Shown piece by piece: positions 1-64,000 of a stretch of DNA of 64,000 nucleotides. This DNA is from Natrinema saccharevitans (lineage in GTDB: Archaea; Halobacteriota; Halobacteria; Halobacteriales; Natrialbaceae): the NCBI RefSeq assembly GCF_001953745.1, contig NZ_LWLN01000001.1, forward strand, positions 2,356,001 through 2,420,000. Reading direction: 5' to 3'. Positions within the stretch are counted from its first letter, which is position 1. The number at the start of each line of letters is the position of its first letter. The notes under the pieces are model-generated. The model searched no databases, was not told the origin of the DNA, and worked only from the letters and a program-made list of their open reading frames with translations. The translations under genes and the position numbers were made by a program.

Positions 1-2
1 AG

Positions 3-1184
3 CTGATGACGGCCATCCAGGAAGGCGAGTTCTCGATCACGGGTCAGTCCGAGCGCTCCTCGGGCGCGATGGTCCAGACCGAGCCCGTCCCCTGTGACTT
101 CATCATGGTCGCCGCCGGGAACCTCGACGCCATGGAGAACATGCACCCCGCGCTCCGCAACCGCATCAAAGGGTACGGCTACGAGGTCTACATGGACGAC
201 ACCATCGAGGATACCCCCGAGATGCGGCGCAAGTACGCCCGCTTCATCGCCCAGGAGGTCGAACGCGACGGCCGCCTCCCCCACTTCACCGACGACGCCG
301 TCGAGGAACTCATCCTCGAGGCCAAGCGCCGCTCGGGCCGCAAGAACCACCTCACGCTGCACTTCCGTACCCTCGGCGGTCTCGTGCGGGTCGCCGGCGA
401 CATCGCCCGCGCCGAGGACCGCGACCGCACGACTCGCGAGGACGTGCTTCGGGCCAAGGACCGCTCCCGGTCGATCGAGCAACAGCTCGCCGACGACTAC
501 ATCGAACGGCGCAAGGACTACGAGCTACAGGTCACCGAGGACGGCGTGGCCGGTCGGGTCAACGGTCTCGCCGTCATGGGCGAGGACTCGGGCATCATGC
601 TCCCGGTCATGGCCGAGATCGCCCCCACGCAGGGCGGGGGCCGAGTGATCGCTACCGGCCAGCTCAAGGAGATGGCCGAGGAATCGGTTCAGAACGTCTC
701 CGCGATCATCAAGAAGTTCTCCGACGTCGACCTCTCGGAGAAAGACGTCCACATTCAGTTCGTCCAGGCCGGCGAAGGCGGCGTGGACGGCGACTCCGCC
801 TCGATCACCGTGGCGACCGCCGTTATCTCGGCGCTCGAGGACATCCCGGTCGACCAGTCGGTCGCGATGACCGGCTCGCTGTCGGTCCGCGGTGACGTGT
901 TGCCGGTCGGCGGCGTCACCCACAAGATCGAGGCCGCCGCCAAGGCCGGCTGTACGACGGTCATCATCCCCGAAGCGAACGAACAGGACGTGATGATCGA
1001 AGACGAGTACGAGGAGATGATCGAGATCGTCCCCTGCTCGAACATCAGCGAAGTCCTCGACGTCGCCCTGATGGGCGAACCCAGGAAGGACTCGCTGGTC
1101 GATCGCCTCAGGTCGATCACCGGCACCGCGTTCGAACAGGAGGCCGTCAGCTCCGCGAGCGGCTCGAATCCGAGCCCGCAGTAA
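3..1184 (+). CDS. lonB: ATP-dependent protease LonB, C-terminal part (5' end outside window)
   Basis: The reading frame is open to the window edge, so this is the C-terminal ~393 residues of a longer protein. Counting from the first visible Met, the end of the AAA+ module and its lid come first (residues ~1-160, with [11 protein letters not shown]), then the Lon protease domain. The catalytic Ser-Lys dyad is visible: DGDSAS (Ser264) and HKIEA (Lys307). Archaeal LonB is a membrane-anchored ATP-driven protease; its anchor and Walker motifs would lie upstream of base 1. In haloarchaea LonB is essential and controls membrane composition and carotenoid synthesis (family knowledge). Downstream is a long gene-free tract, so no operon partner is visible on this side. 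Confidence 0.96.
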
Positions 1185-1536
1185 ACCGGCTCGGGAACGG
1201 CACTCGGCTGCGAGCCGCGTCTCGTCCGTCGACAGCGAACTGGGGAGTCTCGCACGTACGCGAGGCCAACGCGCAGAATACGGGACCCGGTCGGAGAACT
1301 CCCGCCATCGCTTTTTGGCTTCGGCATCCACGACTTCGACTCGAGCGGATAGGACGGAGCGTTTCCTCCGACGCGCTGCCGTTGTCGTACTCTCGGAACC
1401 CTGATCGAACCGGTAGTGAGTGACCCGGCTCTCGGCGGAAGACGGAGCGACCGCGTTCGATTCCGCCGTCTGCGTCTCGAGGGGAACACAGCGCGGACTC
1501 GACGCCTCGCGATTGCATCGGAACGGGGCCTCGTCC

Positions 1537-1555
1537 CGTAGTTTACATAACTACG
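1537..1555. promoter_or_regulatory. Perfect 7-bp-arm dyad CGTAGTT-5-AACTACG
   Basis: The arms CGTAGTT and AACTACG are perfect reverse complements around the 5-nt centre tacat, whose sequence is TATA-like. It could be a protein-binding site over a promoter. No convincing gene starts downstream on either strand. Confidence 0.3.
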
Positions 1556-1613
1556 TCTGTAACCAAAAGCAGAGCTGCCGACAGCCGAATCACCGGCTTC
1601 GATACTGATAAGA

Positions 1614-1633
1614 GTTACTAATCAGTTAGTTAC
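1614..1633. promoter_or_regulatory. 20-bp imperfect palindrome, operator-like
   Basis: GTTACTAATCAGTTAGTTAC matches its own reverse complement at 14 of 20 positions (ACTAA-4-TTAGT core with GT/AC ends). It shares TCAGTTAG with the dyad at 1833-1852. The form resembles TetR-family operators. Confidence 0.35.
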
Positions 1634-1832
1634 TTCGTCGCGATCTGGACGGACGGATTTCGCCGTTAGCAACGGAGTTTGTCGGTAGTGCGTCTCGGAC
1701 AGCACAGCGACGGCGCGGATCGGAGCGGAGAACAGCGACCACAGTCGCTGTCCGAGCAACGGGCCTTCCCTATCGAGATCCACGCGACCGGTAACGATAG
1801 GGCTGGACCGATGTGTGAACGGCACAGATGCG

Positions 1833-1852
1833 CTGACTGAGCGTTCAGTTAG
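1833..1852. promoter_or_regulatory. 20-bp palindrome, TetR-operator-like
   Basis: CTGACTGAGCGTTCAGTTAG is palindromic at 16 of 20 positions (consensus CTnACTGAnCGnTCAGTnAG). The ACTGA-4-TCAGT core looks like haloarchaeal TetR/AcrR-type operators. No regulator gene lies beside it. Confidence 0.4.
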
Positions 1853-2091
1853 CACGCGATCTCGGCCTCGAGTTCGTCGGGTTACAGTCGGCCCCATCGG
1901 GGTCGCGTCGCGCGAGCGCCGTAACGGTTGACAGCGCCGCGACGACCGTCGGTTGCTTCGGCGCCCTCGCGCCCACCGTCTCGTTCACAGACGGGGACGC
2001 TCGAAAAATTCTGGAGGTATCGGGTATCCCTTCGAACCGCTCTCTATACCGTATTCGGCCGTGAACGGTTGGTGTGAGACTGCGTGCCGAC

Positions 2092-3243
2092 CTACTCGTT
2101 GTTCGGGTTACTCGGATGGTAGTCGGTGTCGTACTCTCCCGGTCGGTCGTCGACGCGGTCGGGATTGAGCCGTCCCGACAGCAGCATGAAGTCGACCAAC
2201 GTCAGCGCGAGCATCGCCTCGACGACGGGGACCCCACGCGGCGGGAGGACGGGATCGTGGCGGCCGATGACCTGCTCCTCTTTGAGTTCGCCGGTCTCCC
2301 AGTCGGCGGTCTGCTGGGACTTCGGGATCGAGGTCGGCGCGTGTAGCGTGACCTCGCCGTAGATCGGCTCGCCGCTCGAGATACCTCCCTGAATCCCGCC
2401 GTGGTCGTTCTCGACGGGCGTGGGGTTGCTCTCGCCGTCGAACTCCCAGTCGTCGTTGCGCTCCTTGCCGGTCCACTCGCGGGCCTCGCGTCCGAGGCCG
2501 AACTCGAAGGCGGTCGTGGCGGGCACCGCCATCATGGCCTGACCGAGTCGCGCGGACAGCGAGTCGAACCGCGGCGCACCCAGCCCGACCGGGACGCCAC
2601 GTGCTTCGAAGTAGATGCTGCCGCCGATCGAGTCGCCTTCCTCCTGGTACTCCGCGATCCGCTCTTGCATCCGCTCGGCGGTCTCGGGGTGGGCACAGCG
2701 GACGTCGTTTTCCTCGCTGTGGGCCTTGATCTGGTCGAAGCTCACCTCGGGCGCTTCGATGTCGTCGATCTGGTTGACGTGGGCCTTGAGTTCGATCCCT
2801 TCGCGGGCGAGCAGTTTCTTCGCGATGGCACCCGCGGCGACCCAGTTGACCGTTTCGCGGGCCGACGAGCGACCGCCGCCGCCCCAGTTGCGCGTCCCGA
2901 ACTTGGCCGAGTAGGTGAAGTCGCCGTGAGAGGGACGGGGCGCGGTGATGAAGGGCTCGTACTTGCCCGAGCGGGCGTCCTTGTTCTGGATGACCAGCCC
3001 GATCGGCGTCCCCGTCGTGTAGCCGTCCTGAATCCCGGACTTGATCGAGACGTCGTCGGGTTCGCCCCGAGACGTCGTGATCATCGATTGGCCCGGCTTG
3101 CGCCGATCGAGGTCCGCCTGAATGTCCTCCTCGGAAAGCTCGAGGCCGGCGGGACAGCCCGAGACGGTACAGCCCATCGCTTCCCCGTGACTCTCGCCGA
3201 ACGTGGTCACCTGAAAGAGGCGACCGAAGCGGTTGCCGTTCAT
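2092..3243 (-). CDS. aroC: Chorismate synthase
   Basis: Chorismate synthase makes chorismate from 5-enolpyruvylshikimate-3-phosphate, the last step of the shikimate pathway; it needs reduced FMN. The protein is 383 residues, the normal family length. The N-terminal family signature GRLFQVTTFGESHG, the internal RSSARETVNWVAAGAIAKK and the C-terminal DHGGIQGGISSGEPI segments are all present. I chose the ATG at 3243 (MNGNRFGR), as in other haloarchaeal AroC; an in-frame GTG two codons upstream is less likely. aroA, the preceding step, lies at 6.1-7.4 kb on the same strand but is separated by an MFS gene and a thiolase gene, so the two are not in one operon. Confidence 0.97.
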   Translation of the reverse strand: MNGNRFGRLFQVTTFGESHGEAMGCTVSGCPAGLELSEEDIQADLDRRKPGQSMITTSRGEPDDVSIKSGIQDGYTTGTPIGLVIQNKDARSGKYEPFITAPRPSHGDFTYSAKFGTRNWGGGGRSSARETVNWVAAGAIAKKLLAREGIELKAHVNQIDDIEAPEVSFDQIKAHSEENDVRCAHPETAERMQERIAEYQEEGDSIGGSIYFEARGVPVGLGAPRFDSLSARLGQAMMAVPATTAFEFGLGREAREWTGKERNDDWEFDGESNPTPVENDHGGIQGGISSGEPIYGEVTLHAPTSIPKSQQTADWETGELKEEQVIGRHDPVLPPRGVPVVEAMLALTLVDFMLLSGRLNPDRVDDRPGEYDTDYHPSNPNNE

Positions 3244-3575
3244 TACCACGTCTTCGGGGACCGGGCCACTTAGCCCTGCAGGATTTGCCGACGACCGCCT
3301 CGAGCGAAAACGAAGCGGTGGTCAACGACCGGTCGTGCCGGCGACCGTCGCCCGCACCGAGACGAGCGTCGCGGCGAGAGTGAGCGCGATCGCGGCGGTG
3401 TAGCCGCCCGTCCGCCGTCGAAAACGTTCCGTTTCGGGCCGGACCCGGTATGAAAGCGCTCGGATATGTAACCGGAAGGGTCCGGCAGTAGTACCGGACT
3501 GCGGCCGTCTTGACTCTCGAGCAGCCGATGTCACCACGCTTATACAGCGCAGCGCGAAAGTCGGCGATAGGGTAC
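3244..3575. other. Divergent intergenic region between aroC and MFS gene
   Basis: The 332-bp region separates two divergent genes. It contains a TATA-like ttatac at 3541-3546, 30 nt upstream of the MFS start. A 71-codon minus-strand frame (3322-3537) ends in a hydrophobic stretch (TAAIALTLAATLVSV) and could encode a tiny membrane protein, but it begins with GTG inside the MFS promoter and has no recognisable relative, so I do not call it. Confidence 0.4.
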
Positions 3576-4748
3576 ATGCGCTGGCAGTATCGGACGACCG
3601 TCCTCGCGCTCTGTCTGCTCGCGTTTTTCGTCACGTACTTCGCCCGGATGGCGATCAGCCCGGTCGTCCCGTTCATCGTCGAGGACTTCGCCGTCTCGAA
3701 CACGGCGATCGGGGTCGCGCTGACGGGGATGTGGCTCGCCTACGGCCTCTCGCAGTTTCCCAGCGGCGTCCTCAGCGACCGCTACGGGGAGAAGCCGGTG
3801 ATCCTCGTCGCCGTCGGCGGGACCGTAATCGCGAGCGTTCTGCTGGCGTTCTCGCCGGTCTTCGCTGCCTTCGTCGTCGTCGCCGTTCTCCTCGGCTCGG
3901 TCGCCGGGCTGCACTACGCCGTCGCGACGACGCTGCTCTCGCGGACCTACGACGAACTCGGCCGCGCGGTCGGGATCCACTCGATCGGCGGCCCGCTGGC
4001 CGGGCTCGTCGCACCCGTCGCGGCGGCGTGGGTCGCCGTCCGGTACGGCTGGCGGTCAGCGCTCGGGCTCACTCTCGTCGTCGGCGTTCCGGTCTTCGCG
4101 CTGTTCGCGTGGCGGATCCGTCCGACGGAGCCCCGCCGGCCGGACCAGCCGATGCGCGAGCGGTTCGAACTCGCCGCCCTGTTCGATCTGATCTCGCGGC
4201 CGGCGGTCGCCTTCACCCTCGCGATCGCCATGCTCGGCACCTTCATCGTCCAGGGACTGCTCACGTTCCTCCCGACGTTTCTCGTCGAACACCACGGTTA
4301 CTCGGCGACGCTCGCCGGAACCGCCTTCTCGGCCTTCTTCCTCGTTCGGACCGTCGGCCAGTTCGCCGTCGGCGACCTCTCCGACCGGTACGGCCGCGAC
4401 CTCGTGATCGGCGTGTCGCTGTTCTCGGGGGCCGTCGGCCTCTTCGGACTGGTCGCCGCCGGCTCTCGCGTCACCGTCCGTCTCGCCGTCCTCGCGGCCG
4501 GCCTCGGCTCGAGTTTCTTCGCGGCGATCGATCCCCGGTTTCTCGACCAGTTCGGCGACACCGAACGTGGCGCCGGCTTCGGGCTCGTCCGGACGTGCTA
4601 CACCGTCGTCGGCTCCGCCGGCTCGGTCGGCGTCGGCCTCCTGGCCGATCTGTTCGGTTGGGGCACGGCGTTTCTCGTTCTCGGCGGCCTGTTCTCGGCC
4701 ACGTTCCTCGCGCTGGCCGTGAACTGGGCGTTCGGACTCGGCTACTGA
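3576..4748 (+). CDS. MFS transporter
   Basis: A 390-residue integral membrane protein with about 12 hydrophobic segments in two halves and a cytoplasmic loop near the middle (RRPDQPMRERFEL). The MFS motif A equivalents GVLSDRYGEKP (after TM2) and GDLSDRYGRDL (after TM8) are clear, so it belongs to the major facilitator superfamily. The substrate cannot be read from the sequence. The ATG at 3576 begins directly with the first membrane segment (MRWQYRTTVLALC) and lies ~30 nt after a TATA-like box at 3541, which fits a leaderless transcript; the longer frame from 3510 is rejected for this reason. It is monocistronic, convergent with the thiolase gene. Confidence 0.9.
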   Translation: MRWQYRTTVLALCLLAFFVTYFARMAISPVVPFIVEDFAVSNTAIGVALTGMWLAYGLSQFPSGVLSDRYGEKPVILVAVGGTVIASVLLAFSPVFAAFVVVAVLLGSVAGLHYAVATTLLSRTYDELGRAVGIHSIGGPLAGLVAPVAAAWVAVRYGWRSALGLTLVVGVPVFALFAWRIRPTEPRRPDQPMRERFELAALFDLISRPAVAFTLAIAMLGTFIVQGLLTFLPTFLVEHHGYSATLAGTAFSAFFLVRTVGQFAVGDLSDRYGRDLVIGVSLFSGAVGLFGLVAAGSRVTVRLAVLAAGLGSSFFAAIDPRFLDQFGDTERGAGFGLVRTCYTVVGSAGSVGVGLLADLFGWGTAFLVLGGLFSATFLALAVNWAFGLGY

Positions 4749-4835
4749 CGCGCCCATCGTTCGTCTCGGTCGTCGCTCGCGCTCACGGTCGTTCCTCCCG
4801 TCGCGTCTCGCAGTTCTCGCTCGCGAAACCCGTAT

Positions 4836-4846
4836 CAAAAAGGCTA
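4836..4846 (-). terminator. T-tract after thiolase gene
   Basis: On the minus strand a CCTTTTTGAT run begins ~12 nt after the thiolase stop codon. Short T-runs terminate archaeal RNA polymerase. It lies in the 109-bp gap between two convergent genes. Confidence 0.35.
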
Positions 4847-4857
4847 GTTCGAACGTC

Positions 4858-6000
4858 TCAGGGCAGTTCGAACTCGATCGCCGCGCCCTGACCGAAGCCG
4901 ACACACTCCGTCGCGATGCCGCGGTCGACGCCTTCGCGGTTCATCTCGTGAATCAGCGTCACCGGTAGGCGCGCGCCGGAACAGCCAAGCGGATGGCCGA
5001 TGGCGATCGCGCCGCCGTTGACGTTGAGCCGGTCCATGGGAATCCCGAGTTCGCGCGCGGAGTAGAGCGTCTGGCTGGCGAAGGCCTCGTTGATCTCGAC
5101 CAGTCCGTAGTCGTCGATCTCGCGACCCGCGCGCTCGAGCAGCCCCTCCGTCGCGGGGACCGGGCCGACGCCCATGATCGTCGGGTCGACGCCGGCGACG
5201 TAGCTGGTGCCGACTTCGGCGAGGACCTCGAGGTCGTTCTCGTCGGCGAAGTCCCGGCTGGTCAGCATGACGCCGGCCGCGCCGTCGGCGATCTGGGAGG
5301 CGTTACCGGGCGTTACCGTGCCGTCCTCTTTGAACACCGTGGGCAGTTCGGCGAGCGTTTCCGGGGTCGTGCCGGGGCGGAGTCCCTCGTCCTCGTCGTG
5401 GACGCCGTCCTCGGTCTCGATGGGGACGATCTCGTCGTCGAACTTGCCTTCCTCGGTCGCTTCGACCGCGCGTTGCTGGCTGCGCGCGCCGTACTCGTCC
5501 TGTTCCTCGCGGCTGATGTCGAACTCCTCGGCGACCTTCTCGGCGGTCATCCCCATCTGGAGGTTCCGCATCCCGTACTCCTCGTCGAGTTTCGGATACA
5601 TGTCGCCGCTGTCGGCCGCGCCCATCTTCACGCGGCTCATGCTCTCGACGCCGCCGGCGATGACCGCCTGATGGCGGCCCGCAGCGATCGAGTCCGCGGC
5701 GCTGATGATTGCCTGCGCCGAGGAGGCACACTGGCGGTCGACCGTCGTCGCCGGGACCGACTCGCCAAGCTCGGAAAACAGTGCGATCTGGCGCGCGATG
5801 TTCGTCCGCTGCTCGGAACGTTGCTGGGCGCAGCCCCACATCAGATCGTCGACGTCGTCGCTCTCGATGCCGGTCTCGGCGAGCATCTCGTCGACTAGCG
5901 GAATCGAGAGGTCCTCGCTGCGAATGTCGGCGAGGGCCCCGTCTTCTTTCCCCTGTGCGGTCCTAACAGCGCTAACGATTACCGGTGTATTGCCTGACAT
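4858..6000 (-). CDS. Thiolase (acetyl-CoA acetyltransferase / 3-ketoacyl-CoA thiolase family)
   Basis: A 380-residue thiolase. The nucleophilic cysteine is in [12 protein letters not shown] (Cys91), the catalytic histidine in [16 protein letters not shown] and the second cysteine in [10 protein letters not shown] near the C terminus, so all catalytic residues are intact. It either condenses two acetyl-CoA or cleaves 3-ketoacyl-CoA; the sequence alone does not decide. No beta-oxidation or polyhydroxyalkanoate partners are adjacent. The start at 6000 is supported by a TATA box (6025-6032) about 28 nt upstream. The gene is monocistronic. Confidence 0.93.
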
Positions 6001-6024
6001 TGTATACCATCATTTTTGCCGGGG

Positions 6025-6032
6025 ATAAATAG
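6025..6032 (-). promoter_or_regulatory. TATA box of thiolase gene
   Basis: The minus strand reads ctatttatcc, centred 28 nt before the thiolase ATG at 6000, the spacing of a leaderless haloarchaeal transcript. Confidence 0.55.
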
Positions 6033-6075
6033 CTACCCTTGGCGGAAGATAACGTGGGTCTCGAGCCGTCGTCGG

Positions 6076-7371
6076 TTACGACCGTCGCTCGAGCGCGACG
6101 CCCAGATCCTCGAGCAACTCGAAGAACCCGGGGAACGAGACGTCGACGTGGTCGGCACCCTCGACGGTGGTCTCGCCGTCGGCCGCGAGGCCGGCCAGTG
6201 CCAGCGCCATGATGATCCGGTGGTCGTCGCGGCCCGAGACGGTCGCCCCCGAGAGCGTCGACTCGAAGCCGTGGATCGTCAGCGAGTCCCGCTCCTCGGA
6301 GGTTTCGACGCCCAGCTTGCCCAGTTCCTCGGCCATCGCGCTCACGCGATCGGTCTCCTTGTAGCGGACGTGTTCGGCGTTCGTAATCTTCGTGTCGCCG
6401 TCCGCGACCGCTCCCAGCGTCGCGATCGTCGGCAGGAGGTCGGGCGTGTCTTCGACGTCGACCTCGATCCCGGACAGGGGGGCCGCGGCGACGTCGATCG
6501 TCCCCGACTCGCGGTCCCAGTCCACGTCGGCACCCATCCGCTCGACGATCTCCACGATTGCGGTGTCGCCCTGGGCGCTGGGGTGTGCGCCCTCGATGCG
6601 GATCCCCTCGCCGTCGGCGGCGATCGCGCCCGCGGCCAGCGGGTACGAGATCGACGAGAAGTCGCCGGGGACGGCGTACTCCCCGCCCGTCGGCGCGTAG
6701 GACTGGCCGCCGTCGACGGCGAACCCGGCCTCGGTGTGGTGGGCATCGACCCCGAAGTCGTCGAGGACCTCGAGCGTGATGTCGACGTACGGCGCGGACT
6801 TCAGTTCCGTCTCGAGGTCGATCGCGATCCCCTCGTCGGTGACCGCGCCGGCCATCAGTAAGGCGGTGATGTACTGCGAGGAGACGTCGCCCGGGATCGA
6901 CACGTCGCCGCCCGATAGCGGGCCGGTGACGACCAGCGGGGCCTGCCCGTTCCCGCGGGTACTGTCGGCCGTCGCGCCGAGATCGGCCAGCCCCTCGAGC
7001 AGCGGCCCCTGAGGCCGCGACCGAAGCGAGTCGTCGCCGGTCAGGACCGTCGTTCCGTCGGCCAGCGCCGCGGCCGCGGTGACGAGTCGCATCGTCGTCC
7101 CGCTGTTCGCGCAGTCGACGACGTCGGCCGGCACGTCGGGACGACCGTCGAAGCCGTCGATCTCGAGACGGCCGTCGTCGCCCCGTTCTACGTCGCCGCC
7201 GAACAGACCGACCGCGCGGGCGGTCGCCCGCGTGTCGGCGCTCCAGAGCGCGTTGCGGACGGTCGCGCCGTCGGCGTACCCCGCCGCGAGGATCGCCCGG
7301 TGGGTGTAGCTCTTCGAGGGCGGTGCCCGCGCCGTGCCGGAGACGCTCGAGGGAGAGATTGTGACGTTCAT
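6076..7371 (-). CDS. aroA: 3-phosphoshikimate 1-carboxyvinyltransferase (EPSP synthase)
   Basis: EPSP synthase transfers the enolpyruvyl group of PEP to shikimate-3-phosphate, the sixth step of the shikimate pathway. The 431-residue protein has the substrate-binding motifs [11 protein letters not shown] near the N terminus, [24 protein letters not shown] and [13 protein letters not shown] in the second domain, and the normal length. The start is the ATG at 7371 ([10 protein letters not shown]); a GTG two codons upstream is an alternative. The product feeds chorismate synthase (2.1-3.2 kb). Confidence 0.96.
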
Positions 7372-7411
7372 GGTCACCCTGTGGCGTGGCCCCGTCTTAC
7401 CGATACCGATC

Positions 7412-8560
7412 TCACGAACAGCCGATCGAGGCCGTAATTTCGCGCAGCGGGTCGTCCGTGACCAAACTCGAGACCTCGTAGCTCACGTCGTCGCAGTTCC
7501 AGAAGAAACTCTTCACTCCGCCGTCCCGGTAGTAGGTCGTCTGCCCGTCGACGTCGATTGGCTCGAGGCTGTCGAGCGTCGGATCGAACCGCCCTTGCTC
7601 GCGGACGACGACGAAGAGTTCGCGGGCGACGACGTTCGGATCGTCGTACCACAGCGTCGTCGTGACGCCGCCGTACCGTTCTTTCCGTTCGACGACCGTG
7701 ATCCGATCCAGCACGTACGACCCCGGGAGATCGGGATCGGGAAGATCGTAGGGAACGGTGTCGGCGGCCGCGTCGCGGGAGCGGAAGATTCCCGCCGGTT
7801 TCGCGCCGTCGCTGACGACCTCGGCGTCGTCCGGGGGCTGGTAGGTGAACGTCTCCGGGTCGACGCCGTCGTCGATCGCGAGGTCCTCGTACGTGACCGT
7901 CTGGGCGTACAGCGTCTCGCCGTCGTCGCTGACCTCGTTGCGTTCCCTGATCGGGTGCCGCGTCTCGTCGTCGATCAAGAGCGTCCGAGAAACGTCCAAC
8001 TCCTCGAGTTTGTCGGCGCTCAACGGAACGCTGTAGGTCGTGTCCCCGACGACGAGGTCGATGGCGGTCCCCTCGTCCTCGAGTGGCGGTCGCGTCTCGA
8101 TGACGTGTGCCTCCCGCCCGCCGACCGTTTCCGTCCCGGCGTAGCCGAGTCGATATTTCTCGAGCAGAGCTTCGAACACCTGTAGCGTCCGATCGGTGTC
8201 GGTCTTGGTCCCGTGAAACTGGAGTTCCACGATCCCCGTCGACGGGTTGTACTCCCAGGTCTGCGCCCGGTTGGTCACGCTGACCGAGCCGGCGGGCACG
8301 TCGTCGTCGGTCGACTCGAGGACCTCGATGCGCTGTTTGGCCGGCGGTTCGCTGGCGAACCGTTCCGTCCGCGTGTCGGTTTCGTCCGGCGTCTCGATCG
8401 TCACCGACCGACGGGCCCGGAGAGTCGACATGTGGCGACGCGCGTCGATCGCGTCCCGAACGATTTCCGCGCCGGACGGGGACGCGTCGCTGCTCGGATA
8501 GCTGATACAGCCGGCGAGTGCAATCCCGGCCCCTGCCGCCAGGATCCGACGGCGGTTCAT
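7412..8560 (-). CDS. Tat-exported lipoprotein, LolA/outer-membrane-lipoprotein-sorting-like fold
   Basis: The 382-residue protein begins with a twin-arginine signal and lipobox ([10 protein letters not shown], then LAGC), so it should be exported folded and lipid-anchored outside the membrane. The body contains a repeated pattern of extended strands ([44 protein letters not shown]) that matches the LolA-like/COG2834 family of haloarchaea. The role is unknown; these proteins are thought to bind hydrophobic ligands (family knowledge). The frame is open far upstream, but that part overlaps the divergent peptidase gene; the ATG at 8560 at the signal peptide is the real start. Confidence 0.8.
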
Positions 8561-8659
8561 ACGCGGGGAATTACCACGTTTAGGCATAAGTTTGCGGATT
8601 CGAAACGCTCTCCGATCCCGATCCGCGGGATTATGTGCCCCGCTGTCACATGTTCGGCC

Positions 8660-9856
8660 ATGAACGTCGACGTCAATCTCGCCCCGCTGCGCGAGTACCT
8701 CGCCGCCGAAGGAGCCGACGGCTACCTGATAGACGACGACGCATCGGACGCTGACCAGCGGTACGTCTCGGGCTTTACCGCCCCGGATCCCTACCAGACG
8801 CTCGTCACCACCGACGGCGTCCACCTGCTCGTCTCCGGGCTCGAGTACGGACGCGCCGCCGCCGAGGCGAGCGCGGACTCGGTCAGTCGCCGCGCCGCCT
8901 ACGACTACCAGCGGCTGGTGGCCGAACACGGCCAGTACGAGGGCACGCTGCGGACGCTCGCCGCCTTCCTCGAGGACCACGGCGTCGACTCCCTCGCGGT
9001 CCCCCGAAACTTCCCCACGGGGACCGCGGACGGCCTGCGCGAGCGGGGGATCGCGGTGACCGTCGAACCCGAGGGGATCGTGACGGGGATCCGCGCGACG
9101 AAGACGGAGTGGGAGGTCGAGCAGATCCGGGCGAGCCAGCGGGCCAACGAGGCCGCGATGGCGCGAGCCGAGGAGCTGATCGCCACCGCCGACGTCGAGG
9201 ACGGGACGCTCGTCCACGACGGCGAACCCCTGACCAGCGAGCGAGTCACGGAGGAGATCGAGATCACCCTGTTGCGCCACGGCTGTGCCCTCGACGAGAC
9301 GATCGTCGCCTGCGGGGCAGACGGCGCGGATCCCCACGACCGGGGCAGCGGCCCGCTCGGGGCCGACGAGTTGATCGTGATCGACATCTTCCCCCGGGAC
9401 AAGGAGACGGGCTACTTCGCGGACATGACCCGCACCTTCGCCCGCGGCGAGCCCGGCGAGGAGGCTCGCCGGCGCTACGAGGTCACCCGCGAGGCCTACG
9501 AGGCCGCCCTCGAGGCCGTCGAAGCCGGTGTGACGGGAGCCGACGTCCACGGGGCGGCCTGCGACGTGATCGAGGACGCCGGCTACGAGACGCTGCGCAG
9601 CGACCCCAACACCGACACCGGCTTCATCCACAGCACCGGCCACGGCGTCGGGCTGGACATCCACGAACAGCCGAGCGTCTCGCCCTCGGGCGGCGACCTC
9701 GAGCCCGGCCACGTGATCTCGATCGAACCCGGGATCTACGACCCCGCTGTCGGCGGCGTCCGCATCGAGGACCTCGTCGTCGTCACCGCTGACGGCTACG
9801 AGAACCTGACGGAGTATCGGATCGGGCTCGAGCCGACGGCCGACATCCGGGAGTGA
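8660..9856 (+). CDS. M24 family metallopeptidase (Xaa-Pro dipeptidase-like)
   Basis: A 398-residue protein with a creatinase-like N-terminal domain (~1-150) and a C-terminal pita-bread catalytic domain. The dinuclear metal ligands are present: Asp residues in IDIFPRDKETGYFADMTRTF, His in STGHGVGLDIHEQP, and Glu in SIEPGIYDP and GVRIEDLVVV. It probably removes N-terminal residues before proline from cytoplasmic peptides. The chosen ATG (MNVDVNLAPLREYLAAEG) matches the usual start of the N-domain; the longer frame upstream overlaps the lipoprotein gene and is rejected. Confidence 0.92.
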   Translation: MNVDVNLAPLREYLAAEGADGYLIDDDASDADQRYVSGFTAPDPYQTLVTTDGVHLLVSGLEYGRAAAEASADSVSRRAAYDYQRLVAEHGQYEGTLRTLAAFLEDHGVDSLAVPRNFPTGTADGLRERGIAVTVEPEGIVTGIRATKTEWEVEQIRASQRANEAAMARAEELIATADVEDGTLVHDGEPLTSERVTEEIEITLLRHGCALDETIVACGADGADPHDRGSGPLGADELIVIDIFPRDKETGYFADMTRTFARGEPGEEARRRYEVTREAYEAALEAVEAGVTGADVHGAACDVIEDAGYETLRSDPNTDTGFIHSTGHGVGLDIHEQPSVSPSGGDLEPGHVISIEPGIYDPAVGGVRIEDLVVVTADGYENLTEYRIGLEPTADIRE

Positions 9857-10045
9857 CGTCGCACGGAGGATCGAGAGCCCCCCGAGCGGTCCGGCGATGT
9901 CGCACGGAGGCCGGCAGTCGCGAGCGAGAGCGCGGGACCGACGGTCGGTGATCGACGGACACCGGCGAGTACGGGAGCGTCTTCGTCGACAAAAATGAGT
10001 GACTCCGAATCGCGGGTGGTATTCGACCGCGTCGTCGCCTTACTG

Positions 10046-10513
10046 CTATTCGACCTGAATGTCGGCGACCATCGTCGTCGGGTGGACCTCGCAGATGTAC
10101 GTGACCATCTCGCTGCTGGCCTCGAACTCCAGCCACTGACCGTCACCGGGTTCGGTGACCCGCTCGGTCACGAGGTCGTCGACGACCTCGTCGTTCTCGT
10201 CGTAGATCGCGATGTTGTGTTCGGCGCCGTCGCCGGTCGTCCATCCCATCTCGTAGGTTTCCCCCTCCTGAAGGATCAGCGTCGGGTTCTCCTCGTCCGC
10301 GATCGCGTCGGGGGCGATGCCGACCCAGCCGGGCGTCTGCCCGTCGAACTCGATCTGTGCGCCGGGATCGATCTCGATACCGCCACCCCCGCCGCCGTTA
10401 CCGTTGCCGTTACCGTTGCCGTTGCCACCACAGCCGGCGATAAACGCCGTCGATGCTGCGACACCTGTCAGCCCGAGCATCCGCCGCCGGGACATAGCCC
10501 CATCTCGTGTCAT
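10046..10513 (-). CDS. Small blue-copper (plastocyanin/halocyanin-like) Tat lipoprotein
   Basis: A 155-residue exported electron carrier. It has a twin-arginine signal with lipobox (MSRRRMLGLTG, then IAGCGG), a low-complexity Asn-Gly linker (GNGNGNGNG) and one cupredoxin domain. The type-1 copper ligands are visible: His in AEHNIAIYD and Cys-His-Met in YICEVHPTTM (CxxHxxxM). It should carry electrons on the outer face of the membrane, possibly to a terminal oxidase; no partner is adjacent. I chose ATG 10513; the second Met (10495), directly before the RR motif, is also possible. A TATA box lies 28 nt upstream of 10513. Confidence 0.88.
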   Translation of the reverse strand: MTRDGAMSRRRMLGLTGVAASTAFIAGCGGNGNGNGNGNGGGGGGIEIDPGAQIEFDGQTPGWVGIAPDAIADEENPTLILQEGETYEMGWTTGDGAEHNIAIYDENDEVVDDLVTERVTEPGDGQWLEFEASSEMVTYICEVHPTTMVADIQVE

Positions 10514-10536
10514 CAAAGAAATTTGGTACGCAGCAG

Positions 10537-10544
10537 CAATAAGT
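10537..10544 (-). promoter_or_regulatory. TATA box of cupredoxin gene
   Basis: The minus strand reads acttattgc, centred ~28 nt before the ATG at 10513. It supports the upstream of the two candidate starts. Confidence 0.45.
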
Positions 10545-10596
10545 GTCTTGGAGAATCCGGTCAACTGGGAATGTTGCCGTCCGACGGCCTCCGAAC

Positions 10597-11616
10597 TCAG
10601 CGATAGCCGTCGTCCTCGGGTCCGCGAGCCGCGGCGATCCGCTCGAACTGCGCGTCGGACAGTTCGATGTCGACCGCGCCGACGTTCTCCGCGAGTTGGG
10701 CGGGCGTCCGCGCGCCGACGATCGGGACGCAGGAAAAGCGGTCCTGTTCCATCAGCCAGCGCAGCGACACCTGTGCCGGCGTGGCGTCGGTCTCGTCGGC
10801 GACGGCCTCGACGGCCTCGAGGACCGCCCACGCGGTCTCGCTCGTATACCGATCCTCGAACAGGTCCGTCAGGCTCCCGCGAGCGCCGTCGGGCGCGATC
10901 ACGGTGCCGTCGTCGGCCCGCTCGTACTTTCCGGTGAGGAAGCCGCCGGCCAGCGGCGAGTACGGACAGACCGCGAGGTTCTGGTCCGCACAGACGTCGA
11001 GATAGTCGCCCACGTCGTCCGTGTCGGCGGCGTTGAACATCGGCTGGGTCACGTCGAACCGCTCGAGCCCCCCGGCGTCGCTCGTCCACAGCGCCTTCGT
11101 GAGCTTCCAGGCGGCCATGCTCGAGGCCCCCAGGTAGTGGACCTTGCCCTCGCGGACGAGTTCGGTCAGGGTCCGCATCGTCTCCTCGATCGGGGTGTCG
11201 TCGTCCCAGCGGTGGATGTAGTACAGGTCGAGGTAGTCGGTCCCCAGTCGCTCGAGGGTGCCCTCGATCTGGGCCCGGATGTGTTTGCGTCCGAGGCCGG
11301 AGTCGTTCGGCCCCGGTTCGCCCCGGCCGTCGAAGGGGAAGTAGACCTTCGAGGCGATCACGAGGTCCTCGCGGTCGATGTCCTCGCGGTCCGCGAGCCA
11401 CTCGCCGATCCAGCGTTCGCTCGTCCCGTTGGGGTCGCCGTAGACGTTGGCCGTATCGACGAAGTTGATCCCGTGGTCCCAGCAGGCGTCGAGCAACTCG
11501 TGGGCCTCCTCGCGGTCCGTTTCGACGGTGCCGTCGCTCTCCTTCCCGAAGCGCCAGGTGCCAAAGCAGAGTCGCGATACCGTGGTGCCCGTGTCGCCGA
11601 GCGTGGTGTACTCCAT
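10597..11616 (-). CDS. Aldo/keto reductase
   Basis: A 339-residue NAD(P)H-dependent oxidoreductase of the AKR superfamily with a TIM-barrel fold. The catalytic tetrad is recognisable: Asp and Tyr in NFVDTANVYGD, Lys in VIASKVYFPF and His in YYIHRWDDDTP. The N terminus MEYTTLGDTGTTVSRLCFGTW is typical of the voltage-gated K-channel-beta/general-stress-like AKR branch. The physiological carbonyl substrate is not inferable. It lies just downstream of vapC on the same strand with a 59-bp gap and may be partly co-transcribed. Confidence 0.92.
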   Translation of the reverse strand: MEYTTLGDTGTTVSRLCFGTWRFGKESDGTVETDREEAHELLDACWDHGINFVDTANVYGDPNGTSERWIGEWLADREDIDREDLVIASKVYFPFDGRGEPGPNDSGLGRKHIRAQIEGTLERLGTDYLDLYYIHRWDDDTPIEETMRTLTELVREGKVHYLGASSMAAWKLTKALWTSDAGGLERFDVTQPMFNAADTDDVGDYLDVCADQNLAVCPYSPLAGGFLTGKYERADDGTVIAPDGARGSLTDLFEDRYTSETAWAVLEAVEAVADETDATPAQVSLRWLMEQDRFSCVPIVGARTPAQLAENVGAVDIELSDAQFERIAAARGPEDDGYR

Positions 11617-11675
11617 GGGCCCGCTTCACCGCGGGCGTGCAAAACGGATTGGGAAGCGGCGAGCGGTCGCCTCGA

Positions 11676-12065
11676 TCAGTACGTAAGGATCTCCAGGTCG
11701 TCGATCCGTCCGAAGTGGTCCGTGTTGTCCGTCACGACCGGAACGTCGTGGACGAGAGCGGTCGCAGCGATCATCACGTCGGCGGTTTCGATCGGTGTCC
11801 CGTCTCGGTGCAGTGTCGCGTTGATCTCTCCGGCCGTCGTCGCACAGTCCCGATCGAACGGGAGTTCCCGCACGTCGGTGAGCAGGTTTTCCGTCACCGT
11901 TCGTTCACGGTCGGACGAGTCCGCGAGACGAATTCCCTCCCAGAGTTCCATCACTGTCACCGAACTCGCGTATGCTGTGCCGGTCTCGTCGACCGTTCGA
12001 ACCGCTTCTTCGACCGTACTCTCACCGCGCAATACGTCCACGAGAAAGGAGGTATCGAGGATCAT
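11676..12065 (-). CDS. vapC: VapC-type PIN-domain toxin
   Basis: A 129-residue PIN-domain ribonuclease. The acidic active-site residues are present: Asp4 (MILDTSF), Glu in VMELWEGI, Asp in ETADVMIAA and Asp in VVTDNTDHFG. PIN toxins cleave RNA, commonly tRNA, unless bound by VapB. Its start overlaps the end of the antitoxin gene by 4 nt, the usual toxin-antitoxin coupling. All catalytic residues are intact, so the toxin should be functional. Confidence 0.92.
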   Translation of the reverse strand: MILDTSFLVDVLRGESTVEEAVRTVDETGTAYASSVTVMELWEGIRLADSSDRERTVTENLLTDVRELPFDRDCATTAGEINATLHRDGTPIETADVMIAATALVHDVPVVTDNTDHFGRIDDLEILTY

Positions 12066-12307
12066 TCGAACGCGTCCGCGATCCGCTCGACTCGCTTCCG
12101 GTGCTCGTTCGTCCGCTCTTCTCGTCGACGTGAGACGATTTCCTCGAGTTCGTCGGCCGTGTCATCGCTCAACGCGCCGTAGTACTCCTCGAGCGACACG
12201 CCGTCGGTCAGTCGTCGAACGACGTCACTGAAACTCTCGTTCTCGCGCTTTTCGGCACGGAGGCGCTCGTAGGCGTCGTCTGCCAGTGAGATGGTTTTCG
12301 TCCCCAT
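12062..12307 (-). CDS. vapB: VapB-type antitoxin (RHH/VapB family)
   Basis: An 81-residue acidic protein. The N-terminal MGTKTISLADDAYERLRAEK is a ribbon-helix-helix-type DNA-binding strand and helix typical of archaeal VapB; the C-terminal charged helix would wrap VapC. I chose the ATG at 12307: the longer frame starts with TTG inside a run of palindromic TGTACG repeats that looks like the operator, not coding sequence. The gene is translationally coupled to vapC by a 4-nt overlap and is probably autorepressed through the palindrome upstream. Confidence 0.9.
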   Translation of the reverse strand: MGTKTISLADDAYERLRAEKRENESFSDVVRRLTDGVSLEEYYGALSDDTADELEEIVSRRREERTNEHRKRVERIADAFE

Positions 12308-12311
12308 TTCC

Positions 12312-12329
12312 GTGTACGTGTACGTACAC
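12312..12329 (-). promoter_or_regulatory. Candidate VapBC operator (GTGTACGTACAC palindrome)
   Basis: GTGTACGTACAC (12318-12329) is a perfect 12-bp palindrome and a further GTGTAC half-site follows at 12312-12317, next to the vapB start. An AT-rich TATA-like stretch lies just upstream at ~12330-12345, so a bound VapBC complex would cover the transcription start. Confidence 0.55.
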
Positions 12330-12443
12330 AAAGTACAAAAATCCTCCGTGGAGCGGTGTCAAGCGCGGAGCGACGAAGCGGTCGATCGGTTCGTCTCGTT
12401 CGCGTGCCGAGACGGACGATCGCCTCGACTCCCCGTCGAAGAC

Positions 12444-13400
12444 TCACTCGAACGACGGCAGGACTTCGGCCTCGTAGAACTCGATGGCCCGCTCCTGTTC
12501 CGGCCCGATCTGGTGGTAGTAGACGTGGTCGTAGCCCGCGTCGATCGCCGCCTCGATGCTGTCGATGTGGGCCTCCGCGTCGGGTTCGGTCGTGGTTCCG
12601 GCCTCGGCGATATCCTCTTTCCCGACCATCTCGACCGCCTGCTCGAAGTGGGCCGGCGTCGGGAGCTCCTGGCCCAGTTCGCCCGGGAGCGAGCCGTTGG
12701 GCCACTGTTCGTGGATCGTCTCGATCGCCTCCGCCTCGGTGTCGGCGTAGCAGCCGTGCAGTTGGGTGTACTTGGGACCGTCGCCGCCGGCGTCCTCGTA
12801 GGCCTGGACAGGCTCGGATTTCGGCCCGGAACACCAGAGCCCGTCCGCGTTCTCGGCCACCCACTGCGCGGTCCGGGGGCCGAACGCGCTCCCGATCGTC
12901 GTCGGCTGCTCGTCGGGACAGGTGTAGAGGCGCGCGTTTTCGACCGCGTAGTACTCGCCGTGGTGGCTCGTCGTCTCGCCGGTCCACAGCGAACGCATCA
13001 CCGCGAGCGCTTCGTCCACCATCTCGAGGCGAACGTCGTGTTCGGGCCAGCGCTCCCCGGTGACGTGTTCGTTGAGGTTCTCGCCGGTGCCGACGCCGAA
13101 GGTAAAGCGGTCGCCGAGCAACTCGTCGACCGTCGCGACGGCGTGGGCGACGTTGACCGGGTGAATCCGGATCGTCGGACAGGTGACGCCGACGCCGACC
13201 TCGATCTTGTCGGTCGCCTCCGCGATCGCCCCCAGCGTCGACCAGACGAACGGCGACTCGCCCTGTGCCGACACCCACGGGTGGAAGTGGTCCGATATGG
13301 AGAGAAAGTCGAAGCCGGCTTCCTCCGCCCGACGCGCGATGTCGACCAGTTCCGTCGGCCCGAACTCCTCGCTCGAGAGGGTGTACCCGAGTTGCGTCAT
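12444..13400 (-). CDS. LLM-class F420-dependent oxidoreductase (TIGR03557-like)
   Basis: A 318-residue bacterial-luciferase-like TIM barrel. Segments FDFLSISDHFHPWVSAQGESPFVWSTLGA (quoted here only in part: SDHFHPW and FVWSTLGAIAEAT), VGVTCPTIRIHP and FGVGTGENLNEHVTGERWP are those of the F420-dependent glucose-6-phosphate-dehydrogenase-related family. It should use reduced or oxidised coenzyme F420; the substrate is unknown. The start at 13400 (MTQLGYTLSSEE) gives the family length; the upstream extension is arginine-rich and lies over hairpins, so it is rejected. Confidence 0.88.
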   Translation of the reverse strand: MTQLGYTLSSEEFGPTELVDIARRAEEAGFDFLSISDHFHPWVSAQGESPFVWSTLGAIAEATDKIEVGVGVTCPTIRIHPVNVAHAVATVDELLGDRFTFGVGTGENLNEHVTGERWPEHDVRLEMVDEALAVMRSLWTGETTSHHGEYYAVENARLYTCPDEQPTTIGSAFGPRTAQWVAENADGLWCSGPKSEPVQAYEDAGGDGPKYTQLHGCYADTEAEAIETIHEQWPNGSLPGELGQELPTPAHFEQAVEMVGKEDIAEAGTTTEPDAEAHIDSIEAAIDAGYDHVYYHQIGPEQERAIEFYEAEVLPSFE

Positions 13401-13452
13401 TCCCGGCCCGCTACCACGGACCGGCGGGTAACGGTTGCACCTGCGAGGGCAA

Positions 13453-13502
13453 CGCGGTTCGGAGCGAGCGAGAACCGCGATGCGAACGGCGCGAAGCGCC
13501 GT
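13453..13502. repeat. Two adjacent hairpins with a gagcgagcg-type loop
   Basis: CGCGGTTC (13453-13460) pairs with GAACCGCG (13472-13479) across a ggagcgagcga loop; ACGGCGC (13486-13492) pairs with GCGCCGT (13496-13502) across gaa. They lie in the 203-bp gap between two divergent genes. The loop vocabulary resembles that of the hairpin array after tRNA-Met at ~45 kb. Confidence 0.5.
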
Positions 13503-13570
13503 GAGCGCGACGCCAGCAGGAATCGACACGCGAGCAGAGCGGAAACCGCGGCAAAGATACGAAAACCGAA

Positions 13571-13603
13571 CTCCTTACCCCCGACGGGCCGGAACCGGCC
13601 CGT
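13571..13603 (+). promoter_or_regulatory. Promoter with a perfect 9-bp-arm operator for the ABC exporter
   Basis: A weak TATA-like ccttac (13573-13578) lies ~28 nt before the ATG at 13604. The 20 bp between them and the start codon, ACGGGCCGGAACCGGCCCGT (13584-13603), is a palindrome with perfect 9-bp arms around AA. Placed between TATA box and a leaderless start, it is ideally sited for a repressor. It could instead form a hairpin in RNA if transcription starts upstream. Confidence 0.45.
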
Positions 13604-14605
13604 ATGGAAGCCGTAGTCGACGCGACGGACCTCGAGAAGACCTACGGCGAGACCGTCGCCCTGTCGGGGGCCTCGCTGTCGGTCGCGCAGGGGGAGGTGT
13701 TCGCGCTGATCGGCCCGAACGGGGCCGGGAAAACGACGCTCGTCCGGGCCCTGACGGGAACGGTCGAACCCGACGGCGGGACCGCGACGATTCTCGGCGC
13801 GTCGCCGTCGGCCGTCGACCGCGACCGCCTCGGCGTCCTCCCGCAGGAGTTCTCGCCGCCGGCACGACTCAGCGCCCGCGAACTGCTCGCGTACTACGCC
13901 GGGCTCTACGACGACCCGCGCGACCCCGCCGACGTCCTCGCCGACGTCGGCCTCGTCGACGCCGGCGACACCTGGTACGAGAACCTCTCTGGCGGCCAGC
14001 GACGGCGAGTCTGTGTCGGCTCCGCGCTGGTCAACGACCCCGACCTGCTCTTTCTCGACGAGCCGACGACCGGTATCGACCCCGCCGGCCGCCGCACCGT
14101 CTGGCGGCTGATCGAGGACCTCGCCGACGCCGGAACGACCGTCGTCCTGACCACCCACGACATGGCCGAGGCCGAACACCTCGCCGACCGCGTCGGCCTG
14201 CTCGCCGACGGCTCGCTCGTCGCGCAGGGCCCGCCCGCCGACCTCGTCCGCGAGTACGGCGGCTCGAGCCGGCTGACCGTCGAGACGACCGCCGACCCCG
14301 ATTCCTTCGCGGACCTCGAGTACCCCGTCGAACGCCCGCAGCGGGGCCGTAACCGTACTCCCGAGGAAGCGGTCGTCGTCCGGGAGATAGACCCCGCCGC
14401 GATCGAGGGCGTGGTCGACTACCTCGAGGACCGCGACATCGCCTACACCGGGCTCTCGTGGGCCGAACCCGACCTCGAGGACGTCTACCTCTCGCTGGCC
14501 GAACCCACGGAACGGGAGCGGACGCGCCGGCTCGAGGGGGGAGGCGAGAGCGGGGACGCCGCGGCAGACGACTCCGACCTCGCGCAGGCGGGTGAGACCG
14601 CATGA
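13604..14605 (+). CDS. ABC-2 type exporter, ATP-binding subunit
   Basis: A 333-residue ATPase of the CcmA/DrrA class. Walker A is GPNGAGKT (residues 37-44), the signature is LSGGQRRR, Walker B is LLFLDEPTTG and the H-loop is VVLTTHDMAEAEH. The C-terminal ~110 residues form a variable domain ending in an acidic tail. It powers export through the permease encoded next, whose start overlaps this stop by 4 nt. The cargo is unknown; drug or lipid efflux is usual for the class. A palindrome directly before the start suggests repression. Confidence 0.93.
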   Translation: MEAVVDATDLEKTYGETVALSGASLSVAQGEVFALIGPNGAGKTTLVRALTGTVEPDGGTATILGASPSAVDRDRLGVLPQEFSPPARLSARELLAYYAGLYDDPRDPADVLADVGLVDAGDTWYENLSGGQRRRVCVGSALVNDPDLLFLDEPTTGIDPAGRRTVWRLIEDLADAGTTVVLTTHDMAEAEHLADRVGLLADGSLVAQGPPADLVREYGGSSRLTVETTADPDSFADLEYPVERPQRGRNRTPEEAVVVREIDPAAIEGVVDYLEDRDIAYTGLSWAEPDLEDVYLSLAEPTERERTRRLEGGGESGDAAADDSDLAQAGETA

Positions 14606-15375
14606 GCCGGCTGGGACGGGTCGGGGCCGAGACCAGCGCCGGCTGGCGGTCGTTCGTCCGCCGGCGGACGGCAGTCTTTTTCACGTTCTTTTTCCCGGTG
14701 ATCCTGATCGTCATCTTCGGGGCGCTCGTCCGCACCGACCCCGCGGGCGGCGGGCTGTTCACGGAGCCGCCGGCCTACTACGTCCCCGGCTATCTGGCCG
14801 TCGTCGTCCTCTTTACCCCGCTGTCGCGGATGGGCAGCGAGGTGGCCCGCCACCGCGAGGGGAGTCGCTTCGAGAAGCTCGCGACGACGCCTCTCACGCG
14901 CGCTGAGTGGCTGTTCGCCCAGACTGCGGTCAACGCCGCGATCATCGGGCTGGCGAGCCTGCTCATCCTCGGACTGGTCGTCGTCCTGACCGGCGCGGAC
15001 ATCGCGTTCTCGCCGCTTTTGGTCCCCTACGTCCTCGTCGGTGTCGTCTGCTTCTGTGGCGTCGGCGCGATGCTGGGCAGCTACACCGACTCCCAGGACG
15101 GCGCGGTCGCCGCCAGCAATGGAATCGGGCTCCCCCTGCTTTTCCTCTCGGAGACGTTCGTCTCGCCCGACCTCCTCCCCGGTTGGTTCGGCCCGCTGGT
15201 GAACCTCTCGCCGCTGACGTACTTCGCGCGGGGCGTGCGGGCGGCGACCTACTCGGGCGCGGAGACGGCGGCCGTCGCCGGCGTCGATCCCGCGCTCGCG
15301 AACCTCGGGATCCTCGCGGTCCTCGCGGCCCTCGCGTTCGCGCTGGGCGCGCGGTCGATCCCACGGACGGACTGA
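14602..15375 (+). CDS. ABC-2 type exporter, permease subunit
   Basis: A 257-residue membrane protein with about six hydrophobic segments (for example [19 protein letters not shown] and [15 protein letters not shown]), typical of ABC-2 permeases. The conserved region before the last segments, [20 protein letters not shown], is the ABC-2 family signature. It overlaps the ATPase gene by 4 nt, so the two are translationally coupled and form one exporter. Confidence 0.92.
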
Positions 15376-15461
15376 GACGGGGCCGAACGGGCGAACCCCC
15401 GACCCGCCGTTCGCCGCGAGAACGAACCGATTTACGCGCGGCGCTCGAACCGCCGGCCGAC

Positions 15462-16823
15462 ATGCGCTCGAGCCACCCCAGAGAGGCGACCGTCGGGATG
15501 GAGTACTACGTCAGCGACACCGATGGCGTCGGCGGCCGCCTCCGCGCGGACGACGCCGACTTCCGGGTCCGCGAACTCGAGCGGTTCGACACCGAACCCG
15601 CCGACGCGCCGACCGACGCCTACCCCCACCTCGTCTTCCGGGCGACGCTGCGAGGGTGGGACACCAACGACTTCGCCGCGCGGCTCTCGGACGCGCTCGG
15701 TATCTCCCGCGAGCGGGTCAACTGGGCCGGCACGAAGGACAAGTACGCCGTGACCACCCAGCTGTTCTCGGTCTACGGTGCCGACCCCGAGGAGCTACCG
15801 GAAATCGACGGCGTCGAGATCGAGGTCCTGGGGCGGGCCGGACGGAACCTCGAGTTCGGCGATCTGGCGGGCAACGCGTTCGAACTCGTCGTCACCGATC
15901 CCGACCGACCGGACAGTGCCGACGCGATCACGGCGGCGTTGGCCGAGTTCGGCGGACTCGAGACCGACCAGCAGGACTCGAGCGAGGTGGGGACCTCGAT
16001 CGGCGTCCCCAACTTCTTCGGCCAGCAGCGATTCGGCAGTCGGCGGCCGGTCACCCACGAGGTCGGCCTCGCGATCGCCCGCGGCGACTGGGAGGGCGCG
16101 GTGATGGCCTACCTCGGGAACCCGACCGACGCCGAACTGGAGGGAACGCAGGAGGCCCGAGCGTTCGTCGAGGAAACGCGGGACTGGCAGGCGGCCCTCG
16201 AACGCGTTCCGCACCGGTTGCGCTACGAGCGCTCGATGATCCACGCGCTCGCCGAGTGCGAGGGCGAGCCCGGGCCCGACCAGTACAGGGACGCCCTCGA
16301 GCGGGTGCCTTCGAACCTCCAGCGGCTGTTCGTCCACGCGGCCCAGTCCTACGCGTTCAACCTGATGCTCTCGAAGCGGCTCGAGCGCGGGCTGCCCTTC
16401 GACCGGCCGGTCGAGGGCGACGTGGTCTGCTTTTCGGACACCGACGCGCCCGACGGGCTCGCACTGCCCGACACCGACCGGCTCCAGCGGGTCGACGAGC
16501 GCCGGGTCGACTCGGTGACCCGCCACTGCGAGCGCGGTCGGGCGTTCGTCACCGCGCCGCTGGTCGGCACCGAGACCGAACTCGCCGACGGCGAACAGGG
16601 CGAGATCGAACGCGCCATCCTCGCGGACCTCGGCCTCGAGCCGGCGGACTTCGACCTGCCCGGCGAGTTCGGCTCGACCGGCACCCGGCGGGCGATCCTC
16701 CTCCGGACCGATCTGAGTCTCGACCGCGACCCGCTGACCCTCGAGTTCGCGCTGCCGAAGGGGTCGTACGCGACCGTCGTCTCCCGGGAGTACCTGAAGG
16801 TCGATCCGCTCGACCTCGGGTGA
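15462..16823 (+). CDS. truD: tRNA pseudouridine(13) synthase TruD
   Basis: A 453-residue TruD-family enzyme that makes pseudouridine in tRNA. The catalytic aspartate is Asp93 in [14 protein letters not shown], the TruD motif. Other family blocks are [17 protein letters not shown] and [17 protein letters not shown] chose ATG 15462 ([19 protein letters not shown]) because the same N-terminal pattern is found in haloarchaeal TruD; the longer frame upstream runs through the exporter permease gene and is a shadow. A TATA-like ttta at 15431 precedes it. Confidence 0.95.
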
Positions 16824-16920
16824 CGGCGGCTCGAAGGGGCCCGCCCGCTCGCGGCGGCCGGCACCGGCCGACTGACCGCGGCGAAGCCTTTAGCACGCAG
16901 TCACGAATAGACTCGAGGGA

Positions 16921-16971
16921 ATGGCCCCCGCACTCGAGCAGGAATCGAACCGAGGTGAGCCCCGCGCGTGA
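16921..16971 (+). CDS. Possible 16-residue leader ORF coupled to the next gene
   Basis: ATG 16921 opens a 16-codon frame (MAPALEQESNRGEPRA) whose TGA overlaps the GTG start of the next gene (GTGA at 16968-16971). A TATA-like ctttag at 16888-16893 lies ~30 nt upstream of this ATG, not of the GTG, so the first codon on the transcript would be this one. The downstream protein may be made by translational coupling. The alternative is that the TATA box serves a longer leader and the small ORF is chance. Confidence 0.3.
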   Translation: MAPALEQESNRGEPRA

Positions 16972-17264
16972 TCGGCACGAGCGAGCGCCGCGAGATCGTC
17001 GACTGGGAGAAGACGACCGAGGACGGACAGACGGTGTACGTCATCGAGTACAGCGAGCCCGTCCCGGAGCCGACGGGCCGCTCGAAGACGCTGTTCGGCG
17101 CGGGCAGCGGCGGGACGGTCCCGGCCGGCGAGCAGTACTTCGAACTGCCCGACGGCGAACGGATCCCCGCGACCGAGGCCGCCTTCGACGCCGACGGCAC
17201 GACGCTGCGGGTCCGCCGCGAGCGATCGGTGGTCGACCGGCTGCGTCGTTATCTGCCGTGGTGA
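16968..17264 (+). CDS. Conserved haloarchaeal hypothetical protein, 98 aa
   Basis: A small acidic soluble protein without membrane segments or cysteines; I do not recognise its family. It reads as alternating beta strands (TVYVIEYSEPVPEP, GEQYFELPDGERIPATEAAF, TTLRVRRERS) and ends in a basic tail RLRRYLPW. Codon use and acidity match its neighbours, so it is likely real. The start is GTG at 16968, overlapping a short upstream ORF. Confidence 0.6.
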   Translation: MIGTSERREIVDWEKTTEDGQTVYVIEYSEPVPEPTGRSKTLFGAGSGGTVPAGEQYFELPDGERIPATEAAFDADGTTLRVRRERSVVDRLRRYLPW

Positions 17265-17320
17265 CGAGTCCGGCCGTTTCGACCGCCTTCGAGCCACCGG
17301 CGGCGTCGATCGACAGAAGA

Positions 17321-17328
17321 GTTATTAG
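17321..17328 (+). promoter_or_regulatory. TATA box
   Basis: gttattag, centred ~27 nt before the ATG at 17351; fixes that start as leaderless. Confidence 0.5.
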
Positions 17329-17350
17329 TCTGTCACTAAATGTCGTTCGT

Positions 17351-17677
17351 ATGCTCGAGCCGTTCTCGCTGTTTACCTCGGCGCTGTACGTCGTGCAGGG
17401 CCTGCTGGGACTGGCCGATCAGCGCGTCCTCACCGGCGACCAGCGATCGCGCGCACGACCGGCCGCGAGCGTGCATCTCGGCAGTTCGGTCGTGTTCCTC
17501 GTTGCCGGCATCGCCAGCGCGTCGTGGGTGTGGCTGCACGGTCTCCCGACGGCGTGGTATCCGACGCTTCTCTCCCTCGGACTCCTCGTCTCGATCCTCG
17601 TGCAGGGCTGGCTGTACCGATCGATCGGCGCCTCGGGGAGCCCCATCCTCGAGCGGGCGCGGACGCGCCTGCACTGA
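17351..17677 (+). CDS. Small membrane protein, 108 aa
   Basis: Three hydrophobic segments (FSLFTSALYVVQGLLGL, SSVVFLVAGIASASWVWL, LLSLGLLVSILVQGWLY) with short loops. No recognised family. The ATG at 17351 is supported by a TATA box 27 nt upstream. It is convergent with the frameshifted membrane gene next to it. Confidence 0.65.
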   Translation: MLEPFSLFTSALYVVQGLLGLADQRVLTGDQRSRARPAASVHLGSSVVFLVAGIASASWVWLHGLPTAWYPTLLSLGLLVSILVQGWLYRSIGASGSPILERARTRLH

Positions 17678-17692
17678 GCGGGAGACGACGCC

Positions 17693-18207
17693 TCACTCGA
17701 GCGCGCTCCGCAGTACCGCGCCGAAGCCGGCGGCACCGATGCAGATCGCGAGGACGATCCCGATGCCGGTGACGGCGAACGCGGCGCCGATCGCCGCGGC
17801 GACCTCCAGTCGCTTTGCCCACCCGTCGTTGCGCCCGACCAGTCGATCGGCGATGGCGAGATACGCGATCGTGCCGCCGATCACCCAGACGAGAGACGCC
17901 AGCAGGAACAGCGGGATCGCCACGACGGCCCCGACGGTCGTGTCGAGACGGATCAGGATCAAGAGGCCGATCCCGAGCAACAACGCGATGCCGTAGCTGA
18001 ACGTCTTGAACGGGGCCGCGCGAACGTCTTCCATCATCCGGGCCGTGTAGTCGGACGCGACCGCGACGAGGAGTACGCCGACGACGAGCGTCGTCAGGGC
18101 GACACGATCGCACTCGCGAGGACATTATCGGTGATCCCGACGTTGATCCCGGGATCGACCTGCGTGATCACCACGACTGGAAGGGTCGGTCCGTCGAATT
18201 CAGACAT
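17693..18207 (-). pseudogene. Membrane protein gene interrupted by a single-base frameshift
   Basis: A well-placed start (ATG 18207, MSEFDGPTLPVVVITQVDPG) with a TATA box 25 nt upstream runs into a TGA at 18094-18096. The next frame over, from ~18099 to 17693, continues a coherent membrane protein (ALTTLVVGVLLVAVASDY, then FSYGIALLLGIGLLILIR and two more segments). Adding one base near 18100 (GTG TCG xCC CTG ACG) joins the two into a ~171-residue protein with four membrane segments. Only the downstream part (ATG 18037, 114 aa) is an intact open frame. Either the gene is broken or the base is an assembly error. No family is recognised. Confidence 0.6.
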
Positions 18208-18227
18208 ATCTGGTACACTTTCAGAAG

Positions 18228-18236
18228 AGTATAACT
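18228..18236 (-). promoter_or_regulatory. TATA box of the frameshifted membrane gene
   Basis: The minus strand reads agttatact, centred ~25 nt upstream of ATG 18207. It argues that 18207 is the natural start and that the frame break lies inside the gene. Confidence 0.5.
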
Positions 18237-18355
18237 TTAGTATCGTTTTGGATCGCACGAGTCGCCGACGAGCGGTCGCTCGCTCGCGGCCGCCCCGCGG
18301 AGATCGGCTTCGCTGAACCGAACAGCTACGTAGCTCGCCCCCAATCCACCAGCCA

Positions 18356-19195
18356 ATGGAACTGGACTCGGACCCGCACATCCTCCTGACGAACGACGAC
18401 GGGATCGACGCGCCCGGCATCCGGGCGCTTCACGACGCGCTCTCGGCGGTCGGCGAGGTGACCGTCGTCGCGCCGGACCGGAACCGGAGCGCCGTCGGCC
18501 GGTCGCTGTCCTACGGCCGAACGGACTCCTCGAGCGGCGGCGACCTCGAGCTGGACCTCGAGGCCGACTCCTTCACCTCGCTGGTCCCCCACAGCGATCA
18601 CGAACTCGGCTACGCCGTCGACGGCACCCCCTGTGACTGTGCCATCGTCGGTACGAAGGGGCTCGATCCGGCCCCCGATATCGTCGTCTCGGGCTGTAAC
18701 GAAGGGGCGAACCTCGGCGCGTACGTCTTCTCCCGGTCGGGGACCGTCAGCGCCGCCATGGAAGCCGCGTTCCTCGGGACGCCGTCGATCGCCGTCTCGC
18801 TGGACACGCTCGGCTACGACGACGACCTCGAGCCGGCGGCCTTCGAGCGGGCGGGCGAGATCACCGCCGACCTCGTGGCCGGCGCGCCCGGGACCGGCCT
18901 CTTCGATCGCGTGGATTACCTGAACGTCAACGTCCCGCGCCCCGATCGGGAGCCCAACGGCCACGCGCTGACCCGACCGACCGAAGTCTACGAGATGGAC
19001 GCCGCCTTCGAGAACGGCCGGTTCCAACTGACCAACCGGCTCTGGCAGCAGATGGCAAACCGGGACATCCCCGACGGCGAGGACACCGACCGCCACGCCG
19101 TCCTCGAGAACGAGGTGTCGGTCTCGCCGCTGCGGGTTCCCTACGAGGTCGTCGACACGGAACCGGTTTGGAACGTCCTCGCCGACATCCTGTAG
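18356..19195 (+). CDS. surE: 5'/3'-nucleotidase SurE
   Basis: A 279-residue metal-dependent nucleoside-monophosphate phosphatase. The metal ligands are visible: Asp14-Asp15 in LTNDDGID, Ser45 in RNRSAVG and Asn114 in SGCNEGANLG. The length and block order match archaeal SurE. It acts in the cytoplasm in nucleotide salvage and stress survival (family knowledge). It stands alone; divergent from the membrane gene upstream. Confidence 0.94.
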   Translation: MELDSDPHILLTNDDGIDAPGIRALHDALSAVGEVTVVAPDRNRSAVGRSLSYGRTDSSSGGDLELDLEADSFTSLVPHSDHELGYAVDGTPCDCAIVGTKGLDPAPDIVVSGCNEGANLGAYVFSRSGTVSAAMEAAFLGTPSIAVSLDTLGYDDDLEPAAFERAGEITADLVAGAPGTGLFDRVDYLNVNVPRPDREPNGHALTRPTEVYEMDAAFENGRFQLTNRLWQQMANRDIPDGEDTDRHAVLENEVSVSPLRVPYEVVDTEPVWNVLADIL

Positions 19196-19508
19196 CCGGT
19201 GACGGTCGCGGTCGCCGGACGTTCATCGCCCGTGACGGGGTAGGTGGTTCGGTCACGAGGGCGACGCCGTTCATCGATGCCGGACGGCAACCACCCGACA
19301 GGAGACCGGGGACCGAAGCGAAATCCTCGCGAGCCCGCCCAGCGGCGTCGGCCCGGACTCGGACCTCGAGAGCGGCGTCGACACTGTCGCCGGCGCTGAC
19401 GACGCGCTAGAGGAAGGTGCCAACTCGGACGCCGCGAGCGACGAGCGGACCGTCAGCGGCTGACCGCCGAACGCAAGCCTGTTTTAGGTTCGTCTCCAAA
19501 ACGGCGAT
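19196..19508. other. Intergenic tract after surE, possible gene remnant
   Basis: No complete gene. One plus-strand frame ending at ~19462 reads like an acidic haloarchaeal C terminus (SGVGPDSDLESGVDTVAGAD, then an Ala/Asp/Glu tail and TGA) but has no start codon upstream, so it may be the tail of a lost gene. The other open frame (19168-19410) is an arginine-rich shadow. Confidence 0.3.
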
Positions 19509-20270
19509 ATGGAGTGTCGTCACTGCGCGTCGCCCCTCGAGAAACCCGGGGACTTCTGTCTGGTCTGCCGGGAGGCGAACACGGAGGCGATCGTCCTCGA
19601 GGCGGCGCGCGACAGGGCGACGATCACGATGCTCGCCGGCGAACCCGACGAACCGGGCGGGCGAGGGGCCGACCGCGACCGAGAGGAACAGGTGCTGGGC
19701 GAGACGACGATCACGACGACGCCGGAAGACGGCGAGAACGAGCCGATCGAACTCCGGAACTTCGCGGGGCTGATCGGCGACGAGATCCGTCGCAAGCGCC
19801 CCGAAGAGGTCTACGCCGGCGGGGAGCGGGCGGTGATCCGCGCCGTTCGCGAGGACGTCCACCACCCCTTCTACCGCGTCGACGACGACGACCCGGTGCA
19901 GGCGGTCCTCGAGCGTCGGGGCAATCGCGCGCTCGACGTCGTCGAGACCCCGCCGGCCGAGAAGATCGGCGGCAGCCACTCGACGCTGATCGGCGGCCGA
20001 ACGGGGATGAGCGCCATCCAGACCGTCGCCGGCCACCCCCACGTCAAGAAGGTGATTCCCGGCCCCATCGACGCCGGCGGCAAGGGCTCCCAGTCGGGCA
20101 TGCGCGCGAAGGTGACCCGGGCCGACGACGGCGGCAACGTTCGCATGCTACTCCGGGACGGCTCGAGCGTCCAGGAGAACCGCGTCGTCACGACCGCCCG
20201 CGACCGCGAGATGGGCGAGCGCATCCGCGATGATCTGAACGACGTCCTCGCGGACGCGGAGTTTCGGTAA
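19509..20270 (+). CDS. DUF2103 family protein with N-terminal zinc ribbon
   Basis: A 253-residue protein. It starts with a four-cysteine zinc ribbon (CRHCASPLEKPGDFCLVC), followed by a variable acidic linker and a conserved C-terminal domain with GGSHSTLIGGRTGMSAIQT and HPHVKKVIPGPIDAGGKGS. This arrangement fits the archaeal DUF2103 family, whose function is unknown; the zinc ribbon suggests nucleic acid or protein binding (inference). It appears monocistronic. Confidence 0.85.
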   Translation: MECRHCASPLEKPGDFCLVCREANTEAIVLEAARDRATITMLAGEPDEPGGRGADRDREEQVLGETTITTTPEDGENEPIELRNFAGLIGDEIRRKRPEEVYAGGERAVIRAVREDVHHPFYRVDDDDPVQAVLERRGNRALDVVETPPAEKIGGSHSTLIGGRTGMSAIQTVAGHPHVKKVIPGPIDAGGKGSQSGMRAKVTRADDGGNVRMLLRDGSSVQENRVVTTARDREMGERIRDDLNDVLADAEFR

Positions 20271-20405
20271 CTCGCCGGTCCGGCCCGCCGTCGGTCGTCC
20301 GACCGTGACCCTCTCGGGGCAATTTCTGTCCCGGATCGATGGAGGTGTCAGTTCCTGCTGGTTGTCGGGGCCTTAACGGGGTCGCGGTAATTAGATATAA
20401 TTAGA

Positions 20406-20612
20406 ATGCTCGAGCGACCGGACGCGGTCCTGACGCTGATCCCCCTGCTCGCGGTCGGCGGCCTCGGGATTCGGACGCTGCTTGCGGCCCCGGCCGTCGG
20501 GGCGGGGCTGGTCACTGCACCGCTGGCCGTAGCCGGCTACCTCGCCGCGCTCGCCGTCGTCGTTCTGGAGCTGCTCGCGTGGCCGGTCGCCGAACGGGTC
20601 GGCGGCTCGTGA
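20406..20612 (+). CDS. Small membrane protein, 68 aa
   Basis: Two hydrophobic stretches (LTLIPLLAVGGLGIRTLLAA and LAVAGYLAALAVVVLELLAW) separated by a glycine-rich turn. Family not recognised. An AT-rich segment with two TAATTA palindromes (20390-20402) precedes the ATG at 20406 by only a few bases; as a TATA box it would sit too close for this start, so the promoter assignment is unclear. Confidence 0.55.
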   Translation: MLERPDAVLTLIPLLAVGGLGIRTLLAAPAVGAGLVTAPLAVAGYLAALAVVVLELLAWPVAERVGGS

Positions 20613-20654
20613 TCGCCGACACGGCGGGCGCAGCGACCGATGCGACTCAACAGG

Positions 20655-20660
20655 TTTAAG
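20655..20660 (+). promoter_or_regulatory. TATA box of rpl37ae-rpoP-pcc1 operon
   Basis: ggtttaag, centred ~30 nt before the ATG at 20688. Confidence 0.45.
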
Positions 20661-20687
20661 AATCCGCTGCCGATAGAGACGACCACT

Positions 20688-20954
20688 ATGGCCAAGAAAG
20701 GAAGCGTCGGTAGCGCCGGCCGCTTCGGTGCCCGCTACGGTCGCGTCGCGCGACGCCGCGTCAGCGAGATCGAAGACGACATGGAAAACGCCGAGGTCGA
20801 CGGTGACGACGTCACCCGCGTCGGGACCGGCATCTGGAAGAACGAGGAGACCGGCAAGGTCTTTACCGGCGGCGCGTACCGCCCCGAGACCCCCGCCGGC
20901 CGCACCGCCCAGCGCTCGATCCGCGCTGCCCTCGCAGAGGACGACGACGAATAA
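20688..20954 (+). CDS. rpl37ae: 50S ribosomal protein L37Ae (eL43), cysteine-free variant
   Basis: An 88-residue ribosomal protein of the large subunit. The N terminus ([20 protein letters not shown]) and the C terminus ([19 protein letters not shown]) are those of haloarchaeal L37Ae. The central zinc finger is gone: where other L37Ae proteins have two CxxC pairs, this one reads [20 protein letters not shown] and has no cysteine at all. The fold may be held without zinc, as in C-minus forms of bacterial L31 or L36. First gene of the conserved cluster with rpoP and pcc1, 18 bp before rpoP. Confidence 0.93.
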
Positions 20955-20972
20955 CCCCTTTCGGTACTCAGT

Positions 20973-21107
20973 ATGAGTTACAAATGCTCCCGCTGTAAAC
21001 GCGACGTCCAACTCGACGAGTACGGCGGCGTCCGCTGTCCCTACTGCGGCCACCGCGTCCTCCTGAAGGAACGCAGCCGCGACGTCAAGGAAGTCGACGT
21101 TCAGTAA
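20973..21107 (+). CDS. rpoP: DNA-directed RNA polymerase subunit P
   Basis: A 44-residue zinc-ribbon subunit (Rpb12 homologue) of archaeal RNA polymerase: [12 protein letters not shown] followed by [13 protein letters not shown]. Four cysteines form one zinc site. It starts 18 bp after the L37Ae stop and ends 1 bp before pcc1, so the three are co-transcribed. The gene is short but the match to RpoP along its whole length is clear. Confidence 0.95.
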
Positions 21108-21108
21108 C

Positions 21109-21375
21109 GTGGCCGCCCACGAGGCGACCCTCGAGTTCGAATACGATCGGCCGTCGCGGGCCGCCCTCGTCGCCGAATCGGTCGCCCGCGAGATCGGCGA
21201 GATCGACGACGACCGCTCGCGGACGACCCTCGAACGGACGGACTCGCGCGTTCTCGTCGAGATCGACGCGGACGACGTCGTCGCCCTTCGCGCGGCGTTG
21301 AACACCTGGTTCTCGCTGATCGACGTCGCGGAACGGACCGCCGATGTCGGCGAGGCAGTCCTCGAGCCCCGGTAG
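21109..21375 (+). CDS. pcc1: KEOPS complex subunit Pcc1
   Basis: An 88-residue protein of the KEOPS complex, which makes the N6-threonylcarbamoyl-adenosine modification of ANN-decoding tRNAs. The family pattern is seen: ATLEFEYDRPSRAALVAESV, an acidic strand VLVEIDADDVVALRAALNTW and a C-terminal helix LIDVAERTADVGE. The start is GTG at 21109, 1 bp after the rpoP stop. Pcc1 is the dimerisation subunit that binds Kae1. Cluster order L37Ae-RpoP-Pcc1-prefoldin is conserved in archaea. Confidence 0.92.
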   Translation: MAAHEATLEFEYDRPSRAALVAESVAREIGEIDDDRSRTTLERTDSRVLVEIDADDVVALRAALNTWFSLIDVAERTADVGEAVLEPR

Positions 21376-21434
21376 GTCCGTCCCCCTGTACCGGCAGGCA
21401 ACGGGGACTTCCTCGTCGGTTTCGAACCGGCCGT

Positions 21435-21956
21435 ATGGCCGACCGGAACGGAACGCGGCTCGGGCTCGACGCCGCCGCCAAGCCGCTTGTGATCGCCGGC
21501 CTCGCGCTCGGTGTCGGACTCGGCGGGTTCTTCGACGGGATCGTCTTCCACCAGCTCCACCAGATCCACAACATGCTCTCGTCCTATCCGGACGCGAGCG
21601 TCGCGACCGATCTGGAACTCAACGTGATGGCCGACGGGATCTTCCACCTCGCGACCTACACCTTCACCATCACGGGCGTGGTCCTTCTGTTTCGGGCGTG
21701 GCGGTTGCCGTCGGTCTCCGCGTCCGGGCGAACGCTGCTCGGCGCGTCGATCATGGGCTGGGACGCGTTCAACCTCGTCGACCACCAACTGCTCGGGCTC
21801 CACCACGTCTGGCCCGCCGGCCCCGGCCGACGGGTGTGGCCCAGAGTAACGCGACCCGGCGTGCGTCGACCGGTTGCGATCGGACCGGAAGACAAAGCTG
21901 GCCTTTATCAGTCCGGAGGGCGACGGTCGAGACATGCAAGGAAATCTGCCTCCTGA
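21435..21956 (+). pseudogene. DUF2243-family membrane protein with degraded C terminus
   Basis: The N-terminal ~130 residues match DUF2243 membrane proteins (GGFFDGIVFHQLHQIHNML, a strand-TM region YTFTITGVVLLFRAW, and DHQLLGLHHVWP). Then the frame leaves the family: residues after HHVWPAGPG are arginine-rich, run through the prefoldin promoter and overlap the prefoldin start by 23 nt. The last membrane segment (usually about WDxxFLxxG) is missing in all three frames. Two more deviations appear: the second His of the HH pair is Asn, and the residues before DHQLLG (normally NLVEGxxDH) are shortened to NLVDH. I read this as a decaying gene inserted into the ribosomal cluster. Confidence 0.6.
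21902..21909 (+). promoter_or_regulatory. TATA box of prefoldin beta gene
   Basis: cctttatc, centred ~29 nt before ATG 21934; it lies inside the tail of the degraded DUF2243 frame. Confidence 0.5.
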
Positions 21957-22326
21957 AGCCCAGGAGAAAATCGAGCAGCTCCAGGACCTGCAGGAGACGG
22001 CACAGGAAGTCGCCGTCCAGAAGCAGGAAGCCGAATCGAACCTCACCGAGGCCAAGAACGCCCTCGACGAGCTCGAGAACATCGACGAAGGAACGACGAT
22101 GTACCGCAACGTCGGCGAACTCCTCGTCGAGACCGACTACGAGCAGGCCGAGGAGGACCTCGACGAGAAAGTCGACTCGCTCGAGATCCGCCTCGAGACC
22201 CTCGAGAAGCAAGAAGAGCGCGTCCAGGACCAGTTCGAGAGCCTGCAGGAGGAACTCGAGGACATGCTCGGCGGCATGGGCGGCGGTCCGGCCGGCCCCG
22301 GCGGCCCGGGCGCTGGCGGCGCGTAA
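21934..22326 (+). CDS. pfdB: Prefoldin subunit beta
   Basis: A 130-residue chaperone subunit. Two long coiled-coil helices (for example [20 protein letters not shown] and the C-terminal [19 protein letters not shown]) flank the beta hairpin [17 protein letters not shown]. Prefoldin captures unfolded proteins and passes them to the thermosome. The C-terminal tail is low complexity Gly-Pro. The stop codon abuts the next gene (DUF3194) directly, so they are an operon. Confidence 0.95.
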
Positions 22327-22581
22327 ATGTCACCTGACGAGCCGTCCGACGAGACCGTCGTTCGGACGGCCGCCGACGCCGCAGAGGGCGTCATCTTTTC
22401 ACAGTACAAACAGTCCGACGTGCGCGATTACGACGTCACCGTCGTCTTCGAGGACGGCGTCTTGGAAGTCGACGTCTATCTCAACGCGCCGGATGGCGAG
22501 GACGAACCCGACCCCGAACGGGTCGCCGACGACGCCGCGCTCACCGCGCGACGGGCCGTCGACGACCTGTTCGAGGCGTAG
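22327..22581 (+). CDS. DUF3194 family protein
   Basis: An 84-residue acidic protein that starts immediately after the prefoldin beta stop, the conserved archaeal position of DUF3194. The block VIFSQYKQSDVRDYDVTVVF and the strand VLEVDVYLNAPD are typical. Function unknown; its constant link with prefoldin and the KEOPS subunit suggests a role in protein quality control or translation (inference). Confidence 0.82.
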   Translation: MSPDEPSDETVVRTAADAAEGVIFSQYKQSDVRDYDVTVVFEDGVLEVDVYLNAPDGEDEPDPERVADDAALTARRAVDDLFEA

Positions 22582-22625
22582 CGGCTCGGCTCAACGTAGC
22601 GGTCGGAAGCGTCCCTTCTCTCGGC

Positions 22626-23069
22626 TCACCGGTCCAGCGAGCCGCTGCCGACGAACGCGAGTCCGATGGCGCCGACGAACAGCACCACGCTCGCGACGGA
22701 CTCCGAGAGCGGGCCGACGGAGTCACCGACGTACCCGACCGCGACGAGCGCCCCTGCGACGGTGGCCGGGATCGGGTGTGCCGCCAGTTGCTGTCCGAAG
22801 GCCCGGAACCGCCAGTAGATCATCTCGAGGCCCGAGGCGACGGTCGGCCCGAGCGGCCGGTTCTCGTCCGGGTTGTCGGCCGGTTCGAACGTCGCGAGAT
22901 CGTCCTCGTCGACGGTCACGACCTCCCCGGTGTTGACCCGGCGGCCGTCGGCATCCCCGACCCGAAGCAGGGTGACAGTGTCGTCGCCCGTGCCGACGAC
23001 GCGGTAGATCCCGCCCGGATAGTCGCCGTCGGTCGGCCTGACGTGATCGCGCATCGAGAGCGAATCCAT
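22626..23069 (-). CDS. Haloarchaeal membrane-anchored hypothetical protein, 147 aa
   Basis: The N-terminal half is a small beta-rich soluble domain (GIYRVVGTGDDTVTLLRVGD and GEVVTVDEDDLATFEPADNP), the C-terminal half has two membrane segments (IPATVAGALVAVGYVG and SVASVVLFVGAIGLAFVGSG). No recognised family. The start may be Met1 (23069) or the Met six codons later. It is convergent with DUF3194 and followed by the M20 gene on the same strand upstream. Confidence 0.7.
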   Translation of the reverse strand: MDSLSMRDHVRPTDGDYPGGIYRVVGTGDDTVTLLRVGDADGRRVNTGEVVTVDEDDLATFEPADNPDENRPLGPTVASGLEMIYWRFRAFGQQLAAHPIPATVAGALVAVGYVGDSVGPLSESVASVVLFVGAIGLAFVGSGSLDR

Positions 23070-23133
23070 TTGCCGATGGGAAGTTACCGAGCCGACGTAA
23101 ACGGGGCGGATCGAGGCCGCCGAGCGGCCGGCG

Positions 23134-24432
23134 TCACTCCGCGGTGCGACACCAGTCGACGGCCGTCAGCGCGAGCGTCTGTGCCGTCTCGACCAGCGAA
23201 TCGATCTCCACGTACTCGTCGGCGCCGTGGATGTTGTCGCCGCGCGGGCCGACCGACGGACAGGGGATGTCGTAGTAGCGGTTGTAGAATCGCTCGTCGT
23301 TGCCGGCGCTCCCGCCGGTGAACGTCGTCTCGCCGCCGGTGATCGCCTCCGCGTTCGCCCGGGCGAGCCGGACGATCTCCGCGTCGGTATCGAGTTCGTG
23401 GGGCGCGGCGTTCCAGCCGAACCACTCGATCCCGGGCGGGTGGTCCGACAGCCACTCGTCGCTCTCCGCGGCGTCCCGCACGGCCGCCTCGACGTCGGCC
23501 CGGACCTCCTCGCGCGTCTCCCCGGGCGGCCAGCCGATCCGCCCCTCGAGGACCGCCTCGGAGGGCACCGTCGAGGGCCAGTCGCCGCCCGCGATCGTCC
23601 CGACGTTCAGGTTGGTCTCGTGGCCCTCGAGTTTCGGGTTCTCTCGGAAGGCCGGTTCGTACGAGATTCGGGCCTTCCGCTCGCGGTCCAGGTCGTCGAG
23701 CGCCCGATAGAGTTTCGTCGCCTTCCCGATGGCGTTGACGCCGGCGTATCCCTGCGCGGCGTGGGCCGATTTCCCCGGCACGCGAACGCGGAAGTACATG
23801 ACGCCGGCGCTCGCCATCCCGACGTTCGGGAGGCCGGAGGGTTCGGTGATGATCGCCGCGTCCGGTTGGTAGCCCCGCTCGAGCGCGGAGAGGACGCCGC
23901 CGGGGCCGCCGTCTTCTTCCTCGACGGTCGTCTGAACCGTGAGGTCGCCGGCCAGTTCGACGCCGAGGTCCTCGAGCGTCTCGACGGCGACGAGCATGGA
24001 CGCGACGCCGCCGAGCATGTCGTTGCTGCCGCGGCCGTAGAGGCGGCCGTCCTCGATCGTGGCGTCCCACGGGTCGTAGCGCCACTCGCCCTCGTTGACC
24101 GGTACGACGTCGACGTGGCCGCTCAGCGTCAGCGACCGTCCGTCGCCGGTCCCCGGTCTCGTCGCCGCGACGTTCGGGCGGTCCTCGTACCCGTAGTCCG
24201 CGTACGACGACGTCTCGAAGAATCCGGGGTGGTCCCGCAGTTCCTCGACGTCGGGGTCCCACGTGTCGATCTCGAGGCCGAGCGACTCCAGCCGCGACAC
24301 GACGACCTCTTGTGCGGGTTTCTCGTTGCCGGTCACGGACTCCTGAGCGATGAGCTCCCCGAGGAGATCGACGAGGTCCTCGCGCCTGTCCGCGATCCGG
24401 TCCCGAAGTACGTCCCTGTCTACGGAAGCCAT
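23134..24432 (-). CDS. M20 family metallohydrolase (ArgE/DapE-like)
   Basis: A 432-residue dinuclear zinc amidohydrolase. The ligands are seen in LSGHVDVVP (His-Asp), YGRGSNDMLGGVASM (Asp), VEEEDGGPGG (catalytic Glu and ligand Glu) and the C-terminal NIHGADEYVE (His); a dimerisation domain lies between. It deacylates an N-acyl amino acid or a related amide; lysine/arginine synthesis partners are absent, so the substrate is open. I chose ATG 24432 over 24453: the TATA box (24457-24461) is ~27 nt before 24432 but only ~6 nt before 24453. Confidence 0.9.
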   Translation of the reverse strand: MASVDRDVLRDRIADRREDLVDLLGELIAQESVTGNEKPAQEVVVSRLESLGLEIDTWDPDVEELRDHPGFFETSSYADYGYEDRPNVAATRPGTGDGRSLTLSGHVDVVPVNEGEWRYDPWDATIEDGRLYGRGSNDMLGGVASMLVAVETLEDLGVELAGDLTVQTTVEEEDGGPGGVLSALERGYQPDAAIITEPSGLPNVGMASAGVMYFRVRVPGKSAHAAQGYAGVNAIGKATKLYRALDDLDRERKARISYEPAFRENPKLEGHETNLNVGTIAGGDWPSTVPSEAVLEGRIGWPPGETREEVRADVEAAVRDAAESDEWLSDHPPGIEWFGWNAAPHELDTDAEIVRLARANAEAITGGETTFTGGSAGNDERFYNRYYDIPCPSVGPRGDNIHGADEYVEIDSLVETAQTLALTAVDWCRTAE

Positions 24433-24455
24433 AACTGTGCCATGATACGTCATGA

Positions 24456-24463
24456 CATATACG
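24456..24463 (-). promoter_or_regulatory. TATA box deciding the M20 start
   Basis: The minus strand reads acgtatatgt, centred 27 nt upstream of ATG 24432. The ATG at 24453 would lie upstream of the transcription start. Confidence 0.55.
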
Positions 24464-24558
24464 TTCTCCGACCGTACCGTCCGGTTTGACGGTCGATACT
24501 CGAGGTACCCGACGGTCGCCGCGTCCGGGCCCCGGTCGTCGACGGGCCCGAGCGTCCG

Positions 24559-26871
24559 CTACGGTCGCCGTCCGCCGGGCGCGAGCAACTCGATGGGATG
24601 TGGCACGTCCCGCTCGAGCAGCGTCTCGAGCTGGTCGCCACAGGAGGTCCCCGACGCGACGACCGTGTCGGCGTCCTCGACCTGCGTCTGCAGTCGCTCG
24701 CCGACGTCCGTACTGAGTTCGTAGTACTCCCGCTTGTAGCCGAACGAGCCGGCCATGCCACAGCACTCGGCGTCGGAGGTCGCGGGCGCGTACCCGCACT
24801 GCTCGAGGACGGCCACGGTGGGGGCCTCGAGGTCGAGGGTCCGCTGCTGGCAGTGGGAGTGGTACGCGATCGGCTCCGCCCCGTCGCCGGTCGACAGCGC
24901 CGACGGGTCGGCCCCGTTCTCGAGCAGGCCGTAGACGTACTCGCAGATCTCGTAGCTGTTCTCGCGGAGTCGCTCGAACGAGGCTTCGGGCAGCAGGCGT
25001 TCGTACTCGCGGTGCATGGCCGCCAGATCGGAGGGTTCGATCACGACCACGTCCCGGCCGGCATCGAGGTCTTCGGCGACGGCGGCGTAGAGTTCGCTGG
25101 CCTGCTCGTCGGCCGTCGCGATCATCCCCTGGGAGAGCGCGGCCCGCCCGCTCTCGGGTAAGTCCGGCACGCGGACCGGCACGCCGAGCGCCTCGAGGGT
25201 CCGGACGGCCGCCTTCCCGCGGTCGACGTCGACGTAGTTCGTGTAGACGTCGGGGTAGCAGACGACCTCGCGGTCGAGGTCGGCCCCGCTGCCCCGAGCC
25301 GCGGCCTGATCCGTTCGCCGGCTCGAGGCGGCGACGCCACCTCGCTTCTCGAACCAGTCGACGAGCGACTCCCGCTGGAACGTCGGGAGGTCGCGCCGGC
25401 GGTCGATCCCGAGGGTGCGCTCGAGCGCCGAGCGGACGGGGCCGGCGTCGGCGAGCCAGTTCGAGACGGGGGCGGTCGCGCTGGCGGCTTTCGCGACGGT
25501 GCCGATGTTGCCGAAGAAGCGCTTGCCGGGGTCGAGTCCGCCTTCCTCCGCGTCGGGCGTGAGGCCGTCGACGAGGAAGTCGTAAGACTCGGGCTCGCTG
25601 CTGCGGTTCACGCGGTCCCGGACGACGGTGTTGATCCACGGGATGTCGATCTTCACCGGGCAGGCGTCGACGCAGTTCGTACAGCCGGTACAGAGGTCGT
25701 TGAACTCGGCCGCCGAGTCCTGACCGTGGACGCCGGCCTCCCAGCCGGTTGCGATCCCGCCCGAGTAGGTCTCGCCGCCGAAGCCGTGGCCCCCGACGGA
25801 CTGGAAGTTGGCACACGAGTTCGAACACGCGCCACAGCGGATGCAGTACAGCGTCTCCCGGAGCTGATCGTCCTCGCGCATGTCCATCCGGCCGTTGTCC
25901 AGCAAGACGAGGTGGAAGTCCCGGTCCGGATCGCCGGTCCCGTCGGTCGTTTCCGCGCCGTCGCCGCCCGTGATCGGTTCCTCGGGCGAGTCGAAATCGA
26001 GCGTCGGCGAGTCCGTCGGCGGCGACAGCATCGTCACGTACTGGGAGATCGGCTGGCCGGTCGCGCTCTTGGCGATGATGTCGACGAACGGCTCGAGGTC
26101 CGACAGCGTCGGAATCAGTTTCTCGACGCCGGCGACCGCGACGTGGGTGTCGGGCGTGACCGCGCACTTGCGGGCGTTGCCCTCGTTGGTCACGAGCGCG
26201 ATCGTCCCGCTGTCGGCGACGACGAAGTTCGCGCCGGTGATCCCGACATCGGCCTCTGTGATGCGCTCGCCGAGGTGGTCCCGGGCGAACTGCGTGAGTT
26301 CCTCGGCGGTCTCGAACGGCTCGTCGGGGTCGAACCGCTCGTTGAACAGGTCGGCGATCTCCGCGCGGGAGATGTGCATCGCCGGGCCGACGATGTGCGA
26401 GGGCGTGTCGTCGGCCACCTGCAGCACCCACTCGCCGAGGTCGGTCTCCGTGATGTCGATCCCCTCGGCCGCGAGCGCGTCGTTGAGGTCGATCTCCTCG
26501 GTCGTCATGGACTTCGATTTGACGACCGACGGCGTGTCGGTCTCCCCGGCCACCCCGTTTTCCTCGGTCCGGGTCTCGACCACGTCGGCCACGTAGGCGT
26601 TCGCGTCCGCGGCGTCGTCGGCGACGTAGACCGTGCCGCCGTTCGCCTCGACGGCCTCGCGGACCGTCTCGATCAGGTCCGGCAGCCGGTCGATGGCGTC
26701 CTCTTTGATCGCTCTGGCCTCCGTTCGCAGCGCCTCGATGTCGTCGGTCGCCGCGTAGGTCGCGCCGCGGCGCTCGTTCGAGGCGCTGGCGTGTTCGTGG
26801 ATGGCCTCGCCCTCCGTCTCGAGCAGGTGACGGATGTGATCGGCCGTTTGCGCGCGCGATCGTTGGGCCAT
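24559..26871 (-). CDS. Fused LutB-LutA-like iron-sulfur protein (lactate utilisation type)
   Basis: A 770-residue fusion. The N-terminal half is a LUD domain (with VVKSKSMTTEEIDLNDAL, DSGTIALVTNEGNARKCAV) followed by two 4Fe-4S motifs, CIRCGACSNSC and CTGCTNCVDACP, the order of LutB. The last ~230 residues are LutA-like: VVCYPDVYTNY, YHSHCQQRTL and the CCG-domain ECCGMAGSFGYKREYY. In bacteria LutA and LutB are separate subunits that, with LutC, oxidise L-lactate to pyruvate. The LutC-like gene lies upstream with a 1-bp gap, so the whole module is one operon. The electron acceptor is not encoded here. Confidence 0.9.
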   Translation of the reverse strand: MAQRSRAQTADHIRHLLETEGEAIHEHASASNERRGATYAATDDIEALRTEARAIKEDAIDRLPDLIETVREAVEANGGTVYVADDAADANAYVADVVETRTEENGVAGETDTPSVVKSKSMTTEEIDLNDALAAEGIDITETDLGEWVLQVADDTPSHIVGPAMHISRAEIADLFNERFDPDEPFETAEELTQFARDHLGERITEADVGITGANFVVADSGTIALVTNEGNARKCAVTPDTHVAVAGVEKLIPTLSDLEPFVDIIAKSATGQPISQYVTMLSPPTDSPTLDFDSPEEPITGGDGAETTDGTGDPDRDFHLVLLDNGRMDMREDDQLRETLYCIRCGACSNSCANFQSVGGHGFGGETYSGGIATGWEAGVHGQDSAAEFNDLCTGCTNCVDACPVKIDIPWINTVVRDRVNRSSEPESYDFLVDGLTPDAEEGGLDPGKRFFGNIGTVAKAASATAPVSNWLADAGPVRSALERTLGIDRRRDLPTFQRESLVDWFEKRGGVAASSRRTDQAAARGSGADLDREVVCYPDVYTNYVDVDRGKAAVRTLEALGVPVRVPDLPESGRAALSQGMIATADEQASELYAAVAEDLDAGRDVVVIEPSDLAAMHREYERLLPEASFERLRENSYEICEYVYGLLENGADPSALSTGDGAEPIAYHSHCQQRTLDLEAPTVAVLEQCGYAPATSDAECCGMAGSFGYKREYYELSTDVGERLQTQVEDADTVVASGTSCGDQLETLLERDVPHPIELLAPGGRRP

Positions 26872-26872
26872 G

Positions 26873-27379
26873 TTATCGATCCTCCAGTACGATCACGTCG
26901 ACGTCGCCGGGGCCGTGGACCCCGTGGACGAGGTTACCCATGTCGGCGGTCGCGCTTCGGCCGGTCGCGAAGACGACGCTGTCCCGGCCCGCGTCGAAGC
27001 CCTCGGCGAGGCGCTCGAAGCCGGCGCTCAGATCCGGGACGACGTCGCTCTCGGCGACGACCGCGACGTGGCGGTCCGGATAGAGGCTGATCGGCTCCGC
27101 CCCGTCTGGCGTCGACTCGATCGCGACGGTGCCGTACTCCGCGACGGCGAACCCGACCGGCGTGACGCCGGTCCGGGCCGCCTCGAGTTCCCCCGCGGTC
27201 GGCTCGGTGGTCACGCCCTCGGGGAGCGAAACGCCCTCGAACGGCAGCGGCGCGCCGACTGCCGGTTCGTCGATCGTCCGTTCGATCCGCTCGCCCGCGT
27301 CGGCGGCCGACACGCGCTCGAGTCCCACCTCGAGTCCCTCGAGTGCGCGTTCGAACCGACCGACAGTGTCGACTGTCAT
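26873..27379 (-). CDS. LUD-domain protein (LutC-like)
   Basis: A 168-residue protein with the LutC/YkgG family blocks VGFAVAEYGTVAIES, LYPDRHVAVVAESDVV and the C-terminal TGRSATADMGNLVHGVHGPG. It is the third subunit of lactate-utilisation modules. Its stop is 1 bp from the start of the fused LutBA gene. I chose ATG 27379 (MTVDTVGRF); an ATG four codons upstream is possible. Divergent from the SCP2-like gene. Confidence 0.88.
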   Translation of the reverse strand: MTVDTVGRFERALEGLEVGLERVSAADAGERIERTIDEPAVGAPLPFEGVSLPEGVTTEPTAGELEAARTGVTPVGFAVAEYGTVAIESTPDGAEPISLYPDRHVAVVAESDVVPDLSAGFERLAEGFDAGRDSVVFATGRSATADMGNLVHGVHGPGDVDVIVLEDR

Positions 27380-27548
27380 TGGTTCCCACATCCGGGCGGA
27401 CCGGCAAGAGCGTGACGGTCGGACCGGTGTCGTCCGATTTGTCGGGGCCGTCGGTTCAAGCGCAGTACCGTTGGATTTACTCGCGATCTATCGAGTTCCA
27501 TTGTGTGAGCTACTTCCACCCGTTCGGAAAAGGTGTGGTGTAGTTCCC

Positions 27549-27977
27549 ATGAGTGATACACAACTCGGCACCCACGAGTGGTGGGAGTCGTACAAGGAGA
27601 CGGTAAACGGCGATCCGGAACTGGACGTCAGGGGACACGACGAGTTTTCCGAGAACTTCTACGTGGAGATCGGCGACGAGCGCGTGCTCCTCGAGATGAG
27701 CGGTGGCGAGATCGAGAACCTCGTTCCGAACCCGACGATGAACCATCAATGGTCGTTCGGCGTCGAAGGCGACCGAGAGGCGTGGGAAGAGTTCATTCAA
27801 GAGACGCCGCCCGCGTTCAACCACGAGATCATCGCCTCGCATTACCGGAGTGCGGTCCGTAACGAAGATGGCCACCTGCAGTTGACCGGCGACAACAAGA
27901 GGATCTTCCAGCACCTCCGCGCGTTCCAGCGGACGCTCGATCTGATGCGAGTCGCACACAACGACGGGGGGAGCTGA
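27549..27977 (+). CDS. SCP2-like small protein, partner of the next hydrolase
   Basis: A 142-residue acidic protein. The pattern HEWWESYKETVNGDPELDVR, FYVEIGDERVLLEMSGGEIE and GDNKRIFQHLRAFQRTLDLM suggests an SCP2/sterol-carrier-like domain (a hydrophobic-ligand pocket); I infer this from form only. Its stop is 2 bp before the hydrolase start, and the same two domains are fused in one gene at 46.1-47.4 kb, in the same order. The pair must therefore work together on a lipophilic substrate (inference). Confidence 0.8.
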   Translation: MSDTQLGTHEWWESYKETVNGDPELDVRGHDEFSENFYVEIGDERVLLEMSGGEIENLVPNPTMNHQWSFGVEGDREAWEEFIQETPPAFNHEIIASHYRSAVRNEDGHLQLTGDNKRIFQHLRAFQRTLDLMRVAHNDGGS

Positions 27978-27979
27978 GT

Positions 27980-28945
27980 ATGGCGGGAAGCTACCAGCCG
28001 GGCGACGTCGAACCGATCAGCGGCTCGTACGTCCACGTGGAAGTGGAGGGCGTCGACCACCGGATCTATTTCGAGGAGAACGGCCCCGAAGACGGGATTC
28101 CGCTGCTCTGTCAGCACACCGCCGGCAATAACTGTCAGGAGTGGCGCCACCTCCTGACCGACGACGAGATAACCGAGGAGTTCCGCGTCATCGCCCACGA
28201 CTTGCCCTACCACGGGAAATCGGTTCCGCCGACCACCCAGGACTGGTGGACCGAGGACTACACGATGACGGCCGAGAAGTTCACCGAGACGCTCGTCAAC
28301 CTTGCCGACGCGCTCGACCTCGAGGATCCGATCTACATGGGCTCGAGCATGGGCGGCAACATCGCGCTCGAGTTGGCCGACTGGTATCCCGAGCGGTTCC
28401 GGGCGCTGATCGGCCTCGAGTGCGGTGCCCACAGCCCGGGCTTTTACATCGATTGGCTCGATCACCCCGAGGTAAACACGACGGAGGTCAACGCCTACGC
28501 CTGCTGGGGGCTGATGGCTCCCCAGAGCCCCGAGCAAACGAAACGCGAGACGATGTACCTCTACGAGCAGGGTGCGACGGGCGTGTTCAAGGGCGACCTC
28601 TACTACTACTCCGTCGACCATGACTACCGCGACAAGCTCGAAGAGGTCAACGCCGACGAGTGCCCCCTCTACATCGCCAACGGGGAGTACGACTATCTGA
28701 CCACGCCGGAGGACGGCCGCCAGACCGCCGAAGGGATCGGCGAGGGCGCGACCGCGATCGAGTTCGCCGAGATCGGTCACTTCCCGATGAGCGAACACCC
28801 GGAGCTGTTCAACGCCTACGTTCGCGAGGTCCTCGCCGACGTCACCGGTGACCGAGACGACGAGCTTCCGGACGTCCTCGAACCCGACGACGTCGGGATC
28901 GAACTCCACCAGAAGGGGCCGGCCCGGGAGACGGAGACCGACTAG
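27980..28945 (+). CDS. Alpha/beta hydrolase, co-operonic with SCP2-like gene
   Basis: A 321-residue alpha/beta hydrolase. The nucleophile elbow is MGSSMGGNIALE, the oxyanion-hole region is LLCQHTAGNN, the acid is in NGEYDYLTTPEDG and the catalytic His in EIGHFPMSEHPELF. The catalytic triad is complete. It is homologous over its length to the second half of the fused gene at 46.1-47.4 kb (shared blocks DWYPERFRALIGLE and LYLYEQGA). Substrate unknown; the SCP2 partner suggests a lipid-like ester or lactone. Starts 2 bp after the SCP2-like stop. Confidence 0.92.
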   Translation: MAGSYQPGDVEPISGSYVHVEVEGVDHRIYFEENGPEDGIPLLCQHTAGNNCQEWRHLLTDDEITEEFRVIAHDLPYHGKSVPPTTQDWWTEDYTMTAEKFTETLVNLADALDLEDPIYMGSSMGGNIALELADWYPERFRALIGLECGAHSPGFYIDWLDHPEVNTTEVNAYACWGLMAPQSPEQTKRETMYLYEQGATGVFKGDLYYYSVDHDYRDKLEEVNADECPLYIANGEYDYLTTPEDGRQTAEGIGEGATAIEFAEIGHFPMSEHPELFNAYVREVLADVTGDRDDELPDVLEPDDVGIELHQKGPARETETD

Positions 28946-29035
28946 CGGCTCACTTCTCCGGGCAATCGAATCGCGTTGCGGCTCCGTCTCGGCTTTTCGA
29001 GCGGACCGATCGACGGGTGCGTGAGACGCAAGAGC

Positions 29036-29041
29036 TTTATT
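29036..29041 (+). promoter_or_regulatory. TATA-like box before the 45-aa gene
   Basis: gctttatt, ~34 nt before ATG 29073. Confidence 0.4.
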
Positions 29042-29072
29042 GTCCGTGTCTAGTTCTCACGTAACACCCGCT

Positions 29073-29210
29073 ATGCCGGACAAGACGCGCGGTTCCAACG
29101 GAGTCGCCGAACAGGAAACCGACGATGGCACCGTTCGCATCTTCGATACGGAAAACGATGCGGCCTGGCTCGAATCCGACACGACGCTCTCGATCGCCTG
29201 GCAGACCTGA
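29073..29210 (+). CDS. Very small acidic protein, 45 aa (DUF7331-like)
   Basis: A 45-codon gene: MPDKTRGSNGVAEQETDDG, then TVRIFDTENDAAWLESDTTL and a short end. The phrase FDTENDAAWLESD resembles short haloarchaeal proteins that I associate with DUF7331; this is from memory. It is acidic, with no cysteines or membrane segment. A TATA-like box lies upstream. Function unknown. Confidence 0.6.
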   Translation: MPDKTRGSNGVAEQETDDGTVRIFDTENDAAWLESDTTLSIAWQT

Positions 29211-29313
29211 AAAGGGAGTCCGAGCGGCCGGAACGCGGTTTTTGAACGGTCCCTCGAGGGAGCGGGTCCAACCGGTCGCGGCCTCGAGACGAGGTGATCG
29301 GGGTCGACGACGC

Positions 29314-29868
29314 CTACCGCGACTCGCAGATCGCCAGGAAGTTCTCGAAGATCTCCTCGCCCTCCTCGGTGTGGGCGACCTCGGGATGCCACTGGACGCC
29401 GTAGAGGTCGCGGTCGGTGTCGCTCATCGCCTCGACGTCACAGACGTCGCTTCGCGCGGTCAGCTCGAACCCCGCGGGCAGTTCGGTGACCTCGTCGGCG
29501 TGGCTCGCCCAGACGCGGGTCTCGGGGTGCAAGGAGCCGGTCAGCGGGTCGTCGTCGTCGACGATGTCGACCGTCACGTCCGCGTAGCCGCCGTACTCGC
29601 CGCTGCCGACGCTGCCGCCCAGTTCCGCGGCGATCAGTTGCATCCCCAGACAGATACCGAGTACCGGCACGTCCGCCTCGAGATACGCGGCGGACTTCCC
29701 GATCCGGTCCATATCGGGGCCGCCCGAGAGGACGACGCCGTCGGCGTCGACCTCCTCGGGAGGCGTGTCGTTGTCTACGATCTCCGTGTCGACGCCGAGG
29801 TCGCGAAGCGCCCGGCCCTCGAGGTGGGTGAACTGTCCGTGGTTGTCCACCACGACGATCTTCGTCAT
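29314..29868 (-). CDS. guaAA: GMP synthase subunit A (glutamine amidotransferase)
   Basis: A 184-residue class-I glutamine amidotransferase that gives ammonia to the separate GuaA synthetase subunit for the conversion of XMP to GMP. The nucleophile is Cys73 in LGICLGMQ, and His161 and Glu163 (QWHPEVAHTEEG) complete the triad. This length without a synthetase domain is the archaeal split form; the B subunit is outside the window. The start is ATG 29868 (MTKIVVVDNHGQF). Confidence 0.96.
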   Translation of the reverse strand: MTKIVVVDNHGQFTHLEGRALRDLGVDTEIVDNDTPPEEVDADGVVLSGGPDMDRIGKSAAYLEADVPVLGICLGMQLIAAELGGSVGSGEYGGYADVTVDIVDDDDPLTGSLHPETRVWASHADEVTELPAGFELTARSDVCDVEAMSDTDRDLYGVQWHPEVAHTEEGEEIFENFLAICESR

Positions 29869-30040
29869 TGGGTGTCCGTAGCGGACGACCCGATAAAAGC
29901 GGTCCGGAACGCGCTCTCGCGAGTCCTCTCGTCTGCAGGACCCGCCTCGCTCTGCGGGAGTACCGCGAACGGTATCGAGATGTCGGCCGCCCACTCCACA
30001 CGGCGGAAACGCGCCGCCGCGAGTCGCGCGTTCCGGTACG

Positions 30041-30046
30041 TTTATG
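30041..30046 (+). promoter_or_regulatory. TATA box of small membrane-protein gene
   Basis: cgtttatg, centred ~28 nt upstream of ATG 30071. Confidence 0.5.
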
Positions 30047-30070
30047 CGTTCGTCGCCGGATACCAACGGT

Positions 30071-30208
30071 ATGGCAGTCGATCTCGGCCAATTCGATCAT
30101 CCGTCGTGGCTCACCGTGGCGGGGACCGGCCTCGGGTACGCGCTGATCCTCGTCGTACTGACGCTGGCCATGTTCATCGTACCGTGGCTCGTCTTCTCGG
30201 CGCTGTAG
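30071..30208 (+). CDS. Very small membrane protein, 45 aa
   Basis: A 45-residue single-pass membrane protein: MAVDLGQFDHPSWLTVAGTG followed by a long hydrophobic helix (ALILVVLTLAMFIVPWLVF). A TATA box ~28 nt upstream supports it. It precedes three more small membrane-protein genes (30.3-31.1 kb); in haloarchaea such small proteins often lie near terminal oxidase genes, but no oxidase gene is in this window. Confidence 0.6.
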   Translation: MAVDLGQFDHPSWLTVAGTGLGYALILVVLTLAMFIVPWLVFSAL

Positions 30209-30304
30209 GCGACGGCCCCAAGTCCCGTTCGATCGGTTCTCGCGACCGTCACGACCGCCGAGGAGTAGGGCCAGATACTACTCCCTCGACGTGGACGGTC
30301 GCCT

Positions 30305-30715
30305 GTGAGCGACCACACGCAGCGACTCGAGCCCGAGCGGGGCGACGGGACGAAGCCGTGGCCGCTCTTCGTGGCCCTCGGCCTCGCCGGCTCCGAGGTC
30401 GGCATCGTCGTCGGCCTCGGTCCCGTCGCCGTCGCCGGCCTCGTGGTCTTTGCCGCCAGCCTCGCCGGAATCCTGGTTGACGCCGGCTACGTCGATCGGC
30501 CGCTTCCGTTCGCGGCAAAAACGGGCGCGGCGTTCGTGGCCGTCGGCGCGATACTGGCCGCCCACGGGACCGGAACGGTATCGATCGCCCTCCTCGAGCC
30601 CCTTACGGGGCTCGCGAGCAGGGGCGTTGCGCTGCTCGTCGCCGGGATCGCGACGCTCGTCGGCGCTGGCCTGCTGTGGACGCGGCGACCGGCGGACGAG
30701 CGTCCCGACCGATAG
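30305..30715 (+). CDS. Haloarchaeal membrane protein, 136 aa (DUF7541-like)
   Basis: Four hydrophobic segments (LFVALGLAGSEVGIVVGLG, VAGLVVFAASLAGILVDA, TGAAFVAVGAILAAHG, GVALLVAGIATLVGAGLLW) after a charged N terminus MSDHTQRLEPERGDGTKPW. The pattern resembles a haloarchaeal DUF7541 type protein known from cytochrome-oxidase neighbourhoods (memory, not checked). GTG start at 30305. The next gene begins 25 bp after the stop, so they are likely one operon. Confidence 0.7.
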   Translation: MSDHTQRLEPERGDGTKPWPLFVALGLAGSEVGIVVGLGPVAVAGLVVFAASLAGILVDAGYVDRPLPFAAKTGAAFVAVGAILAAHGTGTVSIALLEPLTGLASRGVALLVAGIATLVGAGLLWTRRPADERPDR

Positions 30716-30740
30716 ACACTGACTCACTCGAGAACACACA

Positions 30741-30989
30741 ATGAGCAGACGCGCCTTCGACGCCGAAGTCACGCTCGATCTCGCGGTGAACCTGCTGCCG
30801 TTCCTGATCATGGCGTTTTTCGTCGGCGTCTTCGCCGTGTTCAACCCGTGGGGGGTCGACCCGCTCCAGTCGGCGCTCCAGTTTTCGATCCTGTTCGCGA
30901 CGATGGGCGCGCTCGCGGTCGCGACCTATCTGGCCGCGCGGGCGATCGAAACCGACGACCGGACCCGCCACGACGCGGGCGACTCCTGA
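30741..30989 (+). CDS. Haloarchaeal small membrane protein, 82 aa (DUF6684-like)
   Basis: Two membrane segments (LAVNLLPFLIMAFFVGVFAVF and FSILFATMGALAVATYLAAR) joined by a short NPWGVDPLQSAL loop. The phrase LDLAVNLLPFLI and NPWG recall haloarchaeal DUF6684 proteins. 25 bp after the preceding gene. It overlaps no other gene and is convergent with the 45-aa gene at 30997. Confidence 0.72.
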   Translation: MSRRAFDAEVTLDLAVNLLPFLIMAFFVGVFAVFNPWGVDPLQSALQFSILFATMGALAVATYLAARAIETDDRTRHDAGDS

Positions 30990-30996
30990 CCGGCGG

Positions 30997-31134
30997 TCAG
31001 TTGATCACCAACACGAACCCGGTGATCGCCATCAGGACGGCGATGCCGACCAAGAGGAGTAAGAACAGTTCCTTCTCCGCGAGTCGGCCTCGAGCGCCCC
31101 GAGCGGTCCCGTCGTCGATCTCGTCCGAAGCCAT
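30997..31134 (-). CDS. Very small membrane protein, 45 aa
   Basis: MASDEIDDGTARGARGRLAE followed by one membrane helix (LFLLLLVGIAVLMAITGFVLV) that ends almost at the C terminus: a tail-anchored type. I chose the ATG at 31134; the longer frame from 31203 starts in the gap before the mutase gene. Function unknown; only 7 bp from the convergent gene at 30989. Confidence 0.6.
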   Translation of the reverse strand: MASDEIDDGTARGARGRLAEKELFLLLLVGIAVLMAITGFVLVIN

Positions 31135-31232
31135 CCTCACGGCGGCTACACCGCGGCCCCAAAAGAGCGTTTCCCGGGCCGGTGTAATCGCCTCCACCGT
31201 CACGGTCGTGGTCGGTCCCGATTTCGCGCCCC

Positions 31233-32933
<1,701 letters not shown>

Positions 32934-33019
32934 GCTCGTAATATTTGCCGCCACCGTCAATGAAGGTTCGGGGCGACGGACCGCGCTGAGAACGCCGCCG
33001 TTCGGGCACGGAGGCGAAA

Positions 33020-33760
33020 TTAGGCGTGTCGATGATCGCGTCGAGCAGTGAGAATATCGTCGGCCCAGTCGACGTCGACGCGGTGACGGGGCGTTCCCGA
33101 GAGCCCGTCGCGGCTGACGATCTCGAACGTCCGGTTCCGGGCGTCGGGGGTAAACGGTGCGGCCGCCATGACCCGTGCGACGTCCGCCCGGGGGATCGAA
33201 CCGGCGACGGAGTCCCCGCCCTGCCCGACGATGACGTCGCCGCTCGGCGGGTCGTCCGTGAGCCGTCCCGGACGCACGATCGTGTACCCAAGCCCCGATC
33301 GGCGCAACGCGGTCTCGGCGTCCCGTTTGGCCCGGAGTGACCCTCGGAGCAAGAGCCGGGCCGGGAGCGACAACCCCGCCTTCGAGTCGCCGACCCCGAT
33401 CGCGCTCTCGAAGACGAAGTACGAAACCTCCGCGGCGACGGCGGCGGTGACGAGGTTGATGACGCCGGTCCGATCGACCAGTTTGGTGCCGATCGTGTGG
33501 CGCAGGCTCGGCGGCGTTCCGAGCGCACAGCAGACGAGGTCACAGTCCTCGACGGCCGCGACGGCGTCGCCCGAGTCGAAAAAGTCGGCGACGACCACCT
33601 CGTCGGCCCCGTGGCGCCCGAGCGCGTCGACGTTTCCGTAGGAGCGCGTGGTCGCACGGACGGTGAGATCGGTCGGGCGGAGGACGGACAGCAGTTCCTC
33701 GCCGGTGGCCCCGCTGGCACCGGCGACGAGGACGCGGTCGAGTGGCTGTGAGTCGGTCAT
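33020..33760 (-). CDS. NAD(P)-binding Rossmann protein (atypical SDR, NmrA-like)
   Basis: A 246-residue atypical short-chain dehydrogenase. The dinucleotide motif is VLVAGASGATGEEL at the N terminus and the DFFDSGDAVAAVEDCDLV and CCALGTPPSLRH segments follow. A YxxxK motif is not obvious (the family often lacks it), so it may be a redox sensor or a binding protein. No known operon partner; the mutase gene lies downstream on the same strand. Confidence 0.85.
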   Translation of the reverse strand: MTDSQPLDRVLVAGASGATGEELLSVLRPTDLTVRATTRSYGNVDALGRHGADEVVVADFFDSGDAVAAVEDCDLVCCALGTPPSLRHTIGTKLVDRTGVINLVTAAVAAEVSYFVFESAIGVGDSKAGLSLPARLLLRGSLRAKRDAETALRRSGLGYTIVRPGRLTDDPPSGDVIVGQGGDSVAGSIPRADVARVMAAAPFTPDARNRTFEIVSRDGLSGTPRHRVDVDWADDILTARRDHRHA

Positions 33761-33978
33761 CGAGTCAGTTACTGGACCGACACGGAAAACGCTCAGCAGC
33801 GGTCGGCGGGCGTGACTGTCTCCGCCGAGTGCGAGACGCCGGGAGACGCCGCGACCGCAGCCGGTCGCCTCGTTCGGCAGCGAGAACAGGTCGCGAACCT
33901 CGCAGTCGGGATCGTCGGTCGGATCGAGTCGGTCGGCCGGTCGAACCGCCGTCGCGGTCCCCCGGTCCGCTATCGCGT

Positions 33979-33990
33979 CAATTATTAACT
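33979..33990 (+). promoter_or_regulatory. TATA box deciding the MBL start
   Basis: caattattaact, centred ~27 nt before ATG 34012 but only ~12 nt before ATG 33997, so the later ATG is the start. Confidence 0.55.
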
Positions 33991-34011
33991 GGGAACATGT
34001 GGGTAGCCGAC

Positions 34012-34977
34012 ATGGATCGAATTTCGCTCGGCAACGACGAGTTCGAGGGTCGGAACAACGCCTACGTTCTCGCCGACGACGCCGCGGGCGAACTCGCGCT
34101 CGTCGACACCGGGATCGCGGTCGATCCGGTCCGGACGGACCTCCGCGACGGGCTGGCCAACCGCGGCTACGAGACCGCCGACATCGACGCCATCGTCCTC
34201 ACGCACTTCCACGCCGACCACGCCGGCCTGGCCGGCGAGATTCAGGCCGAGAGCGGGGCCACGGTCTACGTCCACGAGGCTGACGCCCCACTCGTCGCCG
34301 GTGAAGAAGACGCCGTCGCGGCCGTCGAGGATCGTCGCCGCGAACTGCTCGCGGAGTGGGGCGTCCCCGAGGACGCCCGGCGGGCACTGCTCGCGTTCTT
34401 CGAGTCGGCCGAGATCGAGGGCCCGCCGGCCGAGACGACGCCCGTCGAGGACGGCGACATCCTCGCGGTCGGCGGCCACCGCCTCGAGACGGTCCACGCG
34501 CCGGGCCACGCGGCGGGGCTGTGCTGTTTCGAGATCGACGACGGCGACGAGGCCTTCGTCGGCGACGCCCTGCTGCCGGTGTACACACCCAACGTCGGCG
34601 GTGCGGACGTCCGGGTCGACCGCCCCCTCGAGAAGTACGTCGGGACGCTGGAACGACTCGTCGACCGCGACTACGACCGGGCCTGGCCCGGCCACCGCGA
34701 CCCCATCGACGACCCGACCGCCCGCGCCGAGACCATCCTCGAGCACCACCGCGAGCGGGCGGCGACGATCGTCGAGTTCCTGGCCGACCACGGCCCGGCC
34801 GACGCCTGGACGGTCAGTTCTCACCTGTTCGGCGACCTCGAGGGGATCCACATCCTCCACGGCCCCGGCGAGGCCTACGCCCACCTCGATCACCTCCGCC
34901 ACGAGGGGATCGTCGCGTTCGAGGACGGGAAGTACCGGCTCGAGCGGGAGCCGGACGCCACCGAACCGATCGTCTGA
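34012..34977 (+). CDS. MBL-fold metallo-hydrolase with C-terminal winged helix
   Basis: A 321-residue metallo-beta-lactamase-fold protein. The dinuclear zinc motif is LTHFHADHAG (His65, His67, Asp69, His70); further ligands are His in VHAPGHAAG, Asp in FVGDALLP and His in AWPGHRDP. The C-terminal ~75 residues (DAWTVSSHLFGDLEGIHILH and onwards) look like a winged-helix segment, as in glyoxalase-II-like/LACTB2-type enzymes. The substrate is unknown. Start chosen by the TATA position. Confidence 0.9.
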   Translation: MDRISLGNDEFEGRNNAYVLADDAAGELALVDTGIAVDPVRTDLRDGLANRGYETADIDAIVLTHFHADHAGLAGEIQAESGATVYVHEADAPLVAGEEDAVAAVEDRRRELLAEWGVPEDARRALLAFFESAEIEGPPAETTPVEDGDILAVGGHRLETVHAPGHAAGLCCFEIDDGDEAFVGDALLPVYTPNVGGADVRVDRPLEKYVGTLERLVDRDYDRAWPGHRDPIDDPTARAETILEHHRERAATIVEFLADHGPADAWTVSSHLFGDLEGIHILHGPGEAYAHLDHLRHEGIVAFEDGKYRLEREPDATEPIV

Positions 34978-35061
34978 TCCGAACTCTTCGGTCGGTTTCA
35001 CGTAACCGCAACCTCCTGGAATCCGGCGAGATCGAACTCTCCGGCCTGAACGACGAGTATA

Positions 35062-35137
35062 GTAGCCGGTGAAACGATTCACACACCGATCGCAACGCTG
35101 TCGTGCGATCAGGTGTGCAATGACGTTCAGCGGCTAC
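35062..35137. repeat. 76-nt long imperfect palindrome (possible dispersed element)
   Basis: The outer arms gtagccggtgaa (35062-35073) and ttcagcggctac (35126-35137) are complementary at 11 of 12 positions. Inside, cacaccgatcgca pairs with tgcgatcaggtgtg around a cgctgtcg loop, one base bulged. The whole can fold into one long hairpin. It lies in a 240-bp gap between two genes. I recall near-identical sequences (with tgcgatcaggtgtgca) in intergenic regions of several Natrialbales genomes, so it is likely a dispersed repeat; only one copy is in this window. Confidence 0.6.
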
Positions 35138-35217
35138 GATACGTCCGCGAGGCGTCCGTCGGCATCCACTGACCGAGCGGTTCGGTTCGAATTTTTCAGC
35201 CGGCTCGACGGAAAGCG

Positions 35218-35700
35218 CTAGCGCTGCCCGTCGGTCTCGAGGCCACCCTGAAGTGCCGCGACGGCGTCGCGAAAGTCGTCGGGGATCCGGGTCGGCTCCT
35301 CGGTCTCGGTGTCGACGGCGACCTGCGTGACGGTGCCGTCGACCAGGACCGCGTCGTCGCGTTCCCGTTTCGCCCGGTACTCGTACTCGAGACTCGAGGT
35401 CCCGATGTCGGCGACCCGGAGTTCGTTGACGATGACGTCCTCGAACTCCGCGCCGGCTCGGTAGTTCAACTCGGTGTTGACGACGTGGATCTGCCAGCCG
35501 TCCGCACGCATTTGCTCGTAGCCGTAGTCGATCGCGCGGAAGAACGCGGAGACGGCCTCGTCCTGAAACGTGAAGTACTCCCCGTAGAAGACGATTCCCT
35601 GCTGGTCGGTCTCGGCGAACCGAACGCGGTTCTCGAAGACCGACTGGAACGCGGGGCCGTCCGCCGCTCGCTCTTCGGTCTCCGTGTCGTTTGCTCCCAT
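35218..35700 (-). CDS. Acyl-CoA thioesterase, hotdog fold (4HBT/YbgC family)
   Basis: A 160-residue single hotdog domain. The active-site region is RFAETDQQGIVFYGEYFTF with the conserved Asp in ETDQQG followed by the YF-type helix, as in 4-hydroxybenzoyl-CoA thioesterase; then VVNTELNYRAGAEFEDVI and VLVDGTVTQVAVDTETEEPT. It hydrolyses an acyl-CoA in the cytoplasm. The start at 35700 (MGANDTETEE) is the first Met before the domain. Confidence 0.88.
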   Translation of the reverse strand: MGANDTETEERAADGPAFQSVFENRVRFAETDQQGIVFYGEYFTFQDEAVSAFFRAIDYGYEQMRADGWQIHVVNTELNYRAGAEFEDVIVNELRVADIGTSSLEYEYRAKRERDDAVLVDGTVTQVAVDTETEEPTRIPDDFRDAVAALQGGLETDGQR

Positions 35701-35774
35701 ACCGGCAACGCCGCCGCGACGGGCAAAACCGTACCGGCCACGGCAAAGTGCCACAGGCGGGGATCGCGAGCCCG

Positions 35775-36569
35775 TTACAGTCCCTCCCGCATCGCCTCGA
35801 GGTCCTCGGCCGCGTGGCCACAGACGATCCGCGCGTCGTGGCGTCGTTCGAGGTCCTCGAGCGTCCGCAGGCTCTCGAGCCAGTCGCGCTTGCTCCAGAG
35901 GAGGTAGCCGCCCATGGGGAGTCCGTACTCGTAGTTGGCCCGCGTGTAGGCCTGATCGCCGGCGAGGATCACCGTGCCAGTGTCGTCGAGGTCGAGTTTG
36001 ACTCCGAGGAGGCCGGGCGTGTGGCCCGGCAGGTGGAGCAATTCGAGGCCGTCGAAGAGCTGCCGCCGGTCGCGGTGGACGATCTCCCACGCGAGGTCCC
36101 GATCGAAGTCGCCGCGGACGTAGGCGTCGTCGCCCTCGTCGGTCGTGACGCTGTAGTAAGCGTGTTTCAGTTCGTCCTCGTGAGCGACGATCGGGGTGTC
36201 GGTCCCCTCGAAGGCGTAGAGGCCGCCGGCGTGGTCCAGATGGAGGTGGGTCTGGATCACGTAATCGACGTCGTCGACCGCGTAGCCGGCGTCGGCGAGG
36301 TCGTCCTCGAGCGGCCGCAGCCCGGTGTGTTCGAAGGTCGCATAGAGGTCGTCGGGCCAGTGGCCGTCGGCGGCCGCGGGATGGGAGCCGGTGTCCCAGA
36401 GGATCGTCCCCTCGGGATGCTCGATAATGACGTTGTAGACCGGGCCCTCGCCCATCATCGTCTCGGGATCGGGGTCGTTCGCGGTCCCCCGGACGTAACC
36501 CTCCACAGCGTTGTTGACATCGCTGGTGACTGTCCCGCGATCGATCGGCGTCAGCGTCGCGTCGACCAT
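35775..36569 (-). CDS. N-acyl homoserine lactonase family MBL hydrolase
   Basis: A 264-residue metallo-beta-lactamase-fold protein. The zinc motif is QTHLHLDHAGG, and the other ligands are in LHLPGHTPGLLGV and ILAGDQAYTRANYEYG, CGHAAEDLEAM. The arrangement resembles the AiiA/lactonase branch of the superfamily, enzymes that open acyl-lactone rings. Whether the substrate is an AHL signal is unknown. The longer upstream frame is arginine-rich; ATG 36569 (MVDATLTPIDRG) starts the domain. Confidence 0.82.
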   Translation of the reverse strand: MVDATLTPIDRGTVTSDVNNAVEGYVRGTANDPDPETMMGEGPVYNVIIEHPEGTILWDTGSHPAAADGHWPDDLYATFEHTGLRPLEDDLADAGYAVDDVDYVIQTHLHLDHAGGLYAFEGTDTPIVAHEDELKHAYYSVTTDEGDDAYVRGDFDRDLAWEIVHRDRRQLFDGLELLHLPGHTPGLLGVKLDLDDTGTVILAGDQAYTRANYEYGLPMGGYLLWSKRDWLESLRTLEDLERRHDARIVCGHAAEDLEAMREGL

Positions 36570-36716
36570 GGCGACGACACGACCGCCCGACTCATATTCG
36601 TGTGGGAAGCGGTGACGAACACCGTCGTCCGGGGTCGGAACCCGACTCGAGGGCCGCTCGCGCCCCGCTGTGAATGCGTGCCGATTGCCTATCCGTCGGG
36701 GCGCCGTATCCGACAC

Positions 36717-36854
36717 ATGGTCAAGCTCTCGACGCTCGTCGTCCTCGCCGGCGCGGTGCTGCTCGTCTTCCCGATTCCGCCGATCGCCAGCGCCTTCGGC
36801 GGGGTCGCCGTCATCGCCATCGGGCTCGCGCTTCGATTGCTGACGGACAAGTGA
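36717..36854 (+). CDS. Very small membrane protein, 45 aa
   Basis: MVKLSTLVVLAGAVLLVFP followed by IPPIASAFGGVAVIAIGLAL and a charged end: two short membrane segments with a PIPP turn. Divergent from the lactonase gene. Unknown family; the hydrophobic arrangement and codon use support a real gene. Confidence 0.55.
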   Translation: MVKLSTLVVLAGAVLLVFPIPPIASAFGGVAVIAIGLALRLLTDK

Positions 36855-36910
36855 CAAGCGGTGCGCGCTGGACGCTCGCCGGCGGCCCGATCGCCTGCAC
36901 TGTTGGGTCG

Positions 36911-36921
36911 ATTATTTTATT
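36911..36921 (+). promoter_or_regulatory. TATA box of the flavoprotein gene
   Basis: attattttatt, centred ~28 nt before ATG 36944. Confidence 0.5.
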
Positions 36922-36943
36922 GATCGGCGATCGAGTATCGGCC

Positions 36944-38242
36944 ATGCGCTCGACTCCGCAGGTAGCCGTCGCCGGCGGTGGGCTGGCCGGGCTCGTCGCC
37001 GCCCGTCATCTCGCCGCCGCCGGCGCGGACGTGACGCTGTTCGAACGCCGCGAGACGACCGGGGGTCGCGTCCGAACCCTCGAGCGGGACGGCTTTCGGT
37101 TCGACCGGGGCTTTCAGGTCTGCTTTACCGCCTATCCCGCCGTCCGACGCGAACTCGATTGCGGGGAACTGGCGCTCCGTCGGTTCGCGCCGGGAGCGAC
37201 GATCGCCGGCCCCGACGGGCTGTCGACGCTCGCGGACCCGCTCCGGGAACCGAAGACGATTCCGGCGACGCTGTCGAATCCGTACGTCTCGGTCGGCGAC
37301 GCGCTCCGGGTGGCCCGACTCTGGCTTCGGCTCCGGCGGACCGATCCGGACGACATCTTCGACCGAGACGACGAGCGGATCGACGACTTCCTCCGTAGTC
37401 GGGGGTTCTCCGAGCGGTTCATCGAGGGCTTCGTCGCGCCGTTCTACGGCGGAATCACGCTCGACCGCTCGCTTTCGACCTCGCGGCGCGTCTTCGAGTA
37501 CACGTTCCGGACCCTCGCGGCGGGCGAGACGGTGGTCCCGGCCGCCGGCATGGAAGCGATCCCCTCGCAACTGGCCGCCCGGGTCCGCGAGGCCGGCGGA
37601 ACGATCCGAACGGACGTCACGGTCGAGTCGGTCGCGGCCGGCGGCGGAGACGCTGGCGATCCCGCGAGTTCCGTCGCGGTCGAAACCGACGCGGAACCAC
37701 TCGAGGCCGACGCGGTCGTCGTCGCGACCGATCCGCCGACGGCGCGGGAACTGACGGGGGTCGAGTCGATCCCTGTCGAGGCGCGGGGCTGTGTCACCCA
37801 GTACTACGCGCTGCCGGCGGGGACCGACCTGGGGACCGACCGGCGACTCCTGTTGAACGCGACCGGTCGGGGGCCGAACCACGTGGTCCCTCACAGCGCG
37901 GTCGCCCCCGAGTACGCGCCCGACGACGCGACGCTGATCAGCGCGACCTACCTCGGAGAGCAGACGGCGAGCGACGACGAACTGGCCGAACGGACCCGGC
38001 GCTCTCTCGAGTCGTGGTCTCCCGCACGCGGGTTCGACGATCTCGAGACGCTGCACACCGAGCGGATCCCGTTCGCGCAGTTCGATCAGCCGCCGGGAAT
38101 CCACGACCGACTCCCCGACGCTCGCGACCCCGCGGGACCGGTCTATCTGGCCGGCGACTACACGCAGTGGTCCTCGATTCAGGGCGCGATGGAGAGTGGT
38201 CGACGGGCGGCCAAAGCAGTCATCGACGATCTGTCGGGTTGA
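36944..38242 (+). CDS. FAD-dependent amine-oxidase/phytoene-desaturase-like protein
   Basis: A 432-residue flavoprotein. The FAD dinucleotide motif is VAVAGGGLAGLVAARHLA and the second block is TTGGRVRTLERDGFRFDRGF; the C-terminal FAD block is GPVYLAGDYTQWSSIQGAMESGR. It belongs to the NAD(P)/FAD-dependent amine oxidase/desaturase family, related to carotenoid desaturases; no carotenoid genes adjoin. The start is ATG 36944 with a TATA box 28 nt upstream. Confidence 0.88.
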   Translation: MRSTPQVAVAGGGLAGLVAARHLAAAGADVTLFERRETTGGRVRTLERDGFRFDRGFQVCFTAYPAVRRELDCGELALRRFAPGATIAGPDGLSTLADPLREPKTIPATLSNPYVSVGDALRVARLWLRLRRTDPDDIFDRDDERIDDFLRSRGFSERFIEGFVAPFYGGITLDRSLSTSRRVFEYTFRTLAAGETVVPAAGMEAIPSQLAARVREAGGTIRTDVTVESVAAGGGDAGDPASSVAVETDAEPLEADAVVVATDPPTARELTGVESIPVEARGCVTQYYALPAGTDLGTDRRLLLNATGRGPNHVVPHSAVAPEYAPDDATLISATYLGEQTASDDELAERTRRSLESWSPARGFDDLETLHTERIPFAQFDQPPGIHDRLPDARDPAGPVYLAGDYTQWSSIQGAMESGRRAAKAVIDDLSG

Positions 38243-38379
38243 TCCGTCGGTCGACTCGAGCGCCGGCGAAGCTACCGCGGCCGAGCGCCCGCCGACCGTC
38301 CGGCCTGTCCTCTCGGGGGACAGTCACTCGACGGCCCAACGACTACGGCGCTCGGCGTCGTCTCCGTCGACAGGCATCC

Positions 38380-38592
38380 ATGGCCATCGACGAACTCCTC
38401 GAGGGAGCCGAACTCACCGGACGACAGGCGGCGATCATCTTCTTTAGCTTTCTCCTCTTGATCGTGCTGGCCGCCGTGCTATTGATCGCGTTTAGCGACT
38501 TCTTCAGAAACCTCGTGGTCACCGTTCAGGCGGCCGTCGTCGTCCCCGCGGCCCGGTCGACTCGAGCGGCCGTCTCGAAACGAATGGGGTGA
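38380..38592 (+). CDS. Small single-pass membrane protein, 70 aa
   Basis: MAIDELLEGAELTGRQAAI, a strong membrane helix (IFFSFLLLIVLAAVLLIAFS) and a basic tail RSTRAAVSKRMG. Function unknown. It ends exactly at the base before the stop of the convergent phosphoesterase gene. Starts 137 bp after the flavoprotein gene. Confidence 0.55.
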   Translation: MAIDELLEGAELTGRQAAIIFFSFLLLIVLAAVLLIAFSDFFRNLVVTVQAAVVVPAARSTRAAVSKRMG

Positions 38593-39312
38593 CTACAGGA
38601 GTCGTCGGCACCGCCCGAGCGGCGGGAACCACAGCACCTCGTCCGTCGCGTCGTCCCTGACGGCGGGGTGGAAGGCGTCGGGGTCCCGGACCAGCGGCGA
38701 CTGAAAGTCCCGACCGCGCATTCCGTTGACGGTCGCACCGGCCGCGAGCCGGGTAAACGCCGGGAGGACGATCACGTCCGCGCCCTCGTAACAGTTCGGT
38801 CCATAGAGGACGCAGGGAAGCTTGCGCCCCTCGACCGACAGCGCGGGGTGGTCGTGGCCGACGACGTACCGCTCGGCGCTTTCCTCGGGGCGTTCGTGGC
38901 CGTGACAGATCACCGTCTCGCCGTCCGCGGTCCGGTAGTCGGGGGTCGTCGTCCCCGAGAAGACCTCGCCGAGCATCGCGTCGTGGTTGCCCGGCGTGAC
39001 GACCAGCTCCGCCCCGGCGTCCGCGACCGTCTCGACGACCGCCCCGAGGTCGCGCTCGAGTCCGCGGGGCAGCCGCGAGAACGAGTGGAGGAGATCGCCC
39101 GCGACGACGACCGTCTCCGGCGCGGTCGTCTCGAGTGCCGTTGCGAGCCGGTCGCGAACGTCGGCCCCGTCGTCGATCGGCGCGTCGACGCTCGAGTCGG
39201 CGGCCTTTCCCAGATGGACGTCCGCGAGGACGAGCGTTGCAGTCGCCGGGAGGAAGATCGCCCGATCGTGGACGGCGAACGGAACGTCGATCTCGACGTC
39301 GGGTGCGGTCAT
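38593..39312 (-). CDS. Metallophosphoesterase (SbcD-related, TIGR00024-like)
   Basis: A 239-residue calcineurin-like phosphoesterase. The metal motifs are in order: VLADVHLGK, VVAGDLLHSF, VTPGNHD, CHGHE and VVGHDHP. The length and GNHDAML block match the archaeal SbcD-related family; the nuclease partner (Rad50/SbcC-like) is not adjacent, so its role may be a general phosphodiesterase. Its start overlaps the end of the archaeosortase gene by 4 nt (ATGA), so they are translationally coupled. Confidence 0.9.
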   Translation of the reverse strand: MTAPDVEIDVPFAVHDRAIFLPATATLVLADVHLGKAADSSVDAPIDDGADVRDRLATALETTAPETVVVAGDLLHSFSRLPRGLERDLGAVVETVADAGAELVVTPGNHDAMLGEVFSGTTTPDYRTADGETVICHGHERPEESAERYVVGHDHPALSVEGRKLPCVLYGPNCYEGADVIVLPAFTRLAAGATVNGMRGRDFQSPLVRDPDAFHPAVRDDATDEVLWFPPLGRCRRLL

Positions 39313-40337
39313 CGGTCCGGGTCGCCGTCGGAGCGGCGCTCACCGCCGTCGGCCCGCAGCTCCTGGCCGAGCGCGTCCGCGAGATCGTACTCCGTGCCGG
39401 TCAGGATGTAGAGGACGTCTTCCAGGGGCTCGAGGACCTCGGGGAGGATGCGGAGGACGAGGTACGTGATACCCAGCAAAGCGACGATCGACAGCGACTG
39501 GGCGATGAAGTTGTGGGCCACGATGTAGGAGGTGCGGTCGGCGGGTGCGCCCATGAACTCCGTCGCGATCGTGACGAAGAAATCCTGCTGGAACCAGCCC
39601 CACGGCGAGGCCAGCCCGATGAAGACGTTCCGGACGAGGTTGAGAAACCAGATAACCCCGACCGCCAGCGCCAAGGCGGGTACCTTCCGGCGAAGCGGCG
39701 CTTTGACGGCGGCGATGAGGCCACCGAAGATGGCCATGCTCCCGATGCCCGTACAGGCCGTGATGATGTAGGTCGTCCGGCCGGTTACCGTCTCCTCGGG
39801 ATCGAAGGCGAAACGGCTCTGATAGCCGTTGGCTCCCTCCTCGAGACCGGGGCTGTGGCCGAGCAGTTCCATCCCGAAGTGGGTCTGGGAAGCGGTCGTC
39901 TCGATGAGCCACGTCTTGACGACCGGAATCGTCTCGACGGGCAGGTAGATCAGACCCATGAACGCGACGGCCTTCGAGAGCAAGAGTAGAGACCCCCGAC
40001 CCCGAACCAACAGGTAGCCGGTATAGACACACAGCGGCAGCGCCGCCACCGCCAGTAGCGTCTCGATCGGGCTCTTGACCTCGAGGTAGTAGTGGGGGGC
40101 AAGCGTCAGCCAGAAGACGCCGAAGACGACCCAGGCACCCGCGGCGAGGTATCGAGCGGGGTCGACGGCACCGGACCACTGGAGGACCGCCGCGACGACG
40201 AACGCGCCGATCGCGGTCCAGGCGAGGGCGTCCGACAGGGGTACTGACCCGACACTCATCGAGAGTAACGCCGCGGGTCCCGTCAGGGGGTCGACGACCG
40301 CACCGGGGGCCGCGGTCGTCACTGAGAGGGCCGACAT
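39309..40337 (-). CDS. artA: Archaeosortase A
   Basis: A 342-residue multi-pass membrane transpeptidase that processes proteins with a PGF-CTERM signal and anchors them to lipid, including the S-layer glycoprotein. The catalytic Cys195 (ITACTGIGSM) and Arg236 (NLVRNVFIGL) keep the 41-residue spacing I recall for Haloferax ArtA; a third basic residue is His275 (IVAHNFIAQ). About eight membrane segments. The chosen start is ATG 40337; an upstream extension is shadow. Operon with the phosphoesterase, divergent from the HTH gene. No PGF-CTERM substrate is in the window. Confidence 0.92.
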   Translation of the reverse strand: MSALSVTTAAPGAVVDPLTGPAALLSMSVGSVPLSDALAWTAIGAFVVAAVLQWSGAVDPARYLAAGAWVVFGVFWLTLAPHYYLEVKSPIETLLAVAALPLCVYTGYLLVRGRGSLLLLSKAVAFMGLIYLPVETIPVVKTWLIETTASQTHFGMELLGHSPGLEEGANGYQSRFAFDPEETVTGRTTYIITACTGIGSMAIFGGLIAAVKAPLRRKVPALALAVGVIWFLNLVRNVFIGLASPWGWFQQDFFVTIATEFMGAPADRTSYIVAHNFIAQSLSIVALLGITYLVLRILPEVLEPLEDVLYILTGTEYDLADALGQELRADGGERRSDGDPDR

Positions 40338-40478
40338 AGTCACGTAATCCCGAGGGACTCTCCCGCTATCAACTTGACGCCTCGCGGTCGCGATCACACC
40401 ATACTCGGGCGAGACACGGCGGCCGACCGACGGCGCGACCGCGTACCTTTTTGCATCGCTCCCGCTAAGCATCGACAT

Positions 40479-41258
40479 ATGGTCGACGTCCTCGATAACA
40501 AGCGAGTCGCGACGCGGTTTCGGATCCTCGTCCAGATCGCGGAACGCCAGCCCGCGGTCAGTCAGGGGGAGATCGCCGGGGAAGTCGGCGTGACGAGTCA
40601 AGCCGTCAGCGAGTATATCCGCGAACTCGTCGACGACGGCCTCGTCGAGAAGGAAGGCCGGTCGCGGTATCGCGTCACCAACGAAGGCGTCGACTGGCTG
40701 TTCCGGACCGCCGACGACATCCGCCGGTTCGCGGACCACGTGACCGGCGACATCCTCGGGGCGATGAGCGAGGCCGCCTACATCGCGACCGACGACATCG
40801 AGGAGGGAGACACCGTCTCGCTGTCGGTCGAGAACGGCCTGCTCCACGCGACGCCCGGCGACGAGGGGCCGGCGACCGGCGTCGCGACCACGGACGCCGC
40901 GGCCGGCACCGACGTCGGCGTCACCAGCTTCGAGGGCGTCATGGACCTAGAGCCCGGTTCGGTGACCGTCCTGCAGGTGCCCGGCGTCCGGGCCGGCGGG
41001 AGCCGCGCGATCGAGTCCGACATCGTCGCCGACCGCTGTGCCGACGCCGACCTCGTCGTCGCCGCCGGGGTCGAGGCGATCGTCGCCTCTCGGGAGGCCG
41101 GGGCCGATCCGACGGTCACGTTCGCGGCCGGTGCCGTGGCCGCCGACGGGGCCAAGCGCGGCCTCGAGGTGACCGCCGTCGCCACGACCAACGAGGTCGG
41201 CCGAGTCACCGACGCGCTTCGCGACGCCGACGTCTCCTACGAAGTCCTCGAGGCATAG
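40479..41258 (+). CDS. HTH transcriptional regulator (DUF7839-like)
   Basis: A 259-residue protein. The N-terminal ~90 residues form a winged helix (FRILVQIAERQPAVSQGEIA, VGVTSQAVSEYIRELVDDGL, VEKEGRSRYRVTNEGVDWLF); the rest is an acidic alpha/beta domain with TVLQVPGVRAGGSRAIESDI and EVTAVATTNEVGRVTDAL. The helix-turn-helix is clear; the effector of the C-terminal domain is unknown, and I recall DUF7839 for this architecture. Divergent from artA, so it may regulate that operon (inference). Confidence 0.82.
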   Translation: MVDVLDNKRVATRFRILVQIAERQPAVSQGEIAGEVGVTSQAVSEYIRELVDDGLVEKEGRSRYRVTNEGVDWLFRTADDIRRFADHVTGDILGAMSEAAYIATDDIEEGDTVSLSVENGLLHATPGDEGPATGVATTDAAAGTDVGVTSFEGVMDLEPGSVTVLQVPGVRAGGSRAIESDIVADRCADADLVVAAGVEAIVASREAGADPTVTFAAGAVAADGAKRGLEVTAVATTNEVGRVTDALRDADVSYEVLEA

Positions 41259-41457
41259 TCGCCGTCCACAGTCGTTCCCGATCCGTCTCCGCCCTCACTA
41301 ACGGCGGTCGGTAACGTTCCGTCTCGCGAGAGGATACTCAAACGGGCTGGAGTCGTCCGACGTGGTCGACGCACTCGCGAACGCCGATCGACAGTACCGA
41401 CTGGTGGTGCCCGTTCGCCAGTAGTCGTAGAAATCGATCGGGACGCGTCGCAGTCGC

Positions 41458-42225
41458 CTAGCCGATGTAACGCAGGTCGTCGTCGGTCGGCACGTCCATC
41501 CCCTGTTGCTGTTCCATTTCCTGGATCTTCCCGATAACGTCCTCCATCTCGTCGGCCCGCTCGTCCAGGGACTCGTAGTCGAGTTCGAAGCCGAGGACGT
41601 CCTCGAGGACCTCGAGGAGCGCCCGTGCGCTTTTGGGATCGACGAGGTAGCCGCTGGTCTCGCCCATCAGACAGGTGGCCTCGAAGCCCCGACGTTCGCC
41701 CAGCCCGAGCAGGAGTCCGGAGACGCCGACGATGCCCCCGGCCGGCTCGTCGTCGCGGAACTCGACGCCAGCGTCCTCGTGGGCCTCGAGCAACGACTCG
41801 TCGCTGACGGCCCCGACGACGGCGTACTCCTCGATGAGTTCGCCGGTCGGCACGCCGCCTAACGCGTAGACTTCGGTCGCGCCGAACGCCTCGGCGACGT
41901 CGAGGAAGGCGTCGGTCAGCGTGTAGTGGCCCGCGTTGCTCTGGGCCTGGTGATCGCCGGTTAGAAGCAGGAGATCACGGCCGTCGGGGACCTCGACGGC
42001 GTGGATCTCGGCACAGGTCAGTTCCGAGACGCCGTCCTCGACGCTGACCTGGGGCGGGAACTCGCGGGAGTAGATCCGTCGGACGAGCGTACTCTCGCCC
42101 TCGAGTTCCTCGAGTACGTGTTCGACAGCCAGCGTGCCGACGTGTCCGACCCCGGGCAACCCCTCGACGAGAACGGGGTCGTCCAGTTCGACCTCGGCGA
42201 CCGCGTCGATCTCGAGTTCGTCCAT
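41458..42225 (-). CDS. PAC2-family proteasome assembly chaperone homologue
   Basis: A 255-residue protein with the PAC2 fold blocks DDPVLVEGLPGVGHVGTLAV, EIHAVEVPDGRDLLLLTGDH, GATEVYALGGVPTGELIEEY and ETSGYLVDPKSARALLEVLE. Archaeal PAC2 proteins (PbaB relatives) help proteasome core assembly. It is the last gene of the nop10/aIF2-alpha/S27e/L44e cluster on this strand; its start lies 7 bp from the nop10 stop, so it belongs to the operon. The C-terminal coiled coil (DERADEMEDVIGKIQEMEQQ) is typical. Confidence 0.9.
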   Translation of the reverse strand: MDELEIDAVAEVELDDPVLVEGLPGVGHVGTLAVEHVLEELEGESTLVRRIYSREFPPQVSVEDGVSELTCAEIHAVEVPDGRDLLLLTGDHQAQSNAGHYTLTDAFLDVAEAFGATEVYALGGVPTGELIEEYAVVGAVSDESLLEAHEDAGVEFRDDEPAGGIVGVSGLLLGLGERRGFEATCLMGETSGYLVDPKSARALLEVLEDVLGFELDYESLDERADEMEDVIGKIQEMEQQQGMDVPTDDDLRYIG

Positions 42226-42232
42226 ACCCTAC

Positions 42233-42412
42233 TCAGCGGTTGCGACGTTTAAGAGAGCGTCGGTACTCGCCATGGGGGTCTGCAGGGTCGAGCGGTGCCG
42301 GCGCGCTGTTTTCGGCGTCGGCACCGCACTCCGGACAGGTCGCAGAAAGCGTATACACCGGGCGATCGTGGACGTCTTGCCACGCCGAACACACCCGGAT
42401 GTCCGATTTCAT
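42233..42412 (-). CDS. nop10: H/ACA RNP protein Nop10
   Basis: A 59-residue protein of the archaeal H/ACA pseudouridylation complex (with Cbf5, Gar1 and L7Ae). The sequence [18 protein letters not shown], then [12 protein letters not shown] and a proline-rich linker with [10 protein letters not shown], matches haloarchaeal Nop10. The second CxxC pair (CPEC) is intact while the first pair has only one cysteine (VCSAW), so zinc binding may be partial, as in other haloarchaea. Its start overlaps the end of the aIF2-alpha gene by 4 nt. Confidence 0.94.
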
Positions 42413-43209
42413 TCGTCCTCGGTGCGTCGTTCGCGGTGGTACTCGCCCGCGCCGCCCTCGCCCTCGATCGCGGCGATCGCCCGGTCAGCGCTCTCCTCGA
42501 GCTGGGACTCGGCGGTCTTGTAGTTGGGCGCTTGCACCTCGATGCGGTACTCGGGCGCGCCGACGTAGCTCACTTCGAGGTCGACCTCTTCGGGCACCTC
42601 GCCGTTGCCCTCGGCGGCCTCCAGCGCCTCGCGGATCCCGTCGACGCCGGACGGCGACGGGTTCTCGAGGTCGACATAGCCGGTAACGTTGACGTACGGC
42701 ACCGAGACGTTCTCGCGAGCCGTGTCGACGATCGCCTCGATCTCGTCGTCGTCGAGGTCGGTGTCCTCGAGGGCCTCCTCGCCGTGGATGGCGGCCTGTT
42801 TGAAGCCGTCGTAGAGGCCGCCGTGGGCCGCGATCAGTTCGTTCGCGATCCCGGTGTAGACCTCGTCGTCGATCTCCTCGCCGAAGGCCAGCTCCATCCA
42901 GTTGTCGGCCTTCTGCTCGTTTTTCCACTCCTGAATCTTATCGGAGCGTTGGTGATCGTTGACGTCTTTCAGCGAGAGGTCGATCTGCTGGGAGCCCTCG
43001 TCGACGTCTAAGACCTTACAGACGACGATCTGTCCCTCGCGGACGTGATCGCGGACGTTCTTGATCCAGCCGCTGGCGACCTCGGAGATGTGGATCAGTC
43101 CGCGTTTCTCCTCGTACTCCTCGAGATCGACGAAGACGCCAAAGTCCTCGATCTCGTCGATCTTGCCGACGACGAGTTCGCCGGGGTCGGGCCAGCCGCT
43201 GTATTTCAT
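42409..43209 (-). CDS. Translation initiation factor aIF2, subunit alpha
   Basis: A 266-residue subunit of the heterotrimeric factor that brings initiator tRNA to the ribosome. The N-terminal S1/OB domain ([60 protein letters not shown]) is followed by a helical domain and the C-terminal alpha/beta domain. Overlaps of 4 nt with S27e upstream and with Nop10 downstream place it in a tight translation operon. Confidence 0.95.
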
Positions 43210-43379
43210 CGTGACTCGACTGTCTCGACGATCTCGTGGTCGATCTCGGCGTTGCCGCCGGTCGGTCGGGCGAGCGTCGTGCCACAGACGGCACAGGCGA
43301 CCTCCGTGGAGGCCTTGCCGAAGACGGTCTGTTCGTTCTCGCAGTCACTGCATCGGACGCTGTAGAAATTTCCTGCCAT
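43206..43379 (-). CDS. rps27e: 30S ribosomal protein S27e
   Basis: A 57-residue zinc-ribbon protein of the small subunit. [20 protein letters not shown] and [14 protein letters not shown] contain two CxxC pairs, so zinc binding is retained. 4-nt overlap with the aIF2-alpha gene; the L44e gene lies 5 bp upstream. ATG 43379 is the start; the track-length frame upstream is longer but overlaps the L44e gene. Confidence 0.95.
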
Positions 43380-43384
43380 TGGTA

Positions 43385-43666
43385 TCACTCCTGGAACTCG
43401 AGTCGGCCCGCGCGCCATCCCTCGCGGAGGTGGGCCTTGCCGCACTCGCTGCAGCGGTACTTGAGGTCGGTTTTCTTCGTGGGCTTTTCGCCGGCGGGCA
43501 CCTTCGAGAAGCGACCGGAGTTCCCGATCGACGAGGAGTTACGCCGGGTGCGGCGAGCGTCCCATTTCATCCCCGAGGAACGGCCGGTTCGGGACTTCTC
43601 GACCTCGTGTTCGTGGTGTTCGTTGCAGTGCGGACAGTACGTATTGAAGCGGCGTGGCATCTGCAT
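43385..43666 (-). CDS. rpl44e: 50S ribosomal protein L44e
   Basis: A 93-residue large-subunit protein. The two zinc knuckles are [15 protein letters not shown] and [15 protein letters not shown]; the central basic part [20 protein letters not shown] contacts rRNA near the E site. Intact zinc ligands contrast with the cysteine-free L37Ae at 20.7 kb. First gene of the L44e-S27e-aIF2a-Nop10-PAC2 operon. Confidence 0.95.
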
Positions 43667-43805
43667 GGTTATCTCACTTGGCGTGGGCTAAGACACCGCT
43701 GTTTAAAACCCGTTTGGTTCGTCTCCGTCGTCGCCGGCCGGCGGTTCCGCGGCCGGTCGCCGTCGGGACGGCCTCGATCAGGGCCGACACCACCGCTCCG
43801 AAGCG

Positions 43806-43810
43806 TTTAA
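43806..43810 (+). promoter_or_regulatory. TATA box of the HAH_0734-like gene
   Basis: gcgtttaatc, centred ~28 nt before ATG 43836. Confidence 0.45.
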
Positions 43811-43835
43811 TCGTCTCTCCTGTGAACGCTCGCGT

Positions 43836-44114
43836 ATGAAACAGCTCATCATCCACGGCGATCCCGGCATTCGCAACGGGGCCATCGTTCGGTACGAGGG
43901 GGACGACGGGGAGTCCGAGGTGGTCTGTTTCGGGATCAACCGCAACGGCGAGTACCACGGTCCCGATCGGGTCCAGCTCTGGTGTACCGTCGGCAAGGAG
44001 GACGAGTACGAGGACTACGAGAAGCGAAACTTCACGCCGCATTTCCTCGACGTCGACCACGTCGACGCCGACGACGTCGAGGTGGTCCGGGCGAAAAGCG
44101 ACCTGGCGGTCTGA
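43836..44114 (+). CDS. HAH_0734 family protein, 92 aa
   Basis: A 92-residue haloarchaea-specific protein with strands IIHGDPGIRNGAIVRYEGDD, VVCFGINRNGEYHGPDRVQL and a C-terminal acidic DVDHVDADDVEVVRAKSD segment; I associate it with the HAH_0734 family. It is next to the L44e operon, divergent from it, and no function is known. TATA box 28 nt upstream. Confidence 0.8.
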   Translation: MKQLIIHGDPGIRNGAIVRYEGDDGESEVVCFGINRNGEYHGPDRVQLWCTVGKEDEYEDYEKRNFTPHFLDVDHVDADDVEVVRAKSDLAV

Positions 44115-44267
44115 TCGGATCGGACGAACGCGTCCGCGGATCGTGTCGATCCGTTCGACGGAATCGGGGTGCACTCGAGTTGTCTCCGGTGGCTGTCAGT
44201 TTTGTGGCTCGATCGCAAAAGGGAAACCGTCGCCGTCGCCACTGGAGAGTACGCTCGAGAGTCCACG

Positions 44268-44714
44268 ATGAGTGATTCCCTCGCAGAGGCCGTCCGAACG
44301 CGGGCTCGTGCCCTGCTCTCGACCGCGCGGTTCGGGCAGTTCGTCGGGGTCGGGGCGGTCGGTGCGACCGTCGACAACGTCGTGCTGATCCTGCTGGTCG
44401 AGGCCACGTTCCTCGGGCCGGTCGTCGCGAAGGTGCTGTCGTGGGAACTCGGGATCGCGGTCATCTTCGCGATCAACGAGCGATGGACCTTCTCGGAGTA
44501 CGGGGAGGTCGGGCTGGGGCCGCTGGCGAGGCGGTTCCTGCGCTCGAACGTCGTCCGCTTTGGCGGCTTTCTCGTGACGCTCGCCGTGTTGACGCTTTTA
44601 GTCCGTCGCTACGCGATTTGGTACGTCATGGCGAACGTGGTCGGCATCGGCGTCGGCTTCTTCGTCAACTACACCTGTGAGAGTCTCTACACCTGGCAGG
44701 TCCATCAGGACTGA
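44268..44714 (+). CDS. GtrA family membrane protein
   Basis: A 148-residue protein with four membrane segments and the family blocks FGQFVGVGAVGATVDNVVLI, ELGIAVIFAINERWTFSE and NVVGIGVGFFVNYTCESLYT. GtrA-type proteins move lipid-linked sugars across membranes for polysaccharide or glycoprotein synthesis (family knowledge). It lies 67 bp upstream of the initiator tRNA. Confidence 0.88.
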   Translation: MSDSLAEAVRTRARALLSTARFGQFVGVGAVGATVDNVVLILLVEATFLGPVVAKVLSWELGIAVIFAINERWTFSEYGEVGLGPLARRFLRSNVVRFGGFLVTLAVLTLLVRRYAIWYVMANVVGIGVGFFVNYTCESLYTWQVHQD

Positions 44715-44780
44715 CGGTAGAAACCCACATACGGCAACCGAATCACAACCCTTAACTAGCACACTCGGGTATGAACTGGT

Positions 44781-44855
44781 AGCGGGATGGGATAGCCAGG
44801 AGATTCCGGCGGGCTCATAACCCGCAGATCGGTAGTTCAAATCTACCTCCCGCTA
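44781..44855 (+). tRNA. Initiator tRNA-Met (CAU)
   Basis: A 75-nt cloverleaf without an intron. The acceptor stem pairs AGCGGGA with TCCCGCT and leaves A73; the anticodon stem is GCGGG/CCCGC around CTCATAA (anticodon CAT); the T arm carries GTTCAAAT. The A1-T72 pair and three consecutive G-C pairs in the anticodon stem are the marks of an archaeal initiator tRNA, not elongator Met or Ile2. No CCA is encoded. A duplicate of its 3' end lies 130 bp downstream. Confidence 0.95.
44832..44855 (+). repeat. tRNA 3'-end copy 1 (24-bp direct repeat)
   Basis: The last 24 nt of tRNA-iMet, from the T arm to the discriminator base, are repeated exactly at 44985-45008. tRNA 3' ends serve as attachment sites for integrases, so the two could be att sites. 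Confidence 0.6.
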
Positions 44856-44926
44856 CTTTTCAGGGATTCAACGACGAACGACGAGCATGGCGAGGAGTGA
44901 GTCCTGAATCCCGGACAATACGACGA

Positions 44927-45161
44927 GTAGATTTGAACAAGAGAAGACGCACGCAGCGAACGAAGTGAGCGAGTACGTCTTCGCGTAGTTCAAATCTACC
45001 TCCCGCTATATTCTGACGCGAGCAAGTCCGCGAGCGTCGAGTATAGCACGGCGGTAGTTTGAACCAGACAGCACTCGAGCAAAGCGAGCGTGCTGGCGTG
45101 GTTGAATTCTCTCCCGTGAAAATGTTGCTGTGAACGAATCCGCGAGCGACGGGAATCACAG
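44927..45161 (+). repeat. Array of four nested hairpins after the tRNA
   Basis: Four stem-loops in a row: HP1 44927-44999 (outer stem GTAGATTTGAAC/GTTCAAATCTAC, inner GAAGACG/CGTCTTC), HP2 45005-45047 (GCTATA/TATAGC, inner GACGC/GCGTC), HP3 45057-45106 (inner CAGCAC/GTGCTG), HP4 45128-45161 (CTGTGA/TCACAG). Each has an outer stem, a 3-5 nt spacer and, except HP4, an inner stem, with loops rich in gagcgaacgaagcgagc words. The arms of HP1 reuse the tRNA T-arm sequence. The array could be a set of haloarchaeal mini-repeats, processing or termination signals, or an unknown RNA. Confidence 0.65.
44985..45008 (+). repeat. tRNA 3'-end copy 2 (24-bp direct repeat)
   Basis: An exact copy of bases 44832-44855. 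Its first part also forms the closing arm of hairpin HP1, and an inverted copy of 12 nt of it is at 44927-44938. The DNA between the two copies (129 bp) codes for nothing recognisable. Confidence 0.6.
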
Positions 45162-45278
45162 GACGAGCGCTCGACATCGAAAGCGTCGGTCCGACCACGG
45201 TTCGAACCGCTCCCGCGATGGCGGCTCGAGGCCGCGGTCGATGTCCCGTCTCCGCTCGAGACAGTCGAGAGGCGGGAT

Positions 45279-46055
45279 CTACGAGTCCTCGGCGAGGTAA
45301 TCGCGGAGCCGGCGACCCTGCGGGTAGGTGAACGTGACCGTCCCGTGGAGGACCGACGGCGTCGAGAGGGGGTCGACGGGAGCGAACCGCTGGAACCCCG
45401 ACTCCGCGGGGAAATCGAAGTCGATGCGGTCGACGTCGGCCTCGTACAGTTCGCTGACGAAGGGAATCGGGAACTCGAGGAGTTCGTCGATCTGTGCGCG
45501 GCCCCCCGTCGGGTCCGGGAGCTGCCGGTGGGCGTAGTAGTGGAGGTGGCCGGTGAGCGTGTCGATTTGGTCGTCACCGACGCTCGCTTCGGCCTCGATG
45601 ACGGGATCGCCGTCGACCGAGAGCGTCGAGACGAGTTCGCCGTCGTCTTCCGCCCACGCACACGAGCCGGGAAGGCTCGGTATACCGGCGTTCTCTCGGG
45701 TATACGCCTGCATCTGGGGCGAATCTGTCCAGTACCCGACCCAGAACCGGCCGGGAACCGGCAGTTCGCCCTGCGCGTCACTGACCGCGTGACTGTCGTG
45801 ATCGGCGACTTCCACCGTCAGATAGGTCAGCGAGTACGGATCGAGGTGTGCGGTCTGTTCGGCCGACGGCACTCGATACATGTTCATCTGGACGAGCCCG
45901 TCCGGGTGGGGCTCGAGGCCGGGCGGCAGCGCCGCCTCGAGGACCTCGGGGTCGGCCTCGTAGCCGACGATGAGCATCCGCGCGTTCTTGATGAGCTGTG
46001 GCGGCGAAACGGTCGTTCCCTCGGGAATTCCGGAGGGGGAGTCGTGGTCGGTCAT
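45279..46055 (-). CDS. Acetoacetate-decarboxylase-like protein lacking the catalytic lysine
   Basis: A 258-residue protein of the ADC fold (PF06314 type): VSPPQLIKNARMLIVGYEAD, YSLTYLTVEVADHDSHAV, FWVGYWTDSPQMQAYTRENA and LTGHLHYYAHRQLPDPTGGR. True acetoacetate decarboxylase forms a Schiff base on a central lysine, but the only lysine here is Lys23 near the N terminus. So it is probably a related ADC-like hydrolase or isomerase with another chemistry (inference). It lies 4 bp after the fused SCP2/hydrolase gene on the same strand, probably in one operon with it. Confidence 0.82.
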   Translation of the reverse strand: MTDHDSPSGIPEGTTVSPPQLIKNARMLIVGYEADPEVLEAALPPGLEPHPDGLVQMNMYRVPSAEQTAHLDPYSLTYLTVEVADHDSHAVSDAQGELPVPGRFWVGYWTDSPQMQAYTRENAGIPSLPGSCAWAEDDGELVSTLSVDGDPVIEAEASVGDDQIDTLTGHLHYYAHRQLPDPTGGRAQIDELLEFPIPFVSELYEADVDRIDFDFPAESGFQRFAPVDPLSTPSVLHGTVTFTYPQGRRLRDYLAEDS

Positions 46056-46059
46056 GCGT

Positions 46060-47427
46060 TCACCTGTTGGCGTCGACGCCTGCGTCCTCGGGTGTGAAGA
46101 CCTCGGGGACGGGCTCCTCGCGGACGCCGCGGATGTCGTCGAGAACGGGCTTGAGGTAGGCCCGGAACAGCGCCGGGCGCTCGCTCATCGGGAAGTGACC
46201 GGTCGCTTTCATCTCGTGGGCGGTCGCTCCCTCGCCGATGGCGTCGGCGGCCTCGCGGGCGTCGGCGGGGTTGGTCAGGTAGTCGTACTCGCCGTTCATG
46301 AGGTACAGCCGGACCTGCGTGGCGTCGATCTCGGCGGCGGACTCGCTGTAGTCGTGATCCATGGAGTAGTAGTGAAGGTCGCCTTTGAGGACGCCGTTGG
46401 CCCCCTGTTCGTACAGGTAGAGCGTCTCACGGCGCGCCCACTCGGGGCCGTGGGGAGCCATTAGCCCCCACGTCGCGTGGGAGTTGACGTCGTTCGCGTT
46501 GACGTGTGGGTGATCGAGCCACTGGATGTAGAACCCGGGCGTGATCAGGCCTACCTCGAGGCCGATCAGCGCCCGGAACCGCTCGGGGTACCAGTCCGCG
46601 AGTTCGAGCGTGACCGTGCCGCCCATGCTCGAGCCGATGAAGACGGGCTCCTCGAGTTCCAGCGCGTCGGCGATGGTGACGATGGTGTCGGTGAACCGCT
46701 CGGCGGTGAGGTCGTACTGGTCGGCCCACCACGATTCGCTCGACGGCGGGACCGACTTCCCGTGGCGCGGCAAGTCGTACGCGATCACTCGGAAGTGGTC
46801 GGTGATCTCCGAATCGGTCAGCACGTGGCGCCACTGCTGGTTGTTACAGCCGGCCGTATGCTGACAGAGCAGTGGAATGCCGTCTTCCGGCCCGGCCGCC
46901 TCGTAGTAGATGCGGTGGTCGACGCCGTCGAGGTCGACGGTGACGTACTGACCCGTAATCGGCTCGTCCGTCGGTTCCTGCGGTCGATGTGACCCCTCGG
47001 TGCGTGGTTCGCCGCCGTTGTGGGTCGTCCGCATCAACTCGAGCGCGCGCTGGACCGACCGGAAGTTCTGGAAGATCGTCTTGTGATTGCCGACGAGGTC
47101 GAAATATCCCTCTTCGCCCTTGACCGCGGTCCGGTAGAAGGAGGCGAACACCTCGTTGTGGTGGGCCGCCGGAACCTCGCTGACGAACTCGTCCCACGCC
47201 TCGCGCGGCCCGACGACGCCGAACGACCACGCGTCGTCCAGGCCCGGCGGCCGGACGTCTCGCACCTCGCCGTCTTGCATCTCCAGCAGAAAGTGGTCGT
47301 CGCCGATGCCGACGACGAAGTTCTCGTCGAAGGCGTCGCGACCGTGCTGGGTCATCTCCGGGTCCGCGTTCACGACGTCCCGGTACTCGTTCCACCACTC
47401 CTCGCTGGCCAGTTCGGTCGGTGCCAT
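46060..47427 (-). CDS. Fused SCP2-like / alpha-beta hydrolase protein
   Basis: A 455-residue fusion. Residues 1 to ~135 match the 142-aa SCP2-like protein at 27.5 kb (EEWWNEYRDVVNADPEM, FRSVQRALELMRTTHNGGE); after a short linker residues ~155-455 are an alpha/beta hydrolase with elbow IGSSMGGTVTLELADW, LLCQHTAGCNNQQW, acid in NGEYDYLTNPADA and His in ATGHFPMSERPALF. The split pair at 27549-28945 holds the same two domains in the same order. The start ATG 47427 has a TATA-like ctctatgt ~27 nt upstream. It is in an apparent operon with the ADC-like gene. Confidence 0.9.
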   Translation of the reverse strand: MAPTELASEEWWNEYRDVVNADPEMTQHGRDAFDENFVVGIGDDHFLLEMQDGEVRDVRPPGLDDAWSFGVVGPREAWDEFVSEVPAAHHNEVFASFYRTAVKGEEGYFDLVGNHKTIFQNFRSVQRALELMRTTHNGGEPRTEGSHRPQEPTDEPITGQYVTVDLDGVDHRIYYEAAGPEDGIPLLCQHTAGCNNQQWRHVLTDSEITDHFRVIAYDLPRHGKSVPPSSESWWADQYDLTAERFTDTIVTIADALELEEPVFIGSSMGGTVTLELADWYPERFRALIGLEVGLITPGFYIQWLDHPHVNANDVNSHATWGLMAPHGPEWARRETLYLYEQGANGVLKGDLHYYSMDHDYSESAAEIDATQVRLYLMNGEYDYLTNPADAREAADAIGEGATAHEMKATGHFPMSERPALFRAYLKPVLDDIRGVREEPVPEVFTPEDAGVDANR

Positions 47428-47843
47428 GCTATGTCTGTTGTTCCCTACCCACATAGAGTAGTATGATACTGACCCACTATGTCCGAGCGGACACCCACGG
47501 GATCAGAAGCGAATCCGTGACGAGAGACGAAACGAACTGCCCTCGTGACCCACGCGGGTTCGGTCACCGGCCCGGATTTCGGCAGTGATCGTGTCGGTTC
47601 CGGTTCAGACGGCCTCCTGCCGGTCGCGGCCGAGCCGGGGGAACCGAAGCGAGCAGGCCGTCAGTAGAGGGTACACGGGAAAGGAGTCGCCGTGTCGCGT
47701 CGTTTTGAGAACGATTCGCTCGCGCGCGGACCCGAGCGCGAAAGTTCCGAACTGGCTGCGACCGGAGCGAAGACTGCAGCGATCCGGTCGCTCCACCCCT
47801 CGAGTACGTACGGTGAGTGCCACGAGAACGGCGGACCCGACGG
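47428..47843. other. Gene-free tract, 416 bp
   Basis: The tract contains the promoter of the fused gene (TATA-like at ~47450-47458, with the dyad AGTAT-g-ATACT at 47460-47470 just upstream of it). The frames between 47500 and 47940 are arginine-rich in both strands and I see no gene. Confidence 0.45.
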
Positions 47844-48362
47844 TTACGCGTTCCTGGCGACGAACAGTTCGTACTCGTCGTGTTCGAACGACCCGAGGAT
47901 CGTCCCGTCGATCGTCTTGACGTGAGTGTAGAGGGCATCTTCGTCCTCGGCGGACGTGATCATACCGTCGGCGCGGGCGAGATCGTATCGACTGGGAATC
48001 AGAATCGATCGCTCGGTCTCCGGGTCGATCAGCTCCGTAACGACGAACATGAACCCGTCGATTTCGGTCCCGTACACCAGATACTCGGTGAACTCGTCGC
48101 TGTCGAAGACGTCGGTAAAGGTCTCGACGTAGTTGTTCGGAATCACGTGGACGAGCCCGAATCGATCGTCGCCACCCATATCGCGGCTTACGGTATCGGT
48201 ATGTGCGGCCACGATGGTGACGACCTCCCAACCCTCGTCGCGACGCTCCTGAGCGATCGCTTCCGCGTCCTCGAGCGTCTGCTTCCAAGCGTCCGTCTGG
48301 ATACCCTGCGGATCCCGACGTCGGAGCGAACCGGGATCGGCAGCGCCGATATCGTCGTGCAT
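47844..48362 (-). CDS. Uncharacterised haloarchaeal protein, 172 aa
   Basis: An acidic soluble protein. Conserved-looking parts are WKQTLEDAEAIAQERRDEGW, VVTIVAAHTDTVSRDMG, FGLVHVIPNNYVETFTDVFD and KTIDGTILGSFEHDEYELFV. No cysteines, no membrane segments; I do not recognise a catalytic pattern. It follows the small membrane gene of the transport operon by 49 bp on the same strand. Confidence 0.7.
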   Translation of the reverse strand: MHDDIGAADPGSLRRRDPQGIQTDAWKQTLEDAEAIAQERRDEGWEVVTIVAAHTDTVSRDMGGDDRFGLVHVIPNNYVETFTDVFDSDEFTEYLVYGTEIDGFMFVVTELIDPETERSILIPSRYDLARADGMITSAEDEDALYTHVKTIDGTILGSFEHDEYELFVARNA

Positions 48363-48411
48363 ACACCACTGTCAGCAAAGGAGTCGGTTAACTCTTTCCG
48401 GAGGTGGCACC

Positions 48412-48855
48412 TCAGCCGACCCCGAATGCGGTCTCCATGAGAAACGACAACAACAGCACCAGGAGGCTGCCGAGCAGGAGTTTGCCCGGCGGCGTGAGCC
48501 GCTTTTCGGACGGCGGCAGTTGGATCCACCGCAGCGGCGGCAGCGTCCGGACGAACGACTGAAACCGCGTCGAATCGTGGGCTGCGGGTATCGATCCGGT
48601 GACGCCACGGTTCGACGGCGGTCCTACGTCGTCGGGGGACGTCGGCCACAACCGTACCGTCGCGTACGCGAGGAGGAGCCATCCGGCGACGAACAGCAGG
48701 GATTTCGCACGGACGATCCCCCCACCGGTCGCGATTCCGATAATCAGGGCACCGATACCAGTGAGTGCCGCGACGGTGATCGCGTACGTAATCGCGTCCA
48801 GTCCGACGCGCCCGAACATTCGAAGTCGGTCACGGACTGCGTCGGTCGGTGGCAT
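48412..48855 (-). CDS. Small membrane protein in the peptide-transport operon, 147 aa
   Basis: Three membrane segments (DAITYAITVAALTGIGALII, SLLFVAGWLLLAYATVRL and LLLGSLLVLLLSFLMETAF) with a long loop that contains RFQSFVRTLPPLRWIQLPPS. Its start lies 2 bp beyond the stop of the transporter ATPase; a GTG two codons earlier would overlap it. The haloarchaeal family I recall here is DUF7555. It may be an accessory membrane part of the importer (inference). Confidence 0.72.
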   Translation of the reverse strand: MPPTDAVRDRLRMFGRVGLDAITYAITVAALTGIGALIIGIATGGGIVRAKSLLFVAGWLLLAYATVRLWPTSPDDVGPPSNRGVTGSIPAAHDSTRFQSFVRTLPPLRWIQLPPSEKRLTPPGKLLLGSLLVLLLSFLMETAFGVG

Positions 48856-48857
48856 CG

Positions 48858-50210
48858 TCACCCGTGGCGGTTCTCGATGACGGCGTCCGGGGACCGATAC
48901 TCGTCGGAATGGCGGTGACAGTAGCTCTGGTGCCCGCCGTCGCTCGTGTCGTGATACGCCGGCGGTTCGTCGTCACAGACGCTGCCGAACGCCTCGTTGA
49001 AGACGGCGATCGCCTCTCCCTCGTCGTGGTCTCGAGCGAGAGTCGCGATTTCGTCCAGAACCGACTGGACGCGTGCCGGCACCTCCTGATCCCCGAACAG
49101 TTCGTCGTAGGTCTCCTCGACCGTCCCGAAGCGCGTGTCTTTCCCGACTGCCGCGCGGAGTCGATCGCGAACCGAGCGGTCCGCGCGCTGGCGCTCGCTG
49201 AGCAGGTCGCGGAGCGTGTTGAGCCGATTCCAGAGTTCGTCGTCGAGGTCGCGATACTCCGCCGGGCGGATTCGTGCCGGACAGCGCGTGCTGAACGGAC
49301 AGCCGGCGGGCGGGTATCGGGGATTCGGCGGCGTTCCGTGGAGCGTGATACGGTCGCGCTCGACGGTCGGATCCGGTTCCGGGATCGCCGACAACAGCGC
49401 GTGCGTATACGGGTTCGCCGGATCGGTGAACAGGTCCTCGGTCGGCCCGATCTCCATGATGTTCCCGAGGTACATCACCGCGACCCGATCACAGAGGTGG
49501 CGAACGACGGAGAGGTCGTGTGCGATAAACAGGTAGGTCAGCCCGAACTCGTTTTGCAGATCCTCGAGCAGGTTGATGATTTCGGCCTGCACCGAGACGT
49601 CGAGCGCCGAGACCGGTTCGTCGAGGACGACGAAATCCGGCTCGAGAGCCAGCGTGCGGGCGATACTGATCCGCTGGCGCTGGCCGCCGGAGAACTGGTG
49701 GGGATAGCGGTAGTAGTGTTCGCGCTGGAGGCCAACGGTATCGAGCAACTCTTTGACGCGCTGGCGACGCGCTTGCGGCGTCTCCCACTCGTGAACGTCC
49801 AGCGGCTCACGGACGATTTCGCCGATCGTCATTCGGTCGTTGAGGCTCGAGTCGGGGTCCTGAAACACCATCTGGGCGTTTCGCCGCCACTCGTGGAGAT
49901 CGTCGCCCTCGAGGGTCGTGATATCGACGCCGTCGAACCGGATCTCGCCGTCGGTCGCGTCCTCGAGTTGGAGGAGCGTTCGCCCCAGCGTCGTCTTGCC
50001 ACATCCGGACTCACCGACGAGACCGAGCGTCTCGCCACGGTGGATATCGAACGAGACACCGTCGACGGCCTTGACCGGCGTTCCACCGAGGAGGCCGCCG
50101 TCCTCGTAGTAGGTCTTCAGCCCCTCGACTTCGATCATCACGTCGCCGTCGCTGTCGGTCGGTACGTCGGTCTCGGTCGCTATCGGCTCCTGGCTCAGTT
50201 CGTGACTCAT
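48858..50210 (-). CDS. Peptide-type ABC importer, ATPase F (with an insertion in the C-terminal domain)
   Basis: A 450-residue ATPase of the OppF/DppF group. Walker A is GESGCGKTT, the Q-loop is [11 protein letters not shown], the signature [13 protein letters not shown], Walker [14 protein letters not shown] and the H-loop FIAHDLSVV. The peptide-transporter C-terminal domain begins with [12 protein letters not shown], is interrupted by ~95 charged residues ([20 protein letters not shown] and onwards), and resumes as [20 protein letters not shown]. The insertion, absent from bacterial OppF, is discussed in the findings. Its start overlaps the upstream ATPase by 4 nt. Confidence 0.93.
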
Positions 50211-51544
50211 TCGGTATCGCCTCCGGTCCGTCTCGCGTTTCGTCGTCGATGCTGGTCGACCGCCTCGTTCGTCGAGCGGTCGCCGGGGCAGAGCAAACAC
50301 GCCGCGGTGTGATCGTCGGTCCCCTCCTCGACCGAAACCGGGACGGGATGAACGGCGTCGCACTCGTCGAACGCCTTCGGACACCGCGGTGCGAACCGAC
50401 AGGACGTCGCCGGTTCGTTGGGTGTCGGGACGTTCCCTTCGATCGTCTGGAGCCGGTCACCGGATTGTTGTCCCGGGATCGACTGGAGCAGGCCACGCGT
50501 GTACGGATGCCTCGGATCCGCGAACAGTTCGTTTACGCCGGCCGTTTCGACGATTTCCCCGGCGTACATGACGTTTACTCTATCGGTGATCTCCGCGATC
50601 ACACCCATGTCGTGGGTGATAAACATCATCGAGAGGTCCCGCTCTGCCTGTAGCTCGGCGAGCAGGTCGAGGATCTGGGCCTGAATCGTCACGTCGAGTG
50701 CCGTCGTCGGCTCGTCGCAGATCAGCAACTCCGGTTCGCAGGCCAGTGCCATCGCGATCACGGCTCGCTGACGCATCCCGCCGGAGAACTGGTGTGGATA
50801 CTCGTTGATGCGGCGACGAGCGTCGGGGATGCCGACGGCCTCGAGCAGCTCGATCGCTTCCTGCGTCGCCGCCTCGCCCCGCAGTCCCTGGTGGAGCCGG
50901 ACCGACTCCTTGATCTGGTTGCCGACCGTGTAGACGGGATTGAGACTCGTCAGCGGGTCCTGGAACACCATCGCGATCCGTCCGCCGCGCATGAGTCGCC
51001 GCGGTTCGCCGCTGAGACGCGTGATCTCGACGAACCCGTCGGCGATCTCCGTCGGCGTATCGGGATTTCCGTCCGTGACGAACACGCAGTCGTCCTCGTC
51101 GACGAGACCGAGTTCGTCGCCGTAGCCGGCGGCGACGACGTCCGCAAGCGGCACGTCAGCGGCGCTCTCGTAGCCGAACGCCGCCGGCGTGATATCGACC
51201 GTCTCGCGGTCGAACAGGGCAACCGGGTCGTAGTCGGCCGCCACCGCCTCGAGGTCGACGGTACGATCCGGGAACTTCGAGGCGTACTCTCGAACCGTCT
51301 CGAGGTGGTTGAAGCGGACGCTACTGCCCTGGAGGGTTCGTCCCGGCGAGTCGACGAGACCCATGACCGACCGGGCGGTCACGCTCTTGCCCGATCCGCT
51401 CTCGCCGACGATGCCGACGGTTTCGCCCCGTCGGATGTCGAACGAGACCCCGTCGACCGCTCGGATCGTCTCCTTGTCGGTGAAAAACGCCGTCTGGAGG
51501 TTCCGAACGTCGAGGATGGGTTCGGCCGACGTCTCCGCCGACAT
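50207..51544 (-). CDS. Peptide-type ABC importer, ATPase D (with an insertion after Walker A)
   Basis: A 445-residue ATPase of the OppD/DppD group. Walker A is [13 protein letters not shown] and the Q-loop is [15 protein letters not shown], but about 90 extra residues lie between them (with [20 protein letters not shown] and [17 protein letters not shown]); the usual spacing is ~50. The signature [13 protein letters not shown], Walker [13 protein letters not shown] and the H-loop FITHDMGV follow, then the C-terminal [15 protein letters not shown]. It overlaps the next ATPase by 4 nt and abuts the permease gene at 51544. Confidence 0.93.
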
Positions 51545-53277
51545 TATCCACCACCTCCGGCGGCCGCGGTACCGGTGTCGTCGGTCCCGCCGGTATCAGC
51601 CTCCGGATCGATCGCGTCCCGGAGACCGTCACCTAGCGCGTTAAACGCGGTGACCACGAGGACGATCATCAGTCCCGGGATGGTCGCGACGTGCCACGAC
51701 GACGTGCCGACGAACGATCGCCCGTCGTTGATGAGTCGTCCCCACTCGGGAGTCGATCCTTCGATACCCAGACCGAGGAACGAGAGCGCGGCCGTGGAGA
51801 TGATGATTCCACCGAGCAGGAGAGAGCCGTAGATCATTATATACCCTGCAATGTACGGGGCCATGTGTTTACGCATTGTGTTCACCGGTGACTGTCCGTA
51901 GCTCCGTGCGGCGTCGACCCACTCCTCTTCGGCGACCTGTAACGACGGGCCGCGGATCGTCCGCCACATCCCCGGCCAGTAGACGAACGCGAAGATCAGC
52001 CCGAGGAGAAGCCCGCCGTTGAGCGGTTCCGCGATCGGATGGTTCCCCTGATTGAAGATGACCGATAACATCATCACGAGCAGAAATGCCGGGATCGAGA
52101 TGATCGTGTCGCTCGTGATCACTGTCAGGACGTCGACGATCCCCTTGTAGTAGGCGGTCAGCATCGACATCGTGACCGCGATCAGTCCACCGAGACCGAT
52201 CGCGAGCAGCCCGATCACCAGCGACGTCTGCGCGCCGTAGGCGATATGGGTGAGCAGGTTCTGTCCGGACGATGTCGTTCCCAACGGTGCCCAGCGGTCG
52301 TAGTCGTCGTAACTCATCGGACCGATAGTGTTTTGCCCGTTCGATTGGCTGTTGAGGTTCGCCTGCCCGGGCGTGGTCGTCGCGACTTCGCCGTCGTCGT
52401 TGAGGTACTCGATCTCGTACTCGTAGGGAGAGGCGATGTTCTGGTCCGCCGTGGTGGGGCTGACGGCCGGTGCCCACAACGCCGTGACGATGAACATGAG
52501 TACGACGATCAGCCCGAACAGTCCCCAGTAGTGGGTTCGGAATCGACGGAGCGTGTCGTCGCGCGGCGTCCAGTCCGCCTGCCGGTAGTGATCCCGAAAG
52601 AGCGTGTACCCTTTCCAGGTCCAGACGATCACGGTGAGAGCGTAGGCGTAGACGAGCAACGTCCGAATCCCCCACGCCACTGCCGGCGAGAGGCCGAGGA
52701 ACGTCCCGCCCCAGCCGCCGCCGGGCGTTCTGTGGCCCTGATTGGAGATGACTTCGCGGCTCGTGAGCGTCGGAATCGACGACAGGGTGTTGAACACGCC
52801 GTCGATCGCGCCGTTGACGAGTCCGCCGACCGGCGTGAACGCAAACAGAACCGCGATCGTGGCCAGGACGGCGGTCAGGACGGCCCGCTCGAGGAATCGG
52901 ACGAGACGATCGCTCAAACCGACATCGAGCCGGTCCGCGGCGGACCGGGACGTGAATCTGGTGAGGAGAACGGAGATTCCGAACAACAAGAGCAGCGTGA
53001 TCGCGTCGCTCACGAAGTAGCTGAGTATCGGAACGGTCGCCTCGCCGACCGAGTCGCCGATCCAGCTGGGTATCAACCCTACCAGACCGATGACGTACTT
53101 GATTGCCCCCACGAGCTGCTGGGCCCAGCCCATGTATCGGCCGAACTCGAGGGCGACCAATACGACGGTACCGAGCAGCCAGAACCGCGCCGGCCCGGGA
53201 TTGTCGGCGACGCGTTCGCGGAGGGACCTCGATTCGTCTGTCGTCTCGTTCGGTTCGAATGACTCACTCACACTCAT
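51544..53277 (-). CDS. Peptide-type ABC importer, permease C with long N-terminal extension
   Basis: A 577-residue permease; bacterial DppC proteins have ~300. The C-terminal ~270 residues are the usual part, with the permease EAA-loop EEEWVDAARSYGQSPVNTMR and the segments after it. The N-terminal ~230 residues add about five membrane helices (for example FWLLGTVVLVALEFGRY and ILSYFVSDAITLLLLFGIS). It shares one base with the ATPase D start and overlaps permease B by 4 nt. Confidence 0.93.
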   Translation of the reverse strand: MSVSESFEPNETTDESRSLRERVADNPGPARFWLLGTVVLVALEFGRYMGWAQQLVGAIKYVIGLVGLIPSWIGDSVGEATVPILSYFVSDAITLLLLFGISVLLTRFTSRSAADRLDVGLSDRLVRFLERAVLTAVLATIAVLFAFTPVGGLVNGAIDGVFNTLSSIPTLTSREVISNQGHRTPGGGWGGTFLGLSPAVAWGIRTLLVYAYALTVIVWTWKGYTLFRDHYRQADWTPRDDTLRRFRTHYWGLFGLIVVLMFIVTALWAPAVSPTTADQNIASPYEYEIEYLNDDGEVATTTPGQANLNSQSNGQNTIGPMSYDDYDRWAPLGTTSSGQNLLTHIAYGAQTSLVIGLLAIGLGGLIAVTMSMLTAYYKGIVDVLTVITSDTIISIPAFLLVMMLSVIFNQGNHPIAEPLNGGLLLGLIFAFVYWPGMWRTIRGPSLQVAEEEWVDAARSYGQSPVNTMRKHMAPYIAGYIMIYGSLLLGGIIISTAALSFLGLGIEGSTPEWGRLINDGRSFVGTSSWHVATIPGLMIVLVVTAFNALGDGLRDAIDPEADTGGTDDTGTAAAGGGG

Positions 53278-54302
53278 CGTTCGTACCCCACTCGTGGATC
53301 GATAATCGTGTACAGGAGGTCCTGAAGGATGTTCAACAGGATAATGACGACCGTGAAGATAAACAGCAGCGCTCCGGCAAGCGGCAGGTCTCCCTGGACC
53401 GTCGCCTGGAAGAAGATCTTCCCGAGTCCGTTGATGTTGAACAGATATTCGACGATGACCGAGCCACCGATCAGCAGGAACGCCTCGTTCGTGATGACCG
53501 GCACCAGCGGAATCAGTGCGTTTCTGAAGACGTGTTTCCAGATGATGACGCGGTTCGTCAGCCCCTTCGCTTTGGCCGTCTCGACGTAGTTCGAGTTGAT
53601 GGTCTCGAGGATGGCGGTCCGTCCGATACGAAGTTCCGCGGCCATCGAGGCCGATCCGAGGACCAGCGCCGGCGGGAGAATGAGTTTGATGTCGCTGGCG
53701 AGAGTCCCCCAGTCGATGCCGTTAGCCGTGACGAACGCCAGCTCGGGCGTTCCCGTGATGCTTCTGATGTCCGGTCCGAACGTGTACCAGTCGAACCCGA
53801 ACCAGCCGCCGCCTTTGGTCTTGCGGAGGGTGGCGAGGAGGATGATACTCAGCCAGAAGTTCGGCATCGCCTGCCAGAGGATACCGCCCACGGAGGCGAT
53901 GTAGTCGCCCCCGCTGTTGGGCCGCAGCCCGGCGTAGAACCCGAGCGGGATGCCAATAAACAGCGGGAGTAGGATCGCCCAAAATCCCAGCCAGAGCGTC
54001 GGCGGGCCCGCAAACGAGATGACTCGGGTCACCTCCATGTCGCCGTAAATAACCCATGACTTGCCGAGATCGAGGGTCAGGAAGTTCGTCACGAAGTCTA
54101 GGTACTGTTCCCAGAGGGGGTCGTTGAGCCCGAGCCGTTCGCGCATTCGTTCGGCCTCGGCTCCCGACGCCTCGGGACCGAGTCGAGCGGCCACGGGGTC
54201 GACCGGTCCCATCCGTAGGAGGACGAATATGAACGTCATTACGAGAAAGAGGACCGGCACTGAGAGCAGCAGCCGTTTGAAGAAGTATCTCCACCGACTC
54301 AT
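53274..54302 (-). CDS. Peptide-type ABC importer, permease B
   Basis: A 342-residue DppB/OppB permease with six membrane segments. The N terminus MSRWRYFFKRLLLSVPVLFL and the EAA loop NYVETAKAKGLTNRVIIWKH are typical; the C terminus LQDLLYTIIDPRVGYER matches the family. Of the importer genes it is the only one of ordinary size. Its stop overlaps permease C by 4 nt. Confidence 0.95.
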   Translation of the reverse strand: MSRWRYFFKRLLLSVPVLFLVMTFIFVLLRMGPVDPVAARLGPEASGAEAERMRERLGLNDPLWEQYLDFVTNFLTLDLGKSWVIYGDMEVTRVISFAGPPTLWLGFWAILLPLFIGIPLGFYAGLRPNSGGDYIASVGGILWQAMPNFWLSIILLATLRKTKGGGWFGFDWYTFGPDIRSITGTPELAFVTANGIDWGTLASDIKLILPPALVLGSASMAAELRIGRTAILETINSNYVETAKAKGLTNRVIIWKHVFRNALIPLVPVITNEAFLLIGGSVIVEYLFNINGLGKIFFQATVQGDLPLAGALLFIFTVVIILLNILQDLLYTIIDPRVGYER

Positions 54303-54442
54303 AAGCGCTCACGAACGGTTCGGTGGTCGTTTTTCGAACAATTTTTCATACGTGTACACCGATTTGACTTTTCCACACGCATCTAAATATTTCGCTTCTC
54401 ATTGTTTTAAGAACGGGTGCCGGATGCGGGGTCGAGTCGCCG

Positions 54443-56266
54443 TTAGGACTCGTCTTCCAGGTTCGCCTGCCAGTCGAGGTAGTAGCCGGTCGCTTCGTTC
54501 GGCATCTTCGACGTGTCGGTGTTCTTCGGCTCGAAGCCGAAGTGGCCGTACGCGACGTCCGGCCAACTCCAGATCCAGCCGAGCGAGTACATCTCGAGGT
54601 CGCCGTCCTCACCGCGGTCCTGGAGCGTCGAGAACTCCGTCGTCGTGGTATCGAGTTCGATGCCGACCCCGGAGAGCCTGCGCGCGAGTTCGTCGGCCAT
54701 GTCCTGGAACGCCGGACTCGTCTTGTAGACGGTCGCTTCCATCTCGAACGGGTCGTCCTCGGTGAAGCCGGCCTCCTCGAGGACCTCCGTCGCTCCGTCG
54801 CGGTCCATCTCGTTGACGCCGTAGGGCCACTCGTCGACCCAGTCCTGATAGCCGTCCCGTCCGGTCGGCCACATCGCCGGCGGCGTGAAGCTAAATGCCT
54901 CGAAGCCGCGGTTCTGGAGGATGTCGTTGACGAACTCCTCGTGGTTCGTGACGTACGCGACGGCCTTACGGACTGGTGCGGGGACGTTCGTGACGTTGAA
55001 CGCGAAATAGTACGTGCCGAGTTCGGGGACCGCGAGGTAGTTCGTGGTCTCGCCGTTCTCGAACTCCCCGTACGTACCGAACTCCCGGCCGTTGTCGTCG
55101 GTCTCGGCGTCGATGAGGTCGGCGTCGTAGTACGAGGTCGGAATCTCGAAGAAGTCGGCGTTCTTCTCCATCGCGTAGGTGAACTTCGATTCGGGGTCCT
55201 CGTTGATCTCCCAGTGGATGGATTCGACGCTCGCGACGGTCCCGTAGAAGTCGTCGTTGCGGACGAGCCGTACACTTTCGCCGGGGCTGAACTCGTCGTA
55301 CTCGAACGGACCGGTCCCGTTGGCCATCTCGGTCCGGAACTCGTCGTGACTGACCTCGCCGTCGTACCCTTCGACATCGCCGACGATGCCCTCCGGAACG
55401 ATGGAGAATCCAGTGTGAGTGAGAACGTCTAGGACGGCCGGGTTCGGCTCTTGAAGGGTGATCTCGACCGTGAGCTCGTCGACGACGTCGATCGCCAACG
55501 AGTCGGGGACGATACCACCGTCGTCGGTCGTCTCGTGGTCGATACCGAGGCCGCTCGTCGAACTGGTAACGAAGTTCGACCGTTCGCTGAATTCGGATTC
55601 GGCGAGCCGGCGGAACGAGTACTTGACGTCGTCGGCGGTCAGGTCCGTCCCGTCGTGGAACTGGATGCCGTCTTTGAGCGTGAAGGTCCACGTCTGCCCG
55701 TCGTCGGACGTCTCGAAGGACTCGAGCAGCTGGTTCTCGACCTCGGCGACGCCGGCCGGATAGTTGGTCAGCGTGTCGTAGAGCTGGACGATGACCTCGC
55801 CGGACGCGGTGTCCGTCGACATGATCGGGTCCAGTTCGTCGAAGGAAGCGCTGATCAGGTTCAGTTCCGAATCGCCCTCGACTTCGGTCCGGTTGTGTTT
55901 GACGTGGTGGCGACCGAGGGCACCGACCCGGGGGAGGTCGACGTTGTCGTACCAGAAGAACTCGCCCTTGCTGTGGTACATCGGGAGCATGACCATGTCG
56001 TCCCGGGCGGCTTCTTCGATCTCGATGTACGCCTCGGTACGCGTGTCTTCCGCGTCGGGACCCGGGTTGTCTACGATACGCTCCCAGGCGTCCTGTGCTT
56101 TCTCGGCGTGTTCAGTCGTCTCGAAGTCAGTTTCCTCTTCTTCTTCCTCGTCCTCGCTGAGGAGGGCCGAACACCCAGCGAGTCCGACCGATGCGCTGCC
56201 GCCGAGCAGAGCAAGCATTTGCCGTCGCGATCGATCTACATTCGGTACATCCGGTATGTCGGACAT
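54443..56266 (-). CDS. Peptide-type ABC importer, substrate-binding lipoprotein (apparently circularly permuted)
   Basis: A 607-residue SBP_bac_5 protein anchored through a Tat signal and lipobox (RSRRQMLALLGGS, then GLAGCS with Cys32). An acidic linker (DEEEEEETDF) follows. Residues ~55-130 (AWERIVDNPGP, EAYIEIEEAARDDMVMLP, FFWYDNVDLPRVGALG) match what is the C-terminal segment in ordinary family members. Only then comes the usual N-terminal start at ~133 (ELNLISASFDELDPIMSTD), and the protein ends at ATGYYLDWQANLEDES, where ordinary members continue into that segment. Start ATG 56266 is favoured by the TATA box at 56291. Confidence 0.85.
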   Translation of the reverse strand: MSDIPDVPNVDRSRRQMLALLGGSASVGLAGCSALLSEDEEEEEETDFETTEHAEKAQDAWERIVDNPGPDAEDTRTEAYIEIEEAARDDMVMLPMYHSKGEFFWYDNVDLPRVGALGRHHVKHNRTEVEGDSELNLISASFDELDPIMSTDTASGEVIVQLYDTLTNYPAGVAEVENQLLESFETSDDGQTWTFTLKDGIQFHDGTDLTADDVKYSFRRLAESEFSERSNFVTSSTSGLGIDHETTDDGGIVPDSLAIDVVDELTVEITLQEPNPAVLDVLTHTGFSIVPEGIVGDVEGYDGEVSHDEFRTEMANGTGPFEYDEFSPGESVRLVRNDDFYGTVASVESIHWEINEDPESKFTYAMEKNADFFEIPTSYYDADLIDAETDDNGREFGTYGEFENGETTNYLAVPELGTYYFAFNVTNVPAPVRKAVAYVTNHEEFVNDILQNRGFEAFSFTPPAMWPTGRDGYQDWVDEWPYGVNEMDRDGATEVLEEAGFTEDDPFEMEATVYKTSPAFQDMADELARRLSGVGIELDTTTTEFSTLQDRGEDGDLEMYSLGWIWSWPDVAYGHFGFEPKNTDTSKMPNEATGYYLDWQANLEDES

Positions 56267-56290
56267 AAACATGGGTTACCAATACAATCA

Positions 56291-56298
56291 TTATAAAC
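56291..56298 (-). promoter_or_regulatory. TATA box of the importer operon
   Basis: The minus strand reads gtttataatg, centred ~28 nt before ATG 56266 and 22 nt before ATG 56272. Confidence 0.5.
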
Positions 56299-56457
56299 TT
56301 GTCGACAACGAGTAGGGGTTGAAATGGTGTTTATCGGACCGATCGACACACAAATGCACAGAAGAGATCGTTCTAGAGGTGAAAACGGGAATTTGGCGGT
56401 ACATCGACTCGAGTCCGGGCCGGTTCTCGTAAGGCTAACGCGACGTATCGAGACGTC

Positions 56458-57027
56458 TCAGTCGTCGCCTTCTTCGTCGATAATGACGACTTCGCCGTCG
56501 ACGACGTCGACGTTGATTAGCGTCTTGACGTCGTAGCCCGCGTCGTCGACCTTGTTCTCGCCGCCGACCTTCTTGATGACCGCGACCGTGTCGATGACCT
56601 CCGCCCCGATCTCGTCGAGGGCGTCCAGCACCGCCGCGAGGGTCCCGCCAGTCGAGAGAACGTCGTCGAGAACCAGCACCCGCTCACCCTCCCGGACGTC
56701 GTTGATGTACATCTCGTTCTCCGAGTAACCGGTCTTCTGGGAAATCGCGACCTCGTCGTCGAGGCCGTACTGTCGCTTGCGAATTACGGTCAGCGGGATG
56801 TCGGTCATCAGCGAGACCGCGGTGGAGATGTGAATGCCCATCGCCGCCGGGGTGACGATCCGGTCGACTTCCTCGAGCTGGGCCTTCCGGATGATCCGGA
56901 TGACGATCTCGCGTAGCAAGGTCGGGTCGAGCTTGGGGAGTCCGTCACTGATCGGATGGACGAAGTAGTGATAGCCGTTCTTCTCGATGATCGGGGCCTC
57001 GAGCAGGGACTGCTTGAGTTGATCCAT
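56458..57027 (-). CDS. hpt: Hypoxanthine/guanine phosphoribosyltransferase
   Basis: A 189-residue purine-salvage enzyme that transfers ribose-phosphate from PRPP to hypoxanthine or guanine. The PRPP-binding loop is [13 protein letters not shown]; the N-terminal hood and the [20 protein letters not shown] strand region match archaeal Hpt-type enzymes. The length is normal. It is separated from the importer by 190 bp. Confidence 0.92.
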
Positions 57028-57142
57028 GTCGTCGGTGGGACGGTAGCGGAGTAAAACTTGACGATACGCGCGAACGAGATCGCAGGCATCGGACGCCGAT
57101 CGCTTCCCCGTCTTGCCCCGTCTCCGCAGGTCTCGGGCCCCC

Positions 57143-57772
57143 TTACCGCTCGCCGTAGCTGAGTTCGGGCGGCTGTTCGCCGTGACCGAGCCGCATGTTG
57201 CGTTCGTGGTAGATGTGTGCGACGGCGGTGACCGTCACCGTCACCGCGATGATCGCCGTCCAGCCGAGGTTCGAGACCGTCGTCAGCGGATAGATCTCCA
57301 GCCACAGCGCGGCGACCAGCGCACAGCTGATCGCACCGAGCGAGAGGTACAGTTCCCGCCAGGCGAACTCCCGGCCGGGAACGATCTCGAGGTAGACGCT
57401 GATGTCCCGCGTTCGCTCGGTCGGCTCGATGACGCCCCGATCGGAGTCGAACTCGAGGATGCCCGACGTGTCCATCTTCGGGAGGTGCGTCTGCTGAAGC
57501 GTCGTATAGACCCGCTTTCGCTGTTCGGGCGTGACGCCCTCGAGGGTCGTCTCGTACTCCCAGGCGGCGATCTGCTGGGCGAGGTCGCCGAGTTCAACGG
57601 GGCGGTCGTCCTGCTTGAGAAACTGGAGGACGTACCGCCGCCGTTGATTGCGCAGCACTTCGAAGATCTCCCCCTTGGTGAGTCGGTCGTCGACCTCGTC
57701 ACTGTCGTCGCTCTCGCTGCCGTCGTCCTCGTCGGCGTCCGGCGGACGCTGTTGTTGGGCCACCGCGATCAC
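57143..57772 (-). CDS. DUF7344-like HTH regulator with two C-terminal membrane helices
   Basis: The N-terminal acidic leader is followed by a winged-helix-like region ([20 protein letters not shown], then [20 protein letters not shown]) and [20 protein letters not shown], the pattern I associate with DUF7344. Two membrane helices come last ([18 protein letters not shown] and [17 protein letters not shown]). It may be a membrane-tethered transcription factor. I chose GTG 57772 (209 aa): the GTG at 57853 lies just downstream of the TATA box and upstream of the expected transcription start. Confidence 0.75.
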
Positions 57773-57774
57773 CT

Positions 57775-57802
57775 CGCGCTGCCGGCCCCGGCCGGCAGCG
57801 CG
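57775..57802 (-). promoter_or_regulatory. Perfect 13-bp-arm hairpin before the DUF7344 start
   Basis: The minus-strand leader folds into a stem of 13 perfect base pairs (CGCGCTGCCGGCC with GGCCGGCAGCGCG around 2 nt), ending 2 nt before the GTG at 57772. In the RNA it would cover the initiation region; in DNA it could be a protein site. Expected ribosome-binding site sequence is missing, which fits regulation by structure. Confidence 0.5.
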
Positions 57803-57854
57803 TGTGGTTCCGTACCCGATCGTATTCCCATCGGTTCGGGCGATGAACTGCACC

Positions 57855-57864
57855 TATATAATTC
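57855..57864 (-). promoter_or_regulatory. TATA box of DUF7344 gene
   Basis: The minus strand reads aattatatag. Expected transcription start ~57833, giving a ~60-nt leader that contains the hairpin. Confidence 0.6.
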
Positions 57865-57884
57865 TCCTGAACCGACCTGTCCGA

Positions 57885-59057
57885 TTACTTCGACGTCGCG
57901 TCCGTGCCCAGGACCGCCGCGATCGAGTCGGCGATCTCGCCGCCCAGTCCGGCCTTCGTCCCCTCGTAGCGGGCGGCGTCGCCGGCGTGAACCAGCAGCG
58001 CCTTCGTCCGGTCCTCGCCCATCACGCTCGCGTCGTTGGCGACGACGAAGGCCAGTCCCGCCCGCTCTAAGGTCTGTCGGGCCTGCTCGATCATCGCGTC
58101 CTCGTCGCCGGAAGTCTCCGTTTTGAAGCCGACGATCGGCAGGTCCGGGTAGTCGGCGCGGACCTCGTCGATGAGTTTCGGCGTCGGCTCGAGATCGAGG
58201 GTCAACTCCTGGCCCGAACGGATCTTCTCCGCGCTCTCCGCGACGGTGTAGTCCCCGATCGCGGCCGCCGACACCAGCGCGTCGGCGTCGTCGCAGGCCG
58301 TCCGCGTCGCCGCGAGCATCTCCCGGGCGCTCTCGACGTCGCGGACGTCGGCGTACGGGACCTCGGACCCGTCCTGCACCAGCGTCACGTCCGCGCCGCG
58401 AACGTAACAGGCCCTCGCGACCGCCCGCCCCATCTTGCCCGACGAGCGGTTCGTGATGATCCGAACGGGATCGATCGACTCGCTGGTCGCGCCGCTGGTG
58501 ACGACGACCGACTCGCCTTCGAGGGGGCGATCGCCGGCCGCGCGGGCGACGTCGCAGACGATCGCCTCCTCGCTGGCGATCTTGGCCTTCCCCTCCTCGA
58601 GGCGCGGATCGACGAAGTCGACGCCCCACTCCGAGACGGTATCGATGGCCTCGAGGACGCCGGGGTGGTCGTACATCGGTTCGTGCATCGCCGGCGCGAT
58701 CACGACCGGCGTGTCGGCCCCGAGCGCGGTCGTCGCACAGGTCGTAACCGGAGTGTCGTCGACGGCCCCCGCGATCTTGCCGACGGTGTTCGCGGTGGCG
58801 GGCGCGATCAGGAACACGTCTGCCCAGCCGTCGTAGCCACAGAGGTCGACGTGTTCGACGCCGCCCGTGATCTCGGTGACGACGTCGTTCTCGGTGGCGA
58901 ACTCGACGGCCCAGGGGTGGACGATCCCCCGCGCGCTGTCGGTCATCACACCGCGAACCGTCGCCCCCCGGCGTCGCAACTCGTGGGCGAGTTCGACCGT
59001 CTTGACGGCCGCGATCGATCCCGTCACCCCGAGCGCGACGTTGACTCCCTCGAGCAT
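57885..59057 (-). CDS. coaBC: Bifunctional CoaBC (phosphopantothenoylcysteine decarboxylase / phosphopantothenate-cysteine ligase)
   Basis: A 390-residue fusion of the coenzyme A pathway. The N-terminal FMN-dependent CoaC half has GVTGSIAAVKTVELAHELRR, GGVEHVDLCG and the PATANT motif (VFLIAPATANTVGKIAGAVD); the CoaB half starts at VVVTSGATSESIDPVRIITN and has the RSSGKMG and SAAAIGDY motifs with KTETSG near the end. It joins cysteine to phosphopantothenate and decarboxylates the product. ATG 59057 (MLEGVNVALGVTG) begins the Rossmann fold; an upstream extension is shadow. Confidence 0.94.
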   Translation of the reverse strand: MLEGVNVALGVTGSIAAVKTVELAHELRRRGATVRGVMTDSARGIVHPWAVEFATENDVVTEITGGVEHVDLCGYDGWADVFLIAPATANTVGKIAGAVDDTPVTTCATTALGADTPVVIAPAMHEPMYDHPGVLEAIDTVSEWGVDFVDPRLEEGKAKIASEEAIVCDVARAAGDRPLEGESVVVTSGATSESIDPVRIITNRSSGKMGRAVARACYVRGADVTLVQDGSEVPYADVRDVESAREMLAATRTACDDADALVSAAAIGDYTVAESAEKIRSGQELTLDLEPTPKLIDEVRADYPDLPIVGFKTETSGDEDAMIEQARQTLERAGLAFVVANDASVMGEDRTKALLVHAGDAARYEGTKAGLGGEIADSIAAVLGTDATSK

Positions 59058-59172
59058 GCCGGGTACTTCGGAGGGGGTCCCTTTAGGCGTACCGTCGTCC
59101 CGCGATCGTGCGTCGGTCCAACCGGCGGCCGCCACCGAAAACAGTTAGTGACTGTGATAGTAAGTCCACCCA

Positions 59173-60162
59173 ATGAATTTGCGTCGATCGTCTCGTGACG
59201 ACCGGGGCGTCTCGGTCGTCATCGGGACCGTCCTCCTGGTCGGGATGGTCACGATGTCGATGGCAATTCTCGGTGCGGCCGTGCTGAGTACTGACTTCGT
59301 CGACAGCCCCCCTCGAGCGGATCTGGTGTATCAGGAAGACAGTAGCGGCACCGTCGCGATCGGTCTGACCGACGTCCAGCGGCTGACCGCCGACGGCACG
59401 GAGATCAAACTCGAGGGCGAGGGAAGTTGCGGTACGTGGGACGGGAGTGGAAATCTCGAGAAGGGGGACGTGACGACTGTCGACGGGAACGACTGTCCAG
59501 ATGATCTCGAGAGAGGAGACGTGTTACAAATAATCGGCTCGGAGACGCTGGTCGATACCTACGAGTTACGTGGGCGGTTTGCCGATCACGGGTGTGAAGT
59601 AATCGACAGCGACGATTTCGACGACGGATCCACGATCGAACTTGACAGCGGCGATTCGATCTCCTGTGAAATGACGGACGGCGGTGATCGACTAGATAAC
59701 GGGCTACAGATCGACGAGGGAACCACGCTAATGGGCGAGGTCAACGTCACCAAAACCGTGGAACTCACGACAAGCGGGACAAACGAGATCGCCGGTGATA
59801 TCACTACGCAGAAGGGCGTCGATGTCAAAGACGGAAGCGTCGTCGATGGCACTATCAAAGCGACGAAAAGCGTCGACGTGTTCAAAGATAGCGAAGTCAG
59901 TGGGTCGATCGTTGCTGACGAAGATGTGTTAATAGATCAAGACGCCATCATTGACGGAGAGATCTCCCTGACAGGTTCGGGCCGCAGTGTCGAGGTCGAA
60001 GACGCGACTGTCGATGGTGATGTCCACGCTGACGACAACGACGTGACGCTCAAAGGCGATAGTGGCGTGATCAAGGGCGACGTCACCGGGGAGACGGTTG
60101 AGTGCAAGGATAATTCAGAGATCAACGGCGACATCACCGCAAACACGGTAAACGGGTGCTGA
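59173..60162 (+). CDS. Type IV pilin-like protein with bactofilin-like beta-solenoid
   Basis: A 329-residue exported protein. The N terminus DDRGVSVVIGTVLLVGMVTM, with the cleavage site before Val of VSVVIG, is that of haloarchaeal type IV pilins and needs PibD. After a variable part with several cysteines, residues ~185-325 make about ten short turns of repeating strands (GVDVKDGSVVDGTIKATKSV, DVLIDQDAIIDGEISLTG, DVTLKGDSGVIKGDVTGETV), as in bactofilin and polymer-forming solenoids. Base composition of this half is visibly more AT-rich than the neighbours. A pilin-anchored polymer at the cell surface is a guess. Confidence 0.78.
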   Translation: MNLRRSSRDDRGVSVVIGTVLLVGMVTMSMAILGAAVLSTDFVDSPPRADLVYQEDSSGTVAIGLTDVQRLTADGTEIKLEGEGSCGTWDGSGNLEKGDVTTVDGNDCPDDLERGDVLQIIGSETLVDTYELRGRFADHGCEVIDSDDFDDGSTIELDSGDSISCEMTDGGDRLDNGLQIDEGTTLMGEVNVTKTVELTTSGTNEIAGDITTQKGVDVKDGSVVDGTIKATKSVDVFKDSEVSGSIVADEDVLIDQDAIIDGEISLTGSGRSVEVEDATVDGDVHADDNDVTLKGDSGVIKGDVTGETVECKDNSEINGDITANTVNGC

Positions 60163-60178
60163 AGCCGCTCCGAGAAGA

Positions 60179-60916
60179 TCAATCCCGTTCGACGCTCGGG
60201 TGCATCGTCGGCGCTTCGTCTAACGGTTCGTCGAACGCCTCGAGCAGCTGTGCCCGCGCCCGTTCGTCCCGTCGGTGCCGTTCATTGTCGTCGATCTCCT
60301 CGCAGCCCGGCGGCACGTCGCGGCCGCGGCCGGTGAAGTAGCCCGCCGGGGCGACCCAGTCGTGGTAGAAGTTCGCGTCGGAATCGTGGACGACGGCGAG
60401 GCCGACCTTCGCGCCGTGGCCGGCCGCGACGATCGCCTGGTGGGGTTCCTCGGCCAGTCGGCCCGCGGCGTAGACGCCGTCGACGGCCGTTCGCCCGGCC
60501 GCGTCGGTGCTGACGAAGTGCTTGCTCCCCCGCTGGATGCGACCCACGTCCAGCGGCACGAGGTAGTCGCTGTCCGACCACGAGGCGGCGATCACCCGGC
60601 GGGCCTCGAGCGGCTCGCCGCCCTCGGTCTCGAGGCGGAACCCGGACTCGAGATCGTTCGTATCGATTAGTTCCGAGCGCGTTACACGCCCGAGTTCGAA
60701 CGCGGAACCGGCGTTGCGAGCCTGCTCGCGGCTCAGTCGCAGGTAGCGGCGGGCGTCGACCCCGTCGGGGAAGCCGGGGTAGTTCTCGAGGCTGGCGTTG
60801 CGCGCCAGAATGGATTCGCCCCCGTCGATGACGAGGGTGTCCAGTCCCGCGCGGGCGGTGAAGATCGAGGCGGCGAGGCCGGCGACGCCCCCGCCGACGA
60901 TACAGACGTCTCGCAT
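60179..60916 (-). CDS. Thioredoxin-reductase-like FAD protein without the redox CxxC
   Basis: A 245-residue flavoprotein. FAD motif VCIVGGGVAGLAASIFTARA, then RNASLENYPGFPDG, and the C-terminal FAD block VDGVYAAGRLAEEPHQAIVA GHGAKVG (quoted in two parts) are those of the TrxR family, but the CxxC active disulfide is absent: the position reads VIAASWSDSDYLVPLDV. The NADPH domain is missing or reduced (length 245 instead of ~310). So it cannot reduce thioredoxin; it may be an FAD oxidoreductase of another acceptor (inference). The longer upstream frame is a shadow. Confidence 0.8.
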   Translation of the reverse strand: MRDVCIVGGGVAGLAASIFTARAGLDTLVIDGGESILARNASLENYPGFPDGVDARRYLRLSREQARNAGSAFELGRVTRSELIDTNDLESGFRLETEGGEPLEARRVIAASWSDSDYLVPLDVGRIQRGSKHFVSTDAAGRTAVDGVYAAGRLAEEPHQAIVAAGHGAKVGLAVVHDSDANFYHDWVAPAGYFTGRGRDVPPGCEEIDDNERHRRDERARAQLLEAFDEPLDEAPTMHPSVERD

Positions 60917-61090
60917 GACCGTCCGTTGACCGGACGGTGTATAGAAGGTTTCCGTCGACCGCGGCGACGGCCGGGACCGCGCTCGAGCCCGCCTCGACGC
61001 GAGTCGCGTCGGGATTGGGGCACCGGAATCCGAGACAGATAGTGTGTCTTCCCCGACAGTATTTTGAATCGAACCGGTGAACGATCGAGT

Positions 61091-62290
61091 ATGTACGTCG
61101 CCACCGCGTTCGTGATCGCGCTCGCGGTCGTTCCGTTCCTCGGCTTTCGCGCGTACGCCGTCCGGGTCGAAGGGCTGGACGAACCGGTCGAAGACCGACT
61201 CCACCGCCTCAACCGCGCCCAGCAGGTCGGCGGCTTCGCCCTCCCGATCGTGGCGATCATCGGGCTGTACACGCTCGAGGTGATCGACCGAGCGCTCGCC
61301 GCGGTCGGGACGGGCGGTCCCGAGCTCGGCGGCCTCGCCGTCCTCGAGTTCGGCGCGATCGTGCTGGTCTCGTTCGGGATCGTCACGCTGCCGCTCGTGG
61401 GGATGGCGCTCGGCTCCTACCCGACGGTGCGTTCGCTCCGGGACACGTCGGCGTCGCCGTGGCGGGTCGTCAAGGGAGTCCTCGCGGTGATGGGGATCAC
61501 CGCCGTCTCCGTCGGGGTCGCACTGGCGGGCTTTTTCGCGATTCGGTCGGTCTTCGGATCGTCGCTGCCGGTCCTGATCGGGGGGCTCGGGGCCGTCGTC
61601 TTCGTCGGCTTCGGCCTCTCGCCGTACCTGATCGTGATCTTTCAGGACCGGGTCCCGCTCGAGGGCCGGCACCGCGAACGGGTCGAACGGCTCTGTGCGG
61701 ACCTGGGCTATCGCCCCCGCGGGCTCTCCCTGCTCGAGGGCGAGTCGACCAAGACCGCAAACGCCCTCGTCGCGGGCACCGTTCCCGGCCTGCGGTACGT
61801 CTTCCTGACCGACTACCTGCTCACCGAGTGCGACGACGACGAACTGCGCGCGATCCTCGCCCACGAGTTCGGTCACGTCGCGGGCCGGCACCTCTGGCAG
61901 CGCGGCCTCCTGACCGTCGCCGTCTTCGGCGGCTGGATCGTCGGTGCCGAGTTCGTCGGCTTCGGCGCGCTCGAGGAGGCGGTCGGCTTCCTCGGCTTTT
62001 TCCTGCCGTTCATGGGGCTCTACGCTGTCTACCACGTCGTCCTGCTGGGCGGGCTGGCGCGCTGGCAGGAGTTCCGGGCCGACGCCTACGCCGCCCGACG
62101 GGCGGGCCGCGAGGCGACGGTCGCGGCCCTCGAACGCCTCGCGGACGCGAACGACACGCGCCGCGAGGCGGGGCTGTTCTACAGTCTGGCGACCCATCAC
62201 CCGCCGATCGGGGACCGAATCGAGGCGGTCAGTGACGGGATCGATGCGATCGACGACGCCCGCGGGGGCGAGACGGCATCGAGTGGCTGA
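61091..62290 (+). CDS. M48 family membrane metalloprotease (HtpX/Ste24-like)
   Basis: A 399-residue protein with about five N-terminal and two later membrane segments. The zinc motif is AILAHEFGHVAGRH and the third ligand is in FRADAYAARRAGRE; both intact. M48 proteases cut misfolded membrane proteins or signal peptides on the cytoplasmic side. ATG 61091. Divergent from the TrxR-like gene. Confidence 0.9.
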   Translation: MYVATAFVIALAVVPFLGFRAYAVRVEGLDEPVEDRLHRLNRAQQVGGFALPIVAIIGLYTLEVIDRALAAVGTGGPELGGLAVLEFGAIVLVSFGIVTLPLVGMALGSYPTVRSLRDTSASPWRVVKGVLAVMGITAVSVGVALAGFFAIRSVFGSSLPVLIGGLGAVVFVGFGLSPYLIVIFQDRVPLEGRHRERVERLCADLGYRPRGLSLLEGESTKTANALVAGTVPGLRYVFLTDYLLTECDDDELRAILAHEFGHVAGRHLWQRGLLTVAVFGGWIVGAEFVGFGALEEAVGFLGFFLPFMGLYAVYHVVLLGGLARWQEFRADAYAARRAGREATVAALERLADANDTRREAGLFYSLATHHPPIGDRIEAVSDGIDAIDDARGGETASSG

Positions 62291-62364
62291 GGGCAGGCCG
62301 CACGGTCGCGTCGCCCCGTCGATCGGATGACAATCCTTACTTTCGAACCCGTCGTACGGCCGCC

Positions 62365-62886
62365 GTGGACCGAATTCTCCTCAGCACGCTCGCTCATCGG
62401 TCGCCCGAGGAGGTCTTTCCGTACGTCCGCTCCTTTACCGACTACCCGCGGTACACGGACCACCTGAAGGAGGTCCGCGTCGACGGGGACGGCGGCGTCG
62501 GCTCCGTCTACGAACTCGAGTTGGCGTGGTGGAAGCTCAGCTACACGGCCCGCTCGCGGGTGACCGACATCTCGGCCCCGACGTCGCTCACGTGGCGGCT
62601 CGTCAACCACCTCGACGCCCGCGGGGAGTGGCGCGTCGAACCCGAGCCGGAGTCGGCACCGCCGGACGCCGAGACGGCCAGCCGGATCTACTTCGAGGCC
62701 GTCTACGATCCCTACTCGGCGAGCGCGGACGCCATCTCGCTGCCCGGGCTCGTCTCGCTGGACTGGGTCGTCCGGAAGGTCGAGCCGAAACTGCTCGAGG
62801 AGGCACGAACGGTCGTCGAGCGGCTGGTCGCGGACATCGAGGGCCGACGGCGGGACGTCGAACTGACCGTCCACGAAATGCCCTGA
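62365..62886 (+). CDS. SRPBCC (START-like) family protein
   Basis: A 173-residue helix-grip protein: EEVFPYVRSFTDYPRYTDHL, GSVYELELAWWKLSYTARSR, SLTWRLVNHLDARGEWRVEP and the long C-terminal helix EARTVVERLVADIEGRRRDV. This fold holds hydrophobic ligands; the function is unknown. GTG start at 62365, ~74 bp after the M48 gene on the same strand. TATA-like ccttac at ~62335. Confidence 0.82.
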   Translation: MDRILLSTLAHRSPEEVFPYVRSFTDYPRYTDHLKEVRVDGDGGVGSVYELELAWWKLSYTARSRVTDISAPTSLTWRLVNHLDARGEWRVEPEPESAPPDAETASRIYFEAVYDPYSASADAISLPGLVSLDWVVRKVEPKLLEEARTVVERLVADIEGRRRDVELTVHEMP

Positions 62887-63074
62887 ACCGAACGAATCCG
62901 GTGAGGGGTTCGGACCGCCGGCAGCGGCCAACCCGCCGACTTCGCCCGCTCGAGTCGCTCGTCGACCGCTGCCTCGCCGCGAGGTGCAGGCCGAACCGTC
63001 TTCCCGTTCGACGGCGACAGCCCCGACCATGAGCGCCAGCAGCACCGGCTCGAGTCCGCGGGGGGTGAGGCGTC

Positions 63075-64000
63075 GGTGCGCGTGATCGTCGTCGGCGCGG
63101 GCGAAGTGGGCTCGAACATCGCGGCGAGTCTCGAGTCGGACCACCACGTCGCGGTCGTCGATACGGACGGCGACCGGGTCGAGGAGCTCACCTACTCCCG
63201 GGACGTGTTGGCGATCCGTGGCGACGGGACCGCGATCGGGACGCTCCGGGAGGCGAACATCGCGGACGCGGACCTGGTCATCGCCAGCACCGACATCGAC
63301 GAGACGAACATCGTCGTCTGCGGGGCCGCCAAAGCGGTCGGCGATCCGTTCACGATCGCCCGCGTCAGGCAGACGACCCTGCTTCGGACCTGGGAGAGAT
63401 CGACGGGGGCTTTCGGCGTCGACTTCATGGTCTGTACGGACCTCCAGACCGCCGAGACGATCGTTCGGATCGCCGGACTGCCGGGCGCACACGACGTCGA
63501 GACGTTCGCGGACGGTCTCGTCCGGATGGCCGAGTTCGAGATCGGGCCGGAGAGTCCGATCGCCGGCGAGACCGTCTCGGCGGCCGACCGGTTCGAATCG
63601 CTGACGTTCGCGGCCCTGTTGCGCGAGGACGCGGTCGTCGTGCCGCGGGGCGAGACGGTGATCAGGGCCGGCGACGCGGCGGTCGTGATCGGCTCCGAAG
63701 CCAGCGTCCGGGCGTTCGCGAGCGCCCTGACGCCGGCACCGGCCCTCGAGGACGCCAACGAGGTCGTCATCGTCGGCGGGACGAAGATCGGCGTCCAGAC
63801 CGCCCGACTGCTCGAGGCCGAGGGGTTCGAATCCCGACTGATCGAACGCGACCACGAACGGGCGCGCGAACTGGCCGAGCGCCTGCCGGGGACGCTCGTG
63901 CTGGAGAGCGACGCGACGGACATCGACTTCCTCGTCCGGGAACACGTCGCCGAGTCGGACATCGTGATCGCCGCGCTGGAAAGCGACGAGAAGAACCTGC
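63075..64000 (+). CDS. TrkA/KTN-type potassium-channel regulatory protein, N-terminal part (continues beyond window)
   Basis: The frame starts with GTG 63075 (MRVIVVGAGEVGSNIAASLE) and is open to the window end. The first RCK/KTN domain (NAD-binding GAGEVG, ERSTGAFGVDFMVCTDLQTA) is followed by a TrkA-C domain (MAEFEIGPESPIAGETVSAA) and the start of a second Rossmann domain (EVVIVGGTKIGVQTARLLEA). TrkA proteins regulate K+ uptake by TrkH in response to NAD(H). The order RCK-TrkA-C-RCK fits full-length TrkA. The 188-bp gap before it shows nothing. Confidence 0.92.

Follow-up and report, generated by a model that had tools for sequence, protein, structure and literature searches.

Closely related haloarchaea with and without gene-less cassettes behind their tRNA genes suggest an undescribed kind of mobile DNA

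In integrons, the attC recombination site folds into a double-stranded attachment site, and the attP site of the CTX phage likewise folds from single-stranded DNA into a double-stranded site for a tyrosine recombinase. Integron cassettes stand in tandem at one anchor and exchange parts, and their attC hairpin has conserved arms, an internal spacer, an inner stem and a variable loop. The tyrT repeats or RtT RNA of Escherichia coli (RF00391), described from enterobacteria, lie behind a tRNA gene and include a segment of the tRNA's 3' end. Elements of the SNJ2 family that target tRNA genes join at the 3' part of the tRNA, leave a copy of its 3' end and keep the tRNA whole, with att sites as short as 13 nt, according to the available part of a review (PMC8371274). 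Haloquadratum carries PATEs, SMRs and MITEs, short mobile haloarchaeal repeats without open reading frames (ORFs), some with palindromes near their ends (available part of PMC3119063). The structures that we describe here behind haloarchaeal tRNA genes resemble integron cassettes (with a folded site that is putative here), the tyrT repeats, SNJ2-family elements and the Haloquadratum repeats in most of the traits just listed, and differ from each of them in others.

The window, by which we mean the whole 64,000-nucleotide stretch of Natrinema saccharevitans DNA that was analysed, holds a single tRNA call, the initiator tRNA-Met (iMet) gene. The best reading of what follows this gene is a tandem row of gene-less small mobile cassettes, one case of a Halobacteria-wide element. 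Judged from sequence, the order of a unit is hairpin A, t' (an inverted T-arm), a core hairpin, and t (the stretch of the target tRNA that begins near G53 and ends at the discriminator base), and the array can be divided as follows.

44781-44856 (ARAGORN) or 44781-44855 (Rfam RF00005, 58.5 bits), + strand: initiator tRNA-Met gene, the anchor
44834-44855, + strand: source of t, the tRNA 3' end from the T-arm (about position 52) to the discriminator base
44857-44917, + strand: unit 1 hairpin A (A1), type I, inverted repeat of TTTTCAGGGATTCA and TGAATCCCGGACAA, with covariation in 17 iMet flanks
44927-44938, - strand: unit 1 t', the inverted T-arm copy and left arm of hairpin B, a 12/12 inverted repeat
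44927-44999: unit 1 hairpin B (B1)
44939-44984, + strand: core of the unit 1 hairpin B, whose inner stem is GAAGACG/CGTCTTC
44985-45008, + strand: unit 1 t, in which the tRNA 3' end is directly repeated (24/24)
45005-45047, + strand: unit 2 hairpin A (A2), type II, GCTATA..TATAGC, DNA fold z -2.6
45053-45066, - strand: unit 2 t', decayed, GGTAGTTTGAACCA, from sequence and repeat
45053-45119: unit 2 hairpin B (B2), its left arm a decayed T-arm
45067-45098, + strand: unit 2 core, found also before a well-kept t at locus L010
45099-45119, + strand: unit 2 t copy, decayed, local score 9/24
45128-45161, + strand: probable unit 3 hairpin A (A3), decayed, weak fold alone
45193-45218, + strand: possible third t copy, tentative and strongly decayed, local score 8/24, from the repeat

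Set beside the known systems, these units diverge at defining points. Integron cassettes usually carry an ORF, whereas the units here are ORF-less, 39-377 nt long and anchored at a tRNA gene, with arms that differ per tRNA and no linked integron integrase. RtT RNA is not known to have an inverted arm fitted to each tRNA, and a known RNA family was rejected as the identity of the array, since only the tRNA reaches the Rfam gathering score in the window. SNJ2-family elements are kilobases long and carry an integrase in the available text of PMC8371274, whereas the present units are too short to hold one. The Haloquadratum repeats, as far as the part of PMC3119063 at hand describes them, are not bound to tRNA genes and have no tRNA 3'-end copy. 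An ordinary genomic repeat family was set aside as well, blastn of 44855-45165 returning only itself and the tRNA 3' end. The text of the archaeal integron paper PMC9668308 does not contain 'Halobacter', 'haloarch' or 'tRNA'.

The hairpins themselves, which the initial annotation had proposed from the letters of the window, are borne out: as RNA, 44857-45170 folds better than 100/100 shuffles (z -4.0). So is the claim that the first of them builds its stem from T-arm sequence, since GTAGATTTGAAC (44927-44938) is complementary at 12/12 positions to 44988-44999, and just as fully to 44835-44846 within the tRNA. The array had been placed too far downstream, however, as a similar hairpin at 44857-44917 lies before its supposed start at 44927, and the single plan ascribed to four hairpins gives way to two alternating kinds, A and B, the second B likewise using a (decayed) T-arm. 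That description also overlooked the main feature, a direct repeat at 44985-45008 that matches the tRNA 3' end (44832-44855) at 24/24 positions. Folded singly as DNA, only B1 (z -5.4) and A2 (z -2.6) clearly beat shuffles, whereas A1, B2 and A3 do not (z -1.0, -1.3 and -0.6). The t'-core-t of unit 1 folds as DNA on both strands (z -5.4 and -4.4). The stretch 45132-45165 repeats 45020-45053 at 71%. The words said to be shared with hairpins at 13453-13502 carry little weight, because CGNAGYGAG has seven matches in the window against a shuffle mean of 12.9 and such gagcga words are thus unenriched; the 13453-13502 hairpins are not near any tRNA call.

The proposal that unlike sequences keep one structure fared well when iMet flanks of other species were compared. 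In 17 aligned type I units, both sides have changed in 14 of 23 predicted pairs, so the paired positions, on whose conservation in other genomes the initial annotation had staked its reading, covary across species. Part of these double changes is due to core swaps, and pairs of the A stem (columns 6-73 and 8-71) covary too. Among the best-matching 30 iMet loci, a biased choice, a t copy scores at least 15 in 22, and the first hairpin A is of type I in 20 and type II in 10. We dropped the assumption that the copy nearest the tRNA is invariably the younger, since the proximal t is the better kept in only five of seven two-copy arrays. Separately, extra near-identical copies of tRNA-iMet lie in the first few hundred bases of several contigs (C35 and C20 of G016, C5 of G002, C62 of G011), suggesting repeated elements that carry the tRNA.

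The arrangement is by no means peculiar to tRNA-iMet. If a unit is scored wherever a tRNA's own 3'-end copy follows within 400 nt downstream at a local score of at least 15 of 24, then across four haloarchaeal genomes 76 of 180 tRNA hits carry one, compared with 2/180 for the upstream control. The genomes contribute 19/47 (N. saccharevitans, where five of the 47 hits are tRNA-Ala that share one 3' end and nearly the same flanks and lack a unit), 21/46 (Natrinema mahii), 16/43 (G033, a different genus in the family of N. saccharevitans) and 20/44 (G057, a different family), with upstream controls of 1, 1, 0 and 0. Three genomes of the four show a bimodal distribution of copy scores; G057 has 12 extra hits at 12-14. 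The copy starts at the 22nd base from the 3' end in 38/76 units and at the 21st in 17/76, that is, near G52/G53, and base 51 agrees in just 22/72, which places its beginning near G53; t is about 21-24 nt long. Many units open with a T-run, and half of the inserts (38/76) measure 75-102 nt. The same cores recur at different tRNAs and across genera, most clearly in a single core found at three different tRNA 3' ends. We rely on this clearest case alone, because the wider tally, with 12 of 156 cores at more than one 3' end, counts palindromic arms on both strands and also takes in point variants of a single tRNA end.

In each unit the inverted arm is fitted to the gene that it follows. Over 76 inserts, t' matches its own T-arm with a mean of 10.0, against 7.65 for 36 others (Wilcoxon p ~5e-14), and among 37 distinct T-arms the own one is best or tied-best in 32/76. 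Allowing up to one mismatch, an inverted T-loop is present in 70/76 inserts and absent from 6/76. Matches at four or more of the five T-stem positions occur in 33/70, compared with 10% for the arms of other tRNAs; the complete five-base match is seen in only 9/70, and t' is thus often imperfect. Where the T-loop is other than TTCAAAT (25 units), the own exact inverted loop occurs in 14 and the consensus loop in one. By these comparisons, t' is shown to track the T-arm of its particular tRNA. A second class of cassette copies a shorter part of the tRNA (about positions 61-73, a 13-nt t) and has an inverted arm that matches the acceptor strand; therefore, the t'-core-t formula recurs with another tRNA part. 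These cassettes carry a TTCACTTCGTTCAGTCA-like lead and were seen at L292, where the tRNA-Ala(414118) element of N. saccharevitans has its distal att, and in G057 at L150, L142, L168, L159 and L277.

Inverted and direct copies of a tRNA might also be made in place. Quasi-palindromes are known to be perfected by template switches, and a T-arm hairpin that caused such a switch at the replication fork would yield t' and t together and explain why t' matches its own tRNA. Fold-back errors of this kind do not, however, account for identical cores at different tRNAs and in different genera, nor for the confinement of t'-core-t to one order. An archaeon outside the order showed no unit among the 30 examined of its 54 tRNA hits. 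We therefore consider fold-back replication errors rather unlikely. In that archaeon three downstream copies do occur, and they are not units because each coincides with the next tRNA gene.

The distribution of the units supports the same confinement on a larger scale. A search for the exact pattern GGGATTTGAANCAG-(10-40)-GTGGTTCAAATCCC across 84,980 species of bacteria and archaea returned 78 stretches with 81 matches, and the record titles of these stretches name haloarchaea, with the exception of one 'Euryarchaeota archaeon'. A tRNA call of one of ten isotypes lies at most 420 nt upstream in 69 of the 81 matches, seven are cut by the end of the stretch and five have no call; the dispersed, tRNA-independent copies that typify PATE and REP sequences are thus not what is seen. 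A looser t'-core-t pattern is present in 41 of the 53 Halobacteriales genomes and in none of the 241 genomes from elsewhere in the phylum, with the reversed-pattern control at 0/294. The exact 18-nt word of the observation followed up here has no match in the N. saccharevitans genome, nor has its reversed control. A viral origin was rejected: matches to phage records include no halovirus, just weak tRNA-like ones. In viral contigs, two unit patterns returned 0 stretches.

Mobility is most directly indicated by comparison of close relatives. Among 42 orthologous tRNA pairs of N. saccharevitans and N. mahii, 15 have a unit in both species, 10 in one and 17 in neither. In five of the 10 one-sided pairs the flanks match right at the joint, giving a clean filled and a clean empty site; the other five are not clean. 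A 102-nt unit follows tRNA-Leu(GAG) in N. saccharevitans alone among 29 Natrinema genomes. In the other 28 the native flank comes next to the tRNA, in G016 with a small rearrangement and in G014 and G007 with a further copy some 220 nt on. At tRNA-Leu(CAG), a 126-nt unit occurs in N. mahii alone, 28 of the 29 genomes being without it. With one genome filled and 28 without at each gene, both units are best read as gains, and just these two cases are polarised. The tRNA is intact at filled and at empty tRNA-Leu sites. The native flank of tRNA-Leu(GAG), TCGCA..GATGCAGGTGATNTCCCTYCGNGGACATCACCCACGCATAAT, is strongly conserved through the genus (L328-L356) and may itself be a regulatory or RNA element.

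Units also change by parts. An additional tRNA-proximal unit was found at iMet and tRNA-Val, a core swap at tRNA-Arg and tRNA-Val, and a hairpin A swap at tRNA-Leu with its break at t'; in general, cores and A-hairpins exchange with joints at t' or t. At iMet loci the same arms enclose different cores in different species, and the core of L026 is inverted relative to L006. We are thus highly confident, from comparison of sequences, that the units are mobile DNA acquired with exact joints at the 3' end of the tRNA, and the occurrence of closely related species with and without a cassette suggests a kind of mobile DNA not previously described. The terms 'mini-repeats' and 'hairpin-making mechanism' in the initial annotation pointed in the right direction, but what lies behind many tRNAs, with differing stems, is better described as modular units gained at tRNA 3' ends.

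One alternative is a native structured trailer, in which the hairpins would act in the tRNA transcript (in termination, 3' processing or shielding from t') and selection would keep the match of t' to t. The T-run that opens many units, the covarying A-hairpin stems at iMet, the t-t' match preserved over many species and the presence of units in most of the order would all fit a trailer. Yet it is hard to reconcile with orthologous tRNAs that lack a unit in both species (17/42) or in one (10/42), with near-alike flanks that occur with and without a unit and with wholesale replacement of the core inside the same arms, and a trailer would have no need to copy the acceptor strand as far as the discriminator base. 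Readings as a transcript signal or structured non-coding RNA likewise leave the tRNA 3'-end copy, the filled and empty sites and the core swaps unexplained. Overall, we regard the trailer as unlikely.

How, then, might mobile cassettes be fitted to the 3' part of a tRNA gene? We propose that a site-specific recombinase, most likely a tyrosine recombinase, would join the cassette with the T-arm/acceptor end, such that the incoming cassette would supply a new tRNA 3' end and the old 3' end would become t. In a single-stranded substrate, t' would pair with t to form a double-stranded attachment site, leaving the core as a variable loop. We infer the folded strand from its likeness to integron attC and from the need to explain t', and a site of this kind would account for the requirement of every unit for an inverted arm fitted to the tRNA that it follows. 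CTX-phage attP offers a parallel to the proposed mechanism, although there a viral genome is joined at dif and not a cassette at a tRNA. We give about even chances to the whole mechanism, that is, insertion of ORF-less cassettes at the T-arm by site-specific recombination with a folded t'-core-t site. More tentatively, and with rather more doubt than belief, we entertain a tRNA-anchored, integron-like system whose folded single-strand sites are re-fitted per tRNA and whose gene-less cassettes have spread to nearly half of the tRNA genes. A similar picture would arise if existing units passed between relatives by homologous recombination, or were lost when copies of t recombined.

A partial second copy of tRNA-Leu lies about 110-230 nt after tRNA-Leu(GAG) in G014 (L357) and likewise in G007 (L355), and in it a 58-nt hairpin, which is a core without t', splits the copy between ..GGTCCGCCG and GTTCGAATCC, before G53 (the GTTC of the T-loop). 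Its position exactly before GTTC would suit non-autonomous single-strand transposons of the IS200/IS605-REP type, inserted there without target duplication; such elements have hairpins and lack ORFs, and PATEs are abundant in Haloquadratum (PMC3119063, available part). However, that part of the paper does not describe PATEs as tRNA-bound, and the IS200/IS605-REP mechanism supplies neither a tRNA 3' end nor an inverted arm matched to the target, which leaves transposons of this type quite improbable as the source of the units.

The proposed recombinase invites comparison with the known integrases of these genomes. There are 13 tyrosine-recombinase hits in the N. saccharevitans genome, and none is linked to units; the nearest of them lies about 159 kb from the iMet array, so that no candidate for an IntI integrase stands beside it. 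Nor was any circular or single-stranded form of a unit seen. Three near-identical 209-aa tyrosine recombinases share an upstream leader in differing surroundings (G000:C1 at 1132215, 2780792 and 446895). They were rejected as drivers: nothing ties them to the units because the flanks examined hold no unit.

Integrase-bearing elements sit behind tRNA-Ala (414118), tRNA-Ile and tRNA-Phe, and the units could in principle be remnants of such tRNA-targeting proviruses or plasmids, with SNJ2-type tyrosine integrases, whose inside has been lost. The shared target, with these very elements behind Ala, Ile and Phe, speaks for this account, but the end repeats of the true elements are 14-15 nt long, as opposed to a unit t of about 21-24 nt, and no inverted T-arm lies beside the repeats of the three elements. 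Moreover, the Ile and Phe elements sit between the tRNA and a flank resembling hairpin A, which lies beyond the distal repeat; the flank therefore probably preceded the elements and was then displaced, and is probably older than they are. The narrow range of unit lengths and the constant order are also unlike the outcome of random deletions. Proviral or plasmid remnants strike us as distinctly improbable.

No published account of such units was found in the open-licence full-text literature, and we file them as a new kind, each of the known classes tested being at odds with the units in one or more of its defining traits. Discovery of the enzyme may yet bring the units close to integrons or to tRNA integrases. 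For annotation, the units would account for the hairpins, tRNA fragments and indels that are encountered behind haloarchaeal tRNAs. If the integron-like system entertained above is real, each haloarchaeal tRNA 3' end would be a separate landing platform. A class of mobile DNA of this kind would also make the old question of why tRNA genes are hot spots of integration testable in simple laboratory archaea. Gene-less mobile DNA that extends across an order, sits in the 3' part of essential tRNA genes and carries an arm tailored to its target would, if true, represent a new way of aiming insertion.

Follow-up and report, generated by a model that had tools for sequence, protein, structure and literature searches.

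Does a solute-binding lipoprotein of an archaeal ABC importer carry, directly behind its lipid anchor, the segment that closes the chain in its relatives? This question is raised by a gene in the 64,000-nucleotide stretch of the Natrinema saccharevitans genome analyzed here (hereafter the window), for which a sequence-only reading had proposed a circularly permuted member of family 5 (SBP_bac_5), with the former C-terminal part moved to the N-terminus. The open reading frame behind that proposal is confirmed on the minus strand with its stop at 54443, and the start assigned to it, 56266, is a second ATG in the same frame, two codons downstream of the one at 56272 (Table 1). All the motifs that had been named are present, namely RSRRQML, LAGC, the acidic linker, AWERIVDNPGP, EAYIEIEEAARDDMVMLP, FFWYDNVDLPRVGALG, ELNLISASFDELDP and ATGYYLDWQANLEDES. 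The leader reads as a twin-arginine signal and a lipobox (RSRRQMLALLGGSASVGLAGC) followed by the acidic linker, and the position of the anchor ahead of the former C-terminal part can be taken directly from the window sequence, as had been claimed. The block EHAEKAQDAWERIVDNPGPDAEDTRTEAYIEIEEAARDDMVMLPMYHSKGEFFWYDNVDLPRVGALGRHHVKHNRTEVE lies within residues 52-132; next comes ELNLISASFDELDP, at residue 136, from which the protein runs on to GYYLDWQANLEDES, and the chain ends with ATGYYLDWQANLEDES. From the Tat motif and the lipobox, the protein is predicted to be exported and lipidated on Cys34.

Table 1. The permuted gene, the parts of its product and the other genes of its operon, in window positions
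Feature	Position	Strand	Remarks
Gene for the circularly permuted family-5 solute-binding protein, a predicted lipoprotein	54443..56272	-	609 aa; ATG 56272, alternative ATG 56266
Residues 1-34: Tat signal RSRRQML and lipobox LAGC, predicted anchor Cys34	56171..56272	-	from the sequence; leader type matches ordinary-order relatives
Residues 35-51: acidic linker	56120..56170	-	from the sequence
Residues 52-132: former C-terminal block (C)	55877..56119	-	at the C-terminus of 35 family members of ordinary order
Residues 133-478: block M1, ordinary N-terminal part	54839..55876	-	PF00496 match from 177
Residues 479-604: block M2; new C-terminus after GYYLDWQAN	54461..54838	-	N-terminal in type B (L128-L136)
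Residues 605-609 (LEDES): short acidic new tail	54446..54460	-	~80 residues of ordinary members missing at this end
Permease, DppB/OppB-type, 342 aa	53274..54302	-	operon of the permuted gene
Permease, DppC/OppC-type, 577 aa, long N-terminal extension	51544..53277	-	operon of the permuted gene
ATPase, DppD/OppD-type	50207..51544	-	operon of the permuted gene
ATPase, DppF/OppF-type	48858..50210	-	start placed at the ATG that overlaps the stop codon of dppD; longest ORF from 50384

When the window protein was used as a TBLASTN query in 125 genomes of the family, the matches were of two kinds, either colinear over residues 3-608 or in two pieces, with residues 132-604 followed by residues 51-132. 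The two-piece arrangement is found in G112, G012, G119, G083, G081, G080 and other genomes, and the C-block matches in these relatives have E values of about 1e-25 to 1e-15 and 44-53% identity. For example, on the minus strand of G112 the main part (1151158-1152564) comes ahead of the C-block (1150915-1151160; 52% identity, E = 1.9e-25). Among the 63 proteins extracted from the family, 28 are permuted and 35 are ordinary, and such regularity far exceeds chance. With genomes of the order and two other families added to those of the family, 129 distinct haloarchaeal proteins were scored for the order of the blocks C, M1 and M2 (limits in window numbering in Table 1). The ordinary order M1-M2-C is shown by 63 proteins and M2-C-M1 (type B) by 9, and this survey of Halobacteria finds the order of the window protein, C-M1-M2 (window type), in 57 of the 129; none of the three noncyclic orders was seen among the scored proteins. 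The main part and block C give concordant trees when analyzed separately, both following one gene lineage. The permutation proposed earlier is borne out by these relatives, which carry the same blocks in the ordinary order and in the same operon, and the window protein, the binding component of an opp/dpp-type ABC importer, is very probably a family-5 solute-binding protein that has undergone natural circular permutation.

A search of 393 genomes sampled from the phylum, at a threshold of E = 1e-80, added nothing outside the haloarchaeal order searched. The peptide-pattern scan of contigs gave only three distant bacteria, in which BLAST matched the main part and not the C-block; viral contigs gave no match to the window protein and, when searched with a profile, three copies of one bacterial protein. 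Plasmid records include Halorussus and other relatives of 41-43% identity, with the best matches split in two pieces. Two broken ordinary-order copies were also observed: in L056 (6343-6921, minus strand, G048) just the C-terminal part is left, with stops around it, and in L073 (5818-6960, minus strand, G041) a stop codon splits the gene.

Both junctions can be placed exactly. The ordinary chain reads through its joint as GYYLDWH-EADSDAAQQAQDAWE, whereas the window protein ends there with GYYLDWQANLEDES and a stop and begins with the linker and EHAEKAQDAWE. In the permuted proteins, the cut lies between GYYLDWQ, which is followed by a short acidic tail, and HAxKAQxAWE behind the lipobox linker. 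In ordinary proteins the old ends read YNNVTLDE before the stop and DNELNLINSTM; their fusion in the window protein is HNRTEVE-GDS-ELNLIS, where about 3 residues separate the old C-terminus from the old N-terminus. A few permuted proteins (L087, L091, L031 and L120) bear a longer joint, e.g., DTSSDQKSENVL, which is similar to the linker GDGENVL ahead of ordinary proteins (L040) and suggests a remnant of the old leader linker. The rearrangement would have started from an in-frame fusion of tandem copies, or an equivalent event, with the internal signal and linker lost.

Permuted proteins are also found outside the window's clade. L098 (5763-7739, minus strand, G364), whose genus is represented by one genome only in the sample, has the window's block order, yet in the tree it groups with proteins of the ordinary order, and a constraint that moves it into the window's clade lowers the log-likelihood by 197 units (p-AU = 4.2e-95). 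The type B proteins (L128-L136; nine loci in families f4, f5 and f12, e.g., L130 at 5701-7557 on the minus strand) are cut at window residue ~478/479, between PGGxxxYxxHWQG followed by the stop and YPYGxNExxxxxARxVMEEAGYG. In Pfam they match PF00496 in two stretches, with profile positions 1-259 on residues 315-614, and the protein tree supports them as a single clade (SH-aLRT 99). Of 293 genomes of the order, 20 contain a full-length colinear match to a type B query. Because L098 is excluded from the window's clade, the protein phylogeny indicates at least three independent permutations in haloarchaeal family-5 proteins (the window's clade, L098 and type B), at two cut sites. In L136 (G544), the basal type B locus, the neighboring DppB groups with that of the ordinary-order operon L103, away from the other type B operons, and operon mixing is possible at this locus.

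Within the window's own clade, chances are about even that the permuted order was gained more than once (or reverted) and is thus a recurrent state, which is compatible with the permutation itself. The protein tree nests ordinary-order L037 (G112), L112 (G172) and L124-L126 inside the permuted clade, and for L037, L112 and L124 this nesting recurs in the tree of the neighboring permease DppB; however, monophyly of all permuted proteins of the window's clade is not rejected (p-AU = 0.061), and the branches are short. The spacing from W to AW at the ordinary joint is 13 residues in most ordinary proteins and likewise in L037, L112 and L125. This ancestral spacing argues against a reversion to the ordinary order in these three and favors a retained one, so that the joint spacing leans towards repeated gain. 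L124 is ambiguous in this respect, with a spacing of 15 residues and a tail motif that resembles those of permuted proteins.

In OppA, domain I comprises residues 1-44, 189-269 and 487-517, domain II residues 45-188 and domain III residues 270-486 (PMC6305025), and the same domain arrangement is given for AliD (PMC11192437). By these published limits both ordinary ends lie in domain I, in agreement with the sequence-only reading, which had placed the termini in one lobe; they are therefore plausibly joinable. By alignment to OppA, the cut sites fall at ~450 in the window type and at ~330 in type B, both in domain III and farther from its limits than the probable error of the alignment, and block C corresponds by homology to the end of domain III, the hinge and the last part of domain I. 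Because both new termini are in domain III and the old ones in lobe 1, the lipid anchor probably shifts from lobe 1 to lobe 2, and the crossings between the lobes would stay at two in the window-type protein. Since the two ordinary ends are neighbors in domain I, the fused chain would fold into the usual two-lobed protein, which would be exported folded by the Tat pathway and then lipidated on Cys34. With its new ends in a surface loop of domain III, it would be tethered on lobe 2 rather than on lobe 1, and it would bind its solute and deliver it to DppBCDF as usual. AlphaFold gave poor models both for the window protein alone (pLDDT 37.2, pTM 0.22) and with four distant relatives (5 rows; pLDDT 47.8, pTM 0.45), and the top Foldseek matches of the weak 5-row model are OppA/MppA-type at TM ~0.4, which is no test of topology.

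The Tat pathway exports folded proteins. A Tat-like leader is present in nearly all proteins of all three block orders, and Tat export may loosen the constraint on chain order here. The relocation might be neutral and leave function unchanged, any surface-loop cut being tolerated in a Tat-exported, flexibly tethered protein; our judgment on this is equally divided, and it too is compatible with the permutation. Operon, leader type and sequence conservation are alike in both orders, and both forms occur in different species of genus g24 (G112 vs. G110, G111, G113, G114 and G117). However, the window's clade, L098 and type B all put their termini in domain III and not in domain I or II, although selection can hardly be read from so small a number of events (three, at two sites). 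It is possible, but rather doubtful, that the shared outcome of these repeated permutations (at least three and possibly six or more events, with all three cyclic orders used), an anchor on lobe 2 in place of lobe 1, is under selection for its effect on the opening, closing or docking of the tethered protein at its permease.

The displaced block could also complete a neighboring molecule, with domain-swapped dimers or chains of molecules at the membrane as the result. Such an exchange is suggested by pneumococcal AliC, a peptide-binding relative that crystallized as a lobe-swapped dimer (PMC11192437), and by the shortness of the fused junction; nevertheless, the ordinary termini share OppA domain I, so that closing on the protein's own chain needs no long linker, and we consider swapping quite unlikely.

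It is still less probable that residues 52-132 represent an added domain, or one borrowed from elsewhere, ahead of a complete family-5 protein. PF00496 matches the window protein at residues 177-575 (E = 1.3e-66, 225.7 bits, cut-off 32.4), and of the two parts for which separate profile searches had been suggested, only this main one is recognized by Pfam; residues 50-135 have no match above cut-off, which could speak for an extra domain. This silence is uninformative, however, because the PF00496 model ("Middle") omits the C-terminal block in ordinary members too, e.g., the match in L038 ends at 526 of 632. In close relatives the same block (44-60% identity) is the C-terminus, and it is missing from the C-terminus of the window protein, by which the extra-domain explanation is refuted; no copy of block C at both ends was flagged among the scored relatives, and in the tree of block C alone it falls with the remainder of its own gene. 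In the alignment, the chains of three unrelated bacterial family-5 members continue for ~80 residues beyond the end of the window protein. Solved DppA/OppA relatives align from window residue ~130-150 and are themselves covered mostly only to ~405-450 of their 505-545 residues, leaving 80-100 residues of the solved chains without counterpart at the window protein's C-terminus. The block C profile alone found no solved family-5 structure in the PDB, and HHalign placed block C against six bacterial OppA-type C-termini in the expected register, weakly (P = 0.0022). The link of block C to the bacterial C-terminus runs via the ordinary-order haloarchaeal relatives. The permuted order could scarcely be an assembly or annotation artefact, as it is shared by dozens of independently sequenced genomes in single open frames (56 permuted genes across many genomes, complete ones included, in the window's clade).

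The permuted gene is the first of an opp/dpp-type importer and is followed by homologs of dppB, dppC, dppD and dppF. Most family matches to the DppC-type permease begin only near residue 330, which leaves it a long N-terminal extension. Where enough flanking sequence is available, dppBCDF follow in the same order in most loci of all three types (ordinary, window type and type B), with a few exceptions. Given this conserved context, the window gene is best read as that of the usual binding lipoprotein in a five-component importer, except that its chain is permuted. As in SBP_bac_5, there are the family-model match, a lipoprotein leader (by sequence), two permeases and two ATPases; the chain order is not the ordinary one, and the protein is filed as a permuted variant homologous over all blocks. 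The window protein scores 81.2 bits against the curated equivalog model NF043070 (DppA), below its cut-off of 1005.

In OppA/DppA the peptide amine is bound by an Asp, which is D419 in OppA and, in the numbering of PMC12136057, D436 in DppA. In 53 of 56 permuted proteins of the window's clade it is replaced by Ser in the motif GWIWSW, so that the ligand of this clade may be other than an ordinary free peptide. Ser is also found at this position in the ordinary-order sisters of the permuted clade, and Asp is kept in most far relatives, in eight of nine type B proteins and in L098, which argues that the loss of Asp is independent of permutation. Directly upstream on the same strand (56458-57027, minus) lies an archaeal hypoxanthine/guanine phosphoribosyltransferase gene (NF040646 above cut-off), and such a gene adjoins the permuted gene in many members of the family and in L077, from another family; this neighbor hints at a possible purine-related ligand. 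A different arrangement is seen in L090 (4364-7288, plus strand, G301), a 975-aa fusion of a Ser/Thr-kinase-like N-terminus, a hydrophobic stretch and a permuted family-5 binding protein. Its kinase-like part scores below cut-off with PF00069 and has a PknB-type match at 6e-18, and the fusion looks like a receptor kinase.

Natural circular permutation of transport-binding proteins is rarely documented, and the one clear case that we found is TpMglB-2 (Tp0684) of Treponema pallidum. No published permuted family-5 protein was found in the open-access literature, with subscription papers and preprints outside the scope of the search; circular permutation is already known in sugar-binding proteins, and what is new here, as far as that literature shows, is family 5. 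Orthologous ordinary and permuted forms coexist in one genus and operon context, which makes a natural experiment on chain order. The haloarchaeal permutants also bear on where a Venus-flytrap protein carries its lipid tether, and on whether export in the folded state (Tat) relieves proteins of the N-to-C order. Moreover, colinear profiles miss ~80 residues, so that permuted proteins resemble members whose N-terminus is odd and whose C-terminus is truncated, and they are easily misread in annotation.

Like OppA, DppA, MppA and NikA of cluster C, the window protein has a PF00496 match, a lipoprotein leader and a two-permease, two-ATPase operon; unlike OppA and DppA, it bears the C-terminal block at the N-terminus, its predicted anchor and new ends in domain III, and Ser in place of the peptide-amine Asp. 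Its ordinary-order orthologs (L034, L038, L042, and L037 in genus g24) share the operon and the blocks, with ~52-56% identity in the main part, but keep the ordinary block order with the anchor ahead of block M1. Type B shares the family, the Tat lipoprotein leader and the dppBCDF operon, and differs in cut site and in its M2-C-M1 order. TpMglB-2, a solved circularly permuted glucose-binding lipoprotein designated "Type Ic / Cluster Bc" (PMC4990184), is likewise the natural product of circular permutation in a lipid-anchored solute-binding protein, the anchor being predicted in our case. The window protein falls outside Type Ic / Cluster Bc, as both the family and the direction of permutation differ: TpMglB-2 is bacterial and of the Type I / cluster B sugar-binding fold, its N-terminal strands have been transferred to the C-terminus and the hinge is crossed an extra time, whereas the window protein is archaeal, belongs to cluster C and has its C-terminal block moved to the N-terminus, with no extra crossing expected. 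Tethering was also raised by the authors of TpMglB-2 as a possible cause of its permutation (PMC4990184).
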